This document shows, in pieces, positions 1 to 64,000 of a stretch of DNA of 64,000 nt (position 1 is the first letter of the stretch; each line of letters opens with the position of its first letter). The DNA is from Streptomyces sp. TLI_053. Lineage in GTDB: Bacteria; Actinomycetota; Actinomycetes; Streptomycetales; Streptomycetaceae. The stretch is taken from positions 9,079,501-9,143,500 of the forward strand of contig NZ_LT629775.1 in assembly GCF_900105395.1 (NCBI RefSeq), read 5' to 3'. The notes below the pieces were generated by a model. That model ran no database searches. It had not been told where the DNA came from and worked only from the letters and a program-made list of their open reading frames with translations. The position numbers and the translations under genes were made by a program.

Positions 1-411
1 GGGTACCTCTTCATGGTTGCTCCCCATGGGCGGTGGAATGACGGTCGAGGGCGGCGGCCTGACCGGTGCCACCCTGCCCGGATCAGCCTGCCGTACCGAA
101 CGGGCACGGAGCTTGTAGGAATACGCACCACCGCTTCCGTCCGCCGGCTTGTCACCGCCTCTGCCCACCCCCACCGGTGGCGCAGACCGTGGCACGAGCA
201 GCGGAGCCTGCTCCGACCGAGGGCCACGCCCCAGAGGGACCTCGAACCCTTGTCGAAGCCGATGGATCGGATCGGACGGCTGTGGTGCATTCCGGCGCCA
301 CCGCCGATGATCACCATGTACGAGCGCTCACCTCCGGTCGGGAGGCTGGCTTCCGGAAGTCCCTTCCGATGGAAGATGCGCGGGGGAGGGTGGGGCGGGG
401 AGACTGTCTCC
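1..411. other. Upstream region without a convincing gene
   Basis: The reading frame of the next gene stays open back to about position 13, but the upstream part encodes an Arg/Pro-rich sequence without recognisable domain features and lacks a ribosome site. I see no RNA gene or clear operator here. Confidence 0.4.
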
Positions 412-870
412 GTGCAGATCCGAATCGAAGCAGTCGACCTTCCCGGCCGTACCTGCCCCGGCGGGCCGGGGGCTCCCGATCTCCTCGACGTGCAGGTGGC
501 CGTGCAGCGGCGCGAGCGGCCCGGGGAGTTGATCGGCCTCCACCCCGGCGACGCGGCCTCGGCCACCTGGACGCTGGAGTGCACGGCGAGCCCGCTGGGT
601 GAGGGGATCGACCTCAAGGGCCCCTACATCCAGGGGCGGCCGGGGCAGCGGTTCGTCTACCTGGTGTGGGGGAACGTCGACCCGGACGAGGGGTTCACCA
701 TGTTCCGGCGGGCGAAGCTGATGTTCGACGGGGTGGACGGGCGGGTGCTCGAGGAGGCGGTGGCTGCCGGGCGGCTGGTGGGCCGGCTCGGGCTGACGGA
801 CGTCAAGGGGTTGCCGCTGTGTGCGGCGGTCCGTCCGCCGATGGTGACCTGGTCGGCGGAGAGCGCCTGA
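412..870 (+). CDS. DUF5990 family protein
   Basis: About 152 residues of unknown function, soluble, with no signal peptide or membrane segment. The start is the GTG reading VQIRIEAVDLPG, because a G-rich ribosome site (GGGGCGGGGAG) sits just before it and the family begins with this strand. The body (ERPGELIGLHPGDAAS, KGPYIQGRPGQRFVYLVW) and the ending PLCAAVRPPMVTW match what I know of DUF5990, a small actinobacterial family often found as a single gene. The open frame continues upstream, but that part looks non-coding. The role is not known. The family call is from memory of the conserved pattern, not from a search. Confidence 0.7.
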   Translation: MQIRIEAVDLPGRTCPGGPGAPDLLDVQVAVQRRERPGELIGLHPGDAASATWTLECTASPLGEGIDLKGPYIQGRPGQRFVYLVWGNVDPDEGFTMFRRAKLMFDGVDGRVLEEAVAAGRLVGRLGLTDVKGLPLCAAVRPPMVTWSAESA

Positions 871-909
871 GAGTCGCGGGAATCCGTGGGTCGGACTTAC
901 GGCGCTCAT

Positions 910-926
910 ATACCGGGGTGGGGTAT
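910..926. promoter_or_regulatory. CsoR-like pseudo-palindrome at the DUF6153 start
   Basis: ATACC and GGTAT arms are separated by 7 bases, with a G-rich centre, 17 bp in all. This resembles the operator class of the copper sensor CsoR in actinobacteria. It overlaps the first possible ATG of a DUF6153 gene that precedes a multicopper oxidase, so copper-responsive repression is a reasonable inference. Confidence 0.4.
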
Positions 927-1425
927 GGTGACGGCCATGTGCCGCCGCCCGGACGCCGAAGTCTCCCTCCGCGGGCCCGCCGCCCGTAGCGGGGTGGCCG
1001 GGCGTCCGGACCGGAACCGCCGGCGGTGGACGGGGGCGGCCGTCGTGGTGCTCGTGCTGACGGCCCTCGGGCTGATCGGCCACCACAGCCTGCCGGCGGG
1101 AGTGGTGCCGACCTCGCACGCCCCCGCTGTCGTGGCACACGGCGCGGTGGCACACGATCACGCGGCGCCCGGTAACGCGGCGCACGGCCAGGTGGCACAC
1201 GGCGCTGCCGTCGTCAGTGACCCCGTCCGGGCCTGCGCCGAACACCGGGTCTGCTCCTCGACCGTGCCCGTGCGCGGCGCGGCCCCCGCCGCCCCGCCCG
1301 CCGTCGCCCTCGCCGCACCCGGCCACCCCGACCCGGCGCCGCGTCCGGCCCTCGCCCACCCCGGCCTGCCCTGGCCGGGCGCCCCGCCCCCCGACCTCGA
1401 CGTTCTCTCCGTCGCGCGCAGATAG
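925..1425 (+). CDS. DUF6153 family protein, single membrane segment, His-rich
   Basis: About 166 residues. A basic N-terminus precedes one hydrophobic helix (AAVVVLVLTALGLIGHH). After it comes a His/Ala-rich extracytoplasmic stretch (SHAPAVVAHGAVAHDHAA), a Cys pair (ACAEHRVCSS), and the family's typical end PPDLDVLSV. DUF6153 proteins are small Streptomyces membrane proteins. The histidines and the next gene, a multicopper oxidase 111 bp downstream, suggest a role in copper handling; this is inference. The ATG at 925 lies inside the pseudo-palindrome, so the in-frame ATG at 937 is an equally possible start. No strong ribosome site is visible for either. Confidence 0.65.
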   Translation: MVTAMCRRPDAEVSLRGPAARSGVAGRPDRNRRRWTGAAVVVLVLTALGLIGHHSLPAGVVPTSHAPAVVAHGAVAHDHAAPGNAAHGQVAHGAAVVSDPVRACAEHRVCSSTVPVRGAAPAAPPAVALAAPGHPDPAPRPALAHPGLPWPGAPPPDLDVLSVARR

Positions 1426-1536
1426 GCGCCCCTCGGCGGCCGGGAGCCGGAAGCTTCCGCCCCGCCGCCGAGCGGTCCCGTCCACCGGCACGGGCGACAG
1501 CCGTGCCGCCACGCGCGCACACAACCGAGAGACCTC

Positions 1537-3096
1537 ATGCCCGAGTTCACCGTCAATCGTCGTTCCCTCCTGCTCGCCGGCCTCGGCGCCGCCGGCGCCG
1601 GCCTGCTCGCCGCCTGTTCGGACCGTCTCGCGCCGCCGCCGCTCGTCGAGCCCTCCGGCAGCCCCGTCGCCCGGGCGGAGGCCGCCCGGGGCGGCACCGG
1701 CCGGGAGCGTCCCGTGACCGTCACCGCGACGGCCGACACCGTCGACCTGGGCGGCGGAACCACCGCCCGGACCTGGACCTTCGGGGCCCTCCCGGGCACC
1801 CCGGTCCGCACCACGGCGGGGGACACCCTGGTCGCCACCCTCAACAACCACCTGCCCGACCCGACCTCCCTCCACTGGCACGGCCTCGCGCTGCGCAACG
1901 ACATGGACGGCGTGCCCCCGGTCACCATGCGGCCGGTCGCGCCGGGCGGCAGCTTCGCCTACCGCTTCGTCACCGACCGGCCGGGCACCTACTGGTTCCA
2001 CCCGCACGTCGGGGTGCAGCTCGACCGGGGCCTGTACGCGCCGCTGATCGTCGAGGACCCGAACGAGCCGCTCGGGTACGACGAGGAGTGGGTGGTCGTG
2101 CTGGACGACTGGCTGGACGGTGTCACCGGCACGCCGGACCAGGCCTTCGCCGAGCTCCGCAAGGGGATGGGCGGGGGTGGTGGCTCCGGTGGCCACGACA
2201 TGGGTGGACACAGCATGGCGGGTCAGAGCATGTCCGCCAACGGCAGTGGCGGCAGCGGGTCGTTCATGCTGATGGGCGCCACCAGCCCACTGCTCGGCGG
2301 CGACGCCGGGGACGTCCGTCACCCGCACCACCTGGTGAACGGCCGGATCGCCGCCGACCCCGAGGTGTACCGGTCGGCACCGGGCCGGCGGATGCGGCTG
2401 CGGATCGTCAACGCGGGCGCCGACACCGCCTACCGCCTCGCCCTGGGCGGCCACCGGCTGACCGTGACCCACACCGACGGCTACCCGGTCCGCCACGAGG
2501 AGGTGGACGCCCTGCTGGTCGGGATGGGTGAACGCTACGACGTCCTGGTCACCCTCCAGGACGGCGTCTTCCCGCTGACCGCGCTCGCCGAGGGGAAGGA
2601 CGCCGCCGGGCGGGCCCTGGTCCGCACGGGTGCGGGCGAGGCGCCGGCCGCCGGGTTCCGCCCCGCCGAGCTGAACGGCCGGCTGCTCGCCGCAACCGAC
2701 CTGAAGGCGGCGGACGAGGCGGGACTGCCGCGGCGGACGCCCGACCGCACCCACCGGATCGAACTGACCGGCGGGATGGCGAAGTACGACTGGGCGCTGA
2801 ACGGCCGTCGCTTCGACATGGCCGACCCGGCCGCGCGCCCGTTCCTGGTCGGCGCCGGCGAGCGGGTGCGGCTGGAGTTCGTCAACCGCACCGACATGTG
2901 GCACCCCATGCACCTGCACGGCCACACCTTCCAGGTGGGTGACGACGGCCCGCGCAAGGACACCGTGATCGTGCTGCCCGGGCGGACAGTGGTCTGCGAC
3001 TTCGAGGCGGACAACCCGGGGCGGTGGATGACGCACTGCCACAACGCCTACCACGGCGAGGCCGGGATGATGGGGCTGCTCGCCTACCGCGCCTGA
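1537..3096 (+). CDS. Tat-exported multicopper oxidase (lipoprotein, three-domain laccase/CueO type)
   Basis: 519 residues. It oxidises Cu(I) or phenolic substrates with reduction of O2 to water, at the outer face of the membrane. The N-terminus has a twin-arginine motif (NRRSLLLAG) and a lipobox (LLAAC). All four copper-ligand clusters are present: HWHG at about 113-116, WFHPH at about 153-157, HPMHLHGH starting at 456, and HCH at 500-502. Residues about 210-245 form a Gly/Met/His-rich insert (GGHDMGGHSMAGQSM) like the Met-rich copper-binding loop of CueO. Length is normal for the three-cupredoxin family. It probably belongs with the DUF6153 gene and a CsoR-type site in one copper-response unit. 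The exact substrate cannot be told from sequence. Confidence 0.92.
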   Translation: MPEFTVNRRSLLLAGLGAAGAGLLAACSDRLAPPPLVEPSGSPVARAEAARGGTGRERPVTVTATADTVDLGGGTTARTWTFGALPGTPVRTTAGDTLVATLNNHLPDPTSLHWHGLALRNDMDGVPPVTMRPVAPGGSFAYRFVTDRPGTYWFHPHVGVQLDRGLYAPLIVEDPNEPLGYDEEWVVVLDDWLDGVTGTPDQAFAELRKGMGGGGGSGGHDMGGHSMAGQSMSANGSGGSGSFMLMGATSPLLGGDAGDVRHPHHLVNGRIAADPEVYRSAPGRRMRLRIVNAGADTAYRLALGGHRLTVTHTDGYPVRHEEVDALLVGMGERYDVLVTLQDGVFPLTALAEGKDAAGRALVRTGAGEAPAAGFRPAELNGRLLAATDLKAADEAGLPRRTPDRTHRIELTGGMAKYDWALNGRRFDMADPAARPFLVGAGERVRLEFVNRTDMWHPMHLHGHTFQVGDDGPRKDTVIVLPGRTVVCDFEADNPGRWMTHCHNAYHGEAGMMGLLAYRA

Positions 3097-3117
3097 CCGG
3101 GGACGGGGTCCCGGGAA

Positions 3118-3154
3118 CCCGGGGGTGGCGGGTGACCCGCCCGCCACCCCCGGG
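3118..3154. terminator. Convergent terminator hairpin
   Basis: A perfect 15-bp GC stem (CCCGGGGGTGGCGGG and its complement) with a 7-base loop lies between the stops of the convergent oxidase and helR genes. There is no T-run, as is usual in these genomes, and it could serve both directions. Confidence 0.7.
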
Positions 3155-3168
3155 GCCCGGAGGCCAGG

Positions 3169-5373
3169 TCAGTCCCCGCGCACCACGATCGTGCACAGCC
3201 GCTTGGTGGCCCGGGTGAGCGCGACGTACAGGTCGCGGTCGCCGCCGGACCGGGCCGAGGCGATCGCCCCGGGGTCGAGCACGACGGCGGTGTCGAACTC
3301 CAGGCCGCGGGCCTCGGAGGCCGGGACGAGCCGGGCGTACCGGTCCGCGCCCGCCGCCGTCAGCGCCTCCACCGAGCCGTCCGGGCAGACCACGCCGATG
3401 AGTTCGCCGGGGTGGGCGGCCGACTGCTCGCGCAGTTCGGCGAGCAGCGTGTCCGTCAGTCCGGCGGCCGAGGTGTCGCGGCTGCGGGGCTCCTCGCCGT
3501 GCCGGATCGAGCCGATCGGGGCCTGGTCCGGCGCGATCCGGGCCAGCAGCTCGCGGGTGGTGGCGAGGATCTCCTCGGTGGTCCGGTAGCTGACGGTCAG
3601 GGTGCGCAGGTCGAACCGGCCGCCGAGGTGCGGGTCCAGCGCCTCGTGCCAGCCGCGCGCCGTCGTGGCCGGGCCGGCCTGGGCGAAGTCGCCGACCAGG
3701 GTCATCGACCGGGCCGGGCACCGGCGCAGGACCGTGCGCCACTGGAGCGCGGTGAACTCCTGCGCCTCGTCCACCACCACGTGGCCGAAGGTCCGTGCGG
3801 GCGGGCCGTCCAGCAGCGCGGCCGCCTCGTCCAGCAGCGGCAGGTCCGCGTCGGTCCAGGGCGAGCCCGGGGTCCGCAGCAGGACGCGGTGCTCCTGGGC
3901 GGTGAACCCCGGCAGCCGCGCGGCCAGCGTGCCGAGGTCCCCGAGCAGGGCGTCCACGACCTCGGCGGGTGCGAGGTGCGGCCACAGCCCCTCGACCGTG
4001 CGCTCGACCAGGTCGTCGTCGAGCAGGGCCGCCCGCATCGCGTCCGCGTCGAACTCCGCCCCGCCGGCCCCCGGATCGGCCTCGATGCCCAGGTTGCGCA
4101 GGTCGGCCGCCGTGGCCCGGTCGAGGTCGAGGCCGGTCAGCTCGGCCACCTCGGCGTCGATCCGCTCCAGTGTCTCGGCGGCCTCGAGCGCCAGGTTCCT
4201 GGTCACCGCGTCGACCAGCATCTCCTTGAACAGCCCGCGCGCCCGGTGGTGCGGGAGCCCGCCCAGCAGTGCGGCGTCACGGGTCCGGGCGACCTCCGCC
4301 TCGCCCAGACGGACGTCGTCCTGTCCGACCCGCACGGCGAACTCACCACCGGGGGCCTGCCGTTCGCGCACCGTCGCGGCCAGGGCGCCGACCAGCGCGA
4401 CGTCGCCCTTGAGTCTGGCCGCCTCCGGCCGCTCGACGGCGGCGCCGGGCCCCGCCGCGGCGGTCCCGCTCGTCCGGTCCGTCGCACGGTCCCGGTCGGC
4501 CGCCCGTCCCGTCGCGCGGTCCGTCGCGCCGTTCCGGTCCGCCGCCCGTCCGGTCGCGTGGTACCGGTCCGGAGCGGCCAGTTCGGCGCAGGTCGCGAGC
4601 ACGACCTCGCTCTCGCCGAGCGACGGCAGCACCTGCGAAATGTAGTCCAGGAAACGGGCGTTGGGCCCCAGTACCAGCACGCCCCGCTCGGCGGCCTTCG
4701 GGAAGGCGTAGAGCACGTAGGCGGCGCGGTGCAGTGCGACCACCGTCTTCCCGGTGCCGGGGCCGCCCTGGACCACGGTGACGCCGCGGTGCTGGGAGCG
4801 GACGATCGCGTCCTGCTCGGTCTGGAGGGTGGCCACCGCGGTGCCCATCCGGCCGGTCCGGCGGGCCTGGAGCGCTGCCGCGAGCGGGCCGTCGCCGACC
4901 ACGTCCTCCGCGGTGGGTTCGGAACCGTCGAGCAGCTCGTCGCTCACCCCGACCACCGTGCGCTCCGTCAGCCGCAGGTGGCGGCGCCGGCGCAGCCCCA
5001 TCGGATGCACGGGCGTCGCCTCGTAGAACGCGCGGGCGGCGTCGGCGCGCCAGTCGACCAGGGCGGGCAGTTCGTCCTCCTCGCGCTGGAGGCTCAGCCG
5101 GCCGATCCGCAGCGCCGTGCCGTCGGCCAGGTCGATCCGGCCGAACACCAGGCCGCCCTCGGCCCCTTCGAGGCGCCGCACCTCCCGGGCGAGCTGTTCG
5201 GCGGCCAGGTCCCTCTCGTACGCCTCGGTGGCGCCGTCCGGCTGCTCGGCGAGTGTCCCGACGAGCCGCGCCCGGGTGTCGGCGAGCCGCTCGTCGAACA
5301 GCGCCACGACGGCGGCCACCTCCGCCCGCTCCAGCTCCACTTGGTGTACCACGTTGTCCTCGACCTGCGGCAA
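3169..5373 (-). CDS. helR: HelR/HelD-like RNA polymerase recycling motor ATPase
   Basis: 734 residues, superfamily 1 (UvrD/Rep-like) ATPase. HelD proteins enter the RNA polymerase channels and release stalled polymerase; the HelR branch also displaces rifamycin and gives resistance. Seen here: an N-terminal helical arm, Walker A GGPGTGKT (203-210), Walker B VVDEAQEF, motif III GDFAQAG, motif IV SYRTTEEIL, and motifs V/VI RGLEFD and YVALTRATKR. The start is TTG, chosen because GAGAGGAG lies 8 bases upstream and no better start exists. Residues about 273-303 are a low-complexity insert of R/D/T/A repeats. The gene stands alone, convergent with the oxidase gene. The HelR (rifamycin) rather than plain HelD label is an inference, helped by an RAE-like 11-mer at the start codon and a full RAE elsewhere in the window. 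Confidence 0.85.
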   Translation of the reverse strand: MPQVEDNVVHQVELERAEVAAVVALFDERLADTRARLVGTLAEQPDGATEAYERDLAAEQLAREVRRLEGAEGGLVFGRIDLADGTALRIGRLSLQREEDELPALVDWRADAARAFYEATPVHPMGLRRRRHLRLTERTVVGVSDELLDGSEPTAEDVVGDGPLAAALQARRTGRMGTAVATLQTEQDAIVRSQHRGVTVVQGGPGTGKTVVALHRAAYVLYAFPKAAERGVLVLGPNARFLDYISQVLPSLGESEVVLATCAELAAPDRYHATGRAADRNGATDRATGRAADRDRATDRTSGTAAAGPGAAVERPEAARLKGDVALVGALAATVRERQAPGGEFAVRVGQDDVRLGEAEVARTRDAALLGGLPHHRARGLFKEMLVDAVTRNLALEAAETLERIDAEVAELTGLDLDRATAADLRNLGIEADPGAGGAEFDADAMRAALLDDDLVERTVEGLWPHLAPAEVVDALLGDLGTLAARLPGFTAQEHRVLLRTPGSPWTDADLPLLDEAAALLDGPPARTFGHVVVDEAQEFTALQWRTVLRRCPARSMTLVGDFAQAGPATTARGWHEALDPHLGGRFDLRTLTVSYRTTEEILATTRELLARIAPDQAPIGSIRHGEEPRSRDTSAAGLTDTLLAELREQSAAHPGELIGVVCPDGSVEALTAAGADRYARLVPASEARGLEFDTAVVLDPGAIASARSGGDRDLYVALTRATKRLCTIVVRGD

Positions 5374-5402
5374 GGCAGCGCTCCTCTCGGGTTCGGCCTG
5401 CC

Positions 5403-5431
5403 ACTATGCGAGGACGCGGGAGGAATGTAAA
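5403..5431 (-). promoter_or_regulatory. Candidate promoter for helR
   Basis: On the minus strand TTTACA and CATAGT are spaced by 17 bases, about 30 bp upstream of the TTG start. The -35 is close to consensus and the -10 is weak. Confidence 0.35.
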
Positions 5432-5687
5432 TGTTGACGTTCCGGGCCGAGCTGTGTCCACGGACCGCCGTCCGGGCCGCCGGTCCGACGCGGCGTCACC
5501 TACCGAGGGCCCCGGGTCCGGTGGTGGATCGCACCGGGACCGGACGTCGGGCAGGTGGTTCCGGGGCCGGACGTCGGCAGGTGGTTCCGCGACCGGACGT
5601 CGGGCGGGCCACCGGACGAGGACCGGTCCGGTGCCCGTCCCGACCTCCGGCCGGGGGCGTCCGCGGGATGCCGCGGGACGCCGCGGC
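5432..5687. other. Non-coding region with short direct repeats
   Basis: Between helR and the RDD gene. It contains copies of a short element around CCGGACGTCGG and GTGGTTCCG, repeated at about 5535-5605. No gene, hairpin with a T-run or known motif is evident. Confidence 0.4.
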
Positions 5688-6386
5688 TCAGGACTCCTTG
5701 ACCACCACGGTCTTGGCCGCCTTGTCGTGCAGGGCCTGCTGGAGCGGCTTGTCCCACAGCGGCCACAGGACGTTGACGAGCGCGAAGAGGGAGCCGATGC
5801 AGTAGACCGCGTTGGGCAGCGTGTACACGGCGGCGCGGGTCAGCAGCGCGTTCTCGGCCGGCTTCCCGCCGTGCCCGAGGTCCACGACCCGCAGCTTCAT
5901 CACCTTCTTGCCGACCGTCTGGCCGCCCTGGGTGAGCAGCATCGCCGCCTCGTAGCCGAACGAGAGCAGGCCAGCCACGACGTAGTAGAGGATCGAGGCG
6001 CCGAGGGCCGCGAAGACCAGCAGGGTCGGGACGATGAGCACGGCGACGTCGATCAGCCGGGCGACCAGCCGCTCGCCGATCGGCGCGAGCTGACGGGAGC
6101 CGGGCACCGGGGCGCCGCCGTACCCGACGGGCTGGCCGAGCCAGTGCGGCAGACCGGCCTGCGGCTGCTGGCCGTAGGGCTGCTGCGGGGGGACGCCGTA
6201 GCCCGGCTGCCCGTACGGGGCCTCCTGCATGTACGCCTGCTGGTCGTACGGCGCCTGCTGGCCGCAGGGAGGCTGCTGGCCCGACGGGGGCTGCTGACCG
6301 CCGTAGGGGTTCTGCTGTCCGTAGGGGTTGGACCCGTCGTACGGGTTCTCGTTCTGGCCGTACCCGGTGGGGCCGTTGGTGCTCAT
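5688..6386 (-). CDS. RDD family membrane protein with Gln/Pro/Tyr-rich N-terminus
   Basis: 232 residues. The first about 85 are low-complexity, made of repeats such as GQQNPYGGQQPP and PYGQPGYG, a disordered cytoplasmic tail common in Streptomyces RDD proteins. The RDD domain follows: GERLVARLIDVAVLIVP carries the Arg and Asp signatures, then further hydrophobic helices and QTVGKKVMKLRVVD. The function of RDD proteins is mostly unknown; some are linked to ion transport. ATG start; single gene. Confidence 0.85.
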   Translation of the reverse strand: MSTNGPTGYGQNENPYDGSNPYGQQNPYGGQQPPSGQQPPCGQQAPYDQQAYMQEAPYGQPGYGVPPQQPYGQQPQAGLPHWLGQPVGYGGAPVPGSRQLAPIGERLVARLIDVAVLIVPTLLVFAALGASILYYVVAGLLSFGYEAAMLLTQGGQTVGKKVMKLRVVDLGHGGKPAENALLTRAAVYTLPNAVYCIGSLFALVNVLWPLWDKPLQQALHDKAAKTVVVKES

Positions 6387-6586
6387 CCTGGCTGGTTCCC
6401 TGCCTCGGAGGTGGTGGTACGGCTGTTCTACCGATCATCCGACGGGTGCGGGAAGACGGACGGGCAAGTCGTTACCGATCAGGGGCGACCTTGTCGCCGA
6501 GCCGGGCACCGAGGAGTCCTGTTATGTTCGGATTGCCGGAATCAGCCTGTGCCGCCCGATCGGGCGGCTCGACCAGGGAGGCCGGA

Positions 6587-7060
6587 ATGACCGGTGTACC
6601 CGAACCCATCAGCGACGCCGGCCGTGCCGCGCTGGAGCGGGACCTGGCCGACCTGCGCACGGAGCGCGAGGCCGTCGCCGCCACGCTGCGGGGCGGCGAG
6701 GAGGTCGGCGACCGGGCCGACCAGGCCGACGAACTGCAACGGGCCGACATTCTCGACCGGTTGGACGACCGGATCATCGTGATCGAGGGCCGCCTGCGTG
6801 AGGCGGCGGTCGCCGGTGCGCCGAGCACCGAGACGGTCGGCGTCGGCAGCACGGTGACTCTCCGCTTCGCGGACGCCGCCGAGTTGACCGTGCGGATCGG
6901 CGAACTGGCCGAGGAGCTGGACCCGGAGCTGGTGACCGACGACAGCCCGCTCGGTCAGGTCCTGCTCGGCCGCAGGGTCGGCGAGACCGTCGAGTACGAC
7001 GCTCCCGGCGGTCGGACCACCGCCGAGGTGCTGTCGATCGGGGGCGACACCGGAGCGTGA
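6587..7060 (+). CDS. GreA/GreB-family transcription factor (C-terminal domain protein)
   Basis: 157 residues. It probably binds the RNA polymerase secondary channel. The N-terminal half is a predicted coiled coil (SDAGRAALERDLADLRTERE and following), and the C-terminal half is the FKBP-like GreA/GreB fold (VGVGSTVTLRF, DSPLGQVLLGRRVGETVEY). The start ATG follows AGGGAG by six bases. Acidic tip residues in the coiled coil (GEEVGDRADQADE) are compatible with a Gre-like cleavage function, but Streptomyces carries divergent GreA-like proteins whose role is not settled, so I do not call it greA. It lies divergent from the RDD gene. Confidence 0.8.
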   Translation: MTGVPEPISDAGRAALERDLADLRTEREAVAATLRGGEEVGDRADQADELQRADILDRLDDRIIVIEGRLREAAVAGAPSTETVGVGSTVTLRFADAAELTVRIGELAEELDPELVTDDSPLGQVLLGRRVGETVEYDAPGGRTTAEVLSIGGDTGA

Positions 7061-7409
7061 CGACGGCTCCTGCCGTCGGACCGGCCAGGCCAGACCCGGC
7101 CGGGCCGGGCGGCGGCAGGGCCGGGGCGACCGGTGCCCGGGCGCGAAGGCGAGTGGTCCGCGAGGCGAGTGGCCCGACGGGCGATTGGTCCGACGGGCGA
7201 TTGGTCCGACGGGCGTGCGGGTGGCGCGCGCCCCGGGGCGTACCGCGCGCGCCGGGCGGGAGGCGTCCGCCAGGGCGCCCCGGTGTGCGCTCTGCCGCGC
7301 CGCTGTACGGGGCCGGAAGCACGTGCTGACATGGACGCGTCAAGCTCGTCGGTGGTCCCGCACGAGGGGGTGCGGCCCGGAGCCGACGGGCGAGAGGGAG
7401 GAATCGCCC
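7061..7409. other. Intergenic region with tandem repeat
   Basis: Between the Gre-like gene and the DUF4360 gene. Apart from the 16-bp tandem repeat at 7165-7212 I see no gene. The promoter of the DUF4360 gene should lie in the last 150 bp. Confidence 0.4.
7165..7212. repeat. 16-bp tandem repeat, three copies
   Basis: Unit GCGATTGGTCCGACGG; the first copy differs at two positions. The CGATTGGTCCG core is unusually AT-rich for its surroundings. Confidence 0.8.
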
Positions 7410-8084
7410 ATGTCCCTTCGCACCCTGGCCGCCGGCTCCGCCGCCGCGGCCCTGCTCGGCACGGCCCTCGCCGGCACGGTCGGCAGCGCCGGTACCGCCT
7501 TCGCCACCGGGTGGGACACCCCGCCGCCGGACAAGATCGTCATCTCCGTGGCCACCGTGAACGGCTCCGGCTGCCCGGCCGGGACGGCCGCGGTCGCCGT
7601 GTCCCCGGACAACACCGCGTTCACGGTCACCTACAGCAACTACGTGGCGCAGGTCGGCCTCGGCTCCAAGCCGACGGACTTCCGCAAGAACTGTCAGCTC
7701 AACCTGAACGTGCACGTCCCGCAGGGCTTCACGTACGCCGTCGCCGCCGCCGACTACCGGGGCTTCGCCCACCTGGAGAAGGGCGCGACCGCCGTCCAGC
7801 GTGCCAACTACTACTTCCAGGGGTCGCCGCAGACCACCTACTCCAGTCACAGCTTCAGCGGCGCACTCGACGACAGCTGGCAGGCGACCGACACCGTCGC
7901 GGTCGAGGCCCTGGTCTGGGCGCCGTGCGGCGAACTGCGCAACTTCAACATCAACACCGAGCTCCGGGTGGCCGCCGGCAGCTCGGACCCGACCAGGACC
8001 ACCAGCTTCATGACGATGGACTCCACCGACGGCAGCATCAACACCGTCTACCACTTCGCGTGGAAGCGCTGCCCCCAGGGCTGA
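7410..8084 (+). CDS. Secreted DUF4360 domain protein
   Basis: 224 residues with a signal peptide (RTLAAGSAAAALLGTALAG, cleavage near AFA-TG). The mature part has the DUF4360 pattern: NGSGCPAGTAAVAVSPDNTAFTV, then FRKNCQLNLNVHVPQGFTYAV and a closing FHFAWK-like segment (YHFAWKRC). Four cysteines probably form two disulfides. DUF4360 proteins are secreted by fungi and actinobacteria, with no proven function. The start ATG is preceded by GAGAGGGAGG. A terminator hairpin follows the stop. Confidence 0.85.
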   Translation: MSLRTLAAGSAAAALLGTALAGTVGSAGTAFATGWDTPPPDKIVISVATVNGSGCPAGTAAVAVSPDNTAFTVTYSNYVAQVGLGSKPTDFRKNCQLNLNVHVPQGFTYAVAAADYRGFAHLEKGATAVQRANYYFQGSPQTTYSSHSFSGALDDSWQATDTVAVEALVWAPCGELRNFNINTELRVAAGSSDPTRTTSFMTMDSTDGSINTVYHFAWKRCPQG

Positions 8085-8098
8085 CCGGGCAGCCGCCA

Positions 8099-8129
8099 CC
8101 GCCCCGGCCGGGCACCCCGGCCGGGGCGG
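8099..8129. terminator. Terminator hairpin after the DUF4360 gene
   Basis: A 14-bp GC-only stem (CCGCCCCGGCCGGG) with a 3-base loop lies between the convergent DUF4360 and MmyB-like genes. Confidence 0.65.
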
Positions 8130-8169
8130 CGGTGCGCCTCGGGCCGGTCCGGGCGCGGCGTGGCGCGTG

Positions 8170-9141
8170 TCAGTGGGCGGGATCGAGGGAGTGGCCGGGG
8201 TCGGGGGAAGCGGCCGGACGCGGGGGAGCGGCCGGATTCGGGGAAGTGGCCGGATTCGGGGAAGTGGCAGGGTTCGGGGGAGCGGCCGGATTCTGGGATG
8301 CGGTGACCCCGCCGCGCGCGGCGAGGGCGTGCAGCCGGTCCTCGGAGGCGCTGCCGGGCTCGGCGGTCCAGACCACGATGTGCTGGTCCGGCGCCGTGGC
8401 GCTGGTCAGGGTGTCCCAGTCCAGGGTGAGGTCACCGACCAGCGGGTGCCGGAACCGCTTGTTCCCGGACGCCTGGACGGCGACCTCGCGGGCCTGCCAC
8501 CAGCGCTGGAAGTCGACGTGGTCGGCCATCCGCGCGAGCAGCCGGTGCAGCCGCGGGTCGTCCGGGCGGCGGGCCGAGTGCATCCGCAGATGGGCCACGC
8601 AGCCGCGGGCGCCGTCCGCCCAGTCGCGGTAGCGGGAGCGCAGCACCGGGTCGTTGAAGAGCAGCCACACGTAGTTGCGGTCCCGGGCCGGGTGGCGGCC
8701 GAAGTCGGTGAGCAGTGCGGCGGCCGGAGGGTTCCAGGCGAGCACGTCCATGGTGCGGGTCAGGACGAGGGCCGGTCCGGTGGCGAGCTGGGCGAGCAGC
8801 CGGCGATTGTGCTCGGTGACCTCCGCCGTGGCGCGGGCCGGGGGATCGGCCGGCGGCCGTCCGGCCAGGCCGAGCAGATAGGCCCGTTGGTCGGGGGAGA
8901 GGCGCAGGGCCCGGGCGAGGGCCTCCAGAACGGGGGTGGAGGCGGGCATCCGGCCCTGCTCGATGCGGGTGTAGTAGTCGGTGCTGATCGACGCCAGTCG
9001 CGCGACCTCCGCGCGGCGCAGCCCCGCGACCCGCCTCGGCGCGCCGTCGGACGGCAGCCCGACCTGTCGGGGGGTCAGCTCGGCCCGGCGGGTGCGGAGG
9101 AAAGCGCCGAGTTCCTTCGGGCGGCTGCCTGGGGTGCTCAC
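8170..9141 (-). CDS. MmyB-like helix-turn-helix regulator with ligand-binding domain
   Basis: 323 residues. The N-terminal HTH (KELGAFLRTRRAEL, then LRRAEVARLASISTDYYTRIEQGR) is followed by the MmyB/MLTR ligand-binding domain (TGPALVLTRTMDVLAWNPPAAALL, NYVWLLFNDPVLRSRYRDW, GDLTLDWDTL). Fatty-acid-type ligands are reported for this fold. The last about 45 residues are a Pro/Asn/Ser repeat tail (NPATSPNPATSPNPAAPP) encoded by 21-bp repeats, not part of the family core. I take the GTG giving STPGSRPKEL as start. It is divergent from a cupin gene, a common pairing in Streptomyces where the regulator represses its neighbour; that is inference. Confidence 0.88.
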   Translation of the reverse strand: MSTPGSRPKELGAFLRTRRAELTPRQVGLPSDGAPRRVAGLRRAEVARLASISTDYYTRIEQGRMPASTPVLEALARALRLSPDQRAYLLGLAGRPPADPPARATAEVTEHNRRLLAQLATGPALVLTRTMDVLAWNPPAAALLTDFGRHPARDRNYVWLLFNDPVLRSRYRDWADGARGCVAHLRMHSARRPDDPRLHRLLARMADHVDFQRWWQAREVAVQASGNKRFRHPLVGDLTLDWDTLTSATAPDQHIVVWTAEPGSASEDRLHALAARGGVTASQNPAAPPNPATSPNPATSPNPAAPPRPAASPDPGHSLDPAH

Positions 9142-9282
9142 GCCCCCAGTCTGGCAGCGGCCGCCCATGCCGGGGACGGGATCGGCAGCTAGCAGAGCGG
9201 CACAGCAAGCACGGCGAGCACAGGGAGCAGCGAGCAGCGTGCCCGGGCGCCGGTGCCTGCGGCAAGTCCGGTGGGAGGGAGA

Positions 9283-9303
9283 GTTTTCTCCCCCGGTGAA
9301 AAC
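9283..9303. promoter_or_regulatory. Inverted repeat between the MmyB-like regulator and the cupin gene
   Basis: GTTTTC, 9 bases, GAAAAC. It is AT-rich inside a GC-rich divergent intergenic region, as expected for an operator or promoter element. A second dyad (GGAGA-GTTT-TCTCC) overlaps its left half. Confidence 0.4.
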
Positions 9304-9431
9304 GGCGGGTGACGGAGGTGTCCCCTTTTCGGCGGCCTTGCGGCGTGCGAGCGTCGTGGCGCGACCGGCGGCGGGTGCGGACGACGGCGGTGCGAACGGC
9401 GGATTACCTTCGGCACGCCCCTCTGGAGAAC

Positions 9432-9851
9432 ATGATCATGGAGTTCGCCCGGCCCGCGGCCACCGGCAGGGCCCCGGCCGCGTGGTTCACCGGCGAGGTG
9501 TGGTGGGACGTGGTCCATCCCGGTGGGGTGCCGTCCCGGAAGCGCGCCAACCTGGTCCGCTTCGCGCCCGGGGCACGCACCCACTGGCACTCCCATGCGC
9601 TGGGCCAGAGCCTGCACGTGGTCTCCGGGACCGCCCTGATCGGCACCCGCGACGGCGCGGTCTTCGCGGCCCGGCCGGGCGAACTGGTGGTCTGCCCGCC
9701 GGGGGAGGAGCACTGGCACGGCGCGGCGCCGGACGGCTCCATGGAACACCTGGCCACGTGGGAGGGCACCGAGGACGGCAGCCCGGAGACCACCTGGCTG
9801 GAGCCGGTCACCGAGGAGCAGTACGCCTTCGCGCGCGGCGCCGGCGCCTGA
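9432..9851 (+). CDS. Small cupin-domain protein
   Basis: 139-residue single-domain cupin. Motif 1 is seen as RTHWHSHALGQSLHVVSG and motif 2 as PGELVVCPPGEEHWHGA, giving the usual metal-binding His set (HWHSH, then the later HWH). Members include quercetinase-like and carboxymuconolactone-decarboxylase-associated enzymes; the reaction cannot be told. The ATG at 9432 has a GGAGAA directly before it; the ATG at 9438 is spaced better and may be the true start. It is divergent from the MmyB-like regulator gene. Confidence 0.82.
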   Translation: MIMEFARPAATGRAPAAWFTGEVWWDVVHPGGVPSRKRANLVRFAPGARTHWHSHALGQSLHVVSGTALIGTRDGAVFAARPGELVVCPPGEEHWHGAAPDGSMEHLATWEGTEDGSPETTWLEPVTEEQYAFARGAGA

Positions 9852-9957
9852 GTCCCGGGGCCTGCGTTCGGCGCCTGAGCCCCGGGGCCTGCGTCCGGCG
9901 TCCGACGTCGGGCGTCCTGTGCCCGGCGTCCGGCAGGGCTCACCTGCCGCGCCCCGC
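9852..9957. repeat. Degenerate GC repeats after the cupin gene
   Basis: Two copies of a block around GGCGCCTGAG-CCCGGGGCCTGCG at 9843-9897, followed by several CCGGCGTCCG variants. No stable T-ended terminator. Confidence 0.5.
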
Positions 9958-10638
9958 TCAGCCCGCGAGCTGGCCCGGCCGTCCCGGGACCCACAGCGGC
10001 ACCGGGGCGCCGGGCGCCATGTGCCGTGCGGCGTGCTCGTCGAGGACCGCCAGCGCCCGGTCCCGGTCGCCGTCGCTGAGATCCGTGAGCGTCGTCGCCG
10101 CCGAACGGGCGCAGGCCAGGACGAGCGCGAGCATGTCCTGGCGGCGTCGGTGCTCACGGACGTAGGCCCGGGCACGGTCGAGGATGCAGGCGCCGAGGGT
10201 CTCCCGTTCGGCCGCCGCCACCGGATCGGCACCGGCCATCGCCGTCTTCACCCCGTACCAGACCAGCACGAGCGCGTCCGGCTCGGCCGGGTGCGAGACC
10301 TCCGTGAGGTCCGCCCACTCCCGGGCCCCGGCCGACTCCCGCCCCAGCCGCTCCAGCGCCGCCGGACCGTCCCCGTCCTCGCGCCGGAGCGCCAGCTCGC
10401 CCGCCCGCAGCACCACCGCCCGCAACACCGTCTCGGCGGGCACCCGCAGCCCCGGCGCGGCCGGGTCGGCGAACGCCAGCCAGGCGTCCGCGAACGAGGC
10501 GGCCCGCATCTGCCCCAGCCACGGCGGCGCGCCCTCCGCGAGCCCCAGCCGCTCCTCCACGGCCAGCCGGACCAGCCCCACGGCCACCAGATCCGCAGCC
10601 CCCGCATCGGGCCCGAGCCCGAACAGTCCGTTCCGCAT
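9958..10638 (-). CDS. Hypothetical protein, mostly helical
   Basis: 226 residues, start ATG (MRNGLFGLGPDAG) with an AGGGGG upstream. The sequence is rich in Ala, Arg, Glu and Leu, with no signal peptide and no membrane segment. Recognisable stretches are PPWLGQMRAASFADAWLAF and VPAETVLRAVVLRAGELALR, which suggest an alpha-helical bundle. I do not recognise the family. Codon use is that of a genuine gene. Its ending GAPVPLWVPGRPGQ overlaps nothing. Confidence 0.55.
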   Translation of the reverse strand: MRNGLFGLGPDAGAADLVAVGLVRLAVEERLGLAEGAPPWLGQMRAASFADAWLAFADPAAPGLRVPAETVLRAVVLRAGELALRREDGDGPAALERLGRESAGAREWADLTEVSHPAEPDALVLVWYGVKTAMAGADPVAAAERETLGACILDRARAYVREHRRRQDMLALVLACARSAATTLTDLSDGDRDRALAVLDEHAARHMAPGAPVPLWVPGRPGQLAG

Positions 10639-10863
10639 GGAACACCCCCTGTCCAACGGTCATCACCTTGTGTGCGCACATCCCACCACATTGAGACGGA
10701 AACGAACTTGGCCGCGCCTGTGATGAGACGCACGCCACGCCGCCCGCGGCCGGCCGCCGGGTGCCCGAACCACCCGCCTGACCTGTGGCTTTGTGGCGAC
10801 GGGCGGAGGCTGTCCGACGCCGGAACGCCCTGAGGAGATTGACGCGGACCTGCGGACCGGGCC

Positions 10864-11195
10864 TCAGTCGTCCTCGGCGCCCCCGCACCCGGCGGGCGGA
10901 CCCGCACCGGTTTCGTGCGATCCGCCGGGCACGCCGTCGTAGTGGACGACGCAGCGTCCGAAGGCATCCCGGTACCGCTCCAGCTGCTCCCGCAGTGCGG
11001 CAGCCGAACGCGGGACACGGCGCTCCAGGGCGGTCCAGCCGGTGAACCGGAGCTCGGCGGGGAGGACGACCAGGCCGTGACCGCGTCCCGGAAGGCGTTC
11101 CAGTTCCTGCCGTAGAACGAAGGGAAGCCGAGCTCCCGCTGCAGGACCGCATGGAGGCCCCGCTCGTCGCGGACCCCACCCACGTCGATCAGCAC
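10864..11195 (-). pseudogene. Barstar-family protein broken by a frameshift
   Basis: Two frames together give a barstar fold, the inhibitor of barnase-type ribonucleases. The first frame reads VLIDVGGVRDERGLHAVLQRELGFPSFYGRNWNAFRDAVT in two pieces; the second continues GLVVLPAELRFTGW, then ALREQLERYRDAFGRCVVHYDG. A single missing base in the run at about 11073-11077 (plus strand GGCC) would join them. The frame also stays open and protein-like upstream of 11195 (CWWLPTFWGAPEDPEP), with no ATG, GTG or TTG start, so a second lesion near the N-terminus is possible. No barnase-like gene is visible nearby. A sequencing indel is the alternative. Confidence 0.75.
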
Positions 11196-11564
11196 CGACC
11201 GGCCCGGGTCCGGCTCCGGATCCTCGGGGGCACCCCAGAACGTGGGCAGCCACCAGCACAGGACGGACCGGTCCTCCGGCCACGGGCGGGCGGCGCCGTC
11301 GTCCCGGCGCTCGCGAGCGGTTTTCCCCTGCCTTCCAGTGGCACGTCCTACATGCGGGTGAGTGGACGAGTGGGCGAGGAGGCGAGCGGGCGGGGGCGCG
11401 CGACCTACCGTCGGCCGGACCAGGAACGCCGGCCCGCACCGGGAGCGGTTCGCCCGTGGCCTACGGCATCACGTGCGACCGGCGCGCCCTCGGCCGGACC
11501 GACGGCAGCGTCACCCGCGCCATCGGTGGCGACCGCACTGCCACCCCTGTGCCGCCGCGGTCGG
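11196..11564. other. Region between barstar remnant and GPP34 gene
   Basis: On the minus strand, about 11196-11330 probably holds the N-terminal part of the barstar-like gene, as protein-like frame without a start codon. The rest shows no gene. Confidence 0.4.
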
Positions 11565-12218
11565 TCAGCCGCCGCCCATGCCGCCCTGGGCGGCGATCAT
11601 CGTCAGGTTCAGCCCGGACACCGCGCGGGCCAGGCCGGGCGCGGTGCTGGCGAGGCGGTCGGTGAGGGCGGTGACGCGGTCGGCGTGCGCCTTCCGGTCG
11701 TGGCGGGAGAGCACCAGTCGCAGGTGCCCGTGGGCGGCCAGGGCGGCGAGTACCGCGTCCGCGAACGGAGCCTCGGCGGCCGGGGTGCCGCCGCGGACCA
11801 GCTCCGCCACCCGCGCCTGGAGGTCCAGCGCCTCGCGCGGGTCGTCCATCGCCACCGGCCGCCGCGGTACGACCGGGCCGTGGGGGGCGCGGTCCGAGAC
11901 GGTCAGCACGCCGAGCATCGCGAGTCGCTGCTCGACGGCGTCCAGGGTGTCCTCGCGGTCGCGCCGGATCCAGGCCTTCCAACTGCGTGACGTGCCGCCC
12001 GCCTCGGCGAGCAGCGCGTCCAGGACGCCGTCCCCCGTGGGGTCGGCGGAGAGGACCCGGACATGCCCCGATCCGTCCTCGGCGAGGGCGCCCCGGTGGG
12101 CGAGTTCGGCCAGGGTGGCGGCACGGACCAGGAAACCGGCACGGGTGCGGTCCTGGAGGGACTGGGACCGGGTGTCGAAGGCCAGCAGGTAGCCGGAGAG
12201 ATGCAGGGCTCGGCTCAT
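11565..12218 (-). CDS. GPP34 (GOLPH3/Vps74-like) family protein
   Basis: 217 residues. GPP34 proteins in eukaryotes bind PI4P and glycosyltransferases at the Golgi; the bacterial members, common in Streptomyces in several copies, have no settled role. Seen here: the helical N-terminus (RTRAGFLVRAATLAELAHRG), the central SWKAWIRRDREDTLDAVEQRL, then FADAVLAALAAHG and the terminal VTALTDRLASTAPGLARAV. Length is usual. ATG start; it ends GGMGGG. Confidence 0.85.
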   Translation of the reverse strand: MSRALHLSGYLLAFDTRSQSLQDRTRAGFLVRAATLAELAHRGALAEDGSGHVRVLSADPTGDGVLDALLAEAGGTSRSWKAWIRRDREDTLDAVEQRLAMLGVLTVSDRAPHGPVVPRRPVAMDDPREALDLQARVAELVRGGTPAAEAPFADAVLAALAAHGHLRLVLSRHDRKAHADRVTALTDRLASTAPGLARAVSGLNLTMIAAQGGMGGG

Positions 12219-12599
12219 GCCTCCGACGATACGGGCGGGGGCCGGTGCCGTCCGTCACCCCGCGGTCGGATCCGCCCTCCGTCGGGAGGACTACTCGACG
12301 ACGGGTTGCGGCCGTGCCCGTTCACCGTGGTGGCAGGGGTGGCAGGCGTGGCCGGGGTGGCCGATTTCCGGCGCGGTGAATATCGGGCAAGTACGGGGAA
12401 TTACCGCATTCCCGGGACCGGAGCGGATCGGGCAACCGAATCCCCGACGAATCCACGGCGAACCCCCGCGCACATCAGGCCGATTGTCGGCGGGAGATCG
12501 AAATCCGGGAGTCCCGAGGGTGTTCGCGCGTTGGAATGGCAGCAGCGGACCCTTTCACCCGAGCCTACCCCGGTAGCCGAAGGCAGAGAAAGAGATGCC
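12219..12599. other. Divergent intergenic region
   Basis: Between GPP34 (minus) and the CoiA-like gene (plus). Positions about 12365-12480 are clearly less GC-rich than average and probably hold the promoters. No hairpin or known motif was identified. Confidence 0.4.
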
Positions 12600-13844
12600 A
12601 TGGATGATTTCGACAGCGAAACCTCCAAACGCAACCCCGTTTTCTGTGCTCTCGTCAATGCCCCCCTCGACCTGGACCGCGACGACCTCGGGCACCCCGC
12701 GCACCCCGGCCTGTGGGAGCGGCTGATCGGTGACCGCAGGCCGGTCGACCAGCGCGGACTCCACTGCCCGGACTGCCGGGCCGCCCGCGGTGCCCGGGCC
12801 TGGATGTACGTCTTCGAGCGGCAGGGCCTGCGGATCGCCGCGCACCACAATCCGCACCGCCGCCCGTCCGGCGGGAGCGATGTGCGCGAGGCCTACCGGG
12901 AGCGGTACGTCCGCGCGGCCGAGAGCGCCGGCCACACCGCCGAGGTGGGGGCGGTCGACCCGACCGGCAGGCGGCGCACCGACGTCCTGGTCACCGGCGC
13001 CGGTGGACAGCGGTACGGGTTCGAACCACAGGTGTCGTACCTTTCCGCAGCGAGCGCCCGCAGCCGTGACGCCGCCGCCCGGGCCGACGGCATCACGGCG
13101 GTCTGGCACACGGTGGACCCGCGGTCCCCGCTGATCGACGCGGTCCACTGGACGAGGACGGACGACCTGCCCGCGGCCGCCGTGCGCGCGGAGCGCGACC
13201 TGCTGGTCCGCGGCGGCGTGCGGGCCCTCACCCTGGAACTCTGCGACCGCATGCCGACACCGTGTCCCGTCCGCAGGCAGGGCAGTTGCGGGCGCCGCCA
13301 CGCGCGGTGGGGGCCGCGGCCGCGGCAGTTCGACGACCTCGTCCGCGACATCGCCGCCGGGCGCTGCGTGCCGCTCACCGTGCGGGCGGCCCGGGGTGTG
13401 CACCGTTTCTGGTCCTCGGCCGAGGACCGCGAGGCCTTTCTCGACAGCGGTGGCACGCTCACACCGGCCGACGAGTCGGATGCCGATGTCGATGCCGATG
13501 CCGATGCCGTCGACCGGGGACCGGCGGCACACCGCTCCACCGCCTTCGGTCCGCGCTCCCACTCCCGTCGGGACACCCGCTGCGCCGTCGACCGGGCCGA
13601 CCGGGCCGACCGGGCCGTGCGGCGGCAGCGGCAGTTCGCGACCCTGAAGGTGCGGGACAGCGGCGAGGCGATCTGGTTCCCCGAGCCGACGGCCGCTCCC
13701 GCGCGGATCCTGCGCCCGGAGCTCGCCCCGGTCCGGCGCGAGGCCTGTTCGGCGGGCCGGGGAGCGGCCTGCGGACGGGGCGCCCGGCTCTATCCCGGGG
13801 GGTGGTTCTGCGCGGAGCACCGCCCCGGCGCGGTCCGCGTGTGA
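12600..13844 (+). CDS. CoiA-like competence/nuclease family protein
   Basis: 414 residues, start ATG (MDDFDSETSKRN) after AGAGAAAGAG. The N-terminal region carries a zinc-knuckle-like HCPDCRAARG. The central domain looks like the CoiA-like PD-(D/E)xK nuclease: RRTDVLVTGAGGQRYGFEPQ then VSYLSAASARSRDAAA, where the Asp of TDV and the E-P-Q motif would be the catalytic elements. The C-terminal third is Arg/Cys-rich (CPVRRQGSCGRRHARWG, a later RGAACGRGARLYPGGWFC) and may bind metal. Residues about 291-301 are an acidic DA repeat encoded by GATGCC hexamers, and about 330-337 are DRA repeats. CoiA acts on transforming DNA in firmicutes; in Streptomyces the role is unknown. The family call is moderate. 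Confidence 0.6.
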   Translation: MDDFDSETSKRNPVFCALVNAPLDLDRDDLGHPAHPGLWERLIGDRRPVDQRGLHCPDCRAARGARAWMYVFERQGLRIAAHHNPHRRPSGGSDVREAYRERYVRAAESAGHTAEVGAVDPTGRRRTDVLVTGAGGQRYGFEPQVSYLSAASARSRDAAARADGITAVWHTVDPRSPLIDAVHWTRTDDLPAAAVRAERDLLVRGGVRALTLELCDRMPTPCPVRRQGSCGRRHARWGPRPRQFDDLVRDIAAGRCVPLTVRAARGVHRFWSSAEDREAFLDSGGTLTPADESDADVDADADAVDRGPAAHRSTAFGPRSHSRRDTRCAVDRADRADRAVRRQRQFATLKVRDSGEAIWFPEPTAAPARILRPELAPVRREACSAGRGAACGRGARLYPGGWFCAEHRPGAVRV

Positions 13845-13869
13845 ACCGCCCGCCCCGCGTTGCCGCCCA

Positions 13870-13905
13870 CCCGGACCACCTGGTCCACCCGGACCACCTG
13901 GTCCG
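13870..13905. repeat. Two tandem 18-bp palindromic units
   Basis: CCCGGACCACCTGGTCCA twice (the last base of the second copy differs). Each holds the dyad GGACCA-CC-TGGTCC. Two identical palindromes in tandem look like regulator sites, about 220 bp upstream of the blaI-like gene, or like a short intergenic repeat. Confidence 0.75.
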
Positions 13906-14120
13906 GCCGGAGCCGGTCGCCGCCGCGGCCGGTCGCGGCCGGGGCCGACTGGCTTGCGGCGTGCGCCGACGGTCCGCGTAGAGTCGACCGGGCACACCTC
14001 ACCCACACCGGACGCGCGCTGTCTTCGCCGTGCCGGTCCGGGCGGCCGGGGCCGTCGGCCTTGCCGGTGGGCTGGGGTGCCGGTCGAGCGCGTCGGAACA
14101 GGGCGGGAACAGGGAGCGAG

Positions 14121-14597
14121 ATGGTGAGGGGCAGGCAGGAGGCGAGGCGTCCGCACGGGGAGCTGGTCGCGGACGTCCTGGCGGTGCTGTGGGCGTCGGC
14201 CGAGCCGATGACCGCCCAGGAGGTGAAGGGCGCGCTGCGGCAGGACCTCGCCCGGACGACCGTGGCGACGATCCTCGCCCGTCTGCACGAGAAGGGCACG
14301 CTCGACCGGACGCGCCCGGGGCGTTCCTTCGCCTACGCGCCGGTGGCGGACGCCGCCGGTCTGGCCGCGGGGCGGATGCGCCGGGAGCTTGAGAAGGAAC
14401 CGCAGCGGGATCTCGTCCTGAAGCGGTTCGTGTCCTCCCTGTCCGCGGACGACGAGGACGTGCTGCGAAGCCTGCTGCTCGCCGCCGAGGGCGAACAGGA
14501 CCCGGTGGCGGAGGACTTGGCTGGGGACGCGGCTGAGGAATCGGCTGCGGCGGAGGACGCCGCGGCGGAGGACGCGGAGCGGGCGGACGAGGGATGA
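14121..14597 (+). CDS. BlaI/MecI/CopY family transcriptional regulator
   Basis: 158 residues. The winged-helix domain is clear: HGELVADVLAVLWASAEPMT, then RTTVATILARLHEKGTLDR, and a C-terminal dimerisation part (LVLKRFVSSLSADDEDVLRS). The tail is an acidic Ala/Glu/Asp repeat. BlaI-type proteins repress a neighbouring M56 peptidase sensor and its targets, and are released by cleavage. The stop overlaps the start of the M56 gene by four bases (ATGA), the classic regulator-peptidase operon. The start ATG follows AGGGAGCG. Confidence 0.92.
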   Translation: MVRGRQEARRPHGELVADVLAVLWASAEPMTAQEVKGALRQDLARTTVATILARLHEKGTLDRTRPGRSFAYAPVADAAGLAAGRMRRELEKEPQRDLVLKRFVSSLSADDEDVLRSLLLAAEGEQDPVAEDLAGDAAEESAAAEDAAAEDAERADEG

Positions 14598-15535
14598 CGC
14601 CGGTCCTGGTGGTCGTCGCCCTGGCCGTTCTGCTGCCCTGGGCCGCCGTGCCCGCGGCGTCCCGGCTCGCACGGCTGCTCGCGCCGCGCGAAGCCGCCCT
14701 GGCCCTCGCCGGCGCGGCGGCCCTGCTGGCGGGCGGCACCGTCGCGGTGCTGGTCGCCCTCCTCCACGTGCCGTTCCTGGCGGGCCTCGAACAGCTGCCG
14801 CTCACCGGGGTGACCAGGCACTGGCCGGCGGTGCTTCCCGTCGCGGGCGTCGCCGGGGCAGTGCTCGTCGTACAGGCCGTCCGGCTGGTACGGGCCGTGC
14901 GCCGCCACCGCGCCGTGCTGTCGCGGGCGTGGCGGCTGACCGCCGGGGCGACGGCGGAGGGCGATGTGCTCGTCGTACCGGGAGCGGAGGCGGAGGCCTT
15001 CGCCTTGCCGGGCCACCGGGGGCGGGCCGGTCGCGTGGTCGTGACGGAGGGCATGCTCGAATCTCTGGCGGCGCCGGAGCGCGCGGTCCTGCTCGCGCAC
15101 GAGCGGGCCCACCTCCGCGGGCGCCACCACCTGTTCTCGGTGGCCGCCGACCTCGCCGCCGCCGTCCACCCGGCCCTCGCACGGCTGCGCACCGGCCTGG
15201 AGTTCCACCTCGAGCGGTGGGCCGACGAGGCGGCCGCCCGCTCGGTGTCCGACCGGAGGCTCGCCGCGACCGCGATCGCCCGCGCCGCCCTGGTCGGCGC
15301 GGCCGGACCCGGCGCGCCCGCCGTCCGGCCGCTGTCCGTGAGCACGGGGCCGGTGCCCCTGCGGGTCCGGGCCCTGCTGGAACCGGCGCCGGCCGGACCG
15401 GAGGGGCGGCGCCCGCGGCTCGCCGCCGCCGGGCTCGTCACCGCTGTGGTGACCGCGACCGGGCTGGCGCTGGGCCTGGCGTACGGCCTGCACGAGTACG
15501 TCGAATACGCGGCGGAGGCGCTCGTCGGCCGGTGA
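14594..15535 (+). CDS. M56 family metallopeptidase (BlaR1-like membrane protease)
   Basis: 313 residues. Four hydrophobic segments: one at the N-terminus (PVLVVVALAVLLPWAAVP), two before about residue 110, and one at the C-terminus (AGLVTAVVTATGLALGLAYG). The zinc motif is HERAH within VLLAHERAHLRGRHH, with a following Glu in ERWADEAAARS. It lacks a penicillin-binding sensor domain, as is normal for actinobacterial M56 proteins. It would cleave the BlaI-like partner encoded directly upstream and overlapping. The signal it senses is unknown. Confidence 0.9.
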   Translation: MTPVLVVVALAVLLPWAAVPAASRLARLLAPREAALALAGAAALLAGGTVAVLVALLHVPFLAGLEQLPLTGVTRHWPAVLPVAGVAGAVLVVQAVRLVRAVRRHRAVLSRAWRLTAGATAEGDVLVVPGAEAEAFALPGHRGRAGRVVVTEGMLESLAAPERAVLLAHERAHLRGRHHLFSVAADLAAAVHPALARLRTGLEFHLERWADEAAARSVSDRRLAATAIARAALVGAAGPGAPAVRPLSVSTGPVPLRVRALLEPAPAGPEGRRPRLAAAGLVTAVVTATGLALGLAYGLHEYVEYAAEALVGR

Positions 15536-15536
15536 C

Positions 15537-15552
15537 CGATGTGACGACATCG
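15537..15552. promoter_or_regulatory. Inverted repeat upstream of the MarR gene
   Basis: CGATGT-GACG-ACATCG, a perfect 6-bp dyad just after the M56 stop and about 80 bp before the MarR-type start. It is a candidate MarR operator or promoter element. Confidence 0.4.
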
Positions 15553-15633
15553 ATGTAGACCAATGCTCGGAAGCGCGGATATGGTGAGCCTCGGCTCACC
15601 GTCCCGGCAGCGGGACGTCGCACGCTCTCGACG

Positions 15634-16158
15634 ATGGGGAACGGTTTGTACGACGGACGGAAGGGATCCTCGAGTCCGTTCGAGCAGACCGTCTACCTCC
15701 TCTCGGAGGCCGGCCGTGCCGTCGACCGCCTGCTCGCGGAGCGGCTGGAGCACCGCGGACTGACCCCGGCCCACCAGTCGCTGCTGTCGACCCTGGCCAC
15801 TCTGGGGCCGCACGGCCGACGCGATCTCGTGGAACGGCTCGCCATGTCGGGAGCGGACGCGCACCGGGCGCTCGACGACCTGCTCTCCCGGGGCCTGCTG
15901 CAGTCGACGGTGGTCCACATCGGGGGTCGCCAGGAACTGCTGGCGATCACCGACCCGGGCCGGGCCGCGCTGGACCTGCTCCACTCCGACGCCGCCGCCG
16001 CGCAGGACGGCCTGCTCGCCGCACTGACGAGGGGTCAGCGCGTCGAGCTCAACTCGCTGCTCCGGCGCGTGTGCGCGGCCGCCGCCCGAGGGGCCGGCGG
16101 GCTGGGCGAGGCCTCGGGCGGGGGGCGGGCGTCGACGGCCGGTCCCCGGCCCGCCTGA
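15634..16158 (+). CDS. MarR family transcriptional regulator
   Basis: 174 residues. Winged-helix core: LEHRGLTPAHQSLLSTLATLG, recognition-helix region RRDLVERLAMSGADAHRALD and a wing (STVVHIGGRQELLAITDPGR). The C-terminal helix (GLLAALTRGQRVELNSLLRRV) serves dimerisation. An extension of about 25 Gly/Ala residues follows. It lies downstream of the M56 gene but with its own upstream dyad. The target is unknown; the copD-like gene lies 160 bp downstream on the same strand. Confidence 0.85.
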   Translation: MGNGLYDGRKGSSSPFEQTVYLLSEAGRAVDRLLAERLEHRGLTPAHQSLLSTLATLGPHGRRDLVERLAMSGADAHRALDDLLSRGLLQSTVVHIGGRQELLAITDPGRAALDLLHSDAAAAQDGLLAALTRGQRVELNSLLRRVCAAAARGAGGLGEASGGGRASTAGPRPA

Positions 16159-16282
16159 GCGGTCCGGGTGCCGGAACGCCCAGGTCAGGGCCGTGGGGGA
16201 CGGTTCGCGTCCGACTGTTCCCGGACGTCTCCCCGGGGCATAACGGCTTGATTCCAGTAGAACAATCAGTCCGTAAAAAGTA

Positions 16283-16317
16283 AGGGAAGGCTAACCTTTG
16301 TGAGGTTAGCCTTCCCT
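16283..16317. promoter_or_regulatory. 35-bp perfect inverted repeat with DtxR/IdeR-like iron-box halves
   Basis: 15-bp arms AGGGAAGGCTAACCT and their exact complement around a TTGTG loop, ending one base before the ATG of the copD-like gene. Each arm contains AGGTTAGCCT, close to the iron-box element TTAGGTTAGGCTCACCTAA of Streptomyces DmdR. Aligned to that consensus the right half matches 14 of 19. As RNA it would form a strong hairpin over the translation start. Confidence 0.6.
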
Positions 16318-16318
16318 C

Positions 16319-17497
16319 ATGAACAGCCTGATGCTGGCCGCGGACACGGCCGGATACACCATGCCCCAGACCTGGCGGATCCTCACCAAGACCGGTTACT
16401 TCATCGGCCTCAGCGGTGCCATCGGCGCCACCGTCGGATACGCCGCCGCGGTGCGTCCCGCGCTCAGGAACGCCGAGCGCAACGGAGCCGGGCCCGACGC
16501 CGCGGTGCTGAGATCCAGATCGGCGGCCTTCGTCGCCTGGGCGGGTGTGGTGCTGCTGGTCGCCGGTTACTTCCAGCTCGCCGCCCGCGTCGCCCGCTCC
16601 GGCAAGGGGATGCCCTTCGGAGACGCCCTGGCCCCCGACCGGATCTGGCACTTCCTCCGCGCCCCGGCCGCCAAGGGCGCCTGGATCGCCCAGGGCACGG
16701 TCTATCTCGTGCAGCACATCGTTCTCGTCGCGACCGCGGCCGTGATGGTCGCCCTGTTCGTCCCGGCGGTCCGCCGGCACGCCGACCGTGTGGTCCTCGC
16801 CGCGCTGCCCGCGGCGATCGCCGTCACGCTGGTCGCCGCCGTGCCCACGACCACCCCGACCGCCTTCGACCGCTGGCTCGACCTCGTGCTCGATCAGGTC
16901 CACATCGTCTCCGGCACGGTCTGGCTCGGCGGACTGGCCCTGCTGGTCGCCCTGGCCGGTACCCGCGGCCGCCTCGGCGACGGCGCCGGGCTGCTCTGGG
17001 CCCAGCTGTGGCAGCGCTTCGGCCTCGTCGCGATGGTCTGCGTCGGTGCGATCACCGTCTCCGGCCTGTGGCTGAGCTGGAAGCACGTCGGCAGTGTCCC
17101 GCAGTTGTGGACCACCGGGTACGGCATCGCGCTGCTGGTCAAGATCCTGCTGGTGGCCGGGTTGGTGACCGCGGGCGCCTTCAACCAGTTCTGGCTGATG
17201 CCCCGGATCACCCGCGCCCGCCTCGCCGACGACACGGCCACGCTGCGCGACCTGACCCTCGGCCACTTCCCCAAGGTCGTGTGGGGCGAGGTCGCGCTGG
17301 GCCACGCCGTTCTGCTGGTGCTGCCCTTCATCGCCGGCTCGGCCCGCACCGAGGCCGGCAGCCCCAAGGCGGTCTTCTCCGGCAGCATCCTCGCCGCCGG
17401 TGCCGCACTGGTGGTCGCCCTCGCGGTGTCCCTGTACGCGACGGCCAAGGTCTCCGACCTCCTCGCCCGCCGCCCGCTCCCCGCCGCGGCGGTCTGA
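16319..17497 (+). CDS. CopD-domain polytopic membrane protein, probably iron-regulated
   Basis: 392 residues, nine or so hydrophobic segments: FIGLSGAIGATVGYAAA near 29-45, FVAWAGVVLLVAGYFQLAA, and the CopD core VHIVSGTVWLGGLALLVALAG through VAMVCVGAITVSGLWLSW and LLVKILLVAGLVTAGAFNQF. The conserved His residues of CopD (VHIVSG, FNQFWLMPR) are present. CopD is a copper-uptake protein, but the iron-box repeat at the start and the efe genes alongside suggest an iron- or heme-linked role here; that is inference. No ribosome site separate from the repeat is visible. ATG at 16331 is an alternative start. Confidence 0.78.
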   Translation: MNSLMLAADTAGYTMPQTWRILTKTGYFIGLSGAIGATVGYAAAVRPALRNAERNGAGPDAAVLRSRSAAFVAWAGVVLLVAGYFQLAARVARSGKGMPFGDALAPDRIWHFLRAPAAKGAWIAQGTVYLVQHIVLVATAAVMVALFVPAVRRHADRVVLAALPAAIAVTLVAAVPTTTPTAFDRWLDLVLDQVHIVSGTVWLGGLALLVALAGTRGRLGDGAGLLWAQLWQRFGLVAMVCVGAITVSGLWLSWKHVGSVPQLWTTGYGIALLVKILLVAGLVTAGAFNQFWLMPRITRARLADDTATLRDLTLGHFPKVVWGEVALGHAVLLVLPFIAGSARTEAGSPKAVFSGSILAAGAALVVALAVSLYATAKVSDLLARRPLPAAAV

Positions 17498-17575
17498 CGG
17501 ACCGGCCGCGCTCGGCGGTCCGCCGTCCCGCTGCCGACGGATTCGTTCGGCGGATCCGTCCGTAAGGATCGACGA

Positions 17576-17618
17576 CCCCTGGCCCCGGCCACCTCACGGA
17601 GGTGGCCGGGGCCAGGGG
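17576..17618. terminator. Perfect 20-bp-stem terminator after the copD-like gene
   Basis: CCCCTGGCCCCGGCCACCTC pairs fully with its complement across an ACG loop. It lies between the convergent copD-like gene and efeU. Confidence 0.75.
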
Positions 17619-17788
17619 TCTCGTGCTGTCGGCGGACCCTGGGTGGGGCGGTCGTCCGGGCTGTGGGGGCTGTCCGTCGGGTCCGGGGGAGTCCGGCCGG
17701 GCCGGTCCCGGTGAACTCCGTTCCGGGCCGGGCCTGTTCGTGCCTCTCCGGCCCGGTCGCAGGGTGGCCGGCGGGCCCGGGATCGCCG

Positions 17789-17818
17789 ACGCCCCGCCCG
17801 GGTTGCCGGGCGGGGCGT
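17789..17818. terminator. Terminator hairpin downstream of efeU
   Basis: 13-bp perfect stem (ACGCCCCGCCCGG) with GTTG loop, about 60 bp beyond the efeU stop. The rest of 17498-17875 holds no gene. Confidence 0.65.
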
Positions 17819-17875
17819 GGTGAGGGTGGCGTGGGTGCGCCGGGTGGCGCGGGCCGGTGGTGTCAGGCGGTGGTG

Positions 17876-18760
17876 TCAGGTGGTGGGGCGGGCCTCGGTG
17901 CTGCCGGTCGTGCCGGTGCTGCCGGTGCTGCCGGTGGGCTTGGGGGTGCTGGGCTTGGCGGGGCCGCCGAGGACACCGAAGAAGTAGGCGAGGGTGGGTG
18001 CGAGGTAGGCGAGCCAGACGACGATCTGGAGGACCGTGGGGTCGGGCTGGAAGTTGAAGACGCCCTTGAGGAGGGTGCCGTACCAGCTGTCCTTGGGGAC
18101 GGTGGTGGAGATGTCGAAGGCGGTGGTGTGGAGGCCGGGCAGCCAGCCGGCCTCCTGGAGGTCGTGGACGCCGTAGGCGAGGACGCCGGCGGCGACGACG
18201 ACGAGCATGGCGCCGGTCCAGGTGAAGAACTTGGCGAGGTTGATCTTCAGGGCGCCGCGGTAGAACAGCCAGCCGAGGAAGGCGGCGGTGAGCAGGCCGA
18301 GGGCGGCGCCGATGATCGGGTTGTAGCCGTCCTCGGTGGCCTGGACGGCGGTCCAGATGAACAGGGCGGTCTCCAGGCCCTCGCGGCCGACGGCGAGGAA
18401 GGCGGTGGCGACGAGTGCGCCGGTGCCCATCGCGAGGGCGGCGTCGAGTTTGCCCTGGAGTTCGCTCCTGAGGTGGCGCGCGGTGCGGCGCATCCAGAAG
18501 ACCATCCAGGTGACCAGGCCGACGGAGATGATCGACAGTGAGCCGCCGAGGGCCTCCTGGGCCTCGAAGGACAGTTGCGAGGAGCCGAACTGCAGCACCG
18601 CGCCGAAGGCCATCGAGAGCAGCACGGCGGCGCCGACGCCGGTCCACACCGGCGGGAGCTTCTCCCGGCGGCCGGTCTTGACCAGGTAGGCGATGAGGAT
18701 GCAGACGACCAGGCTGGCTTCGAGTCCTTCGCGCAGGCCGATCAGATAGTTGGCGAACAC
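17876..18760 (-). CDS. efeU: Iron permease EfeU (FTR1 family)
   Basis: 294 residues, seven predicted membrane helices. Two REGLE motifs are seen, in LREGLEASLVV at the N-terminus and VGREGLETALFI in the middle; their glutamates carry iron in FTR1 permeases. The start is GTG (FANYLIGLREGLE), which fits the family; a much longer open frame extends upstream into efeO but is only overlap of frames. The C-terminus has a Ser/Gly/Thr repeat tail (GSTGSTGTTGSTE). It follows efeO by 59 bp and is presumably co-transcribed. The usual third gene, efeB (DyP peroxidase), is not in this window. Confidence 0.93.
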   Translation of the reverse strand: MFANYLIGLREGLEASLVVCILIAYLVKTGRREKLPPVWTGVGAAVLLSMAFGAVLQFGSSQLSFEAQEALGGSLSIISVGLVTWMVFWMRRTARHLRSELQGKLDAALAMGTGALVATAFLAVGREGLETALFIWTAVQATEDGYNPIIGAALGLLTAAFLGWLFYRGALKINLAKFFTWTGAMLVVVAAGVLAYGVHDLQEAGWLPGLHTTAFDISTTVPKDSWYGTLLKGVFNFQPDPTVLQIVVWLAYLAPTLAYFFGVLGGPAKPSTPKPTGSTGSTGTTGSTEARPTT

Positions 18761-18819
18761 GCCGGCTCCATCGAGGTTGTGGTGGGACGCTCTGCGGTTG
18801 TTGTCCGAAGACCCGGTGG

Positions 18820-19959
18820 TTACTTGACGACCACGGCGGCGGCGAGCTTGGAGAGGGGTTCGCCGAGGGAGTTGACGGCGTCGGAGAAGGTCTTGCGCTC
18901 GGTGTCGGTGACCTTGTCGTAGGAGGTGTAGCTGCCGTCGGCCTGCTTGTACTTGGCGAGCAGGGTCTGGATGGCGGCGAACTCGGAGTCCAGGGTCTTG
19001 GCGAGGTCGGCGTCCTTCTCGGCGGCGACGGGCTTGAGCAGTTCGTAGGCCTTCTTGGCGCCCTCGACGTTGGCGGCGAAGTCGGCGAGGTCGGTGTGGC
19101 TGTAGCGGTCCTCCTCGCCGGTGACCTTGCCGGTGGCGACCTCGTCGAGCAGTTCCTTGGCGCCGTTGGCCATGCTGGTGGCGGTGATCTCGGCCTCGGG
19201 GATCTTCTTCTGCCAGTCCTTGAGGTCGGCCACGAGCTGGTCGGCGAGCTTCTTCTCGTCGTCGCCGATCTTCCCGTCCTCCCAGAGGGACTTCTCCAGC
19301 TTGTGCCAGCCGGTCCACTCCTGGCCGGGCTCCAGGCCGTCCTCGCGGGTGTCGGTCTTGGGGTCGACGTCGCCGAAGCTCTCGGCGACCGGCTCGGTGC
19401 GCTCCCAGCCGATGCGCGAGGGCGCGAAGAGGGACTTGGCCTTGTCCAGCTCGCCGGCCTTGATCGCGGCGGCGAACGCCTCGACGGCCGGGACGGTGGC
19501 GTCGGCCTGTTCCTGGGCGTACGTGCGGTAGGCGTCCACGGCGGCGGTCAGGCGGGGGTCGGTGGGGGCGGCGGAGGCGTCGCCGGTGACGGTGATCTTC
19601 TGGCGGATGCCGTCGCCGACCATGCCGGGCTTGCAGGCGACCTCGTAGGAGCCGGCCTTGATCTCGGCGGTGATGGTGGCCTTGGTGCCGGGGCCGATGT
19701 TCTCGCGCTCGGTGACGATCTTGTCACCGGCGGCGTAGACGTAGACCTCGGTGACCTTGGATCCCTTGTTGGCGATGTCGATGCTGACGTGGCCGGCCGG
19801 GAACGTGGTCCTCGAGACCTCGCAGGCGGTGTCGGTGGCGTTGACCTTGACGGCGTCGGCAGCGGCCTTGTCGTCCTTCTTCTGCGAGCAGCCGGCCAGG
19901 GCGGCGGTCGCCACGGCGAGGGTGAGCAGCGTGGCGGCGGTGGAACGACGGGCGGACAT
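18820..19959 (-). CDS. efeO: Iron uptake lipoprotein EfeO
   Basis: 379 residues. Signal sequence with lipobox (VATAALAGC). The N-terminal cupredoxin-like domain (VKVNATDTACEVSRTTFPAG, YEVACKPGMVGDGI) is followed by the M75 peptidase-like helical domain (AVDAYRTYAQEQADATVPAV, GWHKLEKSLW with the HxxE-type metal site, DLKDWQKKIPEAEITATSM). EfeO is thought to bind extracytoplasmic iron and pass it to EfeU. The start ATG was chosen because the lipoprotein signal begins there; the open frame continues another 28 codons upstream into the promoter. It is preceded by an iron box. Confidence 0.93.
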   Translation of the reverse strand: MSARRSTAATLLTLAVATAALAGCSQKKDDKAAADAVKVNATDTACEVSRTTFPAGHVSIDIANKGSKVTEVYVYAAGDKIVTERENIGPGTKATITAEIKAGSYEVACKPGMVGDGIRQKITVTGDASAAPTDPRLTAAVDAYRTYAQEQADATVPAVEAFAAAIKAGELDKAKSLFAPSRIGWERTEPVAESFGDVDPKTDTREDGLEPGQEWTGWHKLEKSLWEDGKIGDDEKKLADQLVADLKDWQKKIPEAEITATSMANGAKELLDEVATGKVTGEEDRYSHTDLADFAANVEGAKKAYELLKPVAAEKDADLAKTLDSEFAAIQTLLAKYKQADGSYTSYDKVTDTERKTFSDAVNSLGEPLSKLAAAVVVK

Positions 19960-20033
19960 GCGGGCTCCAGCGGTCAGGGTCGGGGGTGTGCTCGGCGGCG
20001 TCGTGACCGCTGTGCGGACGGCGGCCGGGGAGC

Positions 20034-20062
20034 TTAGGTGCACCTTACTAAGGTCGCCCTAA
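20034..20062. promoter_or_regulatory. DtxR/DmdR-type iron boxes in front of efeO
   Basis: TTAGGTGCACCTTACTAA, with the perfect core AGGTGCACCT, followed directly by the second pseudo-palindrome TAAGGTCGCCCTAA. These resemble the DmdR iron box and sit 75-105 bp upstream of the efeO start, so iron repression of efeO-efeU is likely. Confidence 0.6.
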
Positions 20063-20229
20063 TTCGTCTACTTTTCTGTAGACATTCGCGCGGTGCGGGG
20101 GTGGCGATAAGGGCAACTGCTCGGGTGTGGCTGGGTGGTGTGGCTGGGTGGTGGGGCGGGGCGATGGGGCCGGTCGGTGGCGGTGGGTGCCGGGTGTGCT
20201 CTCCGGTCGGGGTCGGACGCATTGGTCGG

Positions 20230-20260
20230 TCTGCATATGCAGTCGATCGACATATGCAGA
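20230..20260. promoter_or_regulatory. 31-bp palindrome upstream of the M4 peptidase gene
   Basis: Perfect 10-bp arms TCTGCATATG and CATATGCAGA around an 11-base centre that contains TCGATCGA. It is AT-rich within GC-rich DNA, as expected for a regulator site in the promoter of the downstream secreted peptidase. Confidence 0.55.
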
Positions 20261-20392
20261 GAGATGGCCTATGTTGATCCGCAGGACGGACCGCCGGCTC
20301 CGGAGAACGGACGAGCCGTGGGGGCGGGCGTCCGCCGTCCGCGCATGGCCTGGCACGCCGTCAGGCCGGCCGCTTCCCGTGGGAGGACCGCA

Positions 20393-23212
20393 GTGCATCA
20401 CCGTTCCCGTACACCCGGACCCAAGCTGCTCGGTGTCGCGATCGCCGTCGTGCTCGGCCTCGCAGTGGCCGTGCCACCCGCCTTCGCCGGACCGGCCGGG
20501 GGACCGTCCGCCGACGCCGACCCGGTGCCCGGGCTGGTCGCCGGGTCGGACACCGGGGCGCCGCAACTGGTCACCGGCCTCGCCGAGGCGGCCCCCGGCG
20601 ACAACCCGGCCGAGGCGGCCCGCGCCCACCTGGCCGCCCATCAGGACCGCTACCGGATCGACCCCGGACAGCTCGTCGAAGCCGGCGTGGAGCGTGCCGC
20701 CGACGGCCGGCGCACCGTCAGGTTCGAGCAGCGGCACGGCGGCATACCCGTCTTCGGGGCCCGGTACCTGGTTCACCTGGTCGGCGAAGGCAATGGACAG
20801 CGGGTCGAGTCGGCCGGCGGCAAGTACTTCACCGGACTCACCGCCCCGACCGTGCAGAGCGTTCCGGACGAGGTGCTGCGACGGCTCGCGATCGGCGCGG
20901 TCCAGGACCCGGTGGCCCGCGCCGGCGCGACGGCCGAGGACCGTGGCCCGGTGGTGCTGCCCGGCGGTGCCGGCCGGCTCGCCCGCCACTTCACCGTGCG
21001 CGGGAGCGACCCGGCGGTGTGGGCGGCGAAGGCGCAGGAGGTGTTCGTGGACGCCTCGACCGGGGAGGTCGCGCTCTCCTACCAGGTACGCGCCCCGTAC
21101 CCGCTCGACGTCCCGGGCGCCGCGGCATCGGGCGTCGCATCGGGCGTCGCGGCATCCGCCGCCGCGACCTCTCCCGACGCGGCCGCCGCCGCACCGGCCC
21201 TCGAACCCGCCACCGGCACCGCGCCCGACGCCCTCGGCCGCCCCGCCCGGGTGAACATCGGCCGACTCCCGGACGGCACCTACCAGCTCGTCGACCTCAC
21301 CCGCCCCGCCACCGTCACCACCTACGACGCGGCCGGTCGCGACGAGCTGGACTTCAGCACCCTGCCCGCCGACGCCCACCCCGCCGCCTCGCCGACCACC
21401 GACTTCCCGGCCGTCACCGGTACCAGCGGCGCCACCGACGCCCACCTCAACGCCGCCGCCGTGTACGACTTCTACCGCGACCGACTGGGCCGCGACGGGA
21501 TCGACGGCAAGGGCGGACCGATCACCTCCGTCGTGAACGTCACCAGCTTCGGCGAGCCCCTGGACAACGCCTACTGGGACGGCCGGAAGATGGTCTACGG
21601 AGGCGGCAGCGGCAAGTACCTCCCGTTCTCCGCCGCGCGCGACGTGGCCGGCCACGAGATGACGCACGGCGTCGTGAAGCACACCGCGGAGCTGGTCGGA
21701 CTCGGCCAGTCCGGTGCCCTCGACGAGGCCGTCGCCGACTACTTCGGCAACGCCATCGAGGTGACCGGCCGAGGCATGCCGATGACCGACCCCAGGGCCG
21801 CGCTGCTCGGTGAGGACCTCTGCCGCACCGGCACCCCCGAGGCCTGCGCCGGCCGCCGGCTGGACGACCGCCGCACCACCGTCGCCGACTACGTCGGAGC
21901 CCCCGCCGGGGTCGACAACGGCGGCGTGCACCTCAACTCCACCATCTTCTCCGGCGCGTTGTGGGACATCCGGCGCACCCTCGACCCGCTCCTCGCCGAC
22001 CGTCTGGTCTACCGCGCGCTGGCCGAGTACCTCACCCCGCTGGACGACTTCGTCGACGCCCGCAACGCGGTGCTCGCCGCGGGCCGCACCCTCGGTCTCT
22101 CCCGCGCCCAACTCCGCACCGTGGCCAGCGCCTTCGACGCCCACGGGATCAAGGACGGCTGGCAGCGCCGGATCGGCGTGGACAGCCGGCCGCTGCTGCG
22201 CGAACTCTCCACCGAGAGCGTGGCACCGGACGTCGCGGCCGGCCGCTGGGTGGCGGCCACCGCGGGCGAGGGCGCCAAGGGCAGCATGGCCGTGTACACG
22301 GGCGCCGTCGCCGGCTCCGCCGAGCCCGCCCGGCTCAGCGCGGAGGACGGCCGCTCGCACGGCTGGCCCGCGACCGACGGTACGACGGCCGCGTGGGTGG
22401 CGATGGGGCCGGGGGCCGACGGTGGTTGGGGCATGGAGGTGCTGGCCCGGCCGCTCGACGGTGGCCCGGCGCGCAGCGTCCAGCGCGGCGCGAACCAGTA
22501 CTTCGGCGATGTCCGGGTCTCCGGTGGGGACGTCGCCTTCCTGATGACGGACTACGCCACCGGCCGCGGCGGGCCGGTGCTCTCCCGCGCCGGCGCCCCG
22601 GCGGTGCCGATCGCGCTGCCGGAGGGCCACCGGGCCTCCGCCCTCGCCTTCCGGGACGGCCTGCTCGCCTGGACCGAGAGCTGGCAGGTCGGTGAGCGGA
22701 CGGTGAGCGCGCCGACGGTCTACTCGCTCGCCGCCGGCAAGGTCGTCGCCCAGTACGTGGTGGACGACGCGAACGCCGCCGCCGGGACCGAGGTCGGCAG
22801 CACCCGACTGGCCGGTGGCCGGCTGCTGTGGGTCGAGACCCCCTTCGACCGGACGAAGGGCAGCACGATCCGCTCCGGCGCGCTGGACGGCTCCGGAGTG
22901 AGCGACCTCCTGCCCGCGGGCCCGAGGCTCGGCACCGGCACCGAGCCGCGCCGGATCTCCGGCCTCACCGCCTCCGACCGGGCCGTCACCTTCGCCGAAG
23001 CCGCTCGCCCGGTGACGGGCGGCACCAGGAACACGGACCTGCCCAAGCTCTGGCAGCTCCCGCTCACCGGCGGCACCCCGGAGCGGATGTCCTGCAACCG
23101 GGGCGGCCAGTACTCCCCGGTGGCCGACCGGGGGACCCGGGTGGTCTGGCTGGACGCCACGGCGGGCCGTACCGACCTGGTCGTGCGCGAGCGCGCGGCC
23201 GGCACCTGCTGA
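20393..23212 (+). CDS. Secreted M4 (thermolysin-like) metallopeptidase with C-terminal propeller-like domain
   Basis: 939 residues. The start GTG (VHHRSRTPGPKLLG) follows GGGAGGACCGCA and leads straight into a signal peptide ending near AFA-GP. An FTP propeptide (RYRIDPGQLVEAGV, HGGIPVFGARYLVHL) is followed by the catalytic domain: zinc motif HEMTH at 421-425, third ligand Glu 445 in LDEAVADYF, and NGGVHLNSTIFS. After about residue 600 a long repeat-like region (RWVAATAGEGAKGSMAVY, AAWVAMGPGADGGW) resembles beta-propeller blades and may bind substrate or cell wall. A Ser/Ala/Val repeat (ASGVASGVAAS) links prodomain and catalytic domain. Longer than classical M4 enzymes because of the C-terminal part. 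Confidence 0.9.
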   Translation: MHHRSRTPGPKLLGVAIAVVLGLAVAVPPAFAGPAGGPSADADPVPGLVAGSDTGAPQLVTGLAEAAPGDNPAEAARAHLAAHQDRYRIDPGQLVEAGVERAADGRRTVRFEQRHGGIPVFGARYLVHLVGEGNGQRVESAGGKYFTGLTAPTVQSVPDEVLRRLAIGAVQDPVARAGATAEDRGPVVLPGGAGRLARHFTVRGSDPAVWAAKAQEVFVDASTGEVALSYQVRAPYPLDVPGAAASGVASGVAASAAATSPDAAAAAPALEPATGTAPDALGRPARVNIGRLPDGTYQLVDLTRPATVTTYDAAGRDELDFSTLPADAHPAASPTTDFPAVTGTSGATDAHLNAAAVYDFYRDRLGRDGIDGKGGPITSVVNVTSFGEPLDNAYWDGRKMVYGGGSGKYLPFSAARDVAGHEMTHGVVKHTAELVGLGQSGALDEAVADYFGNAIEVTGRGMPMTDPRAALLGEDLCRTGTPEACAGRRLDDRRTTVADYVGAPAGVDNGGVHLNSTIFSGALWDIRRTLDPLLADRLVYRALAEYLTPLDDFVDARNAVLAAGRTLGLSRAQLRTVASAFDAHGIKDGWQRRIGVDSRPLLRELSTESVAPDVAAGRWVAATAGEGAKGSMAVYTGAVAGSAEPARLSAEDGRSHGWPATDGTTAAWVAMGPGADGGWGMEVLARPLDGGPARSVQRGANQYFGDVRVSGGDVAFLMTDYATGRGGPVLSRAGAPAVPIALPEGHRASALAFRDGLLAWTESWQVGERTVSAPTVYSLAAGKVVAQYVVDDANAAAGTEVGSTRLAGGRLLWVETPFDRTKGSTIRSGALDGSGVSDLLPAGPRLGTGTEPRRISGLTASDRAVTFAEAARPVTGGTRNTDLPKLWQLPLTGGTPERMSCNRGGQYSPVADRGTRVVWLDATAGRTDLVVRERAAGTC

Positions 23213-23281
23213 CCGAAGGCGGCTGCCCCGGGGACCCAAGGGCTCTCGACCCCGAAGCCCGGCCCCCGTCCGCCCCGGTCT

Positions 23282-23319
23282 CCCGCCCGGCCGCCGCATC
23301 CCTGCGGCAGCCGGGCGGG
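23282..23319 (+). terminator. Terminator hairpin after the M4 peptidase
   Basis: CCCGCCCGGC pairs with GCCGGGCGGG, extended inward by seven pairs with one mismatch, 70 bp downstream of the stop. Confidence 0.65.
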
Positions 23320-23529
23320 TCCTTGCCGTGACCGGACCGCCGCTCCCGCCGCAGCAGGCTCGTCGCCGAAGTGCTGGTACCGACGACCCGCCTGTGCGGT
23401 CCAGGTGACGGACCACCGCCCGCCGGTCCCGGCGGCCCGGGCCGCTGAGGTCCTGTCAGCCGAGACCCGGCGACGGCGATCCGACCTCGAACCGGCCTTG
23501 ACCCTCTCTCGGCCGAGCCGACATCATGA

Positions 23530-23715
23530 GCCGTCATGTTCTGACTCCGCCGTCGGGGGAAGTCCGGTCGAATTCCGGCGCTGACCCGCAACGGTAGGCC
23601 GCCGACGGCAGTCGGTGGCGAGCCCGAGTACCCGTCGGCGGAGGCGTGTCCCCTCCTCCCGTCGTGGTCTGCGGCCAGGGGCTCCCGGAGCCGTCGGGCG
23701 GTCCGTCCCGCGCGG
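23530..23715 (+). promoter_or_regulatory. Cobalamin riboswitch
   Basis: The conserved core reads GGGGGAAGTCCGGT, then TTCCGGCGCTGACCCGCAAC and GGTA, followed about 35 bases later by a B12-box variant GAGCCCGAGTACCCGTCGG. This is the P4-P6 and J6/3 signature of the AdoCbl riboswitch class. A 3' hairpin (about 23677-23700, GGCCAGGGGCTCCCGGAGCC region) could be P13. Ends are approximate. It lies 45 bp upstream of the ribosome site of the following gene, so B12 probably blocks its translation or transcription. The rest of 23213-23529 contains only the preceding terminator. Confidence 0.85.
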
Positions 23716-23758
23716 TTGCCGGCGGCCGCCCGTGCGCCCAGGCCCGGAAAGGCCTCGC

Positions 23759-24892
23759 ATGTCCGACTCCGCGCTCCGCCGCCGCCCGCTCCGCCTGCTC
23801 GCGATATCCGCGCTGGCCCTGACCGCCACCCTCCCCGCCGCCACCGCCGCCCAGGCTGCCGCGCCCGTCCCGGCCCTCACCGCGCCGGCCGTCACCGTTG
23901 CGGCCCCGGCCTCCGGCGACAACGCCACCACCTACCGCCCTGACGCCGCCGCGGCCGGCTGGCTCGCGCGCCAGCTGGTCAACGGCGACCACTTCGAGTC
24001 GGTCTTTGACGGCACCGCCTACCCCGATCAGGGCCTCACCATCGACGCCGTGCTCGCCTTCGCCGCCGCGGGCAGCGCCGACCAGGCCGCCGCCCGCGCC
24101 ACCGCCTGGCTCGCCCGCCCCGACATCCTGAGCGGCTACCTCGGCGACGGCACCACCGAGGCCTACGCCGGTGCCACCGCCAAGCTCCTGCTGGCCGCCG
24201 AGGTGCGCGGCGCCGACCCGTCGGCCTTCGGCGGCGTCGACCTGCCCGCCCGGCTGCGCTCCCTGCTGACGCCGAGCGGCCGCTTCTCCGACCGCTCCCA
24301 GTGGGGCGACTACAGCAACGCCTTCGGCCAGTCCCTCGCCCTGATCGCCCTCCAGCGCACCCCCGGTGGGGTACCGGCCCCGGCCGTCGACTTCCTGGCC
24401 GCCGCCCAGTGCGCCGACGGCGGCTTCCCGGTCTCCTTCGGGCAGGCCACCTGCACCGCCGACGCCGACGCCACCGCGCTCGCGGCCCAGGCGCTCGCCG
24501 CCACCGGCCGCAGCGCCAAGGCCAAGGCGGGCCTGGACTGGCTGACGGCCCACCAGAACACCGACGGCGGTTTCGCCGCGGCCGGTGCCACCACCTCCAA
24601 CGCCAACAGCACCGGCCTGGCCACCTCCGCCCTGCTCCCCGGCGGACGGTTCATCAGCGGTCTCAAGGGCTGGAGCAGCCTGGTGAAGCTCCAGCAGGGC
24701 TGCTCGGCCGACCCCTCCGTGCGCGGCGCCGTCGCCTACGACGCCAGCGGCTTCAACCCCGCCAACGCCGCCCGGGCCACCGCTCAGGCCGTCCTCGGCC
24801 TCTCCGGCCAGGGCCTGGCCGGCCTCAGTGCCCACGGCGCCCGCCCGTCCGCCCCGACCCTGGCCTGCCCGGCCCCGGCCGTGCGCCCCTGA
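23759..24892 (+). CDS. Secreted alpha/alpha-barrel (prenyltransferase-repeat) protein, transcobalamin-like
   Basis: 377 residues with a signal peptide (RLLAISALALTATLPAATAAQA). The mature part is built of helical repeats with the prenyltransferase/squalene-oxidase signature: PDQGLTIDAVLAFAAAG, QCADGGFPVSFGQATC, then QNTDGGFAAAGATTSNANST. This is the fold of the alpha-domain of intrinsic factor and transcobalamin. The cobalamin riboswitch directly upstream makes B12 binding at the cell surface a strong inference. The start ATG follows GGAAAGG. The next gene, 58 bp downstream, encodes a small secreted protein that could supply the second (beta) domain. No squalene-cyclase catalytic DxDD motif is seen, so an enzyme role is unlikely. 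Confidence 0.8.
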   Translation: MSDSALRRRPLRLLAISALALTATLPAATAAQAAAPVPALTAPAVTVAAPASGDNATTYRPDAAAAGWLARQLVNGDHFESVFDGTAYPDQGLTIDAVLAFAAAGSADQAAARATAWLARPDILSGYLGDGTTEAYAGATAKLLLAAEVRGADPSAFGGVDLPARLRSLLTPSGRFSDRSQWGDYSNAFGQSLALIALQRTPGGVPAPAVDFLAAAQCADGGFPVSFGQATCTADADATALAAQALAATGRSAKAKAGLDWLTAHQNTDGGFAAAGATTSNANSTGLATSALLPGGRFISGLKGWSSLVKLQQGCSADPSVRGAVAYDASGFNPANAARATAQAVLGLSGQGLAGLSAHGARPSAPTLACPAPAVRP

Positions 24893-24950
24893 GGGTCGCC
24901 CGCCCGGCCGTGACCCGCACTGCCGCCCGCCACACCCCAGGAGCACGCCC

Positions 24951-25421
24951 ATGACCACCTCCGTCCACCCGGCGCGCCGTACCCTCGGCGCCTTCGCCAC
25001 CGCTGCGGCCCTCACCGCCGGCCTGCTCGGCGTCTCCACCGCGACCGCCCCGCAGGCGCAGGCCGCCGCCTGTTCCGGCACCTCCGGCGTCACCGTCGTC
25101 GTCGACTTCACCGCCCTCGGTGGTGGCATCGAGACCGGCTGCGCCCCGGGCGACCCGGCGAGCGGCCTCGCCGCGATCACCGGCGCCGGCTTCTCCTACT
25201 CCTTCCACCCGCGCTTCCCGGGTTTCGTCTGCAAGATCAACGCCCTGCCGACGACCTGCACCAACCCCACCGGCACCGCTTACTGGTCGTACTGGCACGC
25301 CCCGCACGGCGGCCCGTGGTCCTACAGCAGCCTCGGCGCCGGCTCCTACAACCCGGCCCCGGGCGAGGTCGAGGGCTGGTCCTTCGGCGCCGGTGCCCAG
25401 CCGGGCATCACCGCGCCCTGA
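24951..25421 (+). CDS. Secreted DUF4430-like beta-domain protein, transcobalamin C-domain-like
   Basis: 156 residues, signal peptide (TLGAFATAAALTAGLLGVS, cleavage near AQA-AAC). The mature part is short, with paired cysteines (AACSG/ETGCAPG, VCKINALPTTCTNP). It ends in an aromatic-rich segment (GTAYWSYWHAPHGGPWSY, then EVEGWSFG) reminiscent of the DUF4430 domain, the beta-domain of transcobalamin-type proteins. It starts 58 bp after the alpha-barrel gene with its own CAGGAG site, and is followed by a strong terminator, so the two genes form one riboswitch-controlled unit. The DUF4430 label is from pattern and context, and is less certain than the partner. Confidence 0.65.
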   Translation: MTTSVHPARRTLGAFATAAALTAGLLGVSTATAPQAQAAACSGTSGVTVVVDFTALGGGIETGCAPGDPASGLAAITGAGFSYSFHPRFPGFVCKINALPTTCTNPTGTAYWSYWHAPHGGPWSYSSLGAGSYNPAPGEVEGWSFGAGAQPGITAP

Positions 25422-25440
25422 CCCCGGCCTTGCTCTCTCC

Positions 25441-25469
25441 AGGGCGCGGTCCGGCCAGGACCGCGCCCT
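25441..25469. terminator. Bidirectional terminator hairpin
   Basis: 12-bp perfect stem AGGGCGCGGTCC with a 5-base loop, between the convergent B12-linked operon and the following minus-strand gene, whose stop lies inside the right arm. Confidence 0.7.
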
Positions 25470-26190
25470 ACCGGCCGGGCGTCCTCGGGGCCTCCAACTC
25501 CACGTGGTGGACGGTGAAACCGCCCTGCAGCACCGGGGCGAACGGCGCCGGGGCCATGCAGGTGCCGACCACCGGTTGGTAGGGCTTCTGGTCGGCGTCC
25601 AGGTCGAGATTGGCCACGCCCCAGGAGAAGCCGAGGCGGGCGCCGTCGCGGCCGCTGCCCTGGTAGACGCTGAGACCGATCCGCTCCTTGCGGTTCTCGG
25701 TGTCCGAGCCGATGACGGCGGTCAGGGTGGCGACCGGGCCGCCGGTGCTCAGGCAGTCCACCTCGGCCTCGGCGCTGTGGACCTCGCCGGTGGCGGCCAC
25801 GCGGTGGGAGTAGCGGACCGTGCCCACGGCATCGGTGGGCAGCCCGTTCGGCGAGTTCGTCCCCGGGAGGGGGCGGGAGTAGGGCTTCGCGCGGGCGTCG
25901 ACGGTGAACCGGATCTCGTCGTCCGGGGAGAAGGCGTACGAGATCCGGGCGCTGCCGCTGACGCCCGCCGTCCGCACGGGCCGGTCGCCCCGGCCGGCGG
26001 GCCCGGACTCGCCGGACAGGGAAACCGTGGACACGCCGTCCGTGGACAGGGTGTCGGCGGAGGCCGGCGCGACGCCCGAGAGAGCGGCGAGGGCCAGCCC
26101 GGCGGCAGCGGAAACCCGTGCGGTCCGAGCAGCCCGAACGGTTCGTGTGGTCCGGACGGCGGCACGGTTGCGGGTACGAATGCGGAACAT
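25468..26190 (-). CDS. Secreted hypothetical protein
   Basis: 240 residues. A very basic N-terminus (FRIRTRNRAAVRTTRTVRAA) precedes a hydrophobic core (AAAGLALAALSGVAPASA), a long Tat/Sec-like signal. The mature part is beta-rich: SGSARISYAFSPDDEIRFTV, GTVRYSHRVAATGEVHSAEA, ARLGFSWGVANLDLDAD, with two cysteines (VDCLS, GTCMAP) that may pair. I do not recognise the family with confidence; similar exported proteins occur throughout Streptomyces. The start ATG follows GGGGAGGGAG by eight bases. Confidence 0.7.
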   Translation of the reverse strand: MFRIRTRNRAAVRTTRTVRAARTARVSAAAGLALAALSGVAPASADTLSTDGVSTVSLSGESGPAGRGDRPVRTAGVSGSARISYAFSPDDEIRFTVDARAKPYSRPLPGTNSPNGLPTDAVGTVRYSHRVAATGEVHSAEAEVDCLSTGGPVATLTAVIGSDTENRKERIGLSVYQGSGRDGARLGFSWGVANLDLDADQKPYQPVVGTCMAPAPFAPVLQGGFTVHHVELEAPRTPGR

Positions 26191-26364
26191 GGTGGGTCTC
26201 CCTCCCCGGCGGCCCCGTCGGCCGCCCTCTCGATGCCCCCAATCCTGGTCGCGGCACCCCCACCCGCACATGTACCGATCGGCACATCTACCGAGCCCAC
26301 CCGGCGGCTCCACCCCTGCCGAACGGCAGGGCAGGAACCGACGGCCCGTCAGCCGGTCAGCTCG

Positions 26365-27423
26365 TCAGCCCGTCGCCACCGGCACGCCCTCCGGCCGACC
26401 GGCCAGCAGCGCCGCCACGTGGTCGGCGCAGCGGACGGCGGCCTCGGCCATCGCACCACGGGTCATCCCCGCGACGTGCGGCGTCAGCAGGGCGTTCGGG
26501 AGCCCGAAGAGCGGTGAGACGAAAGCGGCGTGCTCGTGCTCGAAGGTGTCGACGGCCGCCGCCGCGAGCGGGTGCCCGGGATCGCGAAGGGCGTCGGCCA
26601 AGGCCGCTTCGTCGACGATCCCGCCCCGGGCGGTGTTCAGCAGGACCGCGCCCGGCCGCACCGACGCCAGTTCGCGGCGGCCGATCAGCCCCCGGGTGCG
26701 TGCCGTGAGCGGCAGGTGGACGGACAGCACGTCGCTGGTCGTCAGCAGTTCGGTGAGGGAGCCCGCCCGCCGGACGCCGTCCTCCTCGGCCGCCGGGCCG
26801 CGGCCGAGGCCGAGGACGGTCAGGCCCAGGGCGCGGGCCCGGCCGGCCAGTGCGCGGCCGGTCCGGCCGAGGCCGAGGATGCCGAGGGTCAGTTCGGACA
26901 GGGCCCGCGACGGTGCCGCCGGACTGCGCCAGTCGCCCCGGTGCGAAGCCGCGTTGTGCTGCACGAGGTCCCGGGTCAGGGCGAGCAGCTGGGCCAGGGC
27001 GAACTCGGCGACCGCGTCGGCGTTGGACCCGGGCGTGTGGGTCACGGTGACCCCGAGGCGGGCGGCCGCGCCGAGGTCGACGTGGTCGGTGCCCGCTCCG
27101 GCCCGGCCGATCACCCTCAGCGCCTCGGTCGTGCCGGTGGCCGTGGCGGCGAGGAACCCGGCGCGCATCGGCACCCCGGCCCGGGACTTGACGGCCCGGT
27201 GTCCGCCGTCGCGCAGGGTCGCGGCGATCAGGGCGGCCTCGTCGAAGGGGTCGAAGTCGGTGAACGCCACCCGTCCGTCCCAGTCGGAGCGGGCGCGGGC
27301 CGGGTCCGCGACCCGCCGCAGGTTCAGGGTGACCTCCAGGCCGTGGCCGAGCAGCCGCTCCAGCTCCACGCGGAGCAGGTCCCCGGGCGCCGCGTCCAGC
27401 AACAGGATCCGGTTCCGTCCCAC
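26365..27423 (-). CDS. D-2-hydroxyacid dehydrogenase family protein
   Basis: 352 residues, NAD-dependent. Rossmann motif GILGLGRTGRALAGRA, substrate-side IGRAGAGTDHVD, catalytic Arg in NTARGGIVDEAAL, Glu in the HEHAAFVSPL segment and catalytic His in TPHVAGMT. This set fits phosphoglycerate-dehydrogenase-like enzymes; the exact acid is not predictable. The GTG giving GRNRILLLDA was taken as start; an in-frame GTG 12 codons upstream is possible. The gene is divergent from the RAE-controlled glycosyltransferase remnant, separated by about 250 bp of repeats and promoter sequence. Confidence 0.88.
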   Translation of the reverse strand: MGRNRILLLDAAPGDLLRVELERLLGHGLEVTLNLRRVADPARARSDWDGRVAFTDFDPFDEAALIAATLRDGGHRAVKSRAGVPMRAGFLAATATGTTEALRVIGRAGAGTDHVDLGAAARLGVTVTHTPGSNADAVAEFALAQLLALTRDLVQHNAASHRGDWRSPAAPSRALSELTLGILGLGRTGRALAGRARALGLTVLGLGRGPAAEEDGVRRAGSLTELLTTSDVLSVHLPLTARTRGLIGRRELASVRPGAVLLNTARGGIVDEAALADALRDPGHPLAAAAVDTFEHEHAAFVSPLFGLPNALLTPHVAGMTRGAMAEAAVRCADHVAALLAGRPEGVPVATG

Positions 27424-27500
27424 CGGGCCCCCGTTCCGCCCCGGCCGGATCCCCACGGACGCACGGCGACGCACGGCGACGCGGGGCGACGTGACGCGGT

Positions 27501-27530
27501 GCGGCACGGTGCGGCACGGTGCGGCACGGC
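27501..27530. repeat. 10-bp tandem repeats
   Basis: Three units of GCGGCACGGT (last one GCGGCACGGC), flanked by ACGGCGACGC repeats at about 27463-27490, in the divergent intergenic region. Confidence 0.7.
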
Positions 27531-27602
27531 ACGGTGCGGTTGCGACGAGGGGCGCGGGAGCTGATCGATGATCACTGCCGCTGCCAAGCTACCGCGCACC
27601 CG

Positions 27603-27621
27603 GGGGCTTGCCGCAAGCCCC
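27603..27621. promoter_or_regulatory. Rifamycin-associated element (RAE)
   Basis: GGGGCTTGCCGCAAGCCCC, a near-perfect 19-bp palindrome. It matches the published RAE (GGGGCTTGCGGCAAGGCCC, as I recall it) at 17 of 19 positions. The RAE is found upstream of rifamycin-inactivating genes of actinomycetes and is needed for their induction by rifamycins. It ends 58 bp before the glycosyltransferase start. Confidence 0.85.
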
Positions 27622-27679
27622 GGGGGACGTCGGAGAATCACCGTCGAAACCGGAACAGGTGTGGCGGGAGGGGCGCGGG

Positions 27680-28896
27680 ATGCGTGTGGTGCTGTCGACG
27701 TACGGGTCGCGGGGGGACGTCGAGCCGATGCTGGGGCTCGCGGTGCGACTGCGCGAACTGGGCGCGGACGCAAGGCTCTGCGCGCCCTCGGACGAGGAGT
27801 TCGCGGCCCGGTCGGCCGCGCTCGGCGTCCCCGTGGTGCCGGTGGGCGACCCGGTGCGGGCGCTGGTGACCGGTGCGGCCCCGGCGGCACCGGTGGACTT
27901 CCCCACCCGGGTGGCCCGGTTGACGGCGGCGTCCTACGAGGCGGTGCTCGGGCAGGCGGCGGCGGGCGGCGCGGTCGTCGCGACCGGGCTGTTCCCGAGC
28001 GCGGCCGGTGCCCGGGCGGCGGCGGAGACGGCGGGCGCCCGGTTCGTCTACGCGGGCCTGCAGCCCACCGTCCTGCCGTCGCCGCACCACCCGCCGTTCC
28101 AGTACCCGGGCCGGCCCGCGCCGCCCGCGGGGCGGACAGCACGGAGCTGTGGGAGCTGGACGTCGAGAGCATGAACGCGCTGTTCGGCGGGGCGGTCAAC
28201 GCGCACCGGACGGCGGTCGGCCTGCCGGTGGTGGAGAACGTCCGTGACCACGTCCTGACCGGGCGGCCCTGGCTGGCCACCGACCCGACCCTGGGCCCGT
28301 GGCTGCCGGCCGACCTCGACGTGGTGCAGACCGGCGCCTGGCTGCTGCCGGACCCGCGCCCGCTGCCCGCCGGTCTGACCGCCTTCCTGGACGCGGGCGA
28401 GCCGCCGGTGTACGTGGGCTTCGGCAGCATGCCGATGCGCGGGGCGGAGGACGTCGCCCGGCTGGCCGTCGAGCAGGCCGTCGCCGCCGGCCGCCGGGTG
28501 GTCGTCGGCCGGGGCTGGGCGGAACTGTCGGCGGGCGGCGACGGCGCTCCGGACGACCGTTTCGTGACCGGCGAGGTGAACCACCGGGCGCTGTTCGCCC
28601 GAGTCGCGGCCGTCGTGCATCACGGCGGCGCGGGCACCACCACGGCGGCCGCCCTGGCGGGTGCGCCGCAGCTGGTGGTGCCGCAGATTGTCGACCAGCC
28701 GTACTGGGCCGCCCGGGTCGCCGAACTGGGCATCGGGGCGGTGCACGACACGGCCGTTCCGACCGCGGAGTCGGTCGCCGCCGCGCTGCGGACCGTCCTG
28801 GCGCCGCGGACCCGGGGGCGGGCCGCCGCCGTGGCCGCCGCCGTCCGCACCGACGGCGCGGAGGTGGCCGCGCGCCTGCTGCTCGACGGGTCCTGA
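27680..28896 (+). pseudogene. rgt: Rifamycin glycosyltransferase (Rgt)-like gene, one frameshift
   Basis: Family 1 glycosyltransferase expected to use UDP-glucose and inactivate rifamycins by glycosylating the ansa bridge. Frame one starts ATG with MRVVLSTYGSRGDVEPMLGL and runs to about 28128; frame two continues ADSTELWELDVESMNALFG through VDNVRDHV-like VVENVRDHVLTGRPWLA, VYVGFGSMPMRGAEDVARLA, and the donor-site motif VVHHGGAGTTTAAALAGAPQ. One missing base in the GGGG run at 28129-28132 joins the frames into about 405 residues, the normal length. As read, the product stops at 28174. It is either a recent pseudogene or a sequencing indel. The RAE and the sequence agree on the rifamycin role. 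Confidence 0.82.
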
Positions 28897-29021
28897 CCCG
28901 CTCCCGGGCCGGTGCGGCGCGGGACCCGGGTACTCGGGGTCGCCGGCCGGATTGCCGTGCCGCGGCCCGGGCACCCGCCCGGTGTCCGGGGGGCAAGCAC
29001 CGTGGTGCGGAGGCGGCCGTG

Positions 29022-29141
29022 ATGGACGGACCGGGCCTGTCGAGCCGGGAACGCCGCATCCTGGCGGAGATCGAGGGCGACCTGCGGGCGGACCGCCGCC
29101 CGGCCGGGGCGGGACGAGCGGGTACGCCCGACGTCCGGTGA
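29022..29141 (+). CDS. Very short DUF3040-like protein or remnant
   Basis: 39 residues, start ATG after GCGGAGGCGGCC. The first part MDGPGLSSRERRILAEIEGD matches the amphipathic N-terminal helix of DUF3040 membrane proteins, but the transmembrane helices that should follow are missing. The frame ends in 17-bp repeats. Either a free-standing micro-protein or a truncated gene. Confidence 0.45.
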   Translation: MDGPGLSSRERRILAEIEGDLRADRRPAGAGRAGTPDVR

Positions 29142-29185
29142 CGCGCGGCGTCCGGTGACGCCCGACGCCCGGTGACGCACGGTGT
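29123..29185. repeat. Tandem GC repeats
   Basis: About four units of a roughly 17-bp element around CGCCCGACGTCCGGTGA. The rest of 29142-29473 holds no gene; an AT-richer stretch at 29230-29290 may contain the sigma-gene promoter. Confidence 0.6.
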
Positions 29186-29473
29186 GCGGACCCGAGCCTG
29201 CAACGGACCCCGGTGGAACGGGGCCGGGAAACATCGAGGACCGGAGAACATTCAAGCCGACAAATCAGAATGAACCGCTCCATGTCGGGTACCAGAACCA
29301 CCGGAGCGGTCGCACAGCACCGCACGCCGTTCCCGCGCCCGCACAGGGCGCCACCTGGACCGTCGCTTGAAGAAGCCGGGCAGAGGTCTTCGGGAAGAGG
29401 GGCCGCAGTGCGCGGGCGATCACGCCCTACCCTCTCGCGGTCCGAGGCGTTCCCGCTGCCCAGGAGAACCGCC

Positions 29474-30502
29474 GTGTCCACAACGATGTCGGACGTCGGC
29501 CGTCGGACCGACCCGCCGCCCGTTACCCCCGATGCCCTGCCCGCCGCCGCCGACGGCGTCCCCCAGGACGCCACCGCTGTCCCGCCGACCGACATCCCGT
29601 CGCCCTGGCACCCGGCCGACCCGCCGCCCGACCTGCCCCCGCGCCCGAGCGAGGCGCAGCTGCGGGCCATGGGCAAGACCGAGGCCCGCGAGCTGAGCGA
29701 CGCGCTCTTCGACCGCCTCGCCGGCCTGGCCCGCGAGACCCACGCGTACAGCTACGTGCGCGGCACCATCATCGAGCTGAACATGCCGCTGGTGCGGTTC
29801 ATCGCCGGCCGCTTCCGTCACCGCCCCGAGGACATGGACGACATCCTCCAGGTCGGCACCGTCGGCCTGATCAAGGCCGTCGACGGTTACGACCCGGGGC
29901 GCGGCGTCGAGTTCGTCACCTACGCCATCCCCACCATTGCCGGCGAGATCAAGCGCTTCTTCCGGGACACCTCCTGGCCGGTCCGGGTGCCGCGCCGGAT
30001 GCAGGAGTGCTACCTCGCCGTGGCCCGTGGCTCGGACCGGCTGGAGCAGGAGCTCGGCCGGCTGCCGCACCCGGAGGAGATCGCGGAGGCGCTCGACCTC
30101 GACGTCGACGAGGTGGTCGAGGGTCTGATCGCGGGCCGGGTCTACCGGCCCAACTCCCTCGACGCCCCGCGTGAGCAGGACACCGACGAGTCGGGCAGCG
30201 CGCTGCTGGACCGGCTCGGCTCGTGCGATCCGGGGATCGAGCTCGCCGACTTCCGCACCGCCGTCCGGCCGCTCCTCCGGCAGCTGCCGCGGCGCGAGCA
30301 GACGGTGCTCGAAATGCGGTTCTGGGAGGACCGGACCCAGTCCGAGATCGCCGCGCGGATCGGGGTCTCCCAGATGCACGTGTCCAGGCTGCTCTCCGCC
30401 ACCCTCGCCCACCTGCGCGAACAGCTGGACGACCGGGACGCGGCGGGTTGGAGCGACGACCCGGACGGTCCCGAGTCCTCTTCGGAGCAAGGTCGAGGCT
30501 GA
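29474..30502 (+). CDS. SigB/SigF/SigG-family RNA polymerase sigma factor
   Basis: 342 residues. Start GTG (STTMSDVGRRTD) after CAGGAGAACCGCC. About 75 N-terminal residues are Pro/Ala-rich and disordered. Region 2 is seen as NMPLVRFIAGRFRHRPEDMD then DILQVGTVGLIKAVDGYDPG; region 3 as WPVRVPRRMQECYLAVARGS; region 4 as LPRREQTVLEMRFWEDRTQS then EIAARIGVSQMHVSRLLSA. These are the marks of the stress and development sigma factors controlled by anti-sigma partner switching. STAS, HATPase and PP2C genes nearby fit that. Which paralogue it is (SigB, F, G, H and so on) cannot be decided here. Confidence 0.93.
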   Translation: MSTTMSDVGRRTDPPPVTPDALPAAADGVPQDATAVPPTDIPSPWHPADPPPDLPPRPSEAQLRAMGKTEARELSDALFDRLAGLARETHAYSYVRGTIIELNMPLVRFIAGRFRHRPEDMDDILQVGTVGLIKAVDGYDPGRGVEFVTYAIPTIAGEIKRFFRDTSWPVRVPRRMQECYLAVARGSDRLEQELGRLPHPEEIAEALDLDVDEVVEGLIAGRVYRPNSLDAPREQDTDESGSALLDRLGSCDPGIELADFRTAVRPLLRQLPRREQTVLEMRFWEDRTQSEIAARIGVSQMHVSRLLSATLAHLREQLDDRDAAGWSDDPDGPESSSEQGRG

Positions 30503-30644
30503 CTCCACGAGGCTGGTTCCGGGCGGCCGCACTCCGGGCGGGGCGGCCGCACTCCGGGAGTCCGGGAGGGCGCCGACCCGGTATCCGACGGACGGAACGG
30601 TGCAGACCCTCCGACCGGGAATTCCGGTGCCTCCTCGTGTTTCC

Positions 30645-30680
30645 GGCCCCCCGCAGCGGATACCCGCGCTGCGGGGGGCC
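30645..30680 (+). terminator. Terminator hairpin downstream of the sigma gene
   Basis: 14-bp stem GGCCCCCCGCAGCG with an 8-base loop, 140 bp after the stop. Apart from a doubtful ORF the region 30503-31017 shows nothing else. Confidence 0.65.
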
Positions 30681-30700
30681 GTCGGTCGAGAGAGGAGGGC

Positions 30701-31021
30701 GTGGTGTCGGCGAAGGTCCCCGACCACGCGTTCCGGAGCGGCTCCGACCGCGTCCGGCGGGCACCTGTCGGCAGACTGTCCGTCGGCGCCCGCCACGTGT
30801 GCCGTCGGCCGCGCCGTGCGCCGCGTCCGCAGCGTCCGCTCCGGCGTTCCCCGGCGCTCGCCGCGACCGGCGGTTCGATGACCACGGCCGCCGACGGTGC
30901 GCGCCGCCCGGTACCGAAGCGCCTGGACCCCGCACCGATCCACGGACCCGCCGCACGGGCCGGGCCCGGCTGCGAACGCGCCCGACCGGCCGCCGCGAAC
31001 GAACAGGAGCATCCGTCATGA
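30701..31021 (+). CDS. Doubtful Arg/Pro-rich ORF upstream of the STAS gene
   Basis: 106 residues. In favour: a strong AGAGGAGGGC site before the GTG pair, and a stop that overlaps the STAS start in an ATGA. Against: the product (HVCRRPRRAPRPQRPLRRSP and following) is Arg/Pro/Ala low-complexity with no domain, as random GC-rich frames often give. It may be a translated leader. Confidence 0.3.
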   Translation: MVSAKVPDHAFRSGSDRVRRAPVGRLSVGARHVCRRPRRAPRPQRPLRRSPALAATGGSMTTAADGARRPVPKRLDPAPIHGPAARAGPGCERARPAAANEQEHPS

Positions 31022-31401
31022 CCCGCCGCCCGCCCCGTCCGCCCCCCGGGGCCGTCACGGCCGCCCCGGACCAGTCGGTCGGACTCACCGTCCGCACCCG
31101 GCTGTCGGCCCTCGGCACCGTGCTCTCGCTGCACGGAGAGCTCGACCTCGACACGGTGGCGGTGCTGCGCGAGGCACTCGACCGCGCTCCGGCCACCCCC
31201 GGCACCGTGCTCCTGGTCGACTGCGGCGACCTCGCGTTCTGCGACTCCACCGGCCTGTCCGCGCTCCTCGACGCCGCGGTCGGGGCACGGGAGCGGAAGA
31301 CCCGGATCGAGCTGGCCCGGCTTCGGCCGATCGTCCGCCGCGTCCTCGAACTCACCGGCGCCATCGACGCGTTCACCCTCCGCGAGAGCCTGCCGCCGTG
31401 A
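31018..31401 (+). CDS. STAS-domain anti-sigma factor antagonist
   Basis: 127 residues. The STAS core is clear: TVLSLHGELDLDTVAVLREA, LVDCGDLAFCDSTGLSALLD with the phosphorylatable Ser in DSTGLS, and RVLELTGAIDAF. When unphosphorylated such proteins bind an anti-sigma kinase and free its sigma factor. The start ATG follows CAGGAG. It lies 500 bp from the sigma factor gene and could act on it through the HATPase kinase encoded further right; that is inference. Confidence 0.9.
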   Translation: MTRRPPRPPPGAVTAAPDQSVGLTVRTRLSALGTVLSLHGELDLDTVAVLREALDRAPATPGTVLLVDCGDLAFCDSTGLSALLDAAVGARERKTRIELARLRPIVRRVLELTGAIDAFTLRESLPP

Positions 31402-31571
31402 CCGTGCCCTGACCGCGCCGCGACGGTCGAACGTCCCGCTCGGGGGCACCGGTCGGACCTGCCCCGCCGGTGCCCGACCTGCACGTGTCGTGCCCGACCC
31501 GGACGTGCCGTTCCCGGCCTGCCCGCGCCCTACTGGTGGAACCGCACCGGACCACCGGCTGAGGGGGGCGG

Positions 31572-32194
31572 ATGGCCACCACCCCGGCGGCACTCTTCGA
31601 CGTCGACGGAACGCTGCTCGACACCACTTACCTGCGCACCCTCGCCCGGTGGGAAGCCCTTCGCCGGTGCACCCGCGCGGGTGCACCACGTCGCCGGCAC
31701 GGGCGCCGACCGCCGGCTCGACCATCTGCTCGGTGAGGACCGCGACCGTGCCGACGACGAGACGGTCACCGCAGTCCACGACGCCCTCCACGCCCGGTAC
31801 TGGCCGGTGGTGCGTCCGCTGCCGGCGGCGGCGGACCTGCTGCGTGCCCGCGCCGGCCGGGGCTGGGGTGGTCCTGGCCAGTCCTGGCCGGCGATCGCGA
31901 ACTCACCGCGCTGCGAGCCGTACCGGGTGCCGACGAGGTGATCGCCGCGGTCACCACCGCCGACGACGTGGCCGCCACCGAGCCCGCGCCCGACCTCGTC
32001 CGGGCCGCTCCGGACCGTGCCGACAGCGCCCCCCGGACACGCCGTGTTCGTCGGCGACACCCGCGGGGACGCCACGGCCGCCGGGCCGGGTCGGTGTCCC
32101 GTGCGTGGCCGTCGAGACCGGTGGCCACGGTGCCCAGGACCTGCTCGGCGCGCGTGCGGCCCGAGGTCCACGCGGACACCGCCGAGCTCCTGCG
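31572..32194 (+). pseudogene. HAD-superfamily phosphatase, shattered by several frameshifts
   Basis: Pieces of one HAD hydrolase lie in order but in different frames. Motif I: TTPAALFDVDGTLLDTTYL from ATG 31572. Cap region: RRLDHLLGEDRDRADDE then HDALHARYWPVVRPLPAA from about 31681. Then DEVIAAVTTADDVAATEPAP from about 31926, motif IV GHAVFVGDTRGDATAA at about 32040, and VGVPCVAVETGGHGAQDLL from about 32090. At least four frame changes within 620 bp rule out a single sequencing slip, so this is a true relic. It probably dephosphorylated a small metabolite like other phosphoglycolate-phosphatase-type HAD proteins. Confidence 0.8.
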
Positions 32195-32352
32195 ACTGCG
32201 CTCCAGCGCCGCGACCGTCGTGCCGTGCGTGCTTGTGTGCAGGTCGTGGCGATGCCACGGCGAAACGGCGGTCCGACGTTCGCCGGGCGCCTTTCGGGGA
32301 AGCCGCAGGGCGGGGGACCGGACCGCGTAGGCGGAGAGGGAGGTCGGCGGGG

Positions 32353-32649
32353 ATGAGGCGGCAAGGACGGATCGTGGCCGGGACGCGGTCCCGGGCGCTC
32401 GCGGTACGCGGGCGGCTGTGGGCGGCCACCAGCGGAGCGCGTCCACGGGCGCTGCCGACCCTGGGACTTCTGCCGCTGGTGCTGCTGGCCGCCGGCCTCG
32501 CCACCGACGCGGCGCCCGTACTGTGGGCCCTGATCGGCGGCTGGCTGCTGGCCCTCGGCGGCGCCGGGCTGCTGCTGCGGCGGTCGGCCGGGAGCGGTGA
32601 CCGACCGGGAGCTCCCGGCTCCTCCGCCGCCGGGGCGGACCGGCGATGA
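32353..32649 (+). CDS. Small hypothetical membrane protein
   Basis: 98 residues, ATG start with GGGAGG ten bases upstream. A basic N-terminus is followed by two adjacent hydrophobic helices (LPTLGLLPLVLLAAGLAT and VLWALIGGWLLALGGAGLLL) and a Gly/Ser/Arg tail. No family recognised. It overlaps the start of the decayed oxidase-like gene that follows, so its C-terminal end may itself be altered. Confidence 0.5.
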   Translation: MRRQGRIVAGTRSRALAVRGRLWAATSGARPRALPTLGLLPLVLLAAGLATDAAPVLWALIGGWLLALGGAGLLLRRSAGSGDRPGAPGSSAAGADRR

Positions 32650-32949
32650 GGACTGGCCCTCCACCTCTGTTACGAACTGCACGACCGGCGCCTTCCCGGC
32701 GCGCATCCCGACTGGGAGTGGGACCCAGGACTGCTGGCCTTCCGGCAGTCCCCGGAACGCCCCTTCCTGGCCGCCCTCCGCGCCGAGGCCGGGCCGGTCC
32801 CGCCGCTCGCGGACCTGGTCGAGGACATGCTGAGCGCGACGGGCGGCGGCGGCCCGTCCGTCTACCTCCTCACGGAGGGCGAGCGCCGGCAGGCCAGGGA
32901 GTACCTGGTGCACCGCTCCCTCTACCACCTCGAGGAGGCGGACCCATAG
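32597..32949 (+). pseudogene. Truncated iron-containing redox enzyme (heme-oxygenase-like diiron) gene
   Basis: From GTG 32597 (TDRELPAPPPPGRTGDEDW) a frame change at about 32655 leads into LHLCYELHDRRLPGAHPDW and EWDPGLLAFRQSPERPFLA, ending YLVHRSLYHLEEADP at a TAG. This is the N-terminal third of the iron-containing redox enzyme family of Streptomyces, normally about 340 residues; the heme-oxygenase-like C-terminal domain that carries the metal ligands is missing. A segment before DEDW also seems deleted. Clearly a relic. Confidence 0.7.
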
Positions 32950-33203
32950 GGGCCGAACGGCACGCCGTTCAGCGCGTCGGCCGGCGGCCGGGTGTCCATG
33001 CCGGGCGGCTGGCCGCCCGGCGCGCGGACAAACCCGTGACGGGAGGCGCGGGCGGGCCGGACCTGTCCGCACGGCCCCCCCGGCCGGGGCCGTCGCGCCC
33101 GATGTCGGGCGCACGAGGCCGAGCGGCCGACGGCGAGCGGTAGGTGTTCCGCCGTCGGTGCTCCGCCGTCGGTGTTCCGTGGCCGGCGCTCAGTGGCCGA
33201 CGC

Positions 33204-33428
33204 TCAGTGGTCGGCGGCCGCCATGGTCTCGCGCACCGACACCAGGCACGGATCGCAGTAGCGGTCCGGCGCCCCTATCGGCGTCTCCACACCGTTCGGC
33301 ACGACCCGGCGGGACAGCTCCAGCAACTGCCCGCAGAGCGCCGTCGACGCGTCGTCCTTCGACACCACGTGCCACATCAGACCGGACGGCTCCACCGCCG
33401 CATCGGTCTCGGCCCACATCTCGTACAC
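33204..33428 (-). CDS. Small Cys-containing hypothetical protein
   Basis: 74 residues. GTG start (YEMWAETDAAVEP) chosen because AGGGAGGCAGTC precedes it; the open frame continues upstream to an ATG at 33464. The sequence contains LMWHVVSKDDASTALCGQLL and a C-terminal CDPC, compatible with a single-site metal or redox motif. Similar short proteins recur in Streptomyces stress islands, but I know of no function. Confidence 0.65.
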   Translation of the reverse strand: MYEMWAETDAAVEPSGLMWHVVSKDDASTALCGQLLELSRRVVPNGVETPIGAPDRYCDPCLVSVRETMAAADH

Positions 33429-33682
33429 GACTGCCTCCCTGAGCAGGGGTTGGGGCTCTCCCATGCAATCCCGGGCCGGGCCGGGCGGCCACCGGGTGTC
33501 ACCCACTGGGGCGTTTCCCGACTGCGGAGGTTTGGCGTGCCCGTGGCCGGGGCAGACCGCTGGACCCGCCGGGGTCCCGAGGGTTACCGGCGGGACGTCG
33601 GGGCAGGCGCGCGGCCGGGGCCGGACGCGTCCGGCCCCGATCCGCAGCACCACCGGCACCACAACCAGCAGGGAGGCACCGG

Positions 33683-34063
33683 ATGAGCACGGTGAAGGAA
33701 TCGGTCGACGTCGACGTGCCGTTGCACGCCGCCTACAACCACTGGCGGACCAGCGTCGGGGGCGTCAGCCGCGAGTTCGACACCGAGATCGTCGACCAGC
33801 TCCCGGACGAGCGGATCGCCTGGCGGACCGTCGACGGCGACGTCGACCAGAAGGGCGTGGTCACCTTCAGGAGCATCGACGACGTGCACACCAGGGTCAG
33901 CCTGGCCATGGAGTTCCAGCCCGAGGGCCTGGCCGAGAAGGCCGGTTCCGCCATGGGCAGGGTCGACCGGAGGGTCAAGGGCGACCTGCGGCGGTTCAAG
34001 GACTTCGTCGAGGAACGAGGACGGGCGGAAGGAGGCCGGCGCGGCCGCATCACCCCCGGCTGA
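33683..34063 (+). CDS. SRPBCC (START-like) family protein
   Basis: 126 residues. ATG start (STVKESVDVDVPLHAAYN) after GGGAGGCACC. The helix-grip fold pattern is visible: VDVPLHAAYNHWRTSVGG, then IVDQLPDERIAWRTVDGD, GVVTFRSIDDVHTRVSLAME and the long C-terminal helix VDRRVKGDLRRFKDFVEERG. These are the cyclase/dehydrase-like proteins common in actinobacterial stress regulons; a lipid or small hydrophobic ligand is possible. Confidence 0.85.
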   Translation: MSTVKESVDVDVPLHAAYNHWRTSVGGVSREFDTEIVDQLPDERIAWRTVDGDVDQKGVVTFRSIDDVHTRVSLAMEFQPEGLAEKAGSAMGRVDRRVKGDLRRFKDFVEERGRAEGGRRGRITPG

Positions 34064-34192
34064 GCCCCGGTACGGCCGCCGCGACACCGCCCCTGGTCCC
34101 GTACGGACTGGGGTGCCGTCGTGCCTCGCCCTGCCCGTGTCCGTGTTGCCGCTGCCTCCGGTGCCGCGCCGCTCTGCGACCCGCGCCCGGTG

Positions 34193-34216
34193 GTTGTCCG
34201 CGGGCTCCCCGGGTAG
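34193..34216 (+). promoter_or_regulatory. SigB-type promoter candidate
   Basis: GTTG, 14 bases, GGGTAG. The -10-like element ends 9 bases before the GTG of the following gene, which would make the transcript nearly leaderless. Confidence 0.4.
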
Positions 34217-34225
34217 GCGCCGGAC

Positions 34226-34687
34226 GTGGAGCACAACGAACCCCCGGCGGACGTCGGCGCAGGCGCGGCCGACGCGTCCGCGTACGACATCTGCGACCAC
34301 TGCGGCCTGGCGGTCATCGCCGAGGACCTGCTCGGCGCGATCGTCCCCGACTCCTCGGCCGTCCACGTCTCCGATCCGGAGCTCGACGGCAGGCGGGTGG
34401 TGACGGCGTGCTCGGCCGGGCACCTGGCCGCGCTGGTCGAGGTCTACCGCAGCCGTCCGTTCGTCCCCGAGGAGCAGTACGCGGCCAAGGTCTGCCGCAC
34501 GCTGGCCGACTACGACGAGCCGGTGCCGCTCGGCGTGGTCGCCGCCCTCAGCGGCCTGTCGGAGGACCAGGCCCAGCAGGGCGTCGACTGGCACAACGCC
34601 CGGGCCCAGGAGTGGCGCGCCCGCTACGGCGACCTGGACGGCGTGGGGGACGAACTGGACGGTCCTGCGGACCCGGGCGCCCCGTGA
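34226..34687 (+). CDS. Conserved-looking hypothetical protein with CxxC
   Basis: 153 residues, GTG start (EHNEPPADVGAGAAD). Contains ICDHCGLAVIAEDLLGAIVP and later VVTACSAGHLAALVEVYR, which together could form one Cys3-His zinc site. The C-terminal half is helical (PLGVVAALSGLSEDQAQQGV, DWHNARAQEWRARYG). I do not recognise the family. The ribosome site is weak, consistent with a short leader from the promoter just upstream. Confidence 0.65.
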   Translation: MEHNEPPADVGAGAADASAYDICDHCGLAVIAEDLLGAIVPDSSAVHVSDPELDGRRVVTACSAGHLAALVEVYRSRPFVPEEQYAAKVCRTLADYDEPVPLGVVAALSGLSEDQAQQGVDWHNARAQEWRARYGDLDGVGDELDGPADPGAP

Positions 34688-34837
34688 ACCGGGCCGCCGT
34701 CGAACGGCGAGCGCCGCCCGGCCCCGGGCCCGCCGCGGCGGTGCTTACGGCCGGCGTCGCACGCCTGTTTCGATCCGGGGACGACCGGGCAGACGGGCGG
34801 TGCCCGAGGCCGGCTCACCGAGGAGGCGTGCACGCGG

Positions 34838-35257
34838 ATGTGGCTCATCGTCCTTGCCGTCGCGGTCCACTGCACCGGAGCTGCCGTCACCACGAAGGTG
34901 GCTTTCACCGTTCTGCGCAATCGCTACCTCCTGGCGGGTCGTGCTCCTGCGCCCGGTCCTGGACCAGGTGCCGGTTCCGCTCCGAGCGAGCAGGCTGCGG
35001 CAGCCGTGTTCGAACTGAGTGAACGACCGCAGGCCGAATGCCTCTCGCTCATCACCGGCCTGATCTGGCCGCTCTCCTTGCCCGCGCTCGCGGTCCGGAC
35101 GGTGGGGCGCCGAGTGCTGTTCGCCCGGGAGCAGGGCCGGGAGGCAGCGGCGGCGGCGCAACGCCATGCCGTTTGCCGCGAACGCATCGACGAGCTGGAA
35201 CGGTCGCTCGGGGTGGGTACGTACGCCGCTCCGCCCAACGGCGGCCCGCGGCGCTGA
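34838..35257 (+). CDS. Hypothetical protein with N-terminal membrane helix
   Basis: 139 residues, ATG start after GAGGAGGCG. N-terminal hydrophobic segment (MWLIVLAVAVHCTGAAVT), a Pro/Gly linker, a second weakly hydrophobic stretch (LSLITGLIWPLSLPALAV) and a basic coiled C-terminus (RERIDELERSLGVG). No family recognised. A GTTT-N16-GGGCAG element at 34767-34792 could be its promoter. Confidence 0.6.
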   Translation: MWLIVLAVAVHCTGAAVTTKVAFTVLRNRYLLAGRAPAPGPGPGAGSAPSEQAAAAVFELSERPQAECLSLITGLIWPLSLPALAVRTVGRRVLFAREQGREAAAAAQRHAVCRERIDELERSLGVGTYAAPPNGGPRR

Positions 35258-35412
35258 GACCGCTGCCCGGCGGAGCCCCTCCCACGCGTCGCACGGCGGC
35301 GCGCCCCCTCCGGAGCGCCGCCGTCGCCCCGACCCGGACGACCGGGGCAGGGCACGGGAAGGACGGCCGGACGCGCGGGCCGGGCCACCGGGTCGGTCGT
35401 GCCGGAAGAGCG

Positions 35413-35721
35413 TCAGGAGTCACCCGCGGGCCGGTGCGAGCGGCCGGGGGCCGGTGCGGCGAGGCCGGTGAAGAGGACGCCTCGGCCGCCGGGGACGGTC
35501 CGGATCCGTACGGCCAGCGGCGGCGAGAGCCAGCGGACGATGCTGGACGGCTGCGGACCGGTGGGCTCCGGCTCGGGGATCCGGGCGATGTCGTGGTGGC
35601 TCAGCGGGAGACTGACGGCGCGCTGCCCGTCGTGCAGGCGCAGCAGCAGGCGCCGCCGGTGGTCGCGGTGGATGCCCACCGCGAGGGCGGTCGCGGAGGC
35701 GGACTGGGCGGTGGTGGTCAT
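35413..35721 (-). CDS. Small hypothetical protein
   Basis: 102 residues. ATG start (TTTAQSASATALAVGIHRD) with AGGAAA upstream. Contains RLLLRLHDGQRAVSLPLSHH and PSSIVRWLSPPLAVRIRTVP. Soluble, basic, with no known domain. Codon use is gene-like. Unrecognised. Confidence 0.5.
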   Translation of the reverse strand: MTTTAQSASATALAVGIHRDHRRRLLLRLHDGQRAVSLPLSHHDIARIPEPEPTGPQPSSIVRWLSPPLAVRIRTVPGGRGVLFTGLAAPAPGRSHRPAGDS

Positions 35722-36224
35722 GGCGGTCAGGTTTCCTCGGAGCGGGACGGCTCGCGGGTGCGGAGCCGTCGGTGGGGGTGACGGGCCCTCCCACGGGCCC
35801 GGACAGGTTCCATCTTGGTGTCGGCCCGGCGATCGTGTGCGGAGCACGACCGCCGACCGGTGCCCCGGCGGCCGTGCTCCGCATCCGCGGCGAAGAAGGC
35901 GGCACGTTCGTCCGGAGCGGGGTGCCTGCCCGGACGGGGACGCTGCCGCACGCCCGCGCGCCGCCCGCTCGGCAGGCCCGTGCCCACATGCGACGGTGCC
36001 GGGGCCACGGCCGGTCGCCTCCACCCGAACGGGGGGCGCCCGCACAGGCGAGGTGCACCGTCGGTGGCGGCTCGGCCGTAGTGCCGGGCGCTCCCGGTGT
36101 TCGTCGGAAACCCGGCGTGGGTGGGGCATGGTGCGGGGACCGCCGGGTACCCGCAGGGATCCGGGGCGCACCGCGCCCTGCCCGGCGCCCCGCCGTACGG
36201 GGCCGGCCGATTCGGAGGAGAACC
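35722..36224. other. Long intergenic region before the DJ-1/PfpI gene
   Basis: No gene supported. The DJ-1-family gene probably has its promoter at about 36097-36122, where GTTC-N16-GGGTGG resembles a SigB-type element. Confidence 0.4.
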
Positions 36225-36785
36225 ATGACCCACCAGACCAAGGCCCTGGCCATCGTCACCAACTACGGCGTCGAGCAGGACGAGCTCCTCGTCCCCGTGC
36301 GCCACCTGCGCGACGACGGCGTGCACGTCGACATCGCGGCGGCGGAGGCGGAAGTCGTCCACACCCTGGTGCGGGACAGGAAGCCCGGCGAGACGGTCGC
36401 CCCGACCCACACCCTGGGCGAGGTCGACCCCGCGGACTACGACCTGCTGCTGATCCCCGGCGGTACGGTCAACGCCGACAGCCTGCGCCTGCGGGGCGAG
36501 GCGGTGGAGCTCGTGCGTGCCTTCAGTGCCACGGGCCGCCCGATCGCCGCGATCTGCCACGGTCCGTGGCTCCTGGTCGAGGCGGGCGTCGTCGGGGGCA
36601 AGCGCCTCACGTCGTACCCGTCCCTGCGGACCGACCTCGCCAACGCGGGCGCCGAGTGGGCGGACGCGCCGCTGGTCGAGGACGACACGGGCGGCTGGCA
36701 CCTGGTCACCTCGCGCAACCCGGACGACCTCGGCCCGTTCACCCAGGGCATCGACAGCGCGCTGCGCCGCGCCGCCGCGGCGTAG
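36225..36785 (+). CDS. DJ-1/PfpI family protein (type 1 glutamine amidotransferase-like)
   Basis: 186 residues, ATG start after GGAGGAG. Flavodoxin-like fold with the nucleophile Cys in AAICHGPWLLVEAG, the acidic partner in VNYGVEQDELLVP-like VTNYGVEQDELLVPVR, and PGGTVNADSLRL. This is the YhbO/YraA branch of the family, implicated in stress protection and proposed as deglycase or intracellular protease. Its place among other stress genes fits. No signal peptide. Confidence 0.9.
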   Translation: MTHQTKALAIVTNYGVEQDELLVPVRHLRDDGVHVDIAAAEAEVVHTLVRDRKPGETVAPTHTLGEVDPADYDLLLIPGGTVNADSLRLRGEAVELVRAFSATGRPIAAICHGPWLLVEAGVVGGKRLTSYPSLRTDLANAGAEWADAPLVEDDTGGWHLVTSRNPDDLGPFTQGIDSALRRAAAA

Positions 36786-36820
36786 CGCGCGCGTTCCGGC
36801 GGTCGGCACCGTGCGGCCAC

Positions 36821-36902
36821 GCCCGCCCGCCCGTGCCGTCCGCCCGCCCGTGCCGCCCGCCCGCCCGTGCCGTCCGCCCGTGCTGCCCGCCCGTGCCGCT
36901 CA
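36821..36902. repeat. CCCGCCCGTGCCG-type short repeats
   Basis: Irregular tandem copies of CCGCCCGTGCCGT between the convergent DJ-1 and hemerythrin genes; about six copies with small indels. Confidence 0.6.
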
Positions 36903-36936
36903 CCGCAGTCGCCCGCCGTCGACGGGGTGCGGTCGG

Positions 36937-37497
36937 TCACGGGGTGTTCTGGTGGTCCGCGCCGTTGTGGCCGGTGAGCCGGTCCCGGACGGCGGCGATC
37001 GCCCCGGTGCCCGGCGGCAGGCCCCAGACCGGGGCGCCGCTCCCGCACGGCCGGGCCTCGGCGAGCCGCTCGCCCTGGCGCCGCAGCTCGGCCGCGGGTA
37101 CGGCGGCCCGGACCAGGGGGAACAGCCGCTCGTTCTCCCCGCGCAGATGGGTCCGGAGGAGGACCAATAGCGAGCCGGTGCAGCGCGTGCGGTCGGAGGC
37201 GGGCAGCCGTTCGTCCGCGGCCCGGGCGAGCAGCCGCCGGACCGCCGCGTGGGCGTGCCGCGCCGCGTCCGCGAGGGCTCCGCCGGCCGGGAGGTGGCGG
37301 ACGACCAGCGGATAGAAGTACGCCTCCTCGACGGCCGTGTGTTCGTCGAGGAGGGCGGCCAGCTCGGTCAGCAGTCGGCCCCCGTCGGCCACGGCGTGCT
37401 CGCCCCGGGCGTGGACCAGGTCCAGCCGTCGCAGGAGTGCTTCCAGCGCGCGGTGTTCGACGCACAGCTCGCCCAGGAGTCCGTCCGGCCCGTTCAT
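36937..37497 (-). CDS. Hemerythrin-like (HHE) domain protein
   Basis: 186 residues. Four-helix bundle with iron-ligand candidates: His in CVEHRALEALLRRL, His and Glu in LLDEHTAVEEAYFYPLV, later His in ARHAHAAVRRLL and HLRGENERLFPLV (HxxxE). Such proteins bind a diiron centre and sense or store O2 or NO. The C-terminus (GSGAPVWGLPPGTGAIAAVR) is an extension. The start ATG follows CGGAGGC. It is divergent from the VOC gene. Confidence 0.88.
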   Translation of the reverse strand: MNGPDGLLGELCVEHRALEALLRRLDLVHARGEHAVADGGRLLTELAALLDEHTAVEEAYFYPLVVRHLPAGGALADAARHAHAAVRRLLARAADERLPASDRTRCTGSLLVLLRTHLRGENERLFPLVRAAVPAAELRRQGERLAEARPCGSGAPVWGLPPGTGAIAAVRDRLTGHNGADHQNTP

Positions 37498-37690
37498 GGG
37501 TGCCTCCGTGCAGGCGGGGTGTGGTTGCTGGAACCCCGGCGTCTGCCCCGATCGGTCCGCCCCAACCGGTCCGCGCGGGCCGGACCGCCCCCTTCCGACG
37601 GTTTTCACCCGTGCGGTCCGATTCCGGGACGGTGGGGCGGGTACGGAACCGCCCGTCCGTCCCCGCCGAACGCGCTCCCGGAGGCATCCC

Positions 37691-38500
37691 GTGCCCGACA
37701 TGAACGGCCCCTACAAGCCCGGTACCCCGTGCTGGATCGACCTGATGGTGCCCGACCAGCAGGCGGCGCTCGACTTCTACGGGGAGGTGTTCGGCTGGCA
37801 GGGCGAGATCGGGCCCGCCGAGCAGGGCGGCTACTCGGTCTGCACCCTGAAGGGCAAGCCGGTCGCCGGGATCATGAAGGCGTCGAACCCGGACGGCACC
37901 GTTCCCGACCCGATGCCGCCGACGGTGTGGACCACGTACCTGTCCACCGACTCCCTGGATCCCGCGCTCAAGACCGTCACCGATGCCGGCGGTTCGGTGG
38001 TGATGGGGCCGATGGACGTGATGGACCTCGGGCGGATGGCCGTGATCGCGGACCCGACCGGGGCCGTGGTCGGCCTCTGGCAGCCCGGGACCTTCGACGG
38101 TGCGGGCATCGTCAACGAGCACGGCGCGCTGATCTGGAACGAGCTCGCCACCCGTGACCGCGCGGCGGCCGCCGACTTCTACTCCGCCGTGCTGCCGGTC
38201 ACCACCGGCCGCTCGCAGGAGCCCGGCGCCGAGGGGTACATCGAGTTCAAGGTCGACGGCCGCGCGGTCGGCGGGATGATGGACCTGTCGACCTTCCCGC
38301 CGGGCGTCCCGCCGCACTGGCAGCCGTACTTCAACGTGGACGACGTGGACGCGATCCAGGCGGCCGTCGTCCGCGCCGGCGGTGCCGTCCTCACCCCGGC
38401 CTTCGACATGGGCGCCAACCGGCTGGCCGTGCTCGCCGACCCGCAGGGGGGCGCCTTCTCGGTGATCACCTGGCCGGTACTGGAGGACCCGGCCGGCTGA
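37691..38500 (+). CDS. Two-domain VOC (glyoxalase/bleomycin-resistance) family protein
   Basis: 269 residues, GTG start (PDMNGPYKPGTPCWID) after GGAGGCATCCC. Two tandem VOC modules: the first has CWIDLMVPDQQAALDFYGEV then FGWQGEIGP; the second has LIWNELATRDRAAAADFYSA then HWQPYFNVDDVDAIQ. Each keeps the FYG/FYS pattern of the lineage found widely in actinobacteria, annotated as glyoxalase or hydroxylase-like. Metal ligands are incomplete, so substrate and activity are open. A GATT-N15-GGGTAC element at 37618-37642 may be its promoter. Confidence 0.88.
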   Translation: MPDMNGPYKPGTPCWIDLMVPDQQAALDFYGEVFGWQGEIGPAEQGGYSVCTLKGKPVAGIMKASNPDGTVPDPMPPTVWTTYLSTDSLDPALKTVTDAGGSVVMGPMDVMDLGRMAVIADPTGAVVGLWQPGTFDGAGIVNEHGALIWNELATRDRAAAADFYSAVLPVTTGRSQEPGAEGYIEFKVDGRAVGGMMDLSTFPPGVPPHWQPYFNVDDVDAIQAAVVRAGGAVLTPAFDMGANRLAVLADPQGGAFSVITWPVLEDPAG

Positions 38501-38562
38501 CCGGCCCCGGCCCGCGACCCCCGGTACCGGCTCCCGACCGCCGGGAGGCGCCTCGCGTCGTC

Positions 38563-38596
38563 GGAGGTGTGCGCCACGGCCCTGGCGCACACCTCC
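38563..38596. terminator. Convergent terminator
   Basis: 14-bp stem GGAGGTGTGCGCCA with a 6-base loop, extended by GTC/GAC pairs, between the VOC gene and the minus-strand phosphatase. Confidence 0.75.
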
Positions 38597-38599
38597 CGA

Positions 38600-39886
38600 C
38601 TACGCCGTCCGGTGGTCGGCGTGGTCGGCGCGGTCGCCGGGGGCAGTGGTCCGGGACGGCAGCGGGTCGGTCCGGGCGGCTTCCGGGCCCGGCTCCTCAT
38701 GGCGGCCGGACGGGTCAGGGGGGTGCCATTCGGCGAGGACGATGGTGGCGTCGTCCTGGAGCCGGCCGTCGTGGCGGTCGAGGACGGCGTGGACGAGACG
38801 GCGCAGGGCCTCCGGTGCGGGCTCGCCCGCGGCGAGCGCGCGGGTGACGAAATCGACGAGCTGGTCCTCGCCGAACTGTCGGCCGGTGGCCGAGCGGGCT
38901 TCGGTGACGCCGTCGGTGTGGACGAGGACGCGGTCGCCGGGCTCCAGCTGGACCCTGTGCACGGTGCGGGAGCGCGGGTAGCCGGGGCCGAGGCCGAGCG
39001 GCAGCTCGCCCGGCGCCTCCAGGGCGCCGGGAACGACGTGGTGGGCCCGGATCAGGAGCGGCGGCGGGTGGCCGGCGTTGATCCAGGTGAGCTGCCCGGT
39101 CTCCAGGTCCAGGCGGGCGAAGACGCCGGTGAGCAGCCCGCCGGGCTGCCAGCGGTGCAGGTCGTCGTCGATCCGGTCGGCGATGTCGCTCAGGGTGCCG
39201 CCCGCGCGGCGGGTGGAGCGGCAGCCGGCCAGGGCGACGGCGGAGGCCAGCCCGGAGGACAGGTCGTGGCCCATCGCGTCGACCACGGTCAGGTGCAGGT
39301 GTCCGTCGTCCAGGCCGTGGTCGAAGGCGTCCCCGCCGATCTCGTAGGCCGGTTCCAGTGCGGCGGCGGAGGTGACCCGGTCGGTGCCCAGGGTGCGTGG
39401 GGGCAGGAACGCCCAGACCATCTCCGCCGCGGTGGTCATCGGTCGCTGCCGGGAGACGCGGCTGAACAGGTCGCTGAACCCGCTCTTGGACACGACGGTC
39501 AGCGCGGTCAGCGCGGCGAGCTGCGTGGCGCCGTCCAGCAGCTCGGGCGTGATCCGGTCGGCGGCGACGTGGAGCACGCCGATCCGGGCGATGCCGTCGA
39601 CCAGCGGCAGCCAGAGAGCCATCGGCCCGTGGTGGGACAACTGCACCGACACGGTCCGGTACGCCCGTCCGGCGACCGTTCCCTCGATCGCCAGCGTCTC
39701 GCCCTCGTCCTCGCCCGGGCCCGGCAGCGGTACCAGCTGCTCCTCCTGCACGTCGGTCAGGTAGACGGTCGCCGACGCCAGGCCCATCCGGCGGGCCGTC
39801 TCGTCGACCAGCCGGGGCAGGAAGCGCGGGGAGGCGGTGTGCGACCGCTCCAGGAACCGGGCCAGCGCGGCTTCCTCCTCCGCCAT
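38600..39886 (-). CDS. GAF-PP2C (SpoIIE/RsbU-type) serine phosphatase
   Basis: 428 residues. The N-terminal half is GAF-like (MGLASATVYLTDVQEEQLVP, GIARIGVLHVAADR). The PP2C/SpoIIE domain follows: ALEPAYEIGGDAFDHGLDDG with the first metal Asp pair, LTVVDAMGHDLSSGLASAVA, TWINAGHPPPLLIR, DRVLVHTDGVTEARS and LQDDATIVLAEW. It is expected to dephosphorylate a STAS antagonist and thereby activate a sigma factor. The C-terminus is an acidic/basic tail without structure. The ATG follows AAGGGA. Confidence 0.92.
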   Translation of the reverse strand: MAEEEAALARFLERSHTASPRFLPRLVDETARRMGLASATVYLTDVQEEQLVPLPGPGEDEGETLAIEGTVAGRAYRTVSVQLSHHGPMALWLPLVDGIARIGVLHVAADRITPELLDGATQLAALTALTVVSKSGFSDLFSRVSRQRPMTTAAEMVWAFLPPRTLGTDRVTSAAALEPAYEIGGDAFDHGLDDGHLHLTVVDAMGHDLSSGLASAVALAGCRSTRRAGGTLSDIADRIDDDLHRWQPGGLLTGVFARLDLETGQLTWINAGHPPPLLIRAHHVVPGALEAPGELPLGLGPGYPRSRTVHRVQLEPGDRVLVHTDGVTEARSATGRQFGEDQLVDFVTRALAAGEPAPEALRRLVHAVLDRHDGRLQDDATIVLAEWHPPDPSGRHEEPGPEAARTDPLPSRTTAPGDRADHADHRTA

Positions 39887-40047
39887 CGCGCCGATCCCTT
39901 CGCCGTCCTGTCCTTCTTCGAGTCTGGGGCCGGACCGGCCGTGGTGCGCGGCCCGCCGACCGGCGGGCGGGGCCGAACAGGGGCCGGGCGGCGCGACCTG
40001 CGCCGGGCGCCGGGCGGTTCGGCGGACCCCGGCGACAGCACGGCGAA

Positions 40048-40072
40048 GGCCCGCCCCTCCGAGGGGCGGGCC
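40048..40072 (-). terminator. Terminator hairpin
   Basis: 11-bp stem GGCCCGCCCCT with a 3-base loop, about 70 bp downstream of the minus-strand acidic-protein gene. Four 14-bp tandem units (TCAGTCCGGCGGGG) at 40103-40158 lie between. Confidence 0.6.
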
Positions 40073-40102
40073 GATTTCGCCGACGTCGGGTGGCCGGCCG
40101 GA

Positions 40103-40158
40103 TCAGTCCGGTCGGGTCAGTCCGGCGGGGTCAGTCCGGCGGGGTCAGTCCGGCGGGG
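40103..40158. repeat. 14-bp tandem repeat, four copies
   Basis: Unit TCAGTCCGGCGGGG; the first copy has one change. The stop of the acidic-protein gene lies in the last unit. Confidence 0.8.
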
Positions 40159-40363
40159 CGTCAGCCTCCGGGGACACGTCGCGGTCCTCCTCGCCGTCGG
40201 GGCCGTCCCGGCCGCCCGACGCGTGGTCGGCCCCGTCGGCCGGGTTCTCGTCCTGGTCGTGCTCGGGCGGTGGACCGCCCTCGCCGGTCATCCGTGATCC
40301 GGGGGTCTCGGTCCGCACGGGCGGGTCCCTGGGTTCGCGCGCGGGCTGCTCGGGTTCGGTCAT
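40145..40363 (-). CDS. Small acidic hypothetical protein
   Basis: 72 residues, strongly acidic and disordered (TEPEQPAREPRDPPVRTETP, PDGEEDRDVSPEADAPP). ATG start with GAGGTGACC upstream. It lies 50 bp after the csbD-like gene on the same strand, so probably co-transcribed. Comparable hydrophilic peptides accompany CsbD in other Streptomyces stress loci. No function known. Confidence 0.55.
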   Translation of the reverse strand: MTEPEQPAREPRDPPVRTETPGSRMTGEGGPPPEHDQDENPADGADHASGGRDGPDGEEDRDVSPEADAPPD

Positions 40364-40416
40364 GGCGGTCACCTCGGTCGGGGTTCGTCGTCCGTTCCGG
40401 TCCTCGGCCCGCGAGG

Positions 40417-40590
40417 TCACTCCTTTCCCGCGTCCTTGATCTTCTCGGCGGCCTGCTTGAGGTCGCTCTTCATCTGGGTGCCGCGGCCCTTGGCTTCCAT
40501 CGTCCGGTCGCCCGTCGCCCGCCCGGCGACCTCCTTGGCCTTGCCACGGGCCTTCTCGGCCATGTTGCGGATCTTGTCGTCGGTGGCCAT
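40417..40590 (-). CDS. CsbD family general stress protein
   Basis: 57 residues: IRNMAEKARGKAKEVAGRAT then GDRTMEAKGRGTQMKSDLKQ, the typical Lys/Ala/Glu-rich CsbD helices. CsbD is a SigB-dependent stress protein in Bacillus with no known biochemical role. ATG start, ideal ribosome site GGGAGG. Followed by the acidic-protein gene. Confidence 0.9.
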   Translation of the reverse strand: MATDDKIRNMAEKARGKAKEVAGRATGDRTMEAKGRGTQMKSDLKQAAEKIKDAGKE

Positions 40591-40678
40591 GGTCCTGCCT
40601 CCCATCGATGGACGGGCCGGTGCCCGCCCGAGCCGCGTCTGCCCCTGTCGGGGCATTCCATGCGTCACTCGTCCTGCC

Positions 40679-41812
40679 TCAGTCCGCCGGGGGAAGGGCG
40701 GCGGTCTGCCGGGCCAGGGCGTCGACGACGTCGGCGGGCCGGTGCCGCAGCAGATAGTGCCGCCGCTGGCGTTCGGCGCCGGTACCCAGCCGTCGCAGGC
40801 GGTCGAGGCCGGCTTCGGCGGCGGGGAGGTCCCCGGCGGCGGCCAGGCCCGGTGCGGCCCGGTCCAGCAACCGGTCGACCAGCGCGGCCATCGGCACCGG
40901 CCGGCCCGTGAACGGGTCCAGGCCGCCGCCGTCCGGTCCGGTCCTGGCCGCCCGCCGGTGGGCGGCCGTCAAGCGCTCCGGCGGCACGCCCGGCGCGGGC
41001 ACCCCGGCCCGGGCCTCCTCCAGCAGGACGCTCGCCAGCCCGCGCAGCAGCCCGGCCAGCAGCAGGACGGTGTCCAGATCGGCGTTGACGTCGGTGATCC
41101 GGACCTCCAGCGTCGGCAGGTGCTCCGACGGCCGGGTGTACCAGTAGATCATCCGACGGTCGAGCAGGGTGCCGCGAGCGACGAGGGAGTCCGCGAGCGC
41201 CTCGTAGCCGGGCTCGTCCAGCACCGGGGCCGGCCCGACGGTGGGCCAGCGTGCCAGGCGTACCGTGCGCCAGCTGGCGAAACCGCTGTCGCGGCCGCCG
41301 TCGAACGGCGAGTTCACCGCGAGCGCCTGCAGCACCGGCAGCCAGGGCCGCAGGCGGTTGCCGAGGGCCAGGGCCAGCCCGCGGTCGACGGTTCCCAGGT
41401 GGATGTGGCACCCGCACAGCGCCCCGCCCCAGCCGTCGACCGCCCCGGGGTAGCGCGCGGCCATCCGGCGGTAGCGCGGGTTCTCGGTGAGGACCGCCGC
41501 CCCCGGCCCGGTGAGGACGGGTGTTCCGGAGGCGACCAGCAGGCAGCCCGCGTCGGCGGCCGCCGCGACCAGCACCGCGCGCAGCCGGGCGAGGTCGTCC
41601 CGCAGTTCCTTCAGCCGCAGCGCCGGCCGGGTGCACGTCTCCACCTGGGCCTGCAGGAACTCCGGCTGGACCTGGCCGCCGAGCGCCGCGGCGCTCGCCG
41701 CGAGCACCTGCGGGGCCCGGGGGACCGGCAGCCTGCTCCGTCGGTCCACGAGCAGGAACTCCTCCTCCACCCCTACCGTGGGCACCGTCCGGCGCACTCC
41801 GTTCACGGGCAC
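40679..41812 (-). CDS. Glutamate-cysteine ligase-like (YbdK/GCS2 family) protein
   Basis: 377 residues. Carboxylate-amine ligase fold: PTVGVEEEFLLVDRRSRLP at the N-terminus, QPEFLQAQVETCTRPALRLK, GALCGCHIHLGT with the metal His, NSPFDGGRDSGFASWRTVRL, and TLEVRITDVNADLDTVLLLA. These enzymes form weak gamma-glutamyl peptides; the true substrate in Streptomyces is unknown. I chose the GTG at 41812 because GGGAG precedes it and the family starts nearby; the frame stays open to an ATG at 41983. Confidence 0.88.
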   Translation of the reverse strand: MPVNGVRRTVPTVGVEEEFLLVDRRSRLPVPRAPQVLAASAAALGGQVQPEFLQAQVETCTRPALRLKELRDDLARLRAVLVAAAADAGCLLVASGTPVLTGPGAAVLTENPRYRRMAARYPGAVDGWGGALCGCHIHLGTVDRGLALALGNRLRPWLPVLQALAVNSPFDGGRDSGFASWRTVRLARWPTVGPAPVLDEPGYEALADSLVARGTLLDRRMIYWYTRPSEHLPTLEVRITDVNADLDTVLLLAGLLRGLASVLLEEARAGVPAPGVPPERLTAAHRRAARTGPDGGGLDPFTGRPVPMAALVDRLLDRAAPGLAAAGDLPAAEAGLDRLRRLGTGAERQRRHYLLRHRPADVVDALARQTAALPPAD

Positions 41813-42123
41813 GGCGGGCTCCCGGAGGTCCGGCCGGATCCCCGGGCGGGCCCGCTCCGGTTGCCGCGCCGGGCGGGCGCAGGCACCGTCCGGTCCGGGC
41901 GGCGAACCGGGCCCACGGCCGAGCCCCGCCCCGGCCCCGGTGAGGACGACGGCGTGCGGCGCGGTACGGCGGTCAGTGGTCATGGCGGGCGTGTTGCCGG
42001 GACGGTGAGGCCGAAACCCGCGGCGGCCCGCGGTACCGGTGTCGCCCGTACCGCACAGTATCGGGGTGGTGCGCCGGTACCGGGTCCTACCGCTGCACCG
42101 GGTCGTGCGGCGGCGCTCGGGCC
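41813..42123. other. Region between the GCS2-like and DUF6328 genes
   Basis: 41813-41983 is either a Pro/Arg-rich N-terminal extension of the GCS2-like protein or its leader. The remaining 140 bp show no gene or clear signal. Confidence 0.35.
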
Positions 42124-42663
42124 TCAGCCGGGGGACCGGTCCCGGTCGCGGGTCGGGTCGTGGTGGTGCCGACGCAGGTGGAGCACCGGCAGGAGCAGCC
42201 AGCAGGCCGCGAACCAGGCCATCACCGCCCCCGCGATCCAGGCCGCCGCCGCGCTCCCGGTGGCGACCCGGAGCAGGAGCAGCAGCGCGGTGCCGATGGT
42301 GAGCGCCAGCAGCACCAGACCGATCGCGACCAGCCGGGCCGCCGCCTCGACCAGCTGCGGCTTGAGCTGGTGGCCGGCGAAGAGCCGGTGGTAGGAGACG
42401 GGGGCGGTGAGCGCGCCGGTGGCCAGGGCGCCGAGGACCACGGTGAGCACGTAGAGGCCGCGGTCGAAGGCGCCCAGCTGGGCGAAACGCGGCATGAAGA
42501 CCACGCTCAGCAGGAAGCCGAACAGGATCTGCGAGCCGGTCTGGGCGACCCGGACCTCCTGGAGCAGGTCGTTCCAGCGGCGGTCGGCGCGCTCGTCCGC
42601 CGACTCCCGCCGCCCCGTGCGGGCGGAGGCGGCGCCGCTGCGCCCGGTGGTCCCCGGTGGCAT
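42124..42663 (-). CDS. DUF6328 family membrane protein
   Basis: 179 residues. The cytoplasmic N-terminal part (RRWNDLLQEVRVAQTGSQIL) leads into four hydrophobic helices: FGFLLSVVFMPRF, YVLTVVLGALATGALTAP, LVAIGLVLLALTIGTALLLL and WIAGAVMAWFAACWLLLPV. The motif LQELRVAQTGVQ-like is the signature of DUF6328. Function unknown; frequently seen in actinobacterial stress regulons. The ATG follows CGGAGGTG, and a SigB-type promoter lies 70 bp upstream. Confidence 0.85.
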   Translation of the reverse strand: MPPGTTGRSGAASARTGRRESADERADRRWNDLLQEVRVAQTGSQILFGFLLSVVFMPRFAQLGAFDRGLYVLTVVLGALATGALTAPVSYHRLFAGHQLKPQLVEAAARLVAIGLVLLALTIGTALLLLLRVATGSAAAAWIAGAVMAWFAACWLLLPVLHLRRHHHDPTRDRDRSPG

Positions 42664-42730
42664 CCGGCCCACCTCCGTCCGCTCCGTTGCCGTCGGCCGT
42701 GCTCGTGCTCCTCGTGGGTCCGCCTCGCGT

Positions 42731-42755
42731 GTAGCCGCACCGGGCCGGGGCAAAC
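42731..42755 (-). promoter_or_regulatory. SigB-type promoter candidate for the DUF6328 gene
   Basis: On the minus strand GTTT, 15 bases, GGCTAC. The spacer begins GCCCCGG, as in the element at 44581-44605. Close to the SigB-family consensus GTTT-N14-16-GGGTAY. Confidence 0.5.
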
Positions 42756-42906
42756 GCCCGGCATGGAGGTCACGACCCGGCCACCGCCGGCGCCGTCCTG
42801 CCGGGCGGCCGACCGTCGGGTGCCCGCCGTCCGCGCGGCCCGACCCGCCGCGCGGCATCATGGTGCTGACGGGACGAGGCAGTTCCGACCGGACCGGGAG
42901 CCAGCC

Positions 42907-43407
42907 ATGCATCTGTCCGCCGGGGGCGACGGGGAAGACGGGGGTGCGGGGGGAGGGCCGGGCACGGGGGAGCCCGGTGCGGGTGCGTTCCGGTCGGGCG
43001 GGCTGCGCGTCGAGTCGCGGCGGACCGGAACGGTGCGGATCGTCTCGCTCCGGGGCGAACTCGACCACGACTCGGTGGACGGCTTGCGCTCGGCGCTCGG
43101 CGGACTGCCGGAGGACGGCCTGGCCCGGATCCTGGTGGACCTCGCCGAGCTGAGCTTCTGCGACTCGACCGGCCTGAACATCCTGCTGCGGGCCCGGCAA
43201 GACGCGGAAGCGGCCGGCGTGCGGCTGGAGATCACCGGGCCCCGCCCCGCCGTGGTCCGGCTGTTCGCGGTCACCGGGGCGGACACCGTCCTGCGGATCC
43301 ACCCCGACCTCGTTCTCGCGCTGGCGGTCGACGACGGCCCGTCGGCCCCCGGCCGCCCGAGCGGTCCCGACCGTTCCGGGCCCGCCGCCCCCGAGGGAGG
43401 GCCGTGA
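42907..43407 (+). CDS. STAS-domain anti-sigma factor antagonist
   Basis: 166 residues. Gly-rich N-terminus (about 30 residues), then the STAS core: TVRIVSLRGELDHDSVDGLR, ILVDLAELSFCDSTGLNILL with the target Ser in DSTGLN, and RLFAVTGADTVLRIH. The C-terminus is Pro/Gly-rich. ATG start with GGGAG upstream. Its stop overlaps the start of the HATPase gene (TGATG), so the antagonist and its likely kinase partner are translationally coupled. Confidence 0.92.
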   Translation: MHLSAGGDGEDGGAGGGPGTGEPGAGAFRSGGLRVESRRTGTVRIVSLRGELDHDSVDGLRSALGGLPEDGLARILVDLAELSFCDSTGLNILLRARQDAEAAGVRLEITGPRPAVVRLFAVTGADTVLRIHPDLVLALAVDDGPSAPGRPSGPDRSGPAAPEGGP

Positions 43408-43874
43408 TGGGCCACCCGGGAGCCGCTGCCGCACCGGAACGGGACCAGACCCGGCGGCTGCCGCTGAGCAGCAGCGCCGGTGCGGTGCAGCAGTGCCGGG
43501 ACTTCAGCCGCCAGGCACTGCTCGACTGGCACTGGCTGGCCGTGGACGGGGGGAGCCGGCCCGACGAGGAGCAGGTGGCCGTCTTCGAGGACGTCCTGCT
43601 GATGGTCTCCGAACTGGTCACCAACGCCTGCCTGCACGCCCCCGGCGGGCCGCGCGAGCTGCGGCTTCGCTGGGACACCGTCCGGCTGCGGGTCGAAGTC
43701 AGCGACGCGAGCCCGGTCCCGCCCGAGCTGCGTCCGTCCGCCGACCCGGGGCAGCCGGGCGGCCACGGCCTGCGGGTGGTGGACCGGCTCGCCCGGGCCT
43801 GGGGGTCGCGGCCCGAGAACGGGGGCAAGTCGGTCTGGCTGGAGGTGTCGTCGCCGCTGGACCACCGCACCTGA
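43407..43874 (+). CDS. HATPase anti-sigma factor / serine kinase (RsbW-like)
   Basis: 155 residues. GHKL ATPase with N box FEDVLLMVSELVTNACLHAP, G1 box VEVSDASPVPP (the DxGxG is degenerate to DAS) and G2 box GGHGLRVVDRLARAWG. Such proteins hold a sigma factor and phosphorylate the STAS antagonist. It is coupled to the STAS gene by a TGATG overlap. A long hairpin spans its stop codon. The GTG one codon upstream is an alternative start. Confidence 0.9.
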   Translation: MGHPGAAAAPERDQTRRLPLSSSAGAVQQCRDFSRQALLDWHWLAVDGGSRPDEEQVAVFEDVLLMVSELVTNACLHAPGGPRELRLRWDTVRLRVEVSDASPVPPELRPSADPGQPGGHGLRVVDRLARAWGSRPENGGKSVWLEVSSPLDHRT

Positions 43875-43896
43875 GGTGCGATGGTCCAGCGGCGAC
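43850..43896. terminator. Terminator hairpin spanning the stop codon
   Basis: About 22 pairs with one mismatch: GTCGCCGCTGGACCA on the left pairs with TGGTCCAGCGGCGAC on the right, continued by CGCACC/GGTGCG around the TGA. Terminates the STAS-HATPase pair and the convergent small gene. Confidence 0.75.
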
Positions 43897-43907
43897 GGGT
43901 CCGGGTC

Positions 43908-44093
43908 TCAGTCGCCGAGCGGCCGGGGCTCCGTCGCGGGCCCCGGCCCGGGCACGGCGGGCGGGCCGGGATCGGGGTCGGGCGGCGGGAAGGGCGGTAC
44001 GGGCGGTGGCGCCGGGTCCGGCACCGGCCGGGGTGCGGGGTCCGGGTGCGGGAACGGTTCGGTGTCCGGATGGACGGGTGGCGGGACGGTCAT
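43908..44093 (-). CDS. Small proline-rich protein
   Basis: 61 residues, about half Pro, with PDP, PPVP and PGP repeats (PHPDPAPRPVPDPAPPPVPP). ATG start with a good GGAAGGAGG site ten bases before. No membrane segment. Probably a disordered linker-like peptide; function unknown. Confidence 0.5.
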   Translation of the reverse strand: MTVPPPVHPDTEPFPHPDPAPRPVPDPAPPPVPPFPPPDPDPGPPAVPGPGPATEPRPLGD

Positions 44094-44214
44094 GGCGGCC
44101 GTGCCTCCTTCCCGGGGTCGGGGCCGTCTCGGGCTCCCCGGCCCGGTACCGGAGCGCCGCGGTGGGCGCTGACCGGGCCGGACACGGGAATTCACCCGAA
44201 CGGTACAGTTGGCG

Positions 44215-44538
44215 TCAGTGGCCGAGTGCCCGGGCCAGCTCGCGCTTGTTCATCTTCGAGCGGCCCTCGATGTTGCGCTGCCTGGCCTCGTTGTACAGCT
44301 GGTCGTAGGTGGGCCCGCCGGCGCCCCGGTGCGAGCGCTGCCCGCCCCGGCGGCCGGACGAGATGTCGTGGGTGGAGCTGCGGCTGGCGGTCCTGGACTC
44401 GCCGTGCCGGGCACGCTCCTTGTTGACGGTCCGCGCGGCGATCTCCTCGGCGCGGTCCTCGCTCTCGCCGCGCTCCAGCACGCTCTCCTTGATGTGCTCG
44501 TACTGGCGTTCCCGTTTCGGACTCGATCCTCGGGGCAT
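44215..44538 (-). CDS. Rho-N/SAP-like small basic protein (annotated elsewhere as plasmid stabilisation protein)
   Basis: 107 residues. N-terminal helix (SPKRERQYEHIKESVLERGE, EDRAEEIAARTVNKERARHG) followed by a Ser/Gly-rich linker. The C-terminal Rho-N-like nucleic-acid-binding helix-extended-helix reads GPTYDQLYNEARQRNIEGRS then KMNKRELARAL. These are stand-alone DNA-binding proteins of Streptomyces; the plasmid-stabilisation name is historical and I do not infer that role. The ATG is followed upstream by a SigB-type promoter at 43 bp. Confidence 0.8.
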   Translation of the reverse strand: MPRGSSPKRERQYEHIKESVLERGESEDRAEEIAARTVNKERARHGESRTASRSSTHDISSGRRGGQRSHRGAGGPTYDQLYNEARQRNIEGRSKMNKRELARALGH

Positions 44539-44580
44539 GGCGACGCTCCTTCCCTCGGCCGGTACGTCGGCGGGTGGCGC

Positions 44581-44605
44581 CTACCCGACGGCGCCGGGGC
44601 AAAAC
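44581..44605 (-). promoter_or_regulatory. SigB-type promoter candidate for the Rho-N-like gene
   Basis: On the minus strand GTTT, 15 bases, GGGTAG; the spacer begins TGCCCCGGCG. The best match to the SigB-family consensus in this window. Confidence 0.55.
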
Positions 44606-44762
44606 GGGCGCAGGCACCGGGGGCCGCTCCGACGCCGTCCGCCCCGCCTGTCCCGGGTGGCGGGACGGTGGCAGAGTGGAAAGCGGGACGGCGCCGCCGC
44701 CCCCATCGGCCGGGGCCGCCGCGCAGCGGCCCGGCCGCGCGGTCGATCCGGACGGTGGACGG

Positions 44763-48727
<3,965 letters not shown>

Positions 48728-48731
<4 letters not shown>

Positions 48732-51130
48732 CCGACGGCCCCCGGCCCGGCGGTCCGCCGGGTGTCCCCCCGTACGGCGCCGGACCGACCGGGCCCGCCG
48801 GGGGACCGGGGGAGGCCCAGGACGCCGTGGCGCGGCAGCTCGCCGGGGCCGTCCGGCGGCTCCAGCACGCCGTGGAGCGGATGCGGGCCGAGGAGGGCAC
48901 CCGGGCGCTGGTCGACCTCGCCACCGGCATGCTCGCCGAGCGGCTGACCTCGACGACCGCCGAGGCCGCCGCCCGGCTGGCCGCGCTCGCCCGGGAGGCC
49001 GGAGTGCCGGTCGCCACCCTGGCCGCCGACGTCGTCGGACGCACGGCCGAGGGGCCTGCCCGGGACGGCGGGCCCGGACCGTCGGACCGCCGCGGTGCGC
49101 CGGGGTCCGCCGGGGCACCCGCCCCACCGGCCCCCGCCCGGGCCCTCGCCGCCGTCCCCGACCTCGCGGGCGCCGTCGAGGCCGTCCTCCGGCAGGGCGC
49201 CGCCCCCCTCGGCGCCCACGCCGTGCTGGTCTGGCAACGGCTGCCCGGCGGCGGCCTCGCCCTCGCCGCCCAGGCCGGACTGCCCCTGGACGAGGCCGAG
49301 GCCTGGAACCGGGTGCCCCCCGGCGTCGACACCCCCGCCCGACAGGCCGTCACCGGCGGCGAGGACCGCTGGCCCGACGCGCCTGCGCCGACCGGACCCG
49401 TCGCCGGTGGAGCCACCACCCCCCGCGCCGTCCTCCCGCTGCTCGCCGACGGCCGCCGCCTCGGGGCCCTCGAAGTGCTCTGGCCCGGCCCCGCACCCGA
49501 GCTCGGCCCGCCGCAACGCCGCCGGCTCCGCGCCCTCGCCGACCTCTGCGCCACCCTCCTCGGCCACCCGGAGCCCCCCGTGCCGCCCGACCGGGAGGCG
49601 GACCTGCTCGACGGCGTGCTCGACCCGGCCCTCCTGCTCGAACCCGTCCTGCGGGACGGCCGGGTGGTGGACTTCACCGTCCTGCGCACCAACCGGCTGT
49701 TCCGTGACCCGCTCGGCCGCCCCCGCAGCGGCCTGGACGGCACCTCCCTCCTGGAGACCTACCCGATGGCCTGCGCCACCGGTCTGCTGGAACCGCTGCT
49801 CCGGGCGCACGAGACCGGCGAGCCCCGGACCGACGACCGCCTGCGCCTGGTCTTCCAGGGCGGCGGGATCGCCGTACCCGCCGTCCTGCGGATCGCCGTC
49901 GCCCCGCTCGGCCCCCGCCTCCTGCTCAGCTGGCAGCGCGACACCGACCGGTCCGGCGATCCCGAGCAGACCGACCTGCTGCGCCAGGCCCAACGCCTGG
50001 CCCGGGTGGCCGGGTTCGAGGAACAGCCGGACAGCGGCCGGATCCTCTGGAGCGAGGGCCTGAGCGAACTGTTCGGCCTGCCGCCGGAGTCCGCCGTGCC
50101 CCTCGCCCGGCTCGCCCGGCACGTCCACCCCGACGACGGGCCCGCCGTCCGCCGGCTGCTGGACACCGTCCGGCACCGGCTGCGCACCGCCTCCTCGGTG
50201 TTCAGGCTGGTCCGCCCGGACGGCTCCCAGCGCTACACCCGGGTGATCGCCGAACCGGTCCTGGACGAGGCGGGCCGTCTCGTCGCGATCCGCGGTGCCT
50301 ACCACGACGTGTCGGCCCAGCACTGGACCGAGATCGCCCTCGGCGCCACCCGGGCCCGGCTGGCGGACAGCGAGCAGGAGACGGCCGAGCGCGAGCAACT
50401 CGCGCTCCGGCTCCAGCAGGCGATCCTGCCCGCGGCACCCCCGCCCCTCGGAGCCTCCGGACTGCGCGCCGCCGTCCGCTACCGGCCCGCCGCCAAACGC
50501 GAACGGGTCGGCGGCGACTGGTACGACGTCCTGGTGCTGCCCGACCGCCGGGTGCTGCTGGCCGTCGGCGACGTGGCCGGGCACGGGGTCGGCGCGGCCA
50601 CCGGCATGGTCGCGCTCCGGCACGCGCTGCGCGGTCTGGCCGTCACCGGTGCCGGACCGGGCAGGCTGCTGGAGTGGGCCAACACCGTGGCCCTTCGCGA
50701 ACCGGCGCAGGTGACCGCCACCGCCGTCTGCGTGCTGCTCGGACCGGACGACGGCTCGCTGCGCTGGGCCCGGGCCGGGCACCTCCCGCCGATCAGACTC
50801 GCCCCCGGCGGCGCCGAGGTGCTGCCGCTGCCGCACGGCGTGCTGCTCGGGGCGCTGGCGGACGCCGAGTACGAGGAGTACACCGCCCGGCTCGTCCCGG
50901 GCGACGTGCTGCTCCTCTACACCGACGGCCTGGTCGAGCGCCGGGACCGCCCGGTCGAGGAGTCGGTGGACCAGCTGATCCGGGCGGCCGGCCCGCCCGG
51001 CCCCGATCTGGAGCGGTACCTGGACCTGCTGCTGGAGCTGAGCCCGGCCGACACCGACGACGACACCTGCCTGGTCGCCGTCCGCATCGAGCCGCCGGAG
51101 GCCGCCGCGGGACCGCCGCCCGACGGATGA
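48728..51130 (+). CDS. ANTAR-GAF-PAS-PP2C serine phosphatase
   Basis: 800 residues, ATGA-coupled to the hybrid kinase. Domains in order: a helix plus ANTAR-like segment (about 35-105: ERMRAEEGTRALVDLATGML then AEAAARLAALAREAGVPVAT), a GAF-like domain (about 130-275), two PAS-like regions (about 290-400 and 415-530, with HVHPDDGPAVRRLLDTVRHR), and the SpoIIE/PP2C domain (about 560-790). The last contains GGDWYDVLVLPDRRVLLAVG then DVAGHGVGAATG, WARAGHLPPIRL, LLLYTDGLVERRDR and DDDTCLVAVR. The kinase may control this phosphatase through its receiver, which would then reset STAS antagonists. ANTAR normally binds RNA; its presence in a phosphatase is unusual. Confidence 0.88.
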
Positions 51131-51365
51131 CGGGACGGACGACGGGCGGTCACGGACGCCCGCCGCACCGGCGGCCGCCGCTCCTCAGGTGCCGATGCCC
51201 CCCGCCCTGCACGCATTGACGAAGGACCGTGCGCGCCTCGCACACCCCGCGACGCCGTACCGGCCCTAGGGTCGGTGGCCGGAGCCGTCCTGGCCGCCGC
51301 GCGCACGGGGGTGGTGCGGGGCCCGGCGGTGTCCCACGACACACGCACCACGAAGGAGAACAACC

Positions 51366-52139
51366 ATGTCGAACCGCAGGACCGTCGCGGTGGTCGGCGC
51401 GACCGGCCGTCTGGGCGAGCACGTAGTCCGCGTGCTGGCGGAACGCGGCCACGAGGTCGTGGCGATCTCGCGCTCGGCGGGCGTCGACATCGTCACGGGC
51501 GAGGGCCTCGACAAGGCGCTGACCGGGGTCCAGGTCGTCGTCGACACCTCCGGCACCCCCTCCGCGGACGAGACGGTGGCGACGGAGTTCTTCACCGCCG
51601 CCGCCGCCAACCTGCACGCCGCGGGAGCCCGGACCGGGGTGGAGCTGATCGTCTCGGTGTCCATCCTCGGCATCGACGCGTCGACCGGCGGTTACTACCG
51701 TGCCAAGGTCGCCCACGAGAAGGCCCTGACGGCCGGCCCGCTGCCGGTCCGGATCCTGCGCGCCGCGCAGTTCCACGAGTTCGTCGAGCCGCTGGTCAGC
51801 TGGGGCCGTCAGGGCGACACCGTTCGGGTCCCGCTGATGCGCACCCAGCTCGTCGCGGCCGCGGCGGTGGCCGAGGCGCTCGTCGACCTCGCCGAGGGTC
51901 CCGCGCCCGAGCCGGGCACCACGGCGGCGCCGTTCCCCGAGATCGCCGGCCCGCGCGAGGAGAACCTCGCCAAGGCCGCCGGACTCGTCTACGCCGCCCG
52001 GGGCGAGGACGTCACCGTCGTCGAGGTCAGCGAGGAGGCGACCCCGGACCGCGAACTCCTGGAGAACGGCGCGTTCGTCGCCGGTCCCGCCACCGTGCTC
52101 GCCGGTCCGACCCTGGAGGAGTGGCTGGCGCAGGCCTGA
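51366..52139 (+). CDS. NmrA-like / atypical SDR NAD(P)-binding protein
   Basis: 257 residues, ATG start after AAGGAGAACAACC. Rossmann motif VAVVGATGRLGEHVVRVLAE, then VDTSGTPSADETVATEFF, YYRAKVAHEKALTAGPLPVR and the ILRAAQFHEF motif of the NmrA/TMR-like group. It lacks a complete SDR catalytic Tyr-x3-Lys in the classical place (YYRAK is close to it). Substrate unknown. It precedes a convergent HxlR gene. Confidence 0.88.
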   Translation: MSNRRTVAVVGATGRLGEHVVRVLAERGHEVVAISRSAGVDIVTGEGLDKALTGVQVVVDTSGTPSADETVATEFFTAAAANLHAAGARTGVELIVSVSILGIDASTGGYYRAKVAHEKALTAGPLPVRILRAAQFHEFVEPLVSWGRQGDTVRVPLMRTQLVAAAAVAEALVDLAEGPAPEPGTTAAPFPEIAGPREENLAKAAGLVYAARGEDVTVVEVSEEATPDRELLENGAFVAGPATVLAGPTLEEWLAQA

Positions 52140-52160
52140 CCGCCGCCGCCCGCCCGGCCG

Positions 52161-52574
52161 TCAGGGGGCGGCCCCCCGGTCGGCCGGGCCGGCGGACCGG
52201 GCCCGCTCGATGTCGTTGATGTGGGCCTCCGTCCACTCGCGGAGGGCACTGATCGGCCCGGCGAGGCTGCGCCCGAGGTCGGTCAGGCCGTACTCGACGC
52301 GCGGCGGCACGGTCGGGTGCACGGTGCGGGTGACGAAGCCGTCGGTCTCGAGCAGCCGCAGGGTCTGGGTGAGCATCTTCTGCGACACCCCCTCGATCCG
52401 CCGGAACAGCTCGGTGTAGCGCAGGGTGCCGTCGAGCAGGCAGTCGACGATCAGGACGGTCCACTTGCCGGCGATGTGGTCGAGGACCTGGCGCGTCGGG
52501 CACTTCGCGGAGTAGACGTCGGCCGGGAAGCCGGAGGATGCCACGGTGGTCTTCACCCGGGGAGAGTAACGCAC
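52161..52574 (-). CDS. HxlR family winged-helix regulator
   Basis: 137 residues. CPTRQVLDHIAGKWTVLIVD then CLLDGTLRYTELFRRIEGVS, QKMLTQTLRLLETDGFVTR and YGLTDLGRSL are the HxlR signature; the N-terminal Cys (about residue 25) is the redox or electrophile-sensing residue in several members. GTG start; the downstream GTG (KTTVASSGFP) is also possible. Divergent from the nitroreductase gene, with a palindrome between, so repression of the nitroreductase and perhaps of the SDR gene is likely. Confidence 0.92.
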   Translation of the reverse strand: MRYSPRVKTTVASSGFPADVYSAKCPTRQVLDHIAGKWTVLIVDCLLDGTLRYTELFRRIEGVSQKMLTQTLRLLETDGFVTRTVHPTVPPRVEYGLTDLGRSLAGPISALREWTEAHINDIERARSAGPADRGAAP

Positions 52575-52597
52575 TTTCAGGTGCCTTCTTCCTAAAA

Positions 52598-52610
52598 GAG
52601 AGTGACTCTC
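52598..52610. promoter_or_regulatory. Palindrome between hxlR-type and nitroreductase genes
   Basis: GAGAGT-G-ACTCTC, perfect, 13 bp, in the 50-bp divergent gap. Candidate HxlR operator; it would overlap both promoters. Confidence 0.45.
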
Positions 52611-52624
52611 CGAGAGTTGTCGGC

Positions 52625-53401
52625 ATGACGAACCGCACCCTGAACCGGACGACCGACCGCACCGCGAACCGCACGACCGACCGCAGCGGGAACCGCACGA
52701 CCGACCACACCGTCAGCGACACCACCGGCCGCGCGACGGACCGCACGGCGAACGGCACGATGTCCGTCCCCGAAGCGATCCGCACCCGCCGCACCGTCCG
52801 CCACTACCGGCCCGACCCGGTCTCCCCGGAGCTGCTCGACACCCTGCTCGACCTGGCCGTGGAAGCTCCCACCAGCTGGAACCTCCAGGACCGTTCGATC
52901 GTGGTGGTGTCGGGCGAGGAGGGCCGGGCCGGGCTGGCCCGGGCCACGGGGGGCCAGCCCCAGCCGAGCGAGGCTCCGGTGGTGCTGGTCTTCGTCGCCG
53001 AACCGCAGGCATGGCGGGAGGACCGCAGCGACGTCTACCGGCAGGCGCGGCAGAACGGCGCGTGGAGCGAGGAGTTCGTCGAGATGTTCTCCGCCGCCGC
53101 GCAGGAGTTCCAGGAGGGCCTGGAGCAGCGCGGCCTGCTCCGCGAGTACGCGGTGAAGGACGCGGTCATCGCCGCCTCCTTCGTGATGCTCGCGGCCACC
53201 GGGATGGGGCTGGCGACCTCGCCGATGAACGGCTGGGACGAGGAGGAGGTGAAGAAGGTGATCGGGATCGAGCACCGCGAGGACCTCGCGATCGCCCTGC
53301 TGGTCGCGGTCGGCCACCCCGCCGGCACCCGGTTCCACCCGGGCCGCCGCCCCCGCCGGCGCGTCGTCTTCGAGGAGACCTGGGGTGCCCACGGCGGCTG
53401 A
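52625..53401 (+). CDS. Nitroreductase family protein with Asn-Arg-Thr repeat N-terminus
   Basis: 258 residues. The core is a flavin nitroreductase: VPEAIRTRRTVRHYRPDPVS, APTSWNLQDRSIVVV (FMN-binding), VKDAVIAASFVMLAATGMGL and MNGWDEEEVKKVIGI. The first about 45 residues are a low-complexity extension of NRTTDRTANRTTDRS-type repeats that the family lacks; the ATG at 52760 (SVPEAIRTRR) would give a normal-sized protein but has no visible ribosome site. Divergent from HxlR. Confidence 0.88.
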   Translation: MTNRTLNRTTDRTANRTTDRSGNRTTDHTVSDTTGRATDRTANGTMSVPEAIRTRRTVRHYRPDPVSPELLDTLLDLAVEAPTSWNLQDRSIVVVSGEEGRAGLARATGGQPQPSEAPVVLVFVAEPQAWREDRSDVYRQARQNGAWSEEFVEMFSAAAQEFQEGLEQRGLLREYAVKDAVIAASFVMLAATGMGLATSPMNGWDEEEVKKVIGIEHREDLAIALLVAVGHPAGTRFHPGRRPRRRVVFEETWGAHGG

Positions 53402-53422
53402 GCGGCCCGGCCGGGCCGGCGG

Positions 53423-54127
53423 TCACCTGCGGCCGGTGCCTCCCGGCCGGGAGGCGGTGGCGGCGCCGAAGTCGGGGCGTCCCGGCCGTCCCGCCGGGCG
53501 GGGGAGGGGCGCGCCCAGCCCGGCCGCGTACCGGCGGTACGCGCGCGCCCCGGCGGAACCGGTTCCGACGGCGGCGAGGCGGTCGGGGAACATCACCCCT
53601 CCCGCGTGCGGCCGGGCACCCGCTCCGAACAGGTTGCCGTGCAGCCGGCCGGTCACCAGGCGGCCCCGGACCCCGGGGAGCGGCCGGGACCGGCCGGCCA
53701 CCACTGGACCGCGGTTGACCTGGAACCAGACCTCGCGCCCGTTGCCGAACCGCACGACGCTCTCGCGCAGGTCGGACACGTCGGTGTACACCTCGAAGTC
53801 CCAGTCCCCCGCGGCCCCCGCGGAGCCGTACCGGCCGCGCAGGTGCCGCAGGAAGCGCCGCGGGTCGACCGGCGCGCCGAACGGAACCACCGCGTCGGCG
53901 TACGGTTCCCCGGCCACGAAGTGCAGCCTGAACTCCAGGCCGTACCGGCGCCCGCGGACCGTTCGCCGGACGTGCAGTGAGAAGGTCTCCGCGTCGTCGT
54001 GGCGGGCGCGGTGCTCGGGGCGGACGTGCCGGCTCAGGTGATCGAAGGACAGGGCCTCCCGGTCGGCCGGAAGACCGGGGATCCGGTCGACGGATCCGTG
54101 CAGCAGATAGAGGCACATCAGGTCCAC
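53423..54127 (-). CDS. Hypothetical protein
   Basis: About 234 residues, likely GTG start (DLMCLYLLHGSVDRIPG); position uncertain, as the frame remains open upstream. Beta-rich middle part: FSLHVRRTVRGRRYGLEFRL, WDFEVYTDVSDLRESVVRFG, NGREVWFQVNRGPVVAGRSR. The end is Arg/Pro-rich. I do not recognise a family. It converges on the nitroreductase gene with a 21-bp gap. Confidence 0.5.
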   Translation of the reverse strand: MDLMCLYLLHGSVDRIPGLPADREALSFDHLSRHVRPEHRARHDDAETFSLHVRRTVRGRRYGLEFRLHFVAGEPYADAVVPFGAPVDPRRFLRHLRGRYGSAGAAGDWDFEVYTDVSDLRESVVRFGNGREVWFQVNRGPVVAGRSRPLPGVRGRLVTGRLHGNLFGAGARPHAGGVMFPDRLAAVGTGSAGARAYRRYAAGLGAPLPRPAGRPGRPDFGAATASRPGGTGRR

Positions 54128-54536
54128 CGGATGGGCCTCGTGGGCCGGCCCGGCGAGGAAACCGTCGGAAAAGCTGTCCCGCAAGGGTGGCTCCAGCCGT
54201 CCCGCCCTGCCGGTGGGACCGGTCGTCGTGGTCGGTGCGCAGCCGGTCGCGGTGCGCGTCGGGATCCGCCGGGGAGGGCTGCCGCCGTTCCGCGGTGGCG
54301 TCCTCGACGGGCTCCCTCCTCGTCGGTGGACAGCAGGATGCCACGGATGTCGGTGCGTCCGCCGGACTGGGCCGGTGCCGCACGGCCCGGTCCGCCTTCC
54401 GACCCGCTCCCCGTCCGCTTTCCGACCCGCTCCCCGTCCTGCCGGAGCGGCCGGGCCGTGTACGGCGGGCCGCGGCGGGTAGGCGCGGTTCGGCCCCGGG
54501 GGGCACACGCGGGGGACGGACCGAAAGGACACCGCC
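54128..54536. other. Intergenic region
   Basis: Contains the promoter candidate at 54458-54482 and, on the minus strand, the unclear 5' part of the preceding gene. Otherwise nothing recognised. Confidence 0.35.
54458..54482 (+). promoter_or_regulatory. SigB-type promoter candidate
   Basis: GTGT, 15 bases, GGGTAG, 55 bp upstream of the membrane-protein ATG. Confidence 0.4.
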
Positions 54537-55025
54537 ATGCTGTTGTTCGGAATCCTCCTGTTCGCCGCGGCGGGAGCCTTCACCGGCCTGCTGATCGCCG
54601 ACAACCTGGACGGCGGGCCGGAGTACCAGGTGACCGTTCTGGGGCACGATCTGGTGACCCTGAACAGCCTGGGCGTCTTCCTCGCCGGGCTGGCGCTCGC
54701 GCTGCTGTTCTGCCTGGGCCTGTTGCTGGCCGGAGCGGGCCGGTCGCTCCGCCGGGCCCGGGCCGTGAAACACGGCCGCCATGCCGCGCCCGCCGCGGTC
54801 CGGCCGGAGGAGCGGACCGGGGAGCGCCCCGGGGCCCGGTCGGAGGACCGGGTCATGGAACGCAGGATCACCGACGACCGGATCTCCGACGAGCCTGCGG
54901 CGCGCGAGCCGGTCGTGCGCGAGCCGGTCGTCGGTCGCGCGGCGCGGCGGGCCGACGAGGAGGCGGGGGCCCCGGAGGACTCTCCGCGCCGGGGCCGGGG
55001 GCCGGGGCGCCTGCCGGAGCACTGA
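54537..55025 (+). CDS. Small membrane protein with charged tail
   Basis: 162 residues, ATG start after AAAGGACACC. Two helices (LLFGILLFAAAGAFTGLLIA and LGVFLAGLALALLFCLGLLL) separated by a short loop, followed by a long charged cytoplasmic tail of Glu/Arg repeats (REPVVREPVVGRAARRADEE). The two-helix head resembles small DUF-type envelope stress proteins of Streptomyces. Function unknown. Confidence 0.65.
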   Translation: MLLFGILLFAAAGAFTGLLIADNLDGGPEYQVTVLGHDLVTLNSLGVFLAGLALALLFCLGLLLAGAGRSLRRARAVKHGRHAAPAAVRPEERTGERPGARSEDRVMERRITDDRISDEPAAREPVVREPVVGRAARRADEEAGAPEDSPRRGRGPGRLPEH

Positions 55026-55184
55026 CCGGGGACCGCTCGACCGGGAGGCCCTCGGGTCGGCGTGCGAGCGCCGGTGACCTGTCGGCGTCCTGCTGTCGCG
55101 CCGTCCCGAGCCGCCGTCCCGACCCGCCGTCCGGCGCCCGCTGCCCCGGATCGCGACGGCGGGCGCCGGCGGGGAGCTGGGGGG

Positions 55185-55210
55185 GTTGGCTTGTCGCCAC
55201 CTATGGGTAA
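55185..55210 (+). promoter_or_regulatory. SigB-type promoter candidate for the GNAT gene
   Basis: GTTG, 16 bases, GGGTAA, 39 bp before the ATG. The sixth base deviates from consensus. Confidence 0.35.
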
Positions 55211-55248
55211 GCTATGACCTTCATCAGTGACTATTACGGGGGTCGAGG

Positions 55249-55911
55249 ATGGCTGAGTCCGTCGTCAGCGGGCTGGTGCGGGACTGGATCGCGGGCTGGG
55301 TGGTCTCACGGGGAGCGGCCGATCCGGTGGACGAGCCCTGGGGCTGGACGATCGACGTCGGCCAGTCGGCGCAGGTGGCCCGCCACGTCCTTCCCGAGCC
55401 GACGGAACCCGACGTCCGCAAGCTGGTGGCGGCCACCACCGCGCCCGGCACCTGGCTGAAGGTGTTCGCCGACGACGACACCGTCCGGCCCTGGATCGCG
55501 CCGGGCTGGCGCTTCGACGTCCCCGGCTATCTGATGACCGTGCCGCTCGCCGCCGGACGTCCGGTCGTCCCGGCCGGGTACACCCTCACCACCTGGGAGC
55601 GCGGCGGCGTGGTCCGGGTCCTGGTCCGCACCGAGGACGGCCACTTCGCCGCGCGCGGCCAGCTCGGGCTCGCCGGGTCCGCCGCCGTGGCCGACCAGAT
55701 CGAGACCGCGCCCACGCACCGCCGCCGGGGCCTCGGCTCCGTGGTGATGCGGGCGCTGGAGGATGCCGGGCACCGCAGCGGCGCCGAGACCGGGCTCCTC
55801 GTCGGCACTCCCGACGGGAAGGCGCTCTACAGCGCCCTCGGCTGGACGCTCCGCGCCCCCATGGCGAGCCTCTACTACGCCCCGGAGCCGGAGGAGTCCG
55901 CAGGGGCGTGA
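55249..55911 (+). CDS. GNAT family acetyltransferase
   Basis: 220 residues. The GNAT acetyl-CoA loop is IETAPTHRRRGLGSVVMRAL, in the C-terminal half, followed by TGLLVGTPDGKALYSALGW, typical for the last strands. The N-terminal about 110 residues (GTWLKVFADDDTVRPWIAPG) belong to the extended bacterial subgroup. Substrate unknown. ATG start after GAGG. Confidence 0.88.
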   Translation: MAESVVSGLVRDWIAGWVVSRGAADPVDEPWGWTIDVGQSAQVARHVLPEPTEPDVRKLVAATTAPGTWLKVFADDDTVRPWIAPGWRFDVPGYLMTVPLAAGRPVVPAGYTLTTWERGGVVRVLVRTEDGHFAARGQLGLAGSAAVADQIETAPTHRRRGLGSVVMRALEDAGHRSGAETGLLVGTPDGKALYSALGWTLRAPMASLYYAPEPEESAGA

Positions 55912-55965
55912 CCCACCGGCCGTGGATCCGGCCTCCGCTCCCGGGGCGGCCGGCCCCGGCGCACG

Positions 55966-56009
55966 ACCGCCGCCCGGCCCCGGACGGGTGTCCGGGGCCG
56001 GGCGGCGGT
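55966..56009. terminator. Perfect 20-bp terminator stem
   Basis: ACCGCCGCCCGGCCCCGGAC with exact complement around GGGT, between the convergent GNAT and bL37 genes. Confidence 0.8.
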
Positions 56010-56043
56010 TCGGGGCGGTTCCGGCACCGTCCTCAGTGCCGGT

Positions 56044-56118
56044 TCAGCACTGCGGCCGCTTGCCGTGGTTGGCACCCTTGCGACGGGCCTTCTTCTTGCG
56101 GCGACGCTTCGACGACAT
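56044..56118 (-). CDS. Ribosomal protein bL37 (24-residue mini-protein)
   Basis: 24 residues: Arg/Lys-rich N-terminus (SSKRRRKKKARRKG) and the ending ANHGKRPQC. This matches the pattern of mycobacterial bL37 (ending NHGKRP), found in ribosome structures of actinobacteria at the large subunit. The start ATG follows AAGGAGGCCC, an ideal site. Such short genes are usually missed in annotation. The terminator at 55966-56009 ends its transcript. Confidence 0.75.
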   Translation of the reverse strand: MSSKRRRKKKARRKGANHGKRPQC

Positions 56119-56250
56119 CGGGCCTCCTTGGTGGGTTGGCCCCCCGTCCAAGGTCTCACACGGAGGGCCCGCCGTGGCACCGCCGGTTGCTCCGATCGAG
56201 GGCGCGGCGGGCCGCTCGGCCCGGGCTCCGGGGCTGTGGACGGTCACGGG

Positions 56251-57651
56251 TCAGACCGCCTGCCAGAGCGCCGGGGTGTTCGGCGGCTCCCATCCGGCCT
56301 GGGCCTGGTGGCCCTGGAGGCAGCGGTAGGAGGCGCTGCCGTAGGTGACGGTGGCGCCGGCCTGGTAGACGGTGCCCGCGGCCCAGGTGCCGCCCGGGTT
56401 GCCGGGACCCGGGCCGGGACCGGGACCCGGACCGGGGCCCTGGCCGTCGGTCTTCAGCGTCAGCCCGTAGCCCTGCAGGATCGGGTTGACCGGCTGGAAG
56501 TACGTGGTGCCGCCCTGGGAGCAGTTCCCGGTGCCGCCCGAGGTCACGCCCTGTGCCTGCGTGCCCGAGATGAAGGAGCCGCCCGAGTCGCCCGGCTCCG
56601 CGCACACATTGGTCCGGGTGACGCCCGAGACGGTGCCCTCGGCGTAGGTGACGCTGGTGTTGTGCTGCTGGATCGTGCCGCAGTGCCAGCCGGTGGTGGA
56701 ACCGGACCGGCACACCGAGGCCCCGACCTGCTGCAGCACCGAGCCGGTCACCGCACCGGACGCGCTGTTCACGTACGGGGTCGCGGTCCAGCTGCTGTTG
56801 GTGGCCACCCAGGACATGTCGTTGCCCGGGAAGACCGAGGCCTGGAAGCTGCCCTGGGCGGCCCGGTTGGCGCCGGTCGTGCTGGACCCGGCCCGGCCGC
56901 AGTGGCCCGCGCTGACGAAGCCCTGGGTGGTCCCCCTGGTGATCGGGAAGCCGATCGAGCAGCGGCTGCTGTTGTCGATGTAGTAGGCGTCGCCGCCGCG
57001 GAGGTCGTAGAGCGGACGCGGGGCCTCGGCCACCGTTTCCACCCGCACCGCCGCCCGGTCCACCCCGGCCCCGGCGACCAGGCGTTCGGCGGCGGCCGGG
57101 TCGGTGGCCTGCACCACGACGGTGTTGGCGGCCACGTCGACGTAGCGCACGGGCGCGGCGAGCGCGTCCGCCCGGCCGGCGGGGCCGCGTCCGGCCGCAC
57201 GGTCGAGCGCGGCCAGCGCTCCGTCCAGGGCGGCGAGCGGGCGGTCCACGAGCACCGGCCGGGCACCCGCCGCGCGGATCACGGCGAGGTCGGCGGAGCG
57301 GGTGGTGGCGACGGCCGGAGCGGCGTCCGGGCCCTCCAGCCAGGAGCCGGCCCAGCCGGCGCCGAGCGACTGGGCGAGCGCGCCGGCCAGGGCACCCGCC
57401 CTGGCCTCGGCGGAGATCCTGGCCCGGGCCTGGGCGGAGGTCAGGCCGAGGTCGCGCCGCAGCGCCTCGACCAGCTCGGGCGCGGCGGCGGCGACACCGA
57501 GGGTGTCCGGCGCGGCCGAGGCGGCGGCCCGGGCGGCCGCGGCGGGTCCGGGCGTGGGGGAGGCGGCACCTGCGGTGCCCTGGAGGGCGGTCAGACCCAG
57601 GGCGGCGGTGGCCAGGACGGCACACGCGGCCCTGGCGGGTCGTCGGAGCAT
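56251..57651 (-). CDS. Streptogrisin-type (S1E) serine protease with chitin-binding-like C-terminal module
   Basis: 466 residues. Signal peptide (AACAVLATAALGLTALQGTA), an alpha-lytic-type prodomain (LRRDLGLTSAQARARISAEA) and the protease domain: GGDAYYIDNSSRCSIGF, catalytic His in FVSAGHCGRAG, Asp in SVFPGNDMSWV, Ser in CAEPGDSGGSFISG. A Gly/Pro linker (PGPGPGPGPG) leads to a carbohydrate-binding module 5/12-type domain (TWAAGTVYQAGATVTYGSAS, CLQGHQAQAGWEPPNTPALW). This is the SgpC architecture, secreted and self-processing. The ATG follows CAGGAG. Confidence 0.93.
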   Translation of the reverse strand: MLRRPARAACAVLATAALGLTALQGTAGAASPTPGPAAAARAAASAAPDTLGVAAAAPELVEALRRDLGLTSAQARARISAEARAGALAGALAQSLGAGWAGSWLEGPDAAPAVATTRSADLAVIRAAGARPVLVDRPLAALDGALAALDRAAGRGPAGRADALAAPVRYVDVAANTVVVQATDPAAAERLVAGAGVDRAAVRVETVAEAPRPLYDLRGGDAYYIDNSSRCSIGFPITRGTTQGFVSAGHCGRAGSSTTGANRAAQGSFQASVFPGNDMSWVATNSSWTATPYVNSASGAVTGSVLQQVGASVCRSGSTTGWHCGTIQQHNTSVTYAEGTVSGVTRTNVCAEPGDSGGSFISGTQAQGVTSGGTGNCSQGGTTYFQPVNPILQGYGLTLKTDGQGPGPGPGPGPGPGNPGGTWAAGTVYQAGATVTYGSASYRCLQGHQAQAGWEPPNTPALWQAV

Positions 57652-58020
57652 GGGGGTCTCCTGCGGTCACGGTGTGGGGGATTGCCGGAAACCGTAGGAG
57701 CCCCGTCCGCCGGCGGGGGAGATGTCACCCGGGGGTACCGTCCGGAGCTATCACCGCGCGGCTCGGGTGGTCCGGGGGCGCTCGGGCGCGTGGTACAGAA
57801 GACCTTTCCGTGGACCATTTCGTCAAGACGGTCCGACGGTGCGTCAGGACGGCCGCACCGTCGGGCAGGACGCTCCCGCTCCCCGCCGGGAGGAGCCCAC
57901 CGTTCGTCAGGACGGCCGCGCCGGGGGAGCGGCGGCGCGCGGGACCGTCCCGGCGGCCCCCGGCGGTGCCCGGCGGTGCCCGGCGGTGCCCCGGTGACCG
58001 GCCCCGTCCGCGGAATCGGC
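57652..58020. other. Intergenic region with 10-bp repeats
   Basis: CGGCGGTGCC repeated three times at 57961-57990. The first about 140 bp are probably the protease promoter. No gene supported. Confidence 0.4.
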
Positions 58021-58629
58021 TCAGCGCTGCTCGACCAGCCCCAGCAGCCAGAAGTTGGCGTACTGCCCGGCGGCCGTGGCGGTCGGGTCGGCGGGGCGGC
58101 CGTTCCGGCCCAGCCGGACCCGCACCTCGTCCAGCGACACCGAGGCGCCGCACGAGTAACCGAGGGGTGCGTAGGTCTCGTCGGGTCCGCAGAGCACGGA
58201 CACCACCCGACGCGCGGCCGGGAAACGCAGCACGATCTGCTGGTGGTCGGCGTACGCGACCTCCAGGTTCAACGCCAGGTGCGCCCCGCCGACCAGGTAC
58301 CAGCCGCTGCCGGGCCGGTCCTGCCGCAGGACCCCGGCCAGTGTCCGCAGGCGGCCCGTACCGAACCCGCCGGGCCGGGGGAACCCGCCGGGACCGCCCT
58401 GGCCGGGCGGCCCGCCGACGGCTCCGTAGCCGCCGAAGTCGTCGGAGGCCCCGAACGCGTCGAAGCCGCCGAACAGGCCGGAGTCCCCGAGCAGGCCGGA
58501 GCCCCCGGCCGCTGCCGGTTCGTCACCGGCCGCCGGGCCGCCCGGGCGCGGTGGTGTCCCGGGCCCGACGGCTGCCGTAGCGAGCACCGCGACGGCCGCC
58601 ACCGCCGCCGCCACCCTCAGTCGCCGCAC
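58021..58629 (-). CDS. Exported hypothetical protein
   Basis: 202 residues. GTG start (RRLRVAAAVAAVAVLATAAV) with GGAGAGG upstream, giving a signal peptide or anchor. A long Gly/Phe/Asp-rich stretch (GLFGGFDAFGASDDFGGYG) is followed by a beta-rich domain: GWYLVGGAHLALNLEVAYAD, VSVLCGPDETYAPLGYSCGA with a Cys pair, and ANFWLLGLVEQ. No known family. Confidence 0.6.
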   Translation of the reverse strand: MRRLRVAAAVAAVAVLATAAVGPGTPPRPGGPAAGDEPAAAGGSGLLGDSGLFGGFDAFGASDDFGGYGAVGGPPGQGGPGGFPRPGGFGTGRLRTLAGVLRQDRPGSGWYLVGGAHLALNLEVAYADHQQIVLRFPAARRVVSVLCGPDETYAPLGYSCGASVSLDEVRVRLGRNGRPADPTATAAGQYANFWLLGLVEQR

Positions 58630-58869
58630 CGTCCCGCCTCTCCGTCGCGGCCGACGCCCGCCCGCACCACCGACGGACCATCCGACCACGCACCACCCCC
58701 GGCCCGGCCGCCCGCCGTGCCGCCCCGCGGCCACGACCACCCGCCCGGGCGACACCGGCCGCCGGCGCGCCCGCGCGGCCCGGCCGCGTGGTACGGCGGA
58801 CGCCGTCGGGGCCGGGGGCCGGCCCGGACGGCCGGTCAGCGGCCCGCCCCGGTCAGCGGTCCGGGCCGC

Positions 58870-59340
58870 TCACCAGGTGTCCCCGGCCTGCGACCAGCGG
58901 GCCCGGGCCTCGTGCTCCGCGTCCAGGTGGCCGTCCAGTCGCCAGCGTGCCACGTCGTAGTCGGGCAGGTGGCTCCAGGCCTCGGCGGCCGTCAGCAGGT
59001 ACCGCCAGAGCCGGCTGAGCCGAGCCATGAGCTCCTCGAACTCCTCGTCGAAGGCCGCGACGTCCCGGTCCCCACCGCTCTCCCCGGCGGGCCCGGAGGC
59101 GTGGCCGGCCGCCTCCGCCGCGTGCCCGGCGAGCGTGCCGAGCACCTCCCGCGCGCTCCCGGTCAGGGCGGTGACCGTCTGGGTCAGGGCCGCTCCGACC
59201 AGCTCCTCCTCGCCCCGCGGCCCCGGGGCCGCGTCCCGCAGCAGCACGACCCGCCGCTCGATGAACCCGGCCAGCCCGTCGATGTCCTCCACGGTGATGT
59301 CCGCGGTGTACCGCAGCGCCGGTCGCCGAATGTCCGTCAT
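58870..59340 (-). CDS. Hypothetical protein
   Basis: 156 residues, ATG start (TDIRRPALRYTADITVEDID). A first helical region (GLAGFIERRVVLLRDAA) and a second (FDEEFEELMARLSRLWRYLL then TAAEAWSHLPDYDVARWRL), giving an amphipathic four-helix-like protein with conserved Trp residues. Unknown family. A GTTTGCCGCCCCC element upstream (about 59444-59457) recalls the SigB-type -35 regions of this island, but no clear -10 is present. Confidence 0.55.
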   Translation of the reverse strand: MTDIRRPALRYTADITVEDIDGLAGFIERRVVLLRDAAPGPRGEEELVGAALTQTVTALTGSAREVLGTLAGHAAEAAGHASGPAGESGGDRDVAAFDEEFEELMARLSRLWRYLLTAAEAWSHLPDYDVARWRLDGHLDAEHEARARWSQAGDTW

Positions 59341-59518
59341 CCCGGTTTCCCCTCCGTCGACTTCCTCGAAATCCCTTCGAGGGCCGGGCCGGCACCCCCG
59401 CCACCGCGTCCGGTCCGCACCCCCGAACCTCGGATATGGCACCGGCACCGGGGGCGGCAAACCCGGCGCACGGGAGCATTCCGGTGGCGCGGACCGGGCG
59501 GGCAACCGGCACGCGGGG

Positions 59519-59572
59519 ACGGGGGCGAGGACGGGGGCGAGGACGGGGGCGAGGGCGGGGGCGGGGGCGGGC
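59519..59572. repeat. G-rich tandem repeat (ACGGGGGCGAGG units)
   Basis: Three 12-bp copies of ACGGGGGCGAGG followed by GGGGGC runs. With four or more runs of five G it could form a G-quadruplex on the plus strand. It lies just downstream of the RibD/DHFR-like gene stop. Confidence 0.7.
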
Positions 59573-59601
59573 CGAGGCGGGCGGGACCGGGCGGAAGACC
59601 G

Positions 59602-60246
59602 TCAGGGCCGGGTGAAGGTGAGGTGGGTGACCCGGCTCGGGCTGGTGACGGACTCGATCCGGAAGCGCTTCTCCAGCCCTTCCAGCCCGTCCCACAGCCG
59701 CTCGCCCCGGCCGAGCAGTACAGGCACCACGACCACGTGCAGATGGTCGACCAGGTCGGCGGCGAGGAAGGCGCGGACGGTGCTCGGGCCGCCGCCGATC
59801 CGGACGTCCAGGCCGCCGGCGGCCTCCCGGGCGAGGGCGAGGACCTCGTGCGGGGTGCCGTCGACGAAGTGGAAGGTGGTGCCGCCCGCCATCTCCACGG
59901 TGGGCCTGGGGTAGTGGGTGAGGACGAAGACCGGGGTGCGGAACACCGGGTGCGGGCCCCACCAGCCGTTCCAGTCGTGGTCCTGCCACGGGCCGCGCTG
60001 CGGACCGAACTTGTTGCGCCCCATGATCTCCGCGCCGATCCCGTCGCCCCAGGCCCGGGCCATGGCATCGTCCACGCCGGTCTCCCCGCCCTCGCCGCCC
60101 TGCATGGCCCGGAAGGTGTGGGTGTGGAAGAACCAGCTGTGCAGCCGGTCGCCGGCGTGGCCGAACGGTGCCTCCAGGCTCTGTCCCTCGCCCGTGCCGT
60201 AGCCGTCGAGCGAGACCGAGAAGTTGTGGACGCGGACCAGGGACAC
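59602..60246 (-). CDS. RibD-C/dihydrofolate reductase-like protein
   Basis: 214 residues, GTG start (SLVRVHNFSVSLDGYGTGEG), preceded by CGGAAGGTG. RibD C-terminal/DHFR fold: NFSVSLDGYGTGEGQSLEAP, IMGRNKFGPQRGPW, PVFVLTHYPRPTVEMAGGTT then DVRIGGGPSTVRAFLAADLV and HLHVVVVPVLLGRGERLWDG. Substrate unknown; the group is often annotated as dihydrofolate reductase family. Single gene. Confidence 0.9.
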   Translation of the reverse strand: MSLVRVHNFSVSLDGYGTGEGQSLEAPFGHAGDRLHSWFFHTHTFRAMQGGEGGETGVDDAMARAWGDGIGAEIMGRNKFGPQRGPWQDHDWNGWWGPHPVFRTPVFVLTHYPRPTVEMAGGTTFHFVDGTPHEVLALAREAAGGLDVRIGGGPSTVRAFLAADLVDHLHVVVVPVLLGRGERLWDGLEGLEKRFRIESVTSPSRVTHLTFTRP

Positions 60247-60350
60247 GGGGCACCTTCCGACGGGCGGGGTTCGGCGCGGCGGAGGGGCCGCGTCCGGCTC
60301 GCGCCGACTTTAGTGCGGGCCCGTCCGGTTCGGCCGGGGACGCGCCGCCC

Positions 60351-60418
60351 GGCCGGTCAGCACCGCCCCGGCCGGTCAGCACCGCCCCGGCCGGTCAGCA
60401 CCGCCCCGGCCGGTCAGC
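60351..60418. repeat. 19-bp tandem repeat, three copies and a part
   Basis: Unit GGCCGGTCAGCACCGCCCC. It lies between the RibD/DHFR-like gene start and the end of the P450 gene; copies are identical. Confidence 0.85.
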
Positions 60419-60470
60419 GTCGGCCTTGCCGGCCACGGTCCGTCAGTGCCTGTCCGTCAGCGCCGACCCG

Positions 60471-62138
60471 TCAGCGCCGGAACCACCCGGCGAGCCTGGC
60501 CCACCAGCCGCGCCGGGGCCCGGGGACGAGTGCGGGCGAGGGCCCGACCGGCGTCGGTCCGGCGAACGGCGTCGGCGCGGCGAACGGCGGGCCGGAGCGA
60601 GTCGGGCCGGAGGATCCCGGAGCCGCGGCACCCGGAGCCGCGGCACCCGGAGCCGCGGCGGGCGCGGCGGCCGGGGGAGCGGCGGCCTCGGCGGGCTGCC
60701 GCTCGCGCGGGGTGAACTCCACCGGCAGCGCGACCAGATGGCGCGAGATCCAGGCCGAGGTCCAGGTCAGTTCCTCCTCCGGTACGGCGAGCCGGAGGTC
60801 GGGCAGCAGGGTGAGCAGGCAGTCGATCCCGGTCTCCGCGATCGCCCGCCCGATGTCCTGGCCCGGACACTCGTGCGGTCCGCTGCCGAAGGACAGGTGG
60901 GACCGGTTGCCGTGCAGCGGCTTCGCCAGGTCGGGCCGGACGACCGGGTCGACGTTCCCGGCGGCGAGGCCGAGCAGCAGCATGTCCCCGGCCCGGATCC
61001 GCTGCCCGCCGAGCAGGGTGTCCCCGGTGGCCCAGCGGCCGGCGACCAGCGACATCGGCGGGGCGTCCCAGAGGACCTGGTCGAGCGCGTCCGGCACGGT
61101 CATGTGGCCGCCCGACAGGTGGGCCCGGAACCGCTCGTCGGTGAGGATCATCTTCAGGGTGTCGGCGATCAGGTTGACGGTCGTCTCGTTCGCGGCGAGC
61201 AGCACGACCCGCAGGTGCTCCAGCACCTCGTCGTCCGTCAGGCCGGCCCCGTGCTGCATCAGCCGGGTGCAGAGGTCGGCGCCGGGGTCGGTCCGCTTGC
61301 GCTCGACCAGCCGGCGCAGGGCCGCGACCACGTGGTCGTTGCTGGCGATGGCGGTCTCGGTGCCCTTCATGAGGTCCCGGGCCGCGTCGACCAGGCGCGG
61401 GCCGTACTCCTCGGGCATGCCGACCAGCTGTGTCATCACCAGCATCGGCAGGTGCTCGGCGAAGCGGCTCACCAGTTCGGCCCGCCCGGCCGACCCGAAC
61501 TCCTCGACCAGTTCGGCGGTGTACCGGGTGACGAAGCGCCGGACGCCGCGCCGGTCGGTGCCGTTCAGGCCGTCGGTGACGGCGCCGCGCAGCCGCCGGT
61601 GCTCGGCGCCGTCGGCGAAGACGCAGAGCGGCTGCCAGGCGATGACCGGCATCAGCGGCGAGTCGGCCCCGACGCGCCCCTCCTGGAACGCCCGCCAGCG
61701 GCGCGAGTCCCGGGAGAAGCGGGAGGGCGTGCGCATCACGGTGAGGTTGGCGGAGTGGCCGAGGACCAGCCAGGCCGGCAGGTCGCCGTGCAGCAGGACG
61801 GGCGCGACCTCCCCGTACTCGGCGCGCAGCTTCTCGTACAGGCCGGAGGGGTCGGCCTCGGCCTCGGGCCCGTAGAGGCGGCGGAGTTCGGCGACGGGCA
61901 GCTCGTCGAGGGCGGGCCGGTCGCTCCCCGGCTCGGTGCTTCCCGGTTCGGCACTCGCGGATCCGGCACTCGCGGATCCGGCACTCGCGGATCCGGTGCT
62001 CGCCGATCGGGCGGGGCTCGGGATGCCGGTCCCCCGGGCGTCCGCCCCCGGGGCGTCCGCCCCCGGGGCGTCGGCCCCGTGGGCGGGGCAGCCGGCCGGC
62101 GGGGCGAGGGGGGCGTCGTCGCGGAACGGGGTGGTCAC
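60471..62138 (-). CDS. cvnE: Conservon cytochrome P450 (CvnE-type)
   Basis: 555 residues. P450 features: I-helix AANETTVNLIADTLKMIL (acid-alcohol region replaced by ANET), ERR-like segment, and the heme-binding FGSGPHECPGQDIG with the ligand Cys at about 424. The first about 75 residues and the last about 65 are low-complexity Ala/Ser/Gly/Pro repeats (SASTGSASAGSASAGSASAE, AAPGAAAPGAAAPG), so the enzyme is about 100 residues longer than usual. It is the last gene of the conservon cvnABCDE. The substrate of these P450s is unknown. The DNA has 15-18-bp repeats in both extensions. Confidence 0.9.
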   Translation of the reverse strand: MTTPFRDDAPLAPPAGCPAHGADAPGADAPGADARGTGIPSPARSASTGSASAGSASAGSASAEPGSTEPGSDRPALDELPVAELRRLYGPEAEADPSGLYEKLRAEYGEVAPVLLHGDLPAWLVLGHSANLTVMRTPSRFSRDSRRWRAFQEGRVGADSPLMPVIAWQPLCVFADGAEHRRLRGAVTDGLNGTDRRGVRRFVTRYTAELVEEFGSAGRAELVSRFAEHLPMLVMTQLVGMPEEYGPRLVDAARDLMKGTETAIASNDHVVAALRRLVERKRTDPGADLCTRLMQHGAGLTDDEVLEHLRVVLLAANETTVNLIADTLKMILTDERFRAHLSGGHMTVPDALDQVLWDAPPMSLVAGRWATGDTLLGGQRIRAGDMLLLGLAAGNVDPVVRPDLAKPLHGNRSHLSFGSGPHECPGQDIGRAIAETGIDCLLTLLPDLRLAVPEEELTWTSAWISRHLVALPVEFTPRERQPAEAAAPPAAAPAAAPGAAAPGAAAPGSSGPTRSGPPFAAPTPFAGPTPVGPSPALVPGPRRGWWARLAGWFRR

Positions 62139-62196
62139 GGTGTCTCCGGAGGTCGTCGTCGACGGGGGTGGGGGTGGGGCGGGGCCGGCGGTGCGC

Positions 62197-62817
62197 TCAC
62201 CGCGCGGCCCGCGACCCCGCCAGGTCGTAGAGGTAGTGCATGAGGGCGAGCAGCACGTCCCGGCCGGACTCGCGGACCCGGGCGTCGCAGGCGACGATCG
62301 GGACCTCGGGCGGCAGGTCCAGGGCGAGCCGCAGTTCCTCGTCCGGGTGGGCGGGCGCGCCGGGGAAGGCGTTGGCGGCGACCACGAACGGCACCCTGCG
62401 GTCCTCCAGCCGCCCGATCACGTCGAAGCTGACCTCCAGCCGACGGGTGTCGACCAGCACCACCGCGCCCAGGGCCCCCTCGAACAGGCCGTTCCACAGG
62501 AACCAGAACCGCTCCTGCCCGGGGGTGCCGAAGAGGTACAGCACCAGTTCGTCGCTGATGCTGATCCGGCCGAAGTCCATCGCGACCGTGGTCTCGGACT
62601 TCCGCTCGATCCCGGCCAGGTCGTCGACGTCGGCCCCGGCCTGGGTCATCGTCTCCTCGGTGGTCAGCGGGCGGATCTCGCTCACCGCGCCGACCAGGGT
62701 GGTCTTGCCGACGCCGAAGCCGCCGACGACGACCACCTTGACGGCCGCGGTGGCCGAGTCCGGCAGCAGGTCCTCGTCGGCCGGCCCGCGCACCGTGTCA
62801 GAGGCGCTGAAGTCCAT
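62197..62817 (-). CDS. cvnD: Conservon small GTPase CvnD
   Basis: 206 residues. Walker A GGFGVGKTTL, switch II-like DxxG equivalent in LYLFGTPGQERFWFLW, and the MglA/Ras-like fold. The NKxD motif is altered to AANAFPG, as in other conservon GTPases. It starts 20 bp inside the end of cvnC. It would act in a membrane-associated complex with CvnA-C. Confidence 0.93.
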   Translation of the reverse strand: MDFSASDTVRGPADEDLLPDSATAAVKVVVVGGFGVGKTTLVGAVSEIRPLTTEETMTQAGADVDDLAGIERKSETTVAMDFGRISISDELVLYLFGTPGQERFWFLWNGLFEGALGAVVLVDTRRLEVSFDVIGRLEDRRVPFVVAANAFPGAPAHPDEELRLALDLPPEVPIVACDARVRESGRDVLLALMHYLYDLAGSRAAR

Positions 62818-63157
62818 GCATCACCGCCTCCAACAGGGCACGGTCGGGGAGAAGCGCGGCCGGGACCGAGGCGCGCGCCTCGACCCGCTCCTCGGCCACG
62901 AGGTCGGCCAGCAGCACGGTGACCGCGCTGACCGGCAGCCGCAGGTAGGCGGAGATCTCGGCCACCGAGAGCGGCGATCCGCACAGGCGCAGGATCGCCG
63001 CGTGCTCGGGCGGCATCGAGGGGGTGGGCTCCGCACGGGAGACGATCAGGGTGACCAGGTCCAACGCGGCCCGTCCGGCCGGTTGGGAGTGGCCGCGCGT
63101 GATCACGTAGAAGCGTTCCGGGGCGTCCTCGCCCCAGTCCCGGCCGGCTGTGCTCAT
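62798..63157 (-). CDS. cvnC: Conservon DUF742 protein CvnC
   Basis: 119 residues. FYVITRGHSQPAGRAALDLV then TLIVSRAEPTPSMPPEHAAI, LCGSPLSVAEISAYLRLPVS and VTVLLADLVAEERVEARA show the winged-helix-like DUF742 domain. ATG start overlapping the cvnB stop (ATGA). Confidence 0.93.
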   Translation of the reverse strand: MSTAGRDWGEDAPERFYVITRGHSQPAGRAALDLVTLIVSRAEPTPSMPPEHAAILRLCGSPLSVAEISAYLRLPVSAVTVLLADLVAEERVEARASVPAALLPDRALLEAVMHGLQRL

Positions 63158-63561
63158 GCGACGGGCTCGCCCCTTCGGGGAGGCGTACTGAGGTGCTCGC
63201 CGATCCGCGCGACCAGGTCGCGCATCCGCTGGCCCATCAGCCCGGCGTCCACGCCCTCGTCGGCCAGGACCGCGAGGAAGGCCCGGGCGCCGGCCGCCAT
63301 CATGTAGAAGAAGCCGCCGCCCATCTCGATCACCACCAGCCGCATCCGGCCGTCCCCGTGCGGGAACTCGTGGCCCACGGCCGCCGCCAGACTCTGCAGA
63401 CCGGCGCAGGCGGCGGCGAGCCGGTCGGCGGTGTCGGTCTCGGTGCCGTGCTGGGCCATCCGCAGGCCGTCCGCGGAGAGCACGATGACGTTCCGGACGT
63501 GCGGAACCTCGTCCGCCAACTGCTTGAGCAGCCAGTCCATGTTGGTCCGTGGCTGAATCAC
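63154..63561 (-). CDS. cvnB: Conservon roadblock/LC7 protein CvnB
   Basis: 135 residues. GTG start. Roadblock/LC7 domain: LLKQLADEVPHVRNVIVLSA, DGLRMAQHGTETDTADRLAA, MRLVVIEMGGGFFYMMAAG. The MglB-like partner that regulates the CvnD GTPase. Overlaps the cvnA stop by four bases. Confidence 0.93.
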   Translation of the reverse strand: MIQPRTNMDWLLKQLADEVPHVRNVIVLSADGLRMAQHGTETDTADRLAAACAGLQSLAAAVGHEFPHGDGRMRLVVIEMGGGFFYMMAAGARAFLAVLADEGVDAGLMGQRMRDLVARIGEHLSTPPRRGEPVA

Positions 63562-64000
63562 CGCTCGTCCCTCCGCGTCGAGTCCCCGTTGTCGTGGTCG
63601 GCCGCCGGCCCGGTGCCGTTGACCCCCTCGGTGAAGGCGGCCAGCCAGAGACCGGGCTGCACCGCCCCCGCCGGGGCCGAAGGATCGGCGCCGGGCCGGT
63701 CCGGTGGGCCGCCGGACCCGTCACCCCGGCCGGTCGGGCCCGCCGAGCCGTGCACGGCCGGTGGGCCGCCCGGGACCGAGGAGCCGTTCACGCCCGGGGC
63801 GCCGTTCACGCCCGGGGTGCCGTTCGCGCCCGCCGCGCCGCCCCTGGCCGCCGCCCGGCCGGTCGTGCCGCCGGAGCGGGAGGTGGTGGTGCGGGTCGTC
63901 TGGGCGACCCCGATCCGGGCGGTCGGCGCGGCGTGCCGACGCCGGCGGGGCAGCCCGGTGGCGGTGCGCTCGGTGACCACCGGCACGTCCTCCCCGCCGC
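63558..64000 (-). CDS. cvnA: Conservon sensor histidine kinase CvnA, C-terminal end only
   Basis: The frame runs off the right edge of the window. The visible C-terminal about 147 residues (about EDVPVVTERTATGLPRRRRH to the stop) are the post-kinase tail, with no kinase motif in view. The tail includes a collagen-like GANGTPGVNGAPGVNGSS stretch and ends AFTEGVNGTGPAADHDN. The assignment rests on the LPRRRR segment, typical for these kinases after the ATPase domain, and on the gene order with cvnB-E. Confidence 0.85.
   Translation of the reverse strand, partial: GGEDVPVVTERTATGLPRRRRHAAPTARIGVAQTTRTTTSRSGGTTGRAAARGGAAGANGTPGVNGAPGVNGSSVPGGPPAVHGSAGPTGRGDGSGGPPDRPGADPSAPAGAVQPGLWLAAFTEGVNGTGPAADHDNGDSTRRDER

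Follow-up and report, generated by a model that had tools for sequence, protein, structure and literature searches.

The window analysed here, a 64,000-nt stretch of contig NZ_LT629775.1 (9,079,501-9,143,500), carries a compact two-gene operon led by a cobalamin riboswitch (Table 1). The two open reading frames, referred to here as alpha and beta, have separate start codons, lie in different frames and are separated by 58 bp, in agreement with the gap reported in an earlier note on this DNA. Both proteins begin with a hydrophobic export-type leader, as judged by eye, and a hydropathy rule detected no C-terminal membrane anchor in either. Downstream, an inverted repeat separates the operon from a convergent reading frame. 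A terminator had been proposed at this position, and a perfect repeat is indeed found there, but a scan based on T runs found no terminator at the operon end; the repeat is a presumed terminator. The absence of an attached transporter gene was also confirmed, with none among the reading frames of the operon and the T, A and S components of an ECF transporter all missing from it. By a simple counting method, dN/dS was 0.18-0.43 for alpha against 9 orthologues and 0.12-0.28 for beta against 10 orthologues, and this purifying selection on both genes argues that the pair is in use.

Table 1. Features of the riboswitch-led operon, with coordinates given as positions in the 64,000-nt window
Feature	Position	Strand	Evidence and remarks
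Promoter-like site, TTGACC-18-CATCAT	23498..23527	+	Consensus scan, no proof of function; just 5' of riboswitch
Cobalamin riboswitch aptamer, compact, 120 nt	23534..23653	+	RF00174, 36.1 bits; covariation across relatives
Leader, presumed expression platform	23654..23758	+	Alignment and terminator scan; pyrimidine-rich conserved block
Alpha protein, 377 aa, putative export leader and alpha/alpha toroid (model residues ~58-351)	23759..24892	+	ATG to stop; AlphaFold2, fold searches
Beta protein, 156 aa, putative export leader and transcobalamin-type beta-grasp (residues 43-148)	24951..25421	+	ATG to stop; AlphaFold2, PDB matches
Perfect 12-bp inverted repeat, 25441-25452 / 25458-25469, loop 5	25441..25469		Presumed terminator, no T run

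The riboswitch was the sole Rfam match above cut-off in the whole window, exceeding the RF00174 gathering score of 31.5 bits with an E value of 1.6e-5. When it was aligned with the riboswitches of 17 relatives, 12 of the 27 consensus pairs were found to be retained in one or more of the 18 sequences although both partners had changed, and together the score and the covariation rule out a chance match. A genus-built covariance model, R1, gave it 127.3 bits, although this value is not independent because the model was trained with it. The covariance-model search thus bears out the cobalamin riboswitch described earlier, but the phrase "clear AdoCbl riboswitch" is too strong, because the score is only modestly above the cut-off and the match does not settle the ligand subclass. 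Directly after the aptamer, a block reading CCCTCCTCCCGTCGTGGTCTGCGG or close to it is conserved in ten aligned rows including that of the window, counting the rows that are correctly placed (an eleventh, from locus L063, is misaligned). No T-run terminator was found in the scan between the aptamer and the alpha start codon, which makes it likely that riboswitch control acts at the level of translation.

An AlphaFold2 model of the beta protein, based on 60 hand-picked full-length homologues from the 80 fetched loci described below, reached a pLDDT of 82.9 and a pTM of 0.73, with pLDDT above 90 across most of the mature domain. In a Foldseek search of the PDB, rows 1-10 were all transcobalamin (E 0.011-0.23, with no row at E ≤ 0.001), led by the isolated human beta domain (5no0, E 0.011) and followed by the Ruminococcus gnavus protein 3u7z. 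VIA-align returned Z values of 9.3-10.2 for residues 43-148 against transcobalamin, intrinsic factor, haptocorrin and 3u7z, with an rmsd of 2.8-3.1 over 93-98 residues, and the following row had a Z of 6.6. In the model, the helix (H72-78) is followed by two paired strands (E83-86, E89-96). The portion of PMC1796856 available to us describes a beta-hairpin insert at this place as typical of the transcobalamin clade, and the predicted structure has both of the features that characterize a transcobalamin-type SLBB domain, the beta-grasp and the hairpin insert after the helix. A Pfam search with the window beta, in which the HMMER filters discard most weak matches, returned no family at E ≤ 1, and a PDB profile search seeded with the beta alignment did not retrieve transcobalamin, the two alignments shown being low-complexity ones from the Pro/Ser/Ala-rich tails of anchored members. 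The description of the small protein as DUF4430-like (Pfam PF14478) therefore holds for the fold but not for the profile, while its identification as a beta domain agrees with the Foldseek and VIA results. Collectively, the modelled structure supports a transcobalamin beta-domain fold for this protein.

The alpha protein was modelled from 49 hand-picked full-length homologues from the same 80 loci, and the resulting structure (pLDDT 90.0, pTM 0.85) forms an alpha/alpha toroid. Among solved folds, squalene-hopene cyclases and other terpene cyclases come closest to it, while transcobalamin occupies rows 34-48 of the Foldseek results (E 4e-5 to 7e-5) and is absent among the best 50 rows of the VIA listing, drawn from up to 1000 chains. 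A PDB profile search with the alpha alignment led to cyclases, AprG and complement-type toroids and did not find transcobalamin, and squalene-hopene cyclase-like and drimenyl diphosphate synthase proteins matched alpha best in both sequence and fold. In these listings, alpha ranks nearer in fold and sequence to terpene cyclases than to transcobalamin, and the fold by itself is therefore not enough to call alpha a transcobalamin alpha domain. Modelling each protein singly, as the earlier note had suggested, accordingly recovered the beta fold and an alpha/alpha toroid, but this toroid is not specific to transcobalamin, so the alpha-domain claim stands in part. DxDD is the catalytic motif of type II terpene cyclases and squalene-hopene cyclases. 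It was found in 0 of 50 aligned alpha-family proteins, the window alpha among them, and the commonest forms at this site are DVDA and DPDA. The absent motif, the export-type leader and the beta partner led us to reject alpha as a terpene cyclase, although cyclases are still its nearest solved relatives.

The genome is a single 9.9 Mb contig with nine riboswitch matches above the Rfam cut-off and three below it. Searching it for transporters, as had been proposed, revealed two alpha/beta sets with ECF-T, A and S genes, along with two BtuFCD-type operons recognized by eye. At 6.48 Mb, SCO2321/SCO2322-type alpha and beta proteins, both anchored, are encoded with the three ECF components, and at 0.78 Mb these components accompany a fused beta-alpha-alpha protein and an anchored beta; metE and the gene of a divergent 475-aa toroid protein are close by. 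A lone alpha paralogue, 57% identical to the window alpha, lies at 8.26 Mb. Both sets are located outside the window and had for this reason escaped the earlier note; the distances along the contig between the window pair and the two ECF cassettes are 2.6 Mb and 8.3 Mb. In the 0.78 Mb cassette, T was named by Pfam CbiQ, S by ECF_trnsprt (33.7 vs 30.7 bits) and A by ABC_tran and a cbiO model, while in the 6.48 Mb cassette S scored 28.9 vs 30.7 bits and T and A were named only by similarity to the 0.78 Mb set. No profile names the ECF-S of either cassette as a B12 component, and the closest match in NCBIfam is to a folate-type model and falls far under its cut-off (19.9/60 and 17.3/60).

The riboswitches 5' of the two cassettes and of the 475-aa gene fall just below the Rfam cut-off of 31.5 bits (30.7, 31.1 and 28.3 bits) and score 101.9, 62.8 and 44.7 bits with the genus-built model, and the metE riboswitch scores 79.2 bits with Rfam. 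From these riboswitches, we infer that the ECF transporters may carry B12. Other genes led by riboswitches, identified by eye, include the two BtuFCD-type operons, B12-synthesis genes, a CobN-like protein, a NiCoT-like transporter, ribonucleotide reductase and a methylmalonate-semialdehyde-dehydrogenase-like operon. The strain can probably both make B12 and import it by several routes, and since it has B12-synthesis genes and two riboswitch-led BtuFCD-type operons, it is not evident why it would need a scavenger.

The pair was then followed through 70 same-genus genomes, the window genome included. A window-type pair, with the beta gene at high score, was present in 15 of them, again counting that of the window. 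In 10 of these 15 genomes the pair lies within ~5 kb of the accessory beta-alpha-alpha gene, adjoining it directly at two loci (L058 and L066, with nothing between), separated from it by the divergent 475-aa toroid gene at seven (L059 to L065), and by metE and metF at one (L067). ECF genes then occur on the same contig at 9 of the 10 linked loci, the contig of L065 stopping after the fused gene. The accessory ECF-S gene was detected in 17 of the 70 genomes, with a partial copy in G057 excluded from the count, and in 14 of the 15 genomes bearing the pair (G063 is without it), a co-occurrence with a Fisher p of 5e-11 when kinship is ignored. An Rfam riboswitch above cut-off precedes the pair in the window and at 12 of the 13 relatives' loci scanned, the miss being L070, and the riboswitch of L073 scores 126.8 bits with the genus-built model. 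The possibility that the operon is an isolated two-gene oddity was ruled out by these relatives, which have the same pair together with ECF cassettes.

The pair is detached from the cassette in the window genome and in G026, G029 and G043, and the window's displaced arrangement is kept in a second species (L071). The genes flanking the pair of G026 on both sides are identical in kind to those of the window, and among the matches listed, the two downstream flanking genes occur together only in these two genomes. No empty insertion site for the detached pair was found, and for this reason the question of which piece moved rests on parsimony. Alpha is frameshifted in G043 (L068) and is without its first part in G063 (L070), damage which implies that the pair is dispensable in some lineages.

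A wider scan of one genome per species yielded 300 encoding stretches. The best 80, chosen by beta, were fetched and come from Kitasatospora, Saccharothrix, Lentzea, Actinokineospora, Micromonospora, Salinispora, Phycicoccus, Dactylosporangium, other actinomycetes and MAGs. The simple gene caller employed here probably placed several alpha starts too far upstream and missed genes (e.g., at L070 and L062), and because of these missed genes tblastn was added. By tblastn, alpha was detected at 78 of the best 80 loci, ECF-T, A and S together at 67 and any ECF part at 71, with no ECF part at the remaining 9, some of which are short contigs. The genus-built covariance model produced 126 riboswitch matches (E ≤ 1e-6) in 76 of the 80 loci, and in 73 a riboswitch lies on the same strand ≤2.2 kb upstream of the beta match. 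A called gene is found within 600 nt of 118 of these 126 matches (the other 8 are without one), and in every one of the 118 cases it is an alpha, beta, fused, 475-aa toroid or ECF-T gene. These counts represent a consistent association rather than an unbiased census, because riboswitches of this kind served to train the model and beta was used to pick the loci.

Several of these loci contain soluble and anchored forms side by side. At several Micromonospora loci (e.g., L096, L111 and L135), the gene order is soluble alpha, soluble beta, anchored alpha, anchored beta, ECF-T, A and S, and each alpha has a riboswitch in front of it. Across the 80 loci, the hydropathy rule classified 41 alpha-only called genes as unanchored and 63 as anchored, and 54 and 46, respectively, of the beta-only called genes, while seven called genes are natural beta-alpha fusions. 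A twin-arginine-type leader motif failed to separate soluble from anchored members, occurring in 11/41 vs 10/63 for alpha and 26/54 vs 16/46 for beta. The Kitasatospora and Micromonospora cassettes hold equal alpha and beta sets (the pair, the anchored pair, and the beta-alpha-alpha fusion with a second beta), as expected if both form one shared site. A strict 1:1 ratio everywhere was rejected, with several Saccharothrix/Lentzea-type loci (e.g., L086, L090 and L102) having one called alpha and two betas. For the 475-aa protein, the toroid part matches alpha at 94% in a profile comparison. A beta-like C-terminal region seen in it by eye was not upheld, the comparison giving a 3.6% probability and aligning another region.

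The fold of beta and the toroid that accompanies it, together with the riboswitches and ECF genes, all point to extracellular cobamide capture for ECF uptake. We consider it quite probable that the locus is a B12-starvation operon encoding a split, unanchored transcobalamin-like pair that catches cobamide and serves ECF uptake. Low intracellular cobalamin would lead the riboswitch to permit expression of the alpha and beta genes, and the toroid and the beta-grasp protein would be exported as separate chains. Outside the cell they would close on cobamide in the manner of the two domains of transcobalamin, and the loaded pair would hand it to the membrane-anchored alpha/beta proteins and an ECF transporter whose T, A and S genes lie elsewhere in the genome. 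Among these steps, we infer export, cobamide binding, the alpha-beta interface and the hand-over to the anchored set. Judging from gene neighbourhood, the putative B12 catcher is probably just that, because many relatives carry the pair beside a vitamin-type uptake transporter. A B12-short soil actinomycete thus appears to export two separate proteins, one corresponding to the smaller part of human transcobalamin and the other sharing the overall fold of its larger part. The two-part extracellular B12 scavenger proposed in the earlier note is in this way partly supported, the link to B12 uptake coming from the riboswitch-led ECF cassettes of relatives. A bolder version, possible but in our estimation somewhat short of an even chance, is a freely diffusing two-part "cobalophore" whose chains would assemble only around cobamide and carry it back to anchored alpha/beta receptors, which would deliver it to the ECF transporter. 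The soluble alpha and beta beside the anchored set in the Micromonospora and Kitasatospora cassettes would then be the relay, and the system would parallel, in Gram-positives, transcobalamin with its receptor.

Capture need not serve the producer's own ECF uptake, and the pair might instead bind cobamides mainly to withhold them from neighbours or to buffer them outside the cell. This would suit a pair that is without an anchor or a linked transporter in this genome, and a producer that has riboswitch-led B12-synthesis genes (by eye), but in many relatives the pair lies near an ECF cassette and anchored alpha/beta copies, and the operon is led by a riboswitch responsive to the B12 of the cell itself; we regard this explanation as unlikely. 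The separation of the pair from the cassettes is also what might be expected of a redundant ECF-cassette remnant, expressed yet no longer important in this strain, and both the alpha genes frameshifted in L068 and partly missing in L070 and the persistence of two alpha/beta sets with ECF genes elsewhere in the genome are consistent with this. Against such a remnant, which we find quite improbable, the reading frames and riboswitch are intact, both genes are under purifying selection at the dN/dS values given above, and the same displaced arrangement has been retained in a second species (L071).

It is also conceivable, at a very low probability, that alpha acts as a terpene cyclase or as another enzyme with a toroid fold, beta being an accessory, and that the link to B12 is merely regulatory. 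While the squalene-hopene cyclase-like and drimenyl diphosphate synthase proteins that match alpha best are in keeping with an enzyme, the lack of DxDD throughout the aligned members, the export-type leaders (by eye), the transcobalamin beta fold of the partner and the ECF genes adjoining the pair in relatives all argue against it.

If the proposed capture of cobamide by a split pair is correct, bacteria that live by exported chemistry would also export a B12 carrier built from an animal-type domain pair, split in two. Such a pair would offer a natural two-chain system for studying the B12-induced domain closure of transcobalamin, and would provide a testable function for the SCO2321/SCO2322-like proteins beside actinomycete ECF transporters. 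It would further raise the question of whether soil microbes share or steal secreted B12 carriers, and would bear on the 2007 proposal of a Gram-positive bacterial origin of animal transcobalamin.

Like the window pair, animal transcobalamin, intrinsic factor and haptocorrin combine an alpha/alpha toroid with a transcobalamin-type beta-grasp, but the animal carriers are one chain, whereas the window pair has two chains from two genes, bacterial and riboswitch-led; PDB profile searches gave no sequence-profile match to animal transcobalamin for either alpha or beta. Within this genome, the nearest comparison is with the SCO2321 and SCO2322 families (NCBIfam NF053823 and NF040672), alpha-like and beta-like proteins that adjoin ECF-T, A and S, as the pair does in relatives. 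The members of these families in this genome (L049) have a hydrophobic C-terminal anchor and score above the NCBIfam cut-offs (392.6 vs 300 and 206.7 vs 85 bits), whereas the window proteins are unanchored and fall below them (140.3 vs 300 bits for SCO2321_fam and 27 vs 85 bits for SCO2322_fam). In the accessible part of the full-text literature searched, SCO2322-SCO2324 are not mentioned and SCO2321 is mentioned in one paper, under an unrelated title. BtuG of Bacteroides, as described in the available text of PMC6143338, captures B12 outside the cell ahead of a transporter, as proposed for the pair, but it is one lipoprotein on the cell surface, interacting with BtuB, whereas the pair comprises two unanchored proteins, and the likeness is one of description.

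The closest precedent is the work of Burroughs et al. (2007), which predicted that proteins with a toroid and a transcobalamin-type beta-grasp encoded beside CbiO/CbiQ are B12 scavengers (PMC1796856). According to the parts of this paper available to us, the operons sometimes include a second extracellular beta protein, the proteins are commonly fused or multi-domain, and the bacteria usually are without key B12-synthesis enzymes. The same parts list low-GC Gram-positives, planctomycetes and, less often, euryarchaea, and name actinobacteria only for ComEA, with a few among the species abbreviations; the word "riboswitch" does not occur in the text of PMC1796856. The split actinomycete pair was not found described in the full-text literature searched, whose coverage mostly excludes subscription papers. 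As far as the available parts of PMC1796856 allow comparison, the SLBB/CbiO/CbiQ systems share with the window pair the toroid and beta-grasp, predicted export, nearby ECF-type A and T components and a proposed role in B12 scavenging, while the window pair differs in being split, unanchored, actinomycete, riboswitch-led and partly detached, in a genome with B12-synthesis genes. Toroid/beta-grasp scavengers beside CbiO/CbiQ were thus already predicted in 2007, and it is the split, freely secreted form that is new.

Within the genus, the surroundings of the riboswitch-led alpha (toroid) and beta (beta-grasp) pair are kept in at least one relative, G026, where the gene for the M4 thermolysin-like metallopeptidase also adjoins the operon. 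Copies of the pair in decay were observed at two loci from other same-genus genomes, L068 and L070; alpha is frameshifted in the former and lacks its first part in the latter, and beta is still readable in both.

Elsewhere in the TLI_053 genome, the lone alpha paralogue shares 57% identity with the window alpha, and within the 12 kb locus around it (L050) no beta gene was called and no riboswitch match was found. The top-scoring cobalamin riboswitch of this genome (84.9 bits) precedes an operon that, named by eye, is methylmalonate-semialdehyde-dehydrogenase-like and acyl-CoA-dehydrogenase-like, an unexpected target. Two distinct BtuF/C/D-type operons (L052 and L056, names by eye) were also noted, each with a cobalamin riboswitch ahead of it.

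Features discussed, with locus coordinates
Feature	Coordinates	Context
M4 thermolysin-like metallopeptidase	window 20135-23209	directly upstream of operon
Lone alpha paralogue, unanchored	L050:5603-6841	own genome, 8.26 Mb
Cobalamin riboswitch and operon	L054:5269-7178	own genome, 1.63 Mb
475-aa toroid protein	L048:11562-12986	own genome, 0.78 Mb; divergent from fused/ECF cassette

The 475-aa toroid protein carries an export-type leader, and its gene has a riboswitch match of its own that scores below the Rfam gathering cut-off (31.5 bits). Profile comparison did not confirm a beta-grasp identity for its final ~100 residues; by eye these look beta-grasp-like, a likeness that, if it holds, would turn the protein into a one-chain analogue of transcobalamin.
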